A stretch of DNA of 20,708 nt from a virus, in IMG/VR virus record IMGVR_UViG_3300036846_000467, positions 1 to 20,708 of that record. One strand, written 5' to 3'. The position numbers and the translations under genes were made by a program. How positions within the stretch are numbered: the first letter of the stretch is position 1; the number at the start of each line of letters is the position of its first letter. A model generated the notes under the pieces. The model saw only the letters and a list, made by a program, of their open reading frames with translations. It ran no database searches and was not told the DNA's origin. Of this stretch, positions 1 to 20,708 are shown piece by piece.

Positions 1-94
1 CCGCCGGTTTTCCAATCGACGAGGACGAGCTCGGGCCGCTCGTCGACGTACGCGAGTAGGTCGACGGTTCCCATGTACGCGTGCGGTCGACTAT
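1..94. repeat. Terminal direct repeat, left copy
   Basis: Bases 1-94 match 20615-20708 with one difference (T at 82, A at 20696). The first 81 bases are identical. The repeat lies inside the nuclease gene, so the simplest reading is assembly overlap of a circular (or circularly permuted) molecule rather than a biological repeat. Joining the ends keeps the nuclease frame open. Confidence 0.93.
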
Positions 95-533
95 TCCCCC
101 CCCCCCCCCCCACCTCGAGCTCCGGGCCGCGGTAGATAACGGTCGCCTCGACCGCGACCTCGGCGACGTTGTAGGCCTCGGCGAATGCGAGGTACGCGTC
201 GACGTGGCCGGTGAGCTCGTCGGGTACCTCGACGTCCTCGCCGGCGGCGAGCCGTTCGGCCAGGCGGTGAACGGCCGAGCCTTTGCCGGCGGCGGCGTCG
301 CGCTCGACCCATGCGGCGCGCTCGAGCTCGCGCAGCCGTTTCGAGGTCGATCGCTCGGCGAGCTCGCTCCAATGGTCGACCGCGTAGCCGGCGACCGAGC
401 GCGCCGCCCATCCGATCAGGTTTGTTTTCGGTACGCCGTCGCGCAGGATCGCGGTGACGCCGGCGACGGGCTCGCCGTCGAGGTAGTAGCTATGGCCGGT
501 GCCGCGGTTGACGCGACGCGTTGCCGCTGCCAT
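1..533 (-). CDS. RecB/Cas4-like PD-(D/E)XK exonuclease, N-terminal part (continues at 20708)
   Basis: This is the first 177 codons of a 274-aa protein that runs off the left end and continues at 20614 once the repeat is collapsed. It is probably the phage recombination exonuclease, resecting DNA ends to make single strands for the RecT-like partner. The visible RecB-family motifs are His89 in GSAVHRLAE, Glu129 in VEATVI, Asp158 in GTVDLL and Asp173-x-Lys175 in VDWKTG. The QxxxY motif (Gln188, Tyr192) lies in the other part. The ATG at 533 is 12 bases after the HTH gene stop, and I see no strong Shine-Dalgarno. Codons 141-146 come from a run of 16 G on the coding strand and read Val then five Gly. 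This sits where homologues I know have a shorter loop before the catalytic Asp, so an assembly error there is possible. Family assignment is strong and exact activity is inferred. Confidence 0.86.
   Translation of the reverse strand, partial: MAAATRRVNRGTGHSYYLDGEPVAGVTAILRDGVPKTNLIGWAARSVAGYAVDHWSELAERSTSKRLRELERAAWVERDAAAGKGSAVHRLAERLAAGEDVEVPDELTGHVDAYLAFAEAYNVAEVAVEATVIYRGPELEVGGGGGNSRPHAYMGTVDLLAYVDERPELVLVDWKTG
96..111. repeat. 16-base poly-C homopolymer in the nuclease gene
   Basis: There are sixteen consecutive C on the plus strand (G16 on the coding strand), beginning two bases after the terminal repeat. At this length the nuclease frame stays open and encodes a glycine run. It is the only long homopolymer in the window. 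It may be a real slippery tract, or a sequencing or assembly artefact that made the contig break here. Confidence 0.95.
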
Positions 534-545
534 GAGCTCGCGCGC

Positions 546-755
546 TCAACCGGCGGCGCCGCGTTGCGGCGTGGTCTCGGCGAGGTAACGGTCGAGGTCG
601 ACGCGCGCGATGCGAATATGCGGTTTGCGGGTACCGAGGCCGATACGTCGGGCGGCGAGGTCGCCGGCCTTGACGAGCGCGTACACGGTTTGGCGTGAGC
701 AGCGCATGAGCGCCGCGGCCTCGTCGACGGTTAGGTACGGGCTGCGTTCGACCAT
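546..755 (-). CDS. Excisionase-family helix-turn-helix protein (AlpA/HTH_17-like)
   Basis: This is a 69-aa DNA-binding protein. Residues 6-35 (PYLTVDEAAALMRCSRQTVYAL) form the winged HTH typical of the excisionase/AlpA family. A basic wing follows (GLGTRKPHIRIARVDLDRYL), which ends in the usual 'DLDRYL' helix. I chose ATG 755, which begins just before the conserved domain and has AAAGGGG upstream at reasonable spacing. An upstream ATG at 842 would add 29 arginine-rich residues that look non-coding. It is the first gene after a candidate promoter and precedes the nuclease. In a phage with an integrase and arm-type sites it could be the recombination directionality factor, or a regulator of the early operon. 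The sequence does not separate these roles. Confidence 0.85.
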   Translation of the reverse strand: MVERSPYLTVDEAAALMRCSRQTVYALVKAGDLAARRIGLGTRKPHIRIARVDLDRYLAETTPQRGAAG

Positions 756-898
756 GGCCGGCGCCCCTTTGTGCTCGAGTGCTATTCGCCCCGCCCCTCG
801 AGGTAACGGGCGCCGGATCGCTCGCGTACCTGCGCGATGCAACGTAAACCGTCGTTACCGACCTGTAAAGACAATTATGCGGGAATGACGCATCGCGC
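756..898 (-). promoter_or_regulatory. Intergenic control region with candidate early promoter and 9-bp inverted repeat
   Basis: This 143-bp gap separates the membrane gene from the HTH gene and is less GC-rich than its flanks. On the minus strand a TTTACA (869-864) lies 17 bases from TACGTT (846-841), a fair -35 match with a weaker -10, giving a leader of about 80 bases. A 9-bp inverted repeat, GCGCGATGC at 832-840 and GCATCGCGC at 890-898, brackets this promoter and could be an operator pair. The promoter is inferred from pattern only. Confidence 0.5.
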
Positions 899-1255
899 CT
901 AGTCGCCGGCCGATTGCGCTTCGCCGTCGCCGCGCTTACGCCAGCGCGCGCGGGTGATACCGGCGGCGGTGTCGCGCTCGAGCTCGGCCTGTAGCCATTG
1001 CTCCGGCGACAGGCGGCGCCGCTGCGCCTCGGCGAGGCCGTTCCATAGCTGCGCGCGCGCGGTGAGGTAGCCGGCCTGCCATGCGAGCCGCGAGGTACGT
1101 ACCGCCGAATACAGCGCGACCGCGAGCCAGGTCATGAGCAGCGCGTACCACCACTCGCCGACGACGAGGCCGACAACGGCGGCGCCGGCGAGCGCGACCG
1201 CGACCGTGAGCGCGAAGAGTTCCGACGTACGACGCGGCGGCGTCGGGAGCGTCAC
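899..1255 (-). CDS. Small membrane protein with two TM segments, downstream of integrase
   Basis: This 118-aa protein of unknown function starts at GTG 1255, overlapping the integrase stop by four bases (GTGA), so it is probably translationally coupled to integrase. Two hydrophobic segments sit near residues 13-32 (rich in Ala, Val and Gly) and 36-53 (WYALLMTWLAVALYSA). A charged cytosolic C-terminal half of about 65 residues follows, rich in Arg, Glu and Ala and probably helical. A membrane protein expressed with the integrase in a lysogen is a plausible superinfection-exclusion or lysogenic-conversion factor. That is context-based inference; no family is recognised. Confidence 0.78.
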   Translation of the reverse strand: MTLPTPPRRTSELFALTVAVALAGAAVVGLVVGEWWYALLMTWLAVALYSAVRTSRLAWQAGYLTARAQLWNGLAEAQRRRLSPEQWLQAELERDTAAGITRARWRKRGDGEAQSAGD

Positions 1256-2484
1256 GCCGGCGCCTTGCGTTTGCTCGTGATCGCCTGCCAGGTCTCGGCG
1301 AGGACGGGTACCGCCGGGTCGGCGAGGTTGGCGCGATGGTGCGAATACACGTCATGGAACATGCGGTTTGACGCGTGGCCGGTGCGGTGCGTCGCGTCGG
1401 TAACCGCGATGCCGCCGGCGGTCATTTCCGACGCGTTGACGTGCCGCAGATCATGAAATTTGAGCTCAACGCCGGCCGCGTCGGCGGCGCGGCGCCACCG
1501 CGCCGAGAGCGCCGCCGGCGACGTGTAGCCGCGCTCGAGCTCGAGCGAGAAAACGGCGCATTCCTCGAGGCCGGCGACGTCGACGCCGGCGGCCTCGGCG
1601 AGCTCGGCCTGCCGCTCGTAGCGAGCGACGAGCATCGCTCGGCATTCGTCGTCGATCGCGACGGCGCGCTTGCCGCCCTTGTTCGCCGCGATCGGTTTGC
1701 GGTGCCAGCCGTTCGCCTTGCCGCGCCGGTTGCGCGATACCGACGCGTAGAACGTGACCGAGCCGTCGAGTAGTTCTACGTCGCGCCAGCGCAGGCCGGC
1801 GAGCTCGCCCTCGCGCGCGCCGGTCGCGACGGCGGCCTGTACCAAATCTTCGAGCTCGCGTACGTAGCCGGCGTGGTCGTAGGCCTTGGCCTTGTCGCCC
1901 TTGCCGGCCGGCCGAGGTCGCGCCGCGACGTCGAGGACGCGCGCGATATCGGCGAGGTCGTAGTCATCGGCCGCGCTCGGCGCCTGCGGCGTGCCGACCT
2001 CGACCTCGAGGTCGCGGCACGGATTGGCCGTGATCCAGTGATTTCGCTTCGCGATGCGCAGCGAGCGCGAGAGCACGCCGTGAATCTTGACGACGGTACG
2101 CCGCGATTTCGGGCCGGGCTTGCGGGCCGGCGAATGCTTGCCGGCGGCGACCTCGGCGTAGAAACGGTCGAGCGTGGCCTCGTCGAGCCGGTCGAGCTCG
2201 ACCTTGCCGAGCCAGGTCGGCGCGACGTACGTGTCACGCGTCGACCACATCGTCGCCTCGTAGGTCGGCGCCTTGCCGGCCGCCTTGGTCTCGAGGTAGT
2301 GGTCGACCGCGTCGAGGACGGTACGCCGGTGCGCGCCCTTGCCGCCGCGCCGGTAGCGGGCCTCGAGTGCCTTGGCCTCGTCGCGAGTATCCACAACGCG
2401 GACGATGCGTTCACGGTCGGGGCCGCGGCCGCCGACGTCGACGCGGACCTTAAATCGGCCGTTGGGCTGCTGCTCGATTGCCAT
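1252..2484 (-). CDS. int: Tyrosine integrase (site-specific recombinase)
   Basis: This 410-aa tyrosine recombinase integrates the phage at attB, here predicted to be a tRNA-Cys gene. Residues 1-50 form an arm-binding domain (IEQQPNGRFKVRVDVGG). Residues 52-160 are the SAM-like core-binding domain, and about 175-400 the catalytic domain. The catalytic set is visible: Arg224 in ATGAREGELAGLRW, His344 and Arg347 in FHDLRH, His370 in RTGHAS and nucleophile Tyr380 in DVYSHH. Start ATG 2484 has AAAAGGA nine bases upstream. The longer frame to 2610 would translate the arm-site repeats and is rejected. The length is normal for actinophage integrases and the gene appears intact. attP lies directly upstream. 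Confidence 0.97.
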   Translation of the reverse strand: MAIEQQPNGRFKVRVDVGGRGPDRERIVRVVDTRDEAKALEARYRRGGKGAHRRTVLDAVDHYLETKAAGKAPTYEATMWSTRDTYVAPTWLGKVELDRLDEATLDRFYAEVAAGKHSPARKPGPKSRRTVVKIHGVLSRSLRIAKRNHWITANPCRDLEVEVGTPQAPSAADDYDLADIARVLDVAARPRPAGKGDKAKAYDHAGYVRELEDLVQAAVATGAREGELAGLRWRDVELLDGSVTFYASVSRNRRGKANGWHRKPIAANKGGKRAVAIDDECRAMLVARYERQAELAEAAGVDVAGLEECAVFSLELERGYTSPAALSARWRRAADAAGVELKFHDLRHVNASEMTAGGIAVTDATHRTGHASNRMFHDVYSHHRANLADPAVPVLAETWQAITSKRKAPA

Positions 2485-2508
2485 TGCTCGGTGTCCTTTT
2501 CGCTTCGC

Positions 2509-2544
2509 GGGTGTCACGCGTTCGGGTGTCACGCCGGGTGTCAC
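2509..2544 (+). repeat. Three direct copies of GGGTGTCAC (integrase-proximal arm sites)
   Basis: GGGTGTCAC occurs at 2509-2517, 2524-2532 and 2536-2544, all in the same orientation, between the integrase start and the tRNA-like core. Two more copies lie on the other side of the core. A degenerate GGTGTC follows at 2490-2495. Clustered same-orientation repeats on both sides of a core are what arm-type sites of a tyrosine integrase look like. Binding by this integrase is inferred. Confidence 0.72.
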
Positions 2545-2647
2545 AGGCCTTGTAACCGGCCGTAATCTATCGTAACCGTGCGGTACGTGTTGCTTATTTC
2601 CGCAGGTCACAGTAATCGGTCGATACCCTTACCGACCTCGGCTCGGA

Positions 2648-2689
2648 CTGCAAAGCCTTTTACGTCGGTTCGATTCCGACCGCCGCCTC
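2648..2689 (+). other. attP: attP core: 3' half of a tRNA-Cys gene
   Basis: On the plus strand there is a tRNA-Cys anticodon loop CTGCAAA (2648-2654, anticodon GCA) and a perfect T-arm, GTCGG-TTCGATT-CCGAC (2664-2680). An acceptor 3' strand CGCCGCC (2681-2687) follows, then T at 2688, matching the U73 discriminator typical of tRNA-Cys. The 5' half is absent: the bases before the loop do not pair into an anticodon stem, and no GGCGGCG acceptor 5' strand is found. This is how an attP carrying the end of its target tRNA looks. It is beside the integrase and flanked by arm-type repeats. Confidence 0.85.
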
Positions 2690-2691
2690 GT

Positions 2692-2722
2692 CGAAAACCG
2701 CCGATTCTGTCGGCGGTTTTCG
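2692..2722. terminator. Strong hairpin beside attP core, candidate bidirectional terminator
   Basis: A perfect 13-bp inverted repeat (arms 2692-2704 and 2710-2722, loop TTCTG) starts with CGAAAA and ends with TTTTCG, so each strand has a T-run within the distal stem. It begins three bases after the tRNA-like core. It may therefore be the original terminator of the host tRNA carried in the common core, or a phage terminator between the lysis and integrase units. Confidence 0.65.
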
Positions 2723-2751
2723 CAATTGGCCTCGAGGTCGCCCGGGCCGGC

Positions 2752-2772
2752 GGGTGTCACGGCGGGTGTCAC
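2752..2772 (+). repeat. Two direct copies of GGGTGTCAC (distal arm sites)
   Basis: GGGTGTCAC occurs at 2752-2760 and 2764-2772, in the same orientation and with the same 12-base spacing as one integrase-side pair. With that set they place arm-type sites on both sides of the attP core, about 63 bp from its 3' end here. Confidence 0.72.
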
Positions 2773-2836
2773 GCGGGCCCGCGCGCCGGCGCCAGGCCTT
2801 CTACGCGGGTCGGCCGCCGGCGGCGAGCTCGAGGCC

Positions 2837-2858
2837 GGGCGCGGCTACAGCCGCGCCC
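2837..2858 (-). terminator. GC-rich hairpin after lysis genes, candidate late-operon terminator
   Basis: A perfect 9-bp stem (GGGCGCGGC at 2837-2845, GCCGCGCCC at 2850-2858) with a four-base loop lies eleven bases downstream of the last lysis ORF. There is no T-tract on the minus strand, so it may act with Rho or only as an mRNA 3' structure. Its position at the end of the late genes is the main argument. Confidence 0.4.
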
Positions 2859-2868
2859 TCGTCCACAG

Positions 2869-2955
2869 CTAGTCGCGGCCTATCCACAGCACGAGCGCGA
2901 CGTATCCGAGCAGCGCCAGCGCCAGCGCCACGGCGAGGATTTCGTACCGCGTCAA
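2869..2955 (-). CDS. 28-aa single-pass membrane peptide at end of lysis cassette
   Basis: A short ORF starts with TTG at 2955, overlapping the holin stop (TTGA), and ends at TAG 2869. The product is MTRYEI followed by a continuous hydrophobic stretch of about 19 residues (LAVALALALLGYVALVLWI) and a short charged tail. A two-residue-period Leu-Ala stretch comes from a small GGCGCT repeat in the DNA. The coupled start, the full-length TM segment and the place after the holin suggest a second holin, antiholin or other lysis accessory. No family is recognised, and the TTG start makes the call tentative. Confidence 0.5.
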   Translation of the reverse strand: MTRYEILAVALALALLGYVALVLWIGRD

Positions 2956-3137
2956 TGCCAGAGAAACGCCAACACGAGGCCGAGCAGGCCGAGCGAAACG
3001 AGGCCGCGATACAGCTCGCGCGCCATGCCGGCGACGATCGCGGCCACGCCGAATAGCACGGCGGCGACGATCAGGTACACGAGGTCGGCGCCGGCGGGCT
3101 TATTCGCCAGGTAGCCGACGAGCTCGGCGGCGGTCAT
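2952..3137 (-). CDS. Holin-like protein, two TM segments
   Basis: This 61-aa protein should form holes in the cytoplasmic membrane at the end of infection and release or activate the endolysin. It has a short polar N-terminus, TM1 near residues 19-39 (LVYLIVAAVLFGVAAIVAGMA), a charged turn (RELYRG) and TM2 near 45-60 (LVSLGLLGLVLAFLW). Size, topology and position immediately after the amidase fit a class II-type holin. Start ATG 3137 overlaps the amidase stop (ATGA); an ATG two codons upstream (3143) is also possible. Assignment rests on topology and context, since holins share little sequence. Confidence 0.78.
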   Translation of the reverse strand: MTAAELVGYLANKPAGADLVYLIVAAVLFGVAAIVAGMARELYRGLVSLGLLGLVLAFLWH

Positions 3138-3970
3138 GACCACTCGAGCAGGTACGTACCGACCACGTTGTCGCCGAGGTCGTACAGCGCGACTACGCCG
3201 CGGCCGTCCGGGCGGCCGTTGCCGTCGACGGTCGCCGCGATATCGACGAGCCGGTTACCGGCGGCCATGACGCCGGCGTCGGTCGAGAGCCATACCCGAT
3301 TGGCGCCGCTCGCCTTGTCGCCGCGCAGCGCGGCGCCGTTCTCGAGCAGGATGCAGCCGAGCTCGGGTACCGGCCGAGCGGTCGGTGTACGGCCGGCGGG
3401 CTTACCGGCCTGCGGGCTTGCCACGGTTGTCAAGAGACCACCTCCGGCGGTCGAGGCCGGCGGCGAGCTCGGCGAGCTCGAGCCGGCGCGGCGGTTGATT
3501 TCGGATATCTGCTCGATGAGGTACCGGCCACAACACGCGGTCGCGTTGCCGGACGCGTCGCGGTGCGGGCCGGTAATCGAGGCCGGCCAGTAGCCGGCGC
3601 CGTTCCCCCACGCGACGAGCTCGGCGAGGACGTCGAGCAGCATCGAGCTCGGCCGATCGGTCTCGAAATTGCCCATGACGCATAGCGCGTGTGATCGCTC
3701 GTTATGGTCCGCGGTCGCGGCGGTGTTGCGGCCTGGTCCTCGAGACTCGAAAACGGTCGGCGTCGGATTGTCGACGACGTACGAATACTCGAGGTCGACG
3801 TACCCGCCGGCGAGCGCGCCGGCCTGTAGTTGCCGCATACCGCCGGCGCCATGCAGGCCGGTCGAGCCGGTGTGATGTAGCCACAATTCCGGGCTCGGCG
3901 TCGCGATCGCGCTCGCCGGCGTGACGAGCGGATTCGCGCCCCACGCGGCGCGGGTGACGATGGTCGGCAT
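3134..3970 (-). CDS. Endolysin: N-acetylmuramoyl-L-alanine amidase (Amidase_2/PGRP fold)
   Basis: This 278-aa lysin cuts the bond between MurNAc and the stem peptide of the host wall. The N-terminal catalytic domain is residues 1-160. TRAAWGA is the usual opening and LWLHHTGS carries the first zinc His (32 or 33). GPHRDASGNATACCGR carries His136 and Cys146 or Cys147, the other expected ligands. A Ser/Pro/Ala/Gly linker spans about 163-200. A C-terminal domain of about 75 residues (204-278) ends GTYLLEWS; it is unrecognised and may bind cell wall. The start ATG shares one base with the preceding stop (TAATG). There is no signal peptide, so export should depend on the adjacent holin. Confidence 0.92.
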   Translation of the reverse strand: MPTIVTRAAWGANPLVTPASAIATPSPELWLHHTGSTGLHGAGGMRQLQAGALAGGYVDLEYSYVVDNPTPTVFESRGPGRNTAATADHNERSHALCVMGNFETDRPSSMLLDVLAELVAWGNGAGYWPASITGPHRDASGNATACCGRYLIEQISEINRRAGSSSPSSPPASTAGGGLLTTVASPQAGKPAGRTPTARPVPELGCILLENGAALRGDKASGANRVWLSTDAGVMAAGNRLVDIAATVDGNGRPDGRGVVALYDLGDNVVGTYLLEWS

Positions 3971-4098
3971 TATTCGCCGTCGTCGCCGACGTCGGTCTCG
4001 CCGACGCCGGTCTCGCTCGAGTGTTCCGACGTTTCGCCGGGCTCGGCGTCGTCGATGCCCTCGTCGCCGGCGGTCGTATCGGGTTCGGTCGGTGTCAT
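3970..4098 (-). CDS. Short acidic protein between receptor-binding protein and endolysin
   Basis: This 42-aa protein is almost entirely Glu, Asp, Thr, Gly and Ser, with repeated ETG/ETD and DDGE-like runs, so it is strongly acidic and probably disordered. The gene is well supported: a strong GAAGGAGG ribosome-binding site precedes ATG 4098, the start overlaps the upstream stop (ATGA), and its own stop overlaps the endolysin start. No function is recognised. Its place between tail-tip and lysis genes could suit a small virion, chaperone or charge-mimic role, but nothing in the sequence decides this. Confidence 0.72.
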   Translation of the reverse strand: MTPTEPDTTAGDEGIDDAEPGETSEHSSETGVGETDVGDDGE

Positions 4099-5153
4099 GT
4101 TTCCTCCTTCGGTTGCGCCGGCGGCGCCGGCGCGGGTAGTTCGGTCGCCTCGGGCGGCGGCGGCGCCGGTAGCAGCGTCGCGCCGGCGGCGGGTAGCGCG
4201 TCGCCGAGCCGTACGAGCGAGAAACGGTCGACGCGCGCGTCGCCGGCCGCGATCGGGTTCGCCGAGCAGTAAACGCGGAAGGTTTGGCCGTCCGGTACCT
4301 GCGCGAGCCACGAGCCATGAACGGTCGCGCGCGGGTTGCCGACCGCGATCAGGCCGGCGACATTGAAGATCGGCGCAAAATCGGCGCCGGCCGAATTGCG
4401 TACCGAGAATCCGACCGCCGCCGTTGTCGACGATAGGTAGTTGACCGCGAGCTCGACGAGGTACAGGCCGCCGGCGCCGGCGGGAACGGTGACGGTATTG
4501 CCGGCGAGCCACGCGGTCGGGCCGAGCAGCACGGTCGCGAGCGGTAGCACGGACGGCGACGCGGGATTCGCGACGGCGTTGCCGTAAACGACGATGCCGC
4601 GCGGGATGACCGGCCGCGTTTGTAGCGGGTAAGCGACGAGCGCGCGGCCGTCGACGATGTTGCCGGCGGCGACCGCCGCGAGGCCGCTCGGAATGGTGAG
4701 CGTCGCGAGCAGTAACGAGCTCGGCGGTTGCGGCGGCGCGACCGGCGCCGCGGCCGCGGTACCGGCGACAATTTCGGGTTGCCAGAAATGCTGCGTGCCG
4801 CCGATCACCGCGTCGTCGTAAACGTGCGCGACCACGAGGTCGATTCTCGAGGTACCCGGGCCGGGCGCGACCGCGACGGGCAGGTTTACCGTCGAGCTCG
4901 CGCGACATAGGTACTTACCTTGGCCGGCGGCGTCCGAGCCGACGACGACGGCGCGGCCGGCGGCGACGTCGACGGACATATTCGCGCCGGTGCCGCGCGG
5001 GCCGACCACGAGGTCGCCGGCGAGGACGATGCCGGCCGAGCTCCATATCGCGTCGATGAGGTCGCGGTCGATGAGCGCCGGGTACTGCGCATTCTGTAGC
5101 CATAGCGGCGGGTCGACGCCGGCCGGCGCCGCGAGCTCGATGACGTCGGGCAT
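4095..5153 (-). CDS. Minor tail / candidate receptor-binding protein with C1q-like beta domain
   Basis: This 352-aa tail-tip protein is the last large tail gene before lysis. Residues 1-190 resemble the upper part of many actinophage tail proteins (MPDVIELAAP, then WSSAGIVLAGDLVV, then a beta-rich region ending in VVYGNAVAN). Residues about 200-310 read as a compact beta-sandwich like C1q/TNF-type fibre heads (GLYLVELAVNYLSST, VGFSVRNSAGADF, VRVDRFSLVRLG pattern). A Pro/Ala/Glu-rich tail closes the protein. ATG 5153 is preceded by GGGGAAGGA at good spacing. A host-receptor role is inferred from position and fold pattern. Confidence 0.72.
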   Translation of the reverse strand: MPDVIELAAPAGVDPPLWLQNAQYPALIDRDLIDAIWSSAGIVLAGDLVVGPRGTGANMSVDVAAGRAVVVGSDAAGQGKYLCRASSTVNLPVAVAPGPGTSRIDLVVAHVYDDAVIGGTQHFWQPEIVAGTAAAAPVAPPQPPSSLLLATLTIPSGLAAVAAGNIVDGRALVAYPLQTRPVIPRGIVVYGNAVANPASPSVLPLATVLLGPTAWLAGNTVTVPAGAGGLYLVELAVNYLSSTTAAVGFSVRNSAGADFAPIFNVAGLIAVGNPRATVHGSWLAQVPDGQTFRVYCSANPIAAGDARVDRFSLVRLGDALPAAGATLLPAPPPPEATELPAPAPPAQPKEET

Positions 5154-5168
5154 GGTCGAATCCTTCCC

Positions 5169-6587
5169 CTATCGGCGCGCCAACGCGGCGATAGTGCGGT
5201 CGGCCTTGCGTAACAGGCCGGTGAAACGTGCGAGCGGCCGGCCGACCGTGAGCGCGACGTCCTCGTCGCCGTCGTCGCCGATCGTGTACGCGATGCCGAC
5301 GACGCGTACGTAATCGGCGACCGCGAGCCGGCCGGATTGGATAACGAGCGGGACGGTATCGCCCATGTTCGGCGTGCCGTACGTGTACCAGCCGGGCCGG
5401 AGGCCGAGCGTGTACGAGGGTACGAGGATGCCGTACAGCGCGAGGTCGCCGGCGGCGCGTTGGTCGAGCGTGACCTGTACCGATACGTCCGATGCGCTCT
5501 CGGCCGTTCCCCACGCGCCGACGTCGGTACCGTTCGCGTCGGCGTTCGAGGCCGAGCTCGCGAGCTGCGCCGCGGTCGGATCGCTCGAGGCCTTGTTACC
5601 GACGACGCGTACGTCGTTCGCGTAATCCGGCGAATTGACGCTACGAGCGACGGTCGCGACATTGGCGCCGTATTCGAGCACGAGGTCGGATCGCGCTACG
5701 CCTTGGTACGGATAGAACACGCGCAGCGCGTCGGTTTGCGGCGGGAACGGTTGCAGCACGAGCGCGCGCGGATCGACCTCGGCCTCGAGCTCGCCCGGGC
5801 TTACGTTCGAGCCGATCGTTTGCATACCGGCGGTACGGGTCTCGGGTACGACGTCGTAGTCGTAGCCGCCTTGCACCTTGGCGAGGTTGTCGAACATGGC
5901 GAGATACGTCTCGCCACCTTGGTACGTACGGTCGCGCGGTACGCCGGAATAGCCGCGCGTCGAGCCGTCCGGGTTGCATAGCGCGACCGCGATCGGCAGA
6001 TACGAGCCGGCGCCGTGACCTGCCCAATTCGGGTACGGGTTGCCGCCGCCGTCGAGGACGAAACCGGCCGCTAATACGTCCTGGTCGGTCGCGGTGTAAA
6101 TCGCCTGCGTTTTCGAGGTCGTATACCTGCGCTCGAGTAGCGCGGCGTAATCGTGCGCGGTGAACGTGACAATGTGCGATTGCTCGGATACTTGGTCCTC
6201 GGAATGGTCGACGATGCCGCGGAATACGGCGACGTCGGCGCCGGTCGTATCGTCCCATCGCCACGCGTAAATGTCGGTTGCGAGCTCGCGCGCGAGCGCG
6301 GCCTCGTCGCTACGGCCGTCGACCGAAAACGTGAGCACGGCCGGCGTATTCCATTGCTGCTCGAGCCGCCGGCCGTACGCGGTGCCGAGCTCGGCGACGA
6401 TGGTCGATTGCCACGCCGGCGCCGGCGCGCTCGCCGGGCGCGACCATTGCCGGCGGTGCGCGGTCAAACGCCAGCGGCCGCGGTTGGTCGGTACCGGGTA
6501 CGCGCCGGGCGCGCCTCGAGCGGTCGGCATCGGCGGCGCGCCCTCGAGCTCGGCGGCGCGTCCGACCGGCCACGTATCGACCTTCAC
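5169..6587 (-). CDS. Minor tail protein, Gp37-like (tail-hub type)
   Basis: This 472-aa protein probably forms part of the tail tip or hub. The pattern ELATDIYAWRWDDT-FRGIVDHSEDQVSEQ, TFTAHDYAALLERRY and later VRVVGIAYTIGDDGDEDVALTVGRP matches the ReqiPepy6 Gp37-like family of siphovirus minor tail proteins. These resemble baseplate-hub proteins that contact the tape measure and Dit rings. Start GTG 6587 overlaps the preceding stop by four bases (GTGA), and no longer start is needed. The next gene begins after a 15-base gap with its own strong ribosome-binding site. Family assignment is from memory of its conserved blocks. Confidence 0.8.
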   Translation of the reverse strand: MKVDTWPVGRAAELEGAPPMPTARGAPGAYPVPTNRGRWRLTAHRRQWSRPASAPAPAWQSTIVAELGTAYGRRLEQQWNTPAVLTFSVDGRSDEAALARELATDIYAWRWDDTTGADVAVFRGIVDHSEDQVSEQSHIVTFTAHDYAALLERRYTTSKTQAIYTATDQDVLAAGFVLDGGGNPYPNWAGHGAGSYLPIAVALCNPDGSTRGYSGVPRDRTYQGGETYLAMFDNLAKVQGGYDYDVVPETRTAGMQTIGSNVSPGELEAEVDPRALVLQPFPPQTDALRVFYPYQGVARSDLVLEYGANVATVARSVNSPDYANDVRVVGNKASSDPTAAQLASSASNADANGTDVGAWGTAESASDVSVQVTLDQRAAGDLALYGILVPSYTLGLRPGWYTYGTPNMGDTVPLVIQSGRLAVADYVRVVGIAYTIGDDGDEDVALTVGRPLARFTGLLRKADRTIAALARR

Positions 6588-7471
6588 GCGAGGTAGCCGT
6601 CCTGCCAAATGGCCTGAACCTGCGTACCGGCCGCGGCCGCGGTACCGGCGAGCGTCATGACGTGATCGGCGCCGGCCGGGAGTACCGGCCACGCGAGCCG
6701 GGTCCAATCCAATTGCGCGAGGATCGGCTGCGCCGGGTCGCCGAGGTAGAACGCGGTACGGGCCGCGGTGTCGACGTCGACCCATGCGCCGGCGCCAATC
6801 GAGAACGACGAGAGAAAACCGACGACGTACAACGTGCCATCGGCGGCGCGTATCGAGACCTCCGGCGCGGTAACCGGGCCGTAGATACGCAAGAGCGGTT
6901 GTAGCGGTAGGTCGCCGTTGCCGTGAATCGTGCCAGGCGCCGGCGATTGCGTGCCGGTCGGATACGTGCGCGGGTAGGTGAGGTCGTAGGCGCGGCCGGC
7001 GCCGGCGGTCGTACCCGCGAACGAGGTAACGACGCGCTCGGCCGGGTCGTACGCGACCGGATCGGCGGCGACCCATTGCAGCGAAATATCGCGTTGCGAC
7101 GCGCCCTCGAGTTTCCACGCATACGCGGCGCCGCGCACGGTGAGGACGCGCTCGGGCGCGCCGGGCCGGTCGAGGACGTAATGCAGCGTCGGCCTCGAGC
7201 TCGGGAGCATGTACGGGCCGAACGACGTCGCGACGTCGTCGATTGTTGCGCCGGCGTCGACGAGCGCGGTGAGGTCGGCCGAGATAAGCCGCGCGCCGAA
7301 TAGGCGCGTACGGTCGTCGACGCCGTTACGGTCGGGCCGGTTGTTGACCACCTCGCGTACGGTCGGCGAGCCGAGGTCGAACGACGTACAGAAATAGCCG
7401 GCGGCGACGTCCTCGAGGTCGATGCTCGAGCCGTCGTCGAGCGTGAGCCAGGCGCGCCGAATGCAGGTCAT
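6584..7471 (-). CDS. Distal-tail-like minor tail protein
   Basis: This 295-aa protein sits directly after the tape measure, where siphophages carry the distal tail (Dit) protein that joins tube and hub. The N-terminal half holds strands such as RAWLTLDDGSSIDLED, and GYFCTSFDLGSPTVREVVNNRPDRNGVDD is a pattern common in actinophage minor tail proteins. The C-terminal half (from about residue 185) looks like a galectin-like or carbohydrate-binding beta-sandwich (PLQPLLRIYGPVTAPEV). ATG 7471 overlaps the tape-measure stop (ATGA); an ATG eight codons upstream is less likely. The Dit role comes from position. Confidence 0.8.
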   Translation of the reverse strand: MTCIRRAWLTLDDGSSIDLEDVAAGYFCTSFDLGSPTVREVVNNRPDRNGVDDRTRLFGARLISADLTALVDAGATIDDVATSFGPYMLPSSRPTLHYVLDRPGAPERVLTVRGAAYAWKLEGASQRDISLQWVAADPVAYDPAERVVTSFAGTTAGAGRAYDLTYPRTYPTGTQSPAPGTIHGNGDLPLQPLLRIYGPVTAPEVSIRAADGTLYVVGFLSSFSIGAGAWVDVDTAARTAFYLGDPAQPILAQLDWTRLAWPVLPAGADHVMTLAGTAAAAGTQVQAIWQDGYLA

Positions 7472-9423
7472 ACGCGCTCGGTTTGCATCACCCATGCGGC
7501 GCGGCGCATGAATGCCTCGACGTCGAGCTCGGTCTCGAAATGCGCGTGCTGTACGACGACGGACGGGCCGCCGCCGCGGCGCACCGCGTCGATTTTCTCG
7601 AGCGGCGCGACCACCTCGCCGGCGTGTATGTACGCGAGGCCGGTTTGCGTGACGTAGCCGCCATGTTGCAGGCCGACCACGCCGAGCGCCTTACTTGCCG
7701 CGCCGCCGAGCGCGCCGAGGCTTGGCGGTTTTAGCTTGCCAATCGTGTCATTCCATATCCGGGTGATGGTGTCGACGACGGTCTGTACCGCCGACACGGC
7801 GCCTTGAAATAGGCCGGTCATCGTCGACGCGATGCGTTTCGGGATGCCGGTGATAAACGAAACGAGACCATTCCACGCGGTCTCGATACCGCCGACGACG
7901 GTACCGACCGCCGAGCTCGCGGCGTTGAAAATGCCGCCGAGGATCGCGCCGATACGGCCGACGAGACCGGAGAAAAATCCGACGAGCGCCGACCACGCGG
8001 CGCGGATCGCGCCGACGACTACGCCGGCCGCGGCCTTGATTTGGTCCCAATACTTGTAGATCAGCGCCGCGGCGAGCGCGATCGGGCCGAGCAGGATACC
8101 GAGCAGGAGCGGCCAATTGGCCTTGATCCAATTCCATACCGCGAGAATCGCGACGTGTATGCCGTGCCATATCGTCGACCAATTGCGGTAGATCAGATAA
8201 CCGACCGCGATTAGCGCGATAACGCCGGCGACGATGAGCGCGATCGGGCCGAGCATCGCCCATTCCGAAACGGCGGCCGCGTCGTCGGCGGTCGCCATTG
8301 CGTCGGTCGCGGCGGCGGCCGTTTCTTGCGTGGTCTTGAACGTGTTCAAGATTGCGCCGCCGGCCGAGACCGCGCCGCCGAGGCCGGCGAGCGCAGTACC
8401 GGCGACGGTGAGCGCCGGGCCGAATTTCTCGCCGAACGCGCTCGCGGCGTCCTCGACTTTCGCTTGCATCGCTCGTATATGGCCGGTGAACGTGTTCGCG
8501 GCCGCGTCGCCCTGGCCGTGAATCTTCGCCGCAAGCTGCGTTACCGCGTCTTGGTGTTTCTTTTCGGCCTGCGTGACCGTGCGATTTGCGTCGGTTAGGT
8601 GAGCGTGCGCGGCGGCCGATAGCAGCACGGTCGCGCGTACCTTGTCCTCGGCGTCGCGCAAATGCAGCGCGTCGCTAACCGATAGTTTCTTCTTGCTCGC
8701 GTCGATGGTCTCGAGGTCGGCGAGCCGTTTCTTGGCATCGCCGGCGGCCTTGTCCGCGCTTGCGGCCTTGCGCGACGCCGCGCCGGCCGCGTTCACGAGC
8801 GGGCCGAGCTTCTCGACGTGTATGCCGAATTCTTTCAACACGCGGGTATTGCCGTTGTAAACCTTGCCGACCGTCGTCGCCGCGTCGGCGAGGCCTTCAT
8901 GTTTCGCGGCGGCGAGGTCGGTCGCCTCGCTGAGGTCCGCGAGCGCCTTGGTCGGGCTGCCGGTCGCCTGCGTGAGGATGCGCAGCGCATCGCTCGTTTC
9001 GTTCGCGGTATCGCCGTAGTGCTCTTGATGTTTGATCGCTTCCTCGACCTTGCCGGAATAGGTCGAATAGCTTGCGCCGGTGTTCTCGACCGCGGTTTTT
9101 AGCTGCTCGTGCGCGGCCTTGTCTTTCGATCCCATCGCGGCGAGGCCGACGCCGAGCGTTGCCGCGGCGCCGCCGATACCGGCGAGAATCGGGCCGACCG
9201 CCTTACCGTGCCGGCCGACGTCCTCGACCGCGTCGCCGAGACCGCCGAGCGCGTCCTCGAGCGGCGCGAATACGCCGGTTTTGTTGACGGTCGCGAAAAA
9301 CGTGTTGAACGAGCCGCGCATTCTGCCGGCGCCGCTCGAGGCCTTGCCGGCCGCGGTATCGACCGCGCCGGAGAGGCCTTTGAGGTCGCCGAGGACGCGT
9401 ACGACGACGGACGGGCCGCTCAT
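7468..9423 (-). CDS. Tape measure protein
   Basis: At 651 aa this is the longest protein in the window. It sets tail length and is threaded through the tube. The first 370 residues are Ala-rich helix with coiled-coil character (for example the Lys/Asp-rich stretch around 225-320). A hydrophobic section at about 390-460 holds two likely membrane-inserting segments (LGPIALIVAGVIALIAVGYL and LLLGILLGPIALAAAL). Residues about 460-560 repeat ALV-F-GL-GRI-like units. The C-terminus contains GLQHGGYVTQTGLAYIHAGE, a motif common at the end of actinophage tape measures. By the usual 0.15 nm per residue the tail would be about 95-100 nm. ATG 9423 follows the chaperone extension by three bases. Confidence 0.95.
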   Translation of the reverse strand: MSGPSVVVRVLGDLKGLSGAVDTAAGKASSGAGRMRGSFNTFFATVNKTGVFAPLEDALGGLGDAVEDVGRHGKAVGPILAGIGGAAATLGVGLAAMGSKDKAAHEQLKTAVENTGASYSTYSGKVEEAIKHQEHYGDTANETSDALRILTQATGSPTKALADLSEATDLAAAKHEGLADAATTVGKVYNGNTRVLKEFGIHVEKLGPLVNAAGAASRKAASADKAAGDAKKRLADLETIDASKKKLSVSDALHLRDAEDKVRATVLLSAAAHAHLTDANRTVTQAEKKHQDAVTQLAAKIHGQGDAAANTFTGHIRAMQAKVEDAASAFGEKFGPALTVAGTALAGLGGAVSAGGAILNTFKTTQETAAAATDAMATADDAAAVSEWAMLGPIALIVAGVIALIAVGYLIYRNWSTIWHGIHVAILAVWNWIKANWPLLLGILLGPIALAAALIYKYWDQIKAAAGVVVGAIRAAWSALVGFFSGLVGRIGAILGGIFNAASSAVGTVVGGIETAWNGLVSFITGIPKRIASTMTGLFQGAVSAVQTVVDTITRIWNDTIGKLKPPSLGALGGAASKALGVVGLQHGGYVTQTGLAYIHAGEVVAPLEKIDAVRRGGGPSVVVQHAHFETELDVEAFMRRAAWVMQTERV

Positions 9424-9426
9424 GGC

Positions 9427-9594
9427 CTACCGCCGGCGCGCGGCGGCCTTCTCGAGCTCGCGCGCCTCGCGGGCCATGTACCGGAGAAATGCGCGGTACG
9501 TGTCATCGTCGAGCGCCTCGACCTCGGCCGGCGTCATTCGCCAGAATCGGCAGAAGGCGGCGAGGTTGTCGAGGACGCGCCTTCCGTAGGGTCC
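9427..9594 (-). CDS. Tail assembly chaperone frameshift extension (GT-type)
   Basis: This is a reading frame in -1 relative to the upstream chaperone. Its conserved-looking part reads VLDNLAAFCRFWRMTPAEV, then DDDTYRAFLRYMAREARELE, ending at TAG 9427. Between tail tube and tape measure, this arrangement is the lambda G/GT type, where some ribosomes slip to add a C-terminal extension. The frames could join near GGACCCT (9594-9588), giving a smooth ...NPLVDPYGRRVLDNL product. This is not a textbook heptamer, because only the CCT-to-CCC slip re-pairs well. Alternatively a separate 36-aa gene starts at ATG 9537, which overlaps the upstream stop (ATGA). The start coordinate is approximate. Confidence 0.7.
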   Translation of the reverse strand, partial: GPYGRRVLDNLAAFCRFWRMTPAEVEALDDDTYRAFLRYMAREARELEKAAARRR

Positions 9595-9872
9595 ACGAGC
9601 GGATTCTCCGGGCCGCCGAATTCCACGTCGACGGCGCCGGAGAGCTCCCATAGCTGGCCGGCGTCGGGCATATGGCCGGCGCGATCGGCGCGCCGGTAGA
9701 GCTCGGCGAATGCCATGACCTGCACGCGGTTCGCCTCGTCGGCCTCGTCGGTCAAGAGCTCGGAGAGCGAGCGGCCGGTCGCCTTGGTCAATGAGCGCAA
9801 CGCGTTCGGCGAGAGCCGTAGCGGCCGGTCGGCTGCAATCGTGACGGGCTCGAGCAGGTATGCGTTAGTCAT
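9534..9872 (-). CDS. Tail assembly chaperone (G-type)
   Basis: This 112-aa protein is expected to bind the tape measure while the tail tube polymerises around it. It reads MTNAYLLEPVTIA, then an alpha-helical stretch (LSPNALRSLTKATGRSLSEL) and AFAELYRRADRAGHMPDAGQLWELS. The latter is the usual helical body of actinophage chaperones, which ends near VDVEFGGPENP. The last 24 residues (Ser/Thr/Pro-rich) look unlike a structured tail and overlap the -1 frame of the extension, as expected when the natural long product arises by frameshift. ATG 9872 overlaps the preceding gene by eight bases. Confidence 0.85.
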   Translation of the reverse strand: MTNAYLLEPVTIAADRPLRLSPNALRSLTKATGRSLSELLTDEADEANRVQVMAFAELYRRADRAGHMPDAGQLWELSGAVDVEFGGPENPLVDPTEGASSTTSPPSADSGE

Positions 9873-10320
9873 GTACGGCGCCTCCGTCGTTGGTCGTATT
9901 GGTCCAAACGCCGGCGCCATTGAGCGCGGCGTCGATCGCGCTCGAGTAGAGCTCGGCGGCGCGCCCCGCGAGGTCGGCCGCGGCCGGGAACAGGTACCGG
10001 CCGGCGCCGACGTATTCGCGGCTCGAGCCGTCCGGGCGCGTACCGCCGAAATCTATCCACGGCGCGTACGGAACCTTCGCGCTGCCCATGCGCACGGCGG
10101 CGCCGGTACGGGTGCCGCTCGTGCGGACGTTGCCGGCCATGCGGCCGCTCGAGCTCGGCACGGTCGAGCGCGTGCGCGCCGCGATCGGTTCGGCGGCCGT
10201 TTTGCCGGCGGCCTTGATCGCGGCGTACAGCGGCGAGCTCACCTCGTCGGTCTGCCGCTTGAGGTCGCGCCGTAGCGCGGCCATGCCGATAATGCCGACC
10301 TGCGGCGCGGTCGAGCCCAT
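9865..10320 (-). CDS. HK97 gp10-like neck/tail-completion protein
   Basis: This 151-aa protein carries the pattern of the HK97 gp10 family. It has a helical, basic N-terminus (AALRRDLKRQTDEVSSPLYAA), then AARTRSTVPSSSGRMAGNVRTS and the signature YAPWIDFGGTRPDG, followed by GAGRYLFPAAADLAGRAAELY. Members join the completed tail to the head or help finish tail assembly. The family often lies upstream of the tail tube; here it follows the tube gene by four bases and precedes the chaperone, an order also used in actinobacterial prophages. Start ATG 10320 is the only sensible one. Confidence 0.8.
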   Translation of the reverse strand: MGSTAPQVGIIGMAALRRDLKRQTDEVSSPLYAAIKAAGKTAAEPIAARTRSTVPSSSGRMAGNVRTSGTRTGAAVRMGSAKVPYAPWIDFGGTRPDGSSREYVGAGRYLFPAAADLAGRAAELYSSAIDAALNGAGVWTNTTNDGGAVHD

Positions 10321-10324
10321 CGCG

Positions 10325-10825
10325 CTACGCGGTGACTTTGGTCGGCGGGCCGGTCATGATCCAGTCAATATCGACCTCGGACGCGGTGCCGGCGGCGCCG
10401 CCGAATAGCGCGTAGGGCTGCGGTATCGCGGTGCCCTCGAACGACGGATTGGTCGGGCTCGCCGGCGAGCCCTTGTAGGGCCGCACCTTGAAAGGACACG
10501 GCGTCTGCGCGGTCGCGTACGCGTCGAGCGCGGCGGTCAGCGTGTCATCGGTCGAGCCGGTCGAGAAATCCTGCGCAAGCTTCACCTTGAAATGCCACTT
10601 GACCGGGCCGGGATAATCCTGCACTCCGCAAAACGTCGTGAGCTCGATCGGCTTGTTTTCGGGCTCGATGCTTACCTCCATGCCGAGACACGAGAGGTTT
10701 GCGGCGCCAATCTCGACGTACGCGTCGGTCATCATGACCGGCGACGTTGTAACCGGCGGCGCGACGTCGGCGACGGCGGCGACCGCGGCGCGGTCGTTCG
10801 GTTGCTTGGTCGGCGTATCGGTCAT
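10325..10825 (-). CDS. Major tail (tube) protein
   Basis: This 166-aa protein should stack in rings to form the non-contractile tail tube. After a disordered N-terminus of about 30 residues comes the beta-rich body: DAYVEIGAANLSCLGMEVSIEPENKPIELTTF, then CGVQDYPGPVKWHFKVKLAQDF, DDTLTAALDAYATAQTPCPFKVRPY and EVDIDWIMTGPP. 'PENKP-ELTTF' and 'QDYPGPVKW' are blocks I associate with actinobacterial siphophage tube proteins. A very good ribosome-binding site (GGAGGT, seven bases) precedes ATG 10825, as expected for a highly made virion protein. It follows the connector stop by 17 bases. Confidence 0.9.
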   Translation of the reverse strand: MTDTPTKQPNDRAAVAAVADVAPPVTTSPVMMTDAYVEIGAANLSCLGMEVSIEPENKPIELTTFCGVQDYPGPVKWHFKVKLAQDFSTGSTDDTLTAALDAYATAQTPCPFKVRPYKGSPASPTNPSFEGTAIPQPYALFGGAAGTASEVDIDWIMTGPPTKVTA

Positions 10826-10842
10826 GTTCGGTACCTCCGTAG

Positions 10843-11226
10843 CTACATACGAATTTCGAGAACGAGGTCGGCGGCGAGGACGTCGACGCCGGCGATAGTG
10901 AGCAGGCGCCAGGTCGATTGCGACCGAGGTCGGCACGAGACCACCGCGCCGCCGAGGTTGGTCTCGGGCTTGAGCGCATCCTTGGCGAGCATGACGAGCT
11001 CGTCGACGCGGTCGACCTCGCCGGCGCCGGCGGCGGCCATGACGGGTAGCGCGGCGACGTCGACGCCGAACGTAGGTAGGTCGTAGTCGACGGTTTGCGG
11101 GTAGCCGACGACGTACGCCGGCGGGTTGAGCGTCGACGGCGGTGTCGCGAACACGCGTATGGACGCGTCGATTTGCTCGAGGACGGCGGCCACGGCGGCG
11201 GCGGCGGGCGCGCGTTGCCACGTCAT
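10843..11226 (-). CDS. Head-tail connector / candidate tail terminator
   Basis: This 127-aa protein begins with a helix (AAVAAVLEQIDASIRVF). It continues with PPSTLNPPAYVVGYPQTVDYDLPTF, a beta strand that opens many neck and tail-terminator proteins. It ends in a ferredoxin-like alternation (DELVMLAKDALK, then VVSCRPRSQSTWRLL and DVLAADLVLEIRM). The lambda gpU/SPP1 gp17-type terminator caps the tail tube and docks on the head. Position two genes after the capsid and just before the tube supports that. ATG 11226 overlaps the preceding stop (ATGA). The exact neck role is inferred. Confidence 0.72.
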   Translation of the reverse strand: MTWQRAPAAAAVAAVLEQIDASIRVFATPPSTLNPPAYVVGYPQTVDYDLPTFGVDVAALPVMAAAGAGEVDRVDELVMLAKDALKPETNLGGAVVSCRPRSQSTWRLLTIAGVDVLAADLVLEIRM

Positions 11227-11552
11227 CCGAATACGAGCGGCGCGCCCTGCGCGTAGAGCGCGTCGATATCCGGGTCGACGCGCCCTACGCGCATAGCGCC
11301 GGTCTCGCTCCATGCGATCGTGCCGTCCGTCGAGTCGCGCCGGCGGTACAGCCGCGACGCGTGTAACAGACAGGCGTAATGGCCGGAGTCGGGCAGCGCA
11401 GCCGCCTCGTCGGGCGGATACACCTTGCTGTAACGGCCGACGCCGTAGTCGATGGCAGCGGCGAGCGCGCTCGTGATAACCGCGTCCGATTCCGGGTCGG
11501 GCGCCATGCGCAAGAACGAGCGCACCTCGGTAAGCGTCGGCCATGCTGCCAT
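11223..11552 (-). CDS. Head-tail adaptor (gp6/gp15-like connector)
   Basis: This 109-aa, mostly helical protein (MAAWPTLTEVRSFLRM, then DAVITSALAAAIDYGVGRY, HYACLLHASRLYRRRDS) matches the small four-helix adaptor that binds beneath the portal in HK97-like phages. It ends in a loop containing DPDIDALYAQGAPLVFG, a closing pattern frequent in actinophage adaptors. It is the first gene after the capsid, as usual. Start ATG 11552 lies 37 bases after the capsid stop. A purine-rich AAGGAAGG occurs about 15 bases upstream, rather far for a standard ribosome-binding site. Confidence 0.82.
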   Translation of the reverse strand: MAAWPTLTEVRSFLRMAPDPESDAVITSALAAAIDYGVGRYSKVYPPDEAAALPDSGHYACLLHASRLYRRRDSTDGTIAWSETGAMRVGRVDPDIDALYAQGAPLVFG

Positions 11553-11589
11553 CGGACTACAGCGCCTTCCTTCCCCCGATTCCGCTTCG

Positions 11590-12927
11590 CTACTTGCCGC
11601 CGCCGGCGTTGCCGCGCCGCGCGGGCTCGGGCTCGGTCTCGGCCGCCTCCGGTAGCGCGGTGCTCGGCAACGTGCCCGCGATGGTGAGCGGGACGAATGC
11701 GCCGCCGAATAGCGAGCCGTGCGCGACGTAGCCGCCGTACGCGACCTCGACGCCGAGAATGCTCGGCTCGATGACCGAGAGCAGGCCGATGATTTCCTCG
11801 TACACCTCGAACAGCGACGACGGGCCGACAATGCAGGTACCGTCCGAAAACATCGGTACGACGATGCGCGGCAGGCCGAGGACGTCACCGCGCAAATCGG
11901 CGAGCGAGCTACCGCCGACGTCGAATCCGTCCGCGGAGTCCCCGCCGACCGCCGCGTCGGGCGGGAGCACCACGCGCGCGACGTCGACGAGCGAGCCGAG
12001 CGCCGCCCATACGTCGAGCGAGCACCAGATACGGTCGGGCATTCGCTTACCGGCGTTGTAGCTGCGCATCGCCGCGGTGTAGAGCGCGGTCGCCCATTCG
12101 GCGAGCGAGGCCGCGCTGCCGGCGGTGCCGAGCGGTACCGGCGTACCGGCCGCGCCAATCGTGAACGCGTCCGCGACCGCGCCCTCGGTCTCGACGGCGT
12201 ACACGTCGGCGAGGTCGCGTACGAGAATGTCCCACGCGCTCGGCGAGGTCCAGTCAATGTCCTGGCGCGAAATGTCGACCGAGCCGCCCCACGTTTCCTT
12301 GGTGAATGGAATTTGCGCGATGGTCATTTTTTGCGACGGGAGCGCCTGCTTCTCGCCGGCCTGCTTACCAACCTGTACGTGTTGCGTGATATGCGGCCGC
12401 GAGAACGTGAGGCCGGGAATTCCGCCGAGCGCCTTCGCGCCGCCGAGCGACGTAATGAGCGGCCGATTCGCGTCGATGATGTTGACCACCTGACCAACGA
12501 TCGGCGTCGGCAGGATGCCGGGCGTATCGGCGGTCGTTTGGTCGGCGCGCGCTTGGTACACGCGCGTCGCGGCGGCCTCGTCGACGCGGCCGCGCTCGAG
12601 GATGCCATTGGCGCGCAGGTAGTCGACGAGAAACGCGCCGGCGGTGCGGTAGGTCGATCGCTCGGCGGCGTCGGCGCGGCGGCCGCCGGTGACGACGGCG
12701 GGACGCGGTAGCGAGCTCTCGGTTTCGTTATGCGCGGCGCGCAATTCCTCGAACGCGGCGAGCGGCGTGATTTGCTCGTCGAGCGTCGCGATGCGACCTC
12801 GAGCGGCCTCGAGGAGGCCGCGCTCGGCGTCGGTGAGGTCGCGGCCTTCCACCTGACCGAGGATTGAGTCGATAGTCGAGATTTGCTCGGCGCGCTGCGC
12901 GCGGAACGATTCGAGAACAGGGTTCAC
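11590..12927 (-). CDS. Major capsid protein (HK97 fold) with N-terminal delta domain
   Basis: This 445-aa capsid subunit starts at GTG 12927 with GGAGGT six bases upstream. Residues 1-65 are charged helix (ESFRAQRAEQISTIDSIL, then LLEAARGRIATLDEQI), the delta/scaffold region that the adjacent protease should remove. The body has the HK97 blocks: TPGILPTPIVGQVVNIIDANRPL, PHITQHVQVGKQAGEK, then ETWGGSVDISRQDIDW and RIWCSLDVWAALG. GVEVAYGGYVAHGSLFGGAFVPL lies near the end. A 25-residue Ala/Glu/Pro-rich tail follows the fold. It could be a surface-exposed decoration or only a disordered end. Confidence 0.95.
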   Translation of the reverse strand: MNPVLESFRAQRAEQISTIDSILGQVEGRDLTDAERGLLEAARGRIATLDEQITPLAAFEELRAAHNETESSLPRPAVVTGGRRADAAERSTYRTAGAFLVDYLRANGILERGRVDEAAATRVYQARADQTTADTPGILPTPIVGQVVNIIDANRPLITSLGGAKALGGIPGLTFSRPHITQHVQVGKQAGEKQALPSQKMTIAQIPFTKETWGGSVDISRQDIDWTSPSAWDILVRDLADVYAVETEGAVADAFTIGAAGTPVPLGTAGSAASLAEWATALYTAAMRSYNAGKRMPDRIWCSLDVWAALGSLVDVARVVLPPDAAVGGDSADGFDVGGSSLADLRGDVLGLPRIVVPMFSDGTCIVGPSSLFEVYEEIIGLLSVIEPSILGVEVAYGGYVAHGSLFGGAFVPLTIAGTLPSTALPEAAETEPEPARRGNAGGGK

Positions 12928-13094
12928 GGTTGCACCTCCGAAACGGTCGAACGGTTGCGCTCGATGCAGGCGCCTCGGGTGTCCGGTCGGTGTCTCGCCG
13001 GTGCGGGCGGCCTCGACGGCCGGGCGCGCGGTCGGCGGGACGGCCGCCGGGCGGGCCGTGCCGCGGTCTAGTGCTCGCCGGGAGCGTAACGCGG
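12928..13094. other. 167-bp non-coding gap between protease and capsid
   Basis: No credible gene was found on either strand. The gap is very GC-rich, with short inverted pairs around 13010-13050 (for example CGGCCGGGC and GACGGCCG-type words) that could fold into an mRNA leader. It ends at the capsid ribosome-binding site. In a genome where most genes overlap, this is the longest gap inside the late block, and it may hold a capsid-specific promoter or processing signal. I cannot identify a clear -10/-35 pair. Confidence 0.45.
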
Positions 13095-13724
13095 CTACGG
13101 CGCCGCGTCGCGCAGCCGTGCGAGCTCGTCGCGCCAGGCCTCGACCTGGAGCGGCCGCGCCGATTGCAGCGCGGCGCGCTGCTCGACCGAAAACGCGGTA
13201 CGGACGAGCGTCACCTCGGCATCGGCAAACGCCGGCGTCGGCGTGAGCGAGACCTCGAGCAGCCGAGACTCGAGCCGGGTAACGCGGTCCATATGGTCCG
13301 GGCCGAGCTCGGGCTGCCAATCCTCGACGTAATCCCAATCCGAGCGGATCGGTTGAAAACCAATCGACATACCGACGAGCTCGCCGTCATCGGCCGCCCG
13401 GGCCGCGCGCTGCGCCTCCGGCGACTCATTGAGCCGCCATACGCCGGTGAGCGCGCCGTTATCGTGCGACCATTGCTCGGCCTTGCCGACCGGAAATGAG
13501 CGGTTGTCGTGGAATAGGAGCAGCGGTAACCGTTGCCCACTACCGCCGGCGGTCGATTTCTTGAACGAGGCCGCCGCGTGTTGCTCGAGATACCAGCCGA
13601 GATTGGCGAAGGTCTCGTACGGAACGGCGCGCCCCTCGAGGTACTTGTACGGCCGACCGACCGCCTGCGCTTCGCGTACCTCGAGCGCGGTCGCGTACAT
13701 GCGGGCTTCGGGTGCAATCGTCAT
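13095..13724 (-). CDS. Prohead maturation protease (HK97 family)
   Basis: This 209-aa protease, related in fold to herpesvirus assemblins, should trim the capsid delta domain during prohead maturation. It reads YKYLEGRAVPYETFANLG, then LPLLLFHDNRSFPVGKAEQW with catalytic His72, and ELVGMSIGFQPI with catalytic Ser120. RLLEVSLTPTPAFADAEVT then closes the fold, as usual for the family. The last 35 residues are a charged helix. ATG 13724 overlaps the portal stop (ATGA), and 167 bp separate it from the capsid. Confidence 0.93.
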   Translation of the reverse strand: MTIAPEARMYATALEVREAQAVGRPYKYLEGRAVPYETFANLGWYLEQHAAASFKKSTAGGSGQRLPLLLFHDNRSFPVGKAEQWSHDNGALTGVWRLNESPEAQRAARAADDGELVGMSIGFQPIRSDWDYVEDWQPELGPDHMDRVTRLESRLLEVSLTPTPAFADAEVTLVRTAFSVEQRAALQSARPLQVEAWRDELARLRDAAP

Positions 13725-14932
13725 ACGGGCTCGCCTTCTTCGTCCTCGGCGTCGTCGGACGCGTTCGGGTCGGCCGGCGCCGGCGGCGTTTCGATATCGG
13801 CGCCGGTGCCGAGATTGCCGGTGACGTCGGGCGGGAGTCCGACCTCGATACGCGATTCCTCGAGCGTCGCGATGCCGGCGCCGTACTGCGCGACCGCCGC
13901 CGTTGTCGACGTCGCGAGGTCTTCGCGTAGTAGTTGCGAGCGCCGGAAACGGATACCGCTCCCGCGCGGCAACCACGCATCGCTCCATACGTCCTCGAAA
14001 TCCGCGAGGACGGGCTCGAGCGACGTACGCAATACCTGTTGGTACTGCGGGCCGGCCGAGCGGTACGTCATGCCGGCGACCGGCGCGCCGAGCCAATAGC
14101 CGTCAAGGTTGAACATATTCGCGACGTCGAGTAGCGACATACGCCGCGCCTCGGTTAGCTGCGTATCGCTCGGCGACCACGCGAGCGGTATGACCTGCGT
14201 ACCGCTCGGCAAAATGACGGGCTCGCGTTGCGGGCCGGAAAATTTCTCGAGCCACAAGGCCTTGGCGTCGTCGGCGACGTCCTGCGTTATCTGCGCTTGC
14301 GGCGCGACCACCGCGACCGATGGGACGGCGCCGCCGGCGAGCGCGCCGCGCTCGTATTCTTCTTCCATCGCGACGCGGTCGAGCGAGCCGAGATATTCCT
14401 CGACCACGCCGACGCCGCGTACCGGGTACGTGCGATCGGCGCCGCGCCGTACGTGTATGACGTCCTCGAAACGCAACGCTTGACCGAGGTACGTATACGT
14501 AATCGCTTGCTCGTCGTACGGTGTCCAAACGATGTAGCACCACGAGGCCGGGAGCCACGTACACGCGAGCGGCCAACCGTCCGCGCCGCGCGCGGTTACG
14601 TACGTAATCGCATTACCGGCGAGCAGATAGTCCTCGACGTTGACCTGTACGTACCATGAGCCGGCGCGATTCGGGTCGGGTCTCGAGCAGATACGCGGCG
14701 TCGGTAACCGCGCATAACCGCGGTACGCGTCAATCGGCATTTGCTTTACGAGGCCGGCGAATAGCTGCAACGCACGGCCGACCGCCGGTACCTTGCGCGC
14801 CGTCGTCGCGTCGTACACGTACGGGCCGGGCGTACCGAGCAGGCCTACGGTCGGCGGCGGGATGAGCGAACCGCCGCCGGGAGTCCGAGCGAGCACGGTA
14901 CGGCCGAGGCCGGTCGCCGGCGTCATGACCAT
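13721..14932 (-). CDS. Portal protein (HK97 family)
   Basis: This 403-aa portal subunit should form the dodecameric DNA channel at one capsid vertex. Visible blocks are ARKVPAVGRALQLFAGLVKQMP near the N-terminus, YLLAGNAITYVTARG, LRFEDVIHVRRGAD and EEEYERGALAGGAVPS. EARRMSLLDVANMFNLDGYWLG is the typical late helix and clip region, and LRTSLEPVLADFEDVWSD follows. The C-terminal 30 residues are acidic (DPNASDDAEDEEGEPV). ATG 14932 follows terL by 27 bases; a second ATG two codons in (14926) is equally possible. Length is normal for the family. Confidence 0.94.
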   Translation of the reverse strand: MVMTPATGLGRTVLARTPGGGSLIPPPTVGLLGTPGPYVYDATTARKVPAVGRALQLFAGLVKQMPIDAYRGYARLPTPRICSRPDPNRAGSWYVQVNVEDYLLAGNAITYVTARGADGWPLACTWLPASWCYIVWTPYDEQAITYTYLGQALRFEDVIHVRRGADRTYPVRGVGVVEEYLGSLDRVAMEEEYERGALAGGAVPSVAVVAPQAQITQDVADDAKALWLEKFSGPQREPVILPSGTQVIPLAWSPSDTQLTEARRMSLLDVANMFNLDGYWLGAPVAGMTYRSAGPQYQQVLRTSLEPVLADFEDVWSDAWLPRGSGIRFRRSQLLREDLATSTTAAVAQYGAGIATLEESRIEVGLPPDVTGNLGTGADIETPPAPADPNASDDAEDEEGEPV

Positions 14933-14959
14933 CGCGCGCGGAGCGTAGTCCTCGCGCGA

Positions 14960-16417
14960 CTAGCCGATACGGAACGGGCCGAGGTCGGCCGGCGCATGGT
15001 CGTAGGTCCAGAGCGCCACGGTCGCCGCGGTAAGCGTCGCGATACTCGTCGACGATTGCCGGCGCCCCCATGCCCACGCGTCGCCGAGCGCGCGCTGCGC
15101 CGCCGACGCCGCGGCCGCGTCGAGCTCGGCATTCGGTCGGATACGTACCGCCGGCGGGTCGGCGACGATCGCCTCGAGCAGGCCGGCGCACGCGGCGGCG
15201 TACTCGCGGGCCTTGAGGCCTTCGAGGTCGAGACCGGCGCGCCGGGCGGCGTCGGCGACGTCGATCGCCGGGCCGGCCTCGTCGTAGCCGACCGCGCGCG
15301 GGTGCCAGCGGTCGACGAGCTCGGCGAGCCGTCCGGGTAGACCGGCCACGCCGGGCCGTACGTCGGCGAGCTCGATATGCGCGACGCCGAGCTCGTCGCG
15401 CCAGGCCGCCGCGACCGCGCTCTCGGAGCGGTCGACCGCGACGTCGAATCCGAGCGCCAGGCGGCCGGCCTCCGGGAGGGGTGCCTCGAGGTCGGCCGCC
15501 GCGCGCCACGCCGCGAGCGGGATGACACGCGCGACGGTAGCTACCCAACGGTTGCCGTAGGCGCGTGCGAATTCGTCCGGGCCGAGCAGCGCCAGCGCGG
15601 CAGTCATGCTCTCGGCCTCGATGGTGAGGCCGTAGGCCGGGTGATACAGCGGCCACGAGCTCGGGTCGGTCGGGTCGAGCTCGTCCGGGCATGACCACTC
15701 GAAATACGCGATGCCCTCGGTACGGCCGGCGAGCGCGGCGGCGCGGCCGGCCTCGACGGTGCCGAGCCACCAGGTCGAGGTCGCGTCGCCGGCGGTCGAG
15801 ACCTTCCATACCTGCGCCGCCGGCCGCGTCGCCTGCGTCGGCACAATCGCTTGGTCGAGCTGCAGGCCTTTCGCGTAGTCGAATGCCCATGCCTCGTCGA
15901 TCACCACAAGATCCGAGACTTTCGAGTGCAATCCGGCCGGCGTCGGCGGGAACGGCCGCACCAGGCCGCCCGAATGGCGCCACCGGACATTCTCCGAGCC
16001 GGCCTGCCGGCGCAGCGAGCAGGCGTTACCAAACGGCGCCAGGAGCGGCCAATGCTCATTGAGCAGCCAATCGACCGCGTCCTTTTGCGTTTGCATCGTG
16101 AACCACGCGCGCCCTCGGCCTATCGAGATAGCGCGATGGTCGAGCACCACGCCGAATACCGTCGTTTTGCCGGATTGGCGCGGCACGGTCACGAGGACGA
16201 GCCGGTACACGTAGCGGCCGAGCTCGTCGACCTCGAGCGCCACATCGAGAACGTATTGCTGCCACGGCATCGGCGGCCGACCGCAGGCGGCCGCGAGCCG
16301 GCCTACAGCGCCGCCGAACGTGCCGCGGCTAGGAGTTCGGCAGGTCGCTAGCGCCGGCGCCGGGCCGCGTGAGCTCGGCCAAGAGAGCGTCGAACGCGTC
16401 GACAGGTTTGGCGCCAT
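14960..16417 (-). CDS. terL: Terminase large subunit
   Basis: This 485-aa packaging motor has an N-terminal ATPase and a C-terminal RNase H-like nuclease. MPWQQYVLDVALEVDE is the usual opening of actinophage TerL. Walker A is VPRQSGKT (residues 78-85) and Walker B is LVVIDEA with Asp174 and Glu175. The nuclease carboxylates are Asp325 in LGFDVAVDRSESA and Asp379 in VGYDEAG. The only in-frame start before the conserved opening is ATG 16417. It overlaps terS by 89 bases, an unusually long overlap for this genome, and has no clear ribosome-binding site, so the exact N-terminus is the least certain part. Confidence 0.95.
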   Translation of the reverse strand: MAPNLSTRSTLSWPSSRGPAPALATCRTPSRGTFGGAVGRLAAACGRPPMPWQQYVLDVALEVDELGRYVYRLVLVTVPRQSGKTTVFGVVLDHRAISIGRGRAWFTMQTQKDAVDWLLNEHWPLLAPFGNACSLRRQAGSENVRWRHSGGLVRPFPPTPAGLHSKVSDLVVIDEAWAFDYAKGLQLDQAIVPTQATRPAAQVWKVSTAGDATSTWWLGTVEAGRAAALAGRTEGIAYFEWSCPDELDPTDPSSWPLYHPAYGLTIEAESMTAALALLGPDEFARAYGNRWVATVARVIPLAAWRAAADLEAPLPEAGRLALGFDVAVDRSESAVAAAWRDELGVAHIELADVRPGVAGLPGRLAELVDRWHPRAVGYDEAGPAIDVADAARRAGLDLEGLKAREYAAACAGLLEAIVADPPAVRIRPNAELDAAAASAAQRALGDAWAWGRRQSSTSIATLTAATVALWTYDHAPADLGPFRIG

Positions 16418-16628
16418 TGCTCGAGAGTCCAGCCGCCGTCCGTAGGTCGAGGTAAACCGAGCTCGCCCTCGAGACCGCGTCGGCGTCGCGGCCGCTCTCG
16501 GCGAGGTCGACGGCGCGAGCCTGCGCGCGCAGCGCCGCGCGCTCGGCCGGCCGGATATCGCGCCGCTCGCCGAGCTCGTGATTGAGTCCGGTCTCGACTC
16601 GACCGATTCGGCCTCGAGCTCGTGGCAT
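16329..16628 (-). CDS. terS: Terminase small subunit (candidate)
   Basis: This 99-aa protein lies directly upstream of TerL. Residues 28-70 (AERAALRAQARAVDLAESGRDADAVSRASSVYLDLRTAAGL) form two helices of a type common in actinophage small terminases. KPVDAFDALLAELTRPG, the usual closing segment, follows. A separate DNA-binding HTH is not obvious, so recognition of the packaging site may use the basic N-terminus (MPRARGRIGR). ATG 16628 has no visible Shine-Dalgarno. The frame stays open upstream to about 16928 but offers no plausible start codon in conserved-looking sequence. Confidence 0.78.
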   Translation of the reverse strand: MPRARGRIGRVETGLNHELGERRDIRPAERAALRAQARAVDLAESGRDADAVSRASSVYLDLRTAAGLSSNGAKPVDAFDALLAELTRPGAGASDLPNS

Positions 16629-16646
16629 TCGGGCCGAGGCTAGGTC

Positions 16647-16688
16647 GTTTTCGTGCCCTTCCCGCCCTTGCGGGAAGGAAACGAAAAC
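16647..16688. repeat. Long inverted repeat just upstream of terS
   Basis: An inner perfect 9-bp stem (CCTTCCCGC 16657-16665, GCGGGAAGG 16670-16678, four-base loop) is extended, after a 2x2 internal loop, by an 8-bp stem (GTTTTCGT 16647-16654, ACGAAAAC 16681-16688). It lies 19 bases before the terS start. It is a candidate packaging-recognition (cos/pac) or operator element; there is no T-tract for termination on the minus strand. Confidence 0.75.
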
Positions 16689-16699
16689 TGCGTACGGGA

Positions 16700-16720
16700 T
16701 GCTCGGCGCCTCGCCGAGCA
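16700..16720. repeat. 9-bp hairpin in terminase leader
   Basis: TGCTCGGCG (16700-16708) and CGCCGAGCA (16712-16720) are separated by three bases, a strong small hairpin. On the transcribed strand the T-run lies before it, not after, so it is not itself an intrinsic terminator. With the neighbouring repeats it makes this 100-bp stretch unusually structured. Confidence 0.7.
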
Positions 16721-16739
16721 AAAACGCGCGCAGCGCGCG
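16720..16739 (-). terminator. Candidate intrinsic terminator at end of early operon
   Basis: On the minus strand CGCGCG (16739-16734), a three-base loop and CGCGCG (16730-16725) are followed by TTTTT (16724-16720). A GC stem with an immediate T-run is the standard form. It lies about 70 bases after the zinc-ribbon gene stop and before terS, so it would separate early from late transcription. Confidence 0.62.
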
Positions 16740-16807
16740 ACCGCCGAGCCGGGCGCGCGCCGGGCGCGGGCGCGGGGAGTCTCCACGAGGTCGAGGCCTC
16801 GCGATTT

Positions 16808-16942
16808 CTACGGGTGCGGCCGGGTCGGCGAGCTCGGGTCGGCGTCCTCGACCGCGGCGTCCTCGCATTCGAGCGAGCAGTATTCGGGCGCGTGGTCTCG
16901 GTCGTCGGGCTCGTAGTCCTCGTCGCAATATGCGCAGCGCAT
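16808..16942 (-). CDS. Small zinc-ribbon protein
   Basis: This 44-aa protein has two paired cysteine motifs, CAYC at residues 3-6 and CSLEC at 22-26, separated by an acidic stretch (DEDYEPDDRDHAPEY). That is the layout of a single zinc ribbon. The acidic, proline-rich C-terminus looks flexible. ATG 16942 begins four bases after the HNH stop. Similar small Cys-pair proteins often sit beside HNH and terminase genes in actinophages, but I know of no assigned role. DNA or RNA binding, or service to the HNH/terminase cleavage complex, is inference. Confidence 0.68.
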   Translation of the reverse strand: MRCAYCDEDYEPDDRDHAPEYCSLECEDAAVEDADPSSPTRPHP

Positions 16943-16945
16943 GAC

Positions 16946-17227
16946 CTATAGCCGGGTCTCGTAGTCGGGTACGCCGATGCGGTAGCGGCGCAGCGCATTC
17001 GTCCGGGCGGCGGCGCGCCAGCCGTTGCAGGCCTTACACGCGGCGCGCATGTTGGCCGGGTCGTACACCGCGCCGCCGTCCGCGCGTTCGACTACGTGGT
17101 CGACCTCGGTCGCGACCTTGGTACAGCGCGGGCCGTGTACCTGGCAGGTCCAGCGGTCGCGGTCGAGGACGAGCAGCCGTAGCCGCCGGTATGCCGGCGT
17201 CGTGAGGTCTCGGTCCTGCGTGGTCAT
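16946..17227 (-). CDS. HNH endonuclease
   Basis: This 93-aa free-standing HNH nuclease has Cys28 and Cys35 as one zinc pair (WTCQVHGPRC) and Asp43-His44 as the catalytic His step (TEVDHVVERADGG). Asn59 lies in YDPANMRAAC, and Cys64 with Cys67 (CKAC-NGW) make the second zinc pair. HNH proteins next to terminase genes are known in several cos phages to support DNA cleavage and packaging. Here it is the last sizeable gene before the terminase pair, separated by the zinc-ribbon gene and hairpins. ATG 17227 overlaps the preceding stop (ATGA). Confidence 0.92.
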   Translation of the reverse strand: MTTQDRDLTTPAYRRLRLLVLDRDRWTCQVHGPRCTKVATEVDHVVERADGGAVYDPANMRAACKACNGWRAAARTNALRRYRIGVPDYETRL

Positions 17228-17547
17228 GGCGTGTACGGATGCTCCGCGAGTGTTTGCGCCCATATGTCGGCCTGTAGCGCGCCCCATGTTTCCATCCGTT
17301 GCCGAACGACGAGCACCGCGTCGGCGGGTACGTGCGTCGCGCAGTAGTCGGCCTCGGGTAGCCACGGACTCGCGCCCATGCGACATTGCTCGGACGCGTG
17401 TTCTATCCACTCGACTCCCCAGCGACCATCGGCGTGCTTGATGTTTTTTCGGGTCGCCGGCGGATTTGTGAGCGCGATGCAGCGCCGAACGACGTACGGC
17501 GGCCGGCCGATCGTTTCCTGCCGCGGCGAATGCGCGTGCGTGCTCAT
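17224..17547 (-). CDS. Unknown 107-aa early protein
   Basis: No family is recognised. The start of the protein (MSTHAHSPRQETIGRPPYVVRRCIALTNPP) is polar. The middle has WGVEWIEHASEQC and LPEADYCATHVPADAV, with three Cys and several His that might bind a metal. The end is helical (VVRQRMETWGALQADIWAQTLAEH). ATG 17547 overlaps the MerR-like gene stop, and the next gene overlaps its own stop, so it is embedded in the early operon. The codon use matches its neighbours. A metal-binding or protein-contact role is speculation. Confidence 0.68.
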   Translation of the reverse strand: MSTHAHSPRQETIGRPPYVVRRCIALTNPPATRKNIKHADGRWGVEWIEHASEQCRMGASPWLPEADYCATHVPADAVLVVRQRMETWGALQADIWAQTLAEHPYTP

Positions 17548-17906
17548 AGCGGCGGCGTCGATTCGACCGCGCGCTCGAGCTCGAGCTCGAGCTCGTACTG
17601 CCGGGCGGGCTCGCATAGGACGAGCACCACGCCGGGCGCGACCTCGGCGCAGGCCGAGCCGCCGAGCGTTCCCCATGCGGCGACCGCCTCGCGCGCGACC
17701 TCGGCGGCGGCCTCAACCTCGAATCCGGCGCCGATGAGCCGCAGCATGAGCGCGGCTACCTGGCATTCGTTCGCCGGCCAGGCGCGCGCGCGGCCGCAGC
17801 CGGGCGCCGGATTCCACGGCCGCAGGTAGCCGCGGCGTACCCAATGGTCGAGCCGCCGGTACGAAATGCCGAGCTCGAGCGCCAGCGCGGCGGTTGACGC
17901 GGTCAT
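17544..17906 (-). CDS. MerR-like helix-turn-helix regulator
   Basis: This is a 120-aa DNA-binding protein. Residues 5-30 (TAALALELGISYRRLDHWVRRGYL) form a MerR-type HTH, followed by a wing (RPWNPAPGCGRARAWPANE) and a helix bundle (VAALMLRLIGAGFEVEAAAEVAREAV). The C-terminal 35 residues include a hydrophobic strand (GVVLVLC) and an acidic Glu-Leu repeat (ELELELERAVES). Apart from the excisionase-type protein it is the only recognisable DNA-binding regulator, so it is one candidate for early/late or lysogeny control. It lies mid-operon, start overlapping the previous stop (ATGA). Confidence 0.8.
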   Translation of the reverse strand: MTASTAALALELGISYRRLDHWVRRGYLRPWNPAPGCGRARAWPANECQVAALMLRLIGAGFEVEAAAEVAREAVAAWGTLGGSACAEVAPGVVLVLCEPARQYELELELERAVESTPPL

Positions 17907-18109
17907 AGGCCGGGCTCGACGTGTACGACGACGCGCGTGCCGTAGCGCCTCGAGCGCACCTCGAACGATGCGAGCTCGCGGCCGCCGGGTAGCCGGTGCC
18001 GCTCGACGCGGAGCCGTAGCGGGCCTCGTGAGCAGCCGGCGGCCGCCTCGGCGAGGACGTCGGCGACGAATTGCGCGAGCTCGTGCGCGCTGCGCTCGTC
18101 GCCGATCAC
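17903..18109 (-). CDS. Unknown 68-aa early protein
   Basis: No family is recognised. An N-terminal acidic helix (AHELAQFVADVLAEAAAG) is followed by basic alternating strands (LRLRVERHRLPGGRELASFEVRSRRYGTRVVVHVEP). Together these look like a small alpha/beta domain. GTG 18109 overlaps the preceding stop (GTGA), and its stop overlaps the MerR-like start. Charge distribution and place suggest a small nucleic-acid or protein-binding accessory; this is not more than a guess. Confidence 0.65.
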   Translation of the reverse strand: MIGDERSAHELAQFVADVLAEAAAGCSRGPLRLRVERHRLPGGRELASFEVRSRRYGTRVVVHVEPGL

Positions 18110-18567
18110 TTGTCGCCTCGAGCGGCGCGCAATTCGGCCGAGAGCTCTCGGATTTTGCGGCGAGCGAGCGCGCGCTCGAGCTCGGTCGACGGCGCGTCGC
18201 GTCGCGTCGCGTCCTCGGCGTCGTCGCGTCGCGCGTCGTTCGCGTCGTTTTCCGAGGCCTCTCTCTCACTCTCCCTCTCCTTCGGAGAGTGAGAGAGAGA
18301 TTCCTCGTCGGTAGTTGTGAAATTCTCGAGGTCGACCGCGTCGCGCGCGTCGCGCGGTTCCGCGTCGCGCGCGTCGCGCCGGCGGGCGCGGTAGCGGGCC
18401 TGACGCGCCCTCGTTCGAGCTCGGCGCGGGTCGAGGTCGCCGGCCTCGATGATCCAGCCGACGCCGGCCTCGAGCGGTGTCGCGTGCGGGTCGGCGAGCA
18501 CTTTCTCGGCGGCGACGAGCGGGTCGCCGACCTCGCCGAGGACGATGAGCACCACGCGCGGCGCCAC
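18106..18567 (-). CDS. 153-aa early protein with charged repeats
   Basis: The N-terminal 55 residues look like a small folded domain (PRVVLIVLGEVGDPLVAAEKVLADP, then LEAGVGWIIEAGDLDPR). The rest is extremely rich in Arg, Asp, Ala and Glu: two copies of an eight-residue RDARDA unit, an SLSHSPKERESERE stretch encoded by a perfect inverted repeat, and a final helix (RALARRKIRELSAELRAA). Low complexity suggests a disordered or coiled-coil region that could bind nucleic acid or another subunit. GTG 18567 overlaps the upstream stop by one base. No family is recognised. Confidence 0.72.
   Translation of the reverse strand: MAPRVVLIVLGEVGDPLVAAEKVLADPHATPLEAGVGWIIEAGDLDPRRARTRARQARYRARRRDARDAEPRDARDAVDLENFTTTDEESLSHSPKERESEREASENDANDARRDDAEDATRRDAPSTELERALARRKIRELSAELRAARGDK
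18259..18299. repeat. 16-bp perfect inverted repeat inside a gene
   Basis: Arms 18259-18274 and 18284-18299 (CT-rich and GA-rich) pair perfectly around a nine-base loop, with an alternative shorter register on a three-base loop. It lies inside the 153-aa early gene and stays in frame. No T-run follows on either strand, so a terminator is unlikely. Confidence 0.85.
18336..18379. repeat. Two perfect 20-bp direct repeats, 24-bp period
   Basis: Identical 20-bp GC-rich units lie at 18336-18355 and 18360-18379. The 24-base period keeps frame and encodes the doubled RDARDA residues of the 153-aa protein. This suggests recent local duplication. Confidence 0.85.
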
Positions 18568-18812
18568 TAGCCGCCGTCCTCGTCGAGCGCGACGTCGGGC
18601 TCGTCGTAGCCGCCCTGTAGCACCACGAGGCCGGGCAGGTCGCCGGCCGGGTCGTCGATGACGATGCGCCACGCGACGCCGGCCTCGCTCGCCATGATCG
18701 CCCAATCGGCGTCGTCGTCGGCGAGGCCTTGGTCGCGGGTGAGCTCGCGCTCGTCGACGAGCTCGCCGGCGAGGTACCGGCGAATGCGTAGCGAGCGGCG
18801 GTACCGGCTCAC
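18567..18812 (-). CDS. Unknown 81-aa early protein
   Basis: No family is recognised. It opens with a basic helix (SRYRRSLRIRRYLAGELVDERELTRDQ) and continues with a compact acidic alpha/beta part (DDADWAIMASEAGVAWRIVIDDPAGDLPGLVVLQGG). It ends in a DEPDVALDEDGG tail. GTG 18812 overlaps the preceding stop (GTGA), and the next gene shares one base with its stop. The second half resembles the short 'response-to-date' strands common in small actinophage proteins, with no known role. Confidence 0.66.
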   Translation of the reverse strand: MSRYRRSLRIRRYLAGELVDERELTRDQGLADDDADWAIMASEAGVAWRIVIDDPAGDLPGLVVLQGGYDEPDVALDEDGG

Positions 18813-19012
18813 GAGCCGGCCTCGAGCAGCGCGGCGGGCGCGCAGGCCTCGAGGTACTTGGCGAGCGGTAGGCCGCCGTACACGAGCGCCAGCGGTTCGC
18901 CGTCCTCGTCGTAGATAACGAGCGCGTCGAGCGACCGGGCATGGTGCCACGGGCCGGGCGGGACGTCCTCGGCGAGCTCGCGCACGGCGTCGAGACCTCG
19001 AGCGGCGGTCAT
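18809..19012 (-). CDS. Unknown 67-aa early protein
   Basis: No family is recognised. After a helical start (AARGLDAVRELAEDV) comes PPGPWHHARSLDALVIYDEDGEPLALVYGGLPLAKYLEAC. That is a strand-turn-strand followed by a helix, with the 'IYDEDGEPLALVYG' hairpin the most distinctive part. ATG 19012 overlaps the preceding stop (ATGA). Spacing and overlaps make it part of the same polycistronic message as recT. Confidence 0.66.
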   Translation of the reverse strand: MTAARGLDAVRELAEDVPPGPWHHARSLDALVIYDEDGEPLALVYGGLPLAKYLEACAPAALLEAGS

Positions 19013-19164
19013 CGCGGCCAACCTTCGCGCTCGCATACCTCGCCGAGCGCGTCGAGCGTCCGATGGAATGGCGTATCCGTTAGCACCTCGAGCGGTCGGC
19101 CTCGGCGTAGCCATCGCCGGTAGGCGCGGCGGTATCGCCATTCGAGCCAGCGTCGGCGCAGCAT
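19009..19164 (-). CDS. Unknown 51-aa basic early protein
   Basis: This small Arg/Trp-rich peptide (MLRRRWLEWRYRRAYRRWLR at the start) has a short neutral C-terminal helix (HRTLDALGEVCEREGW). It begins five bases after the RecT stop and its stop overlaps the next start (ATGA). The amphipathic, very basic N-terminus could bind nucleic acid or membrane. No family is recognised. Confidence 0.58.
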   Translation of the reverse strand: MLRRRWLEWRYRRAYRRWLRRGRPLEVLTDTPFHRTLDALGEVCEREGWPR

Positions 19165-19169
19165 CGGCG

Positions 19170-20183
19170 TTACCTCTCGGTCTCGGTCTCGGTTTGCGGT
19201 TCGGCGGCGAGCGCGGCGGCCTCGGCGTCGGCGGCCTTGCGTTCGCCGAGCTCGCGCTCGAGCTCGTCGATGACGAGCGAGGCCTCGGCGAGCGTGAGGT
19301 CGGCCGAGCTCGGCACGGTACGGCCGACAACGTGCGTTGCGTAATCGGCGCGGTCGGCGCGCTCGGTAATGCCGTAGTCGCGGTACAGCGCGTGCAACTT
19401 GTTTTTTTGCGGTCGCGTGATCGCCGGCGGCGGCGCCGGCGCGGCGTCGGTAGTTTCCCCGGGCAACGGCGGTAGCGCCGGCGGCGGGTTCGCATCCATT
19501 CCCCCCGATGGTGCCGGTAGCACTACCGCCGCCGCCGGCGTCCGTCGCCGTCGCGTTACCCGCCGGTTTCCGGTAGCGGGCTTCGCGTCGACGCCGGCCG
19601 CGAGCTCGAGCTCGTCGGCGTCTTGCATTTCCTCGTACGCGGCGAGGCCGCCGGTGACGTCGGCGAATATGGCGCGTACGACGTCGGCCGATGAGCGCGC
19701 CGAGAGCATCTGCCGCGGATAGTTGCGGTAAGTCTGCTTGCCGGCGAGGTTGGCGCGGCTCGCGTCATCCATGGTCCAGCTAACGGTCGCGACGTGATCG
19801 GAGTCGCGCCGGCGGCCGCACCACGTCACGCGCGTAACCGTGAGCTCGTCCGGCCACATTTCATGACCGGCGGCGAGGACGAGCGCGCGTTGTGCCTCGG
19901 CGTACAGCGTCGGCGTACCGTCGATAATCCGAATGCTGCGTAGCGATTGCATCGGGCCTAGGCCGATTTCGTCGCCGTACAGAATGCAGGCCGTTATCGC
20001 CGGGACGTTGTTGCGCATCGAGCTCGTAACGAAATCGGTACCGGCGACCGCCTTCGCGAGCTCGGCGACCGGCGCCATGAGCTCGACCCATCGACCGAGC
20101 GCGGGCCGCTCGAGCATGGCCTCGCGGCCGCGGCCGTATTCGCCGGCGGCGCCGCGCGGCTCGAGCCGCATGAGCGAGCTCAT
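19170..20183 (-). CDS. recT: RecT-like single-strand annealing protein
   Basis: This 337-aa protein should coat the single strands made by the nuclease and anneal them to complementary DNA, giving recombination-dependent repair or replication. Residues about 30-185 hold the family core: ITACILYGDEIGLGPMQSLRS, then IIDGTPTLYAEAQRALVLAAGHE, ATVSWTMDDASRANLAGK, QTYRNYPRQMLSARS and VVRAIFADVTGGLAAYEEM. A Pro/Ala-rich linker (205-255) leads to a helical C-terminal domain (RPQKNKLHALYRDYGITER, then LTLAEASLVIDELE), also seen at the ends of related phage proteins. ATG 20183 overlaps the preceding stop (ATGA). Confidence 0.9.
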   Translation of the reverse strand: MSSLMRLEPRGAAGEYGRGREAMLERPALGRWVELMAPVAELAKAVAGTDFVTSSMRNNVPAITACILYGDEIGLGPMQSLRSIRIIDGTPTLYAEAQRALVLAAGHEMWPDELTVTRVTWCGRRRDSDHVATVSWTMDDASRANLAGKQTYRNYPRQMLSARSSADVVRAIFADVTGGLAAYEEMQDADELELAAGVDAKPATGNRRVTRRRRTPAAAVVLPAPSGGMDANPPPALPPLPGETTDAAPAPPPAITRPQKNKLHALYRDYGITERADRADYATHVVGRTVPSSADLTLAEASLVIDELERELGERKAADAEAAALAAEPQTETETER

Positions 20184-20326
20184 GCGGCGACCTCGACCTC
20201 GAGCTCGGGAAATAGCGCGTCGTCGTCGTACACCTCGAACGCGCGCGCGACGAGCTCGCTATCGGCCGGGAGTGACGGGTTGAGCCGTACGAAACGTACG
20301 AAACACTCGAGGCCGCTGCGCGTCAT
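20180..20326 (-). CDS. Unknown 48-aa protein between nuclease and RecT
   Basis: This short protein (MTRSGLECFVRFVRLNPSLP, then DSELVARAFEVYDDDALFPELE) has a basic, partly hydrophobic N-terminus and an acidic C-terminus. Both ends overlap neighbours by ATGA, so it is firmly part of the recombination operon. A gene between exonuclease and annealing protein could be a small partner linking the two, but no family is recognised. Confidence 0.65.
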   Translation of the reverse strand: MTRSGLECFVRFVRLNPSLPADSELVARAFEVYDDDALFPELEVEVAA

Positions 20327-20708
20327 GACGCGGCCTCGAGCTGGCGCGGCGGTAGCGCGTTGCCGATGTAGCGGCGCGCGGCGCGGTCCTTGGTCGCGAT
20401 GGTGAACGCGGCGACCTGTTGCGCGTATTGGAAGGTACGGAACGTGGCCGGGCCGATATCGACCGGGTACACGTCGTATCCGTCCGCGCGGAGCCATACC
20501 GCGAGCGCACGGTCGACGGTCGGCATAGGCCGCTCGAGGCCGTCGCCGTCGAGCATGGTCTCGGCGTGCGCGTACGCGGCTAGCTGTAGCGCGACCTCCG
20601 GCCATATGCCGGTGCCGCCGGTTTTCCAATCGACGAGGACGAGCTCGGGCCGCTCGTCGACGTACGCGAGTAGGTCGACGGTTCCCATGTACGCGAGCGG
20701 TCGACTAT
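20323..20708 (-). CDS. RecB/Cas4-like exonuclease, C-terminal part (joins 1..533)
   Basis: This is the C-terminal part of the nuclease that begins at 533. It carries Asp158 in MGTVDLL, Asp173-x-Lys175 in LVDWKTG and the QxxxY motif (Gln188, Tyr192 in LQLAAYAHAE). A helical tail follows (TFRTFQYAQQVAAFTIATKD, then IGNALPPRQLEAAS). An apparent ATG near 20688 would cut off the first motifs, so the gene is better read across the junction. Bases 20615-20708 duplicate 1-94; the single difference gives Leu here and His in the left copy. Its stop overlaps the next start. Confidence 0.88.
   Translation of the reverse strand, partial: SRPLAYMGTVDLLAYVDERPELVLVDWKTGGTGIWPEVALQLAAYAHAETMLDGDGLERPMPTVDRALAVWLRADGYDVYPVDIGPATFRTFQYAQQVAAFTIATKDRAARRYIGNALPPRQLEAAS
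20615..20708. repeat. Terminal direct repeat, right copy
   Basis: This is identical to 1-94 except for A at 20696. The contig ends just before the place where the left copy runs into the poly-C tract, so the assembly probably stopped at the homopolymer. Only one copy should be counted when the genome is closed. Confidence 0.93.

Follow-up and report, generated by a model that had tools for sequence, protein, structure and literature searches.

A probable phage attachment site carrying the 3' half of a tRNA-Cys(GCA) gene in a small temperate siphophage of the Actinomycetota

Here, a 42-base segment of a linear virus record (20,708 bases, analysed in full and referred to as the window) is identified, with high confidence, as the core of the attP of a small temperate siphophage that would integrate into the tRNA-Cys(GCA) gene of a host belonging to the Actinomycetota. 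The region has the make-up of a tRNA-targeting attP of a tyrosine integrase: the core begins 164 bp upstream of an integrase gene whose PF00589 match is over the cut-off, it is a tRNA 3' fragment that is able to rebuild the gene according to ARAGORN calls on hybrids, putative arm-type repeats stand on both sides (three left and two right), and phage DNA flanks it in either direction. Furthermore, the shared sequence starts at C32 in the window, in three other phages and in two integrated elements, which is the form of an A-type (anticodon-loop) site. The attP marks a metagenomic phage lineage as probably temperate, supplies its integration target and offers a lead, open to testing, towards an actinobacterial host that is uncultured. 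The features are collected in Table 1.

Table 1. Features of the putative attP region and its neighbouring genes (positions in the window)
Feature	Position	Strand	Basis
Putative excisionase / recombination directionality factor, HTH_17	546-815	-	PF12728, E=6.3e-15; PHROG 66 and 2907, excisionase
Tyrosine integrase, 410 aa, RHRHY-type catalytic domain	1252-2484	-	Pfam PF00589, E=1.2e-13, over cut-off; PHROG 1 integrase, E=1.1e-39
Putative arm-type site P1, GGGTGTCAC	2509-2517	+	Repeat scan; L003 has GGGTGGCAC at the same offset
Putative arm-type site P2, GGGTGTCAC	2524-2532	+	Repeat scan
Putative arm-type site P3, GGGTGTCAC	2536-2544	+	Repeat scan
attP core (probable): tRNA-Cys(GCA) 3' half	2648-2689	+	Direct reading; ARAGORN; T-arm scan; near-identity to complete tRNA-Cys genes
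Anticodon loop CTGCAAA, proposed 7-bp strand-exchange (overlap) region	2648-2654	+	Shared start in four phages and two integrated elements; cleavage positions predicted
Anticodon stem, 3' strand, GCCTT	2655-2659	+	Direct reading
Variable loop TTAC, four bases	2660-2663	+	Direct reading
T-stem strands GTCGG and CCGAC	2664-2668, 2676-2680	+	Direct reading; T-arm perfect
T-loop TTCGATT	2669-2675	+	Direct reading
Acceptor, 3' strand, CGCCGCC	2681-2687	+	Direct reading
U73 (T), then a single extra C	2688, 2689	+	Direct reading
Perfect 13-bp inverted repeat, arms 2692-2704 and 2710-2722	2692-2722		Inverted-repeat scan; fold z-score -4.97; compensatory change in L003
Putative arm-type site P'1, GGGTGTCAC	2752-2760	+	Repeat scan
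Putative arm-type site P'2, GGGTGTCAC	2764-2772	+	Repeat scan
Small membrane protein, possible holin, right flank of attP	2952-3143	-	ORF only, without family match
Endolysin (amidase)	3134-3976	-	PHROG 1493 endolysin, E=1.2e-15

In tRNA numbering, the core runs from C32 to U73 of a tRNA-Cys(GCA) gene, its 3' half, with one base more, and an earlier note, made from the letters of the window, had described the same anticodon loop, perfect T-arm, acceptor strand and U73, all of which are confirmed by direct reading. The missing 5' half reported there is likewise borne out, as the CTCGGA just upstream of the core cannot pair with the GCCTT of the anticodon stem and ARAGORN finds no tRNA gene anywhere in the 20,708 bases; a full tRNA structure in this region, the finding that would have spoken against the note, is absent by the same test. 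An Rfam scan of the window at E<=1 returned no match. A T-arm scan of both strands over the whole window gave one match, the fragment itself, and its 26-base T-arm and acceptor string occurs at eight sites in 84,980 species genomes, seven of them complete tRNA-Cys(GCA) genes and the eighth another tRNA-Cys 3' half; taken together, these counts argue that the fragment is not a chance resemblance. That it is instead a decayed phage-encoded tRNA-Cys gene, which lost its 5' half and has no role in integration, would fit with the frequency of tRNA genes in phages and with the presence of only a half here, but the T-arm, acceptor strand and U73 are intact and without decay, the C32 start, neighbouring integrase and flanking repeats recur in four phages, and C32 is also where integrated elements interrupt tRNA-Cys, so that this explanation is extremely improbable and was rejected.

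The gene content on the two sides of the core is that of a phage. The left side has the integrase gene and the excisionase-like gene; on the right come the endolysin gene and then the tail, head, portal and terminase genes, every one of them minus-strand. The integrase-side junction of an integrated prophage would likewise show a solitary tRNA 3' half, and the contig could in principle have been assembled across such an attL or attR; however, the phage genes to the left and right of the core indicate attP rather than a prophage junction, and the closest relative of the window, phage L003, aligns with it on both sides of the core. The junction explanation was accordingly rejected as very improbable. 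The terminase is closest to those of small Gordonia and Rhodococcus phages, with other matches mostly to Arthrobacter, Mycobacterium and Gordonia phages, which supports an actinobacterial host, and a megablast search of the whole window against phages gave no match. A gene for a RecT-like annealing protein (PHROG 4171, E=9e-43) was also seen at 19170-20183, the phage record being just ~21 kb long.

The same tRNA-Cys half is found beside integrase genes in three other soil phages (L003, L007 and L078), in each of which it begins at C32. Their integrases are 82% (L003) and 47% (L007) identical to that of the window, and the fragment itself varies, reading GCCTTTTACGTCGG in the window, ACCTCGTACGTCGG in L003, ACCTCCTACGTCGG in L007 and ACCTTTCACGCGGG in L078. 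The proposal of the earlier note that this is an attP with the 3' half of tRNA-Cys(GCA) is upheld by this common arrangement, by the adjoining integrase gene and repeat array with phage genes on both sides, and by elements of the Actinomycetota that split tRNA-Cys at the same base. Within this phage group the integration target varies and the integration module is exchanged. In phages L071, L072 and L073, which have related terminases, the integrase gene is accompanied by the 3' end of a different tRNA; by eye, L071 has a Pro(GGG)-like fragment (3121-3164) starting at its anticodon loop, and L072 (minus strand, near 1557) and L073 (4907-4950) have Ile-like fragments whose T-stems differ by a compensatory pair.

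In two Actinomycetota genomes, G096 and G430, unrelated integrated elements have duplicated tRNA-Cys from exactly CTGCAAA (C32), and these elements confirm the target type. In G096, the element spans 9.1 kb from a complete tRNA-Cys gene to a second copy of the 3' half, 45 bases long and starting at CTGCAAA, and has an integrase gene inside; this element (L081, G096:C57:109000-124000), in which integrase, DnaB-like and terminase-like genes were named by eye, may be a phage satellite, or else a prophage that has lost part of its DNA. In G430, which belongs to the same class as the Acidimicrobiaceae metagenome-assembled genome (MAG) L014, a complete tRNA-Cys gene and a copy of its 3' half stand 2.8 kb apart (L084 and L085, G430:C86:7013-9898), which is probably an integrated element, either very short or decayed.

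The nine-base GGGTGTCAC occurs as five identical direct copies inside 264 bases around the core and nowhere else in the window on either strand, against a first-order Markov expectation of ~0.04 per strand for the whole window. A control in which any repeated 8-mer near the core was allowed gave more modest support, five copies being reached in 6 of 300 local dinucleotide shuffles. These repeats look like integrase arm sites, and the comparison with L003 is stronger support for this than the copy-number statistics: L003 has five repeats at identical offsets, and all five read GGGTGGCAC. Meanwhile, the 55 N-terminal residues of the integrase are its least conserved part between the two phages (64% identity, compared with 91% over residues 56-150 and 82% over the rest), as would be expected if the integrase N-terminus reads the arm sites. 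The window and L003 make a clean natural example of putative arm sites and the integrase arm-binding region changing in concert.

Directly after the tRNA end lies a hairpin that folds far better than shuffled sequences, and in L003 one stem pair is swapped on both arms (CCGCCGA/TCGGCGG to CCTCCGA/TCGGAGG) with pairing kept. A consensus pattern scan for intrinsic terminators did not accept the hairpin, because its T run is short (four bases) and inside the stem. The hairpin is nevertheless probably a two-way terminator or insulator, a role made likely by its position between a rebuilt tRNA gene and the late operon that would converge on it, and a putative stem-loop terminator has been described in the same place in the Cluster K phage CrimD (PMC3203893).

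The orientation of the junctions follows from these sequences, and the recombination itself can be proposed as follows. The N-terminal domain of the integrase would bind the GGGTGTCAC sites on both sides of the core, and strand exchange would take place inside the anticodon-loop segment CTGCAAA, such that integration joins the 5' half of the host gene to the 3' half borne by the phage. The attL, on the lysis-gene side, would then carry an intact tRNA-Cys gene, while the host's own 3' half would be displaced to the opposite junction, next to int; the hairpin after the rebuilt gene would probably stop transcription between the tRNA and the late operon. A different outcome, in which integration breaks tRNA-Cys and a phage tRNA serves as the replacement, is known from actinobacteriophages with tRNA-dependent lysogeny (PMC10865867), but those phages share ~10 bp with attB and encode a tRNA, whereas the window holds the whole 3' half and no tRNA gene. 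Neither the short, non-rebuilding core nor the phage tRNA of the same kind is present in the window, and this explanation was rejected as exceedingly unlikely.

The earlier note had further argued that the fragment must match the host exactly and could serve as a barcode for finding it, and this claim stands in part: the fragment indicates the Actinomycetota, and probably the Acidimicrobiia, but it names no host, and the need for an exact match is not supported. The exact 41-base string is absent from 84,980 species genomes, and the exact 42-mer was not found in viral contigs, in a scan that excluded the record of the window itself. The suggested search of actinobacterial tRNA-Cys genes for the exact string found none, the nearest genes having three mismatches and belonging to the Acidimicrobiia, and no integrated copy of the window phage was found next to a tRNA-Cys gene in the genomes searched. 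Pattern searches allowing two to three mismatches in phylum and class samples of the Actinomycetota recovered nothing closer than three, the best matches coming from a 395-genome sample of the class to which the Acidimicrobiaceae MAG L014 belongs; in this sample, the CTTTTACG stretch of the window recurs in two genomes, both from the same small order. Searches of three small other classes and one family gave no match. The T-arm and acceptor of the fragment recur in complete tRNA-Cys genes of three MAGs labelled Actinomycetes, Acidimicrobiales and Acidimicrobiaceae, as well as of Poribacteria and Omnitrophota.

The demand for exactness is also at odds with the closest phage relatives, which differ inside the fragment, and with hybrids of acidimicrobial 5' halves and the 3' half of the window, which ARAGORN calls as tRNA-Cys with G-U pairs in the anticodon stem. 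Since these hybrids still fold, a plausible tRNA does not require the whole fragment to match exactly, and K1 phages integrate into Mycobacterium tuberculosis even though one base differs (PMC3203893). The string is probably best taken as a class-level hint towards Acidimicrobiia-like hosts rather than a name; the host may be unsampled, and its complete tRNA-Cys(GCA) gene is to be recognised by the ending CTGCAAAGCCTTTTACGTCGGTTCGATTCCGACCGCCGCCT. A tRNA-Cys 3' half standing alone was also seen at 3806-3850 of L012, a contig of a Pirellulales MAG, followed at once by a hairpin and with the integrase motif HDLRHT ~1 kb away; it is either an element end or a binning error, and a complete tRNA-Cys gene is present in L009, an Acidimicrobiales MAG whose isolate name is similar. 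A wider proposal, that these small soil phages form a lineage tied to uncultured Acidimicrobiia in which the integrase N-terminal domain and all five arm sites switched specificity together while the tRNA-Cys target stayed constant, is possible and is offered tentatively.

The use of attP-tRNA identity to assign hosts to metagenomic phages is an established method, and the barcode reasoning follows it, but the exact matches of 39-42 bp on which those assignments were built (PMC3861242, PMC5831537) have no counterpart among the genomes searched for the window. In its crossover at the anticodon loop, its element-borne 3' fragment and the rebuilding of the tRNA, the proposed site is like the 'anticodon-centred' (A-type) sites of Islander (PMC4383910), although the entries there are integrated islands and the window holds the free attP of a metagenomic phage. 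Strand exchange of the proposed kind is common among actinobacteriophages, whose cores of 30-45 bp take in the 3' half of the tRNA and restore the gene at one junction (PMC10865867; PMC4383910), and the window resembles the attP of L5, Tweety, Pixie and Cluster K1 phages, in which a core of that length corresponds to the 3' portion of a tRNA or tmRNA (PMC3203893, PMC10865867). As in the tyrosine-integrase attP of mycobacteriophages and other actinobacteriophages, the core lies on the 5' side of int, and arm-type repeats in direct orientation on both sides are shared with L5, Giles and, mostly, Pixie. It differs from those actinophages in its tRNA-Cys target, in an integrase that is only about 26% identical and in a host that is uncultured. 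In K1 phages, too, a stem-loop separates the core from the right arm sites, and the concerted change of arm sites and integrase is not new, as the arm consensus of Cluster K1 mycobacteriophages already shows a T-to-G shift at one position together with substitutions in the integrase N-terminus (PMC3203893). The design of this attP is the textbook one for actinobacteriophages, a clear and ordinary site.
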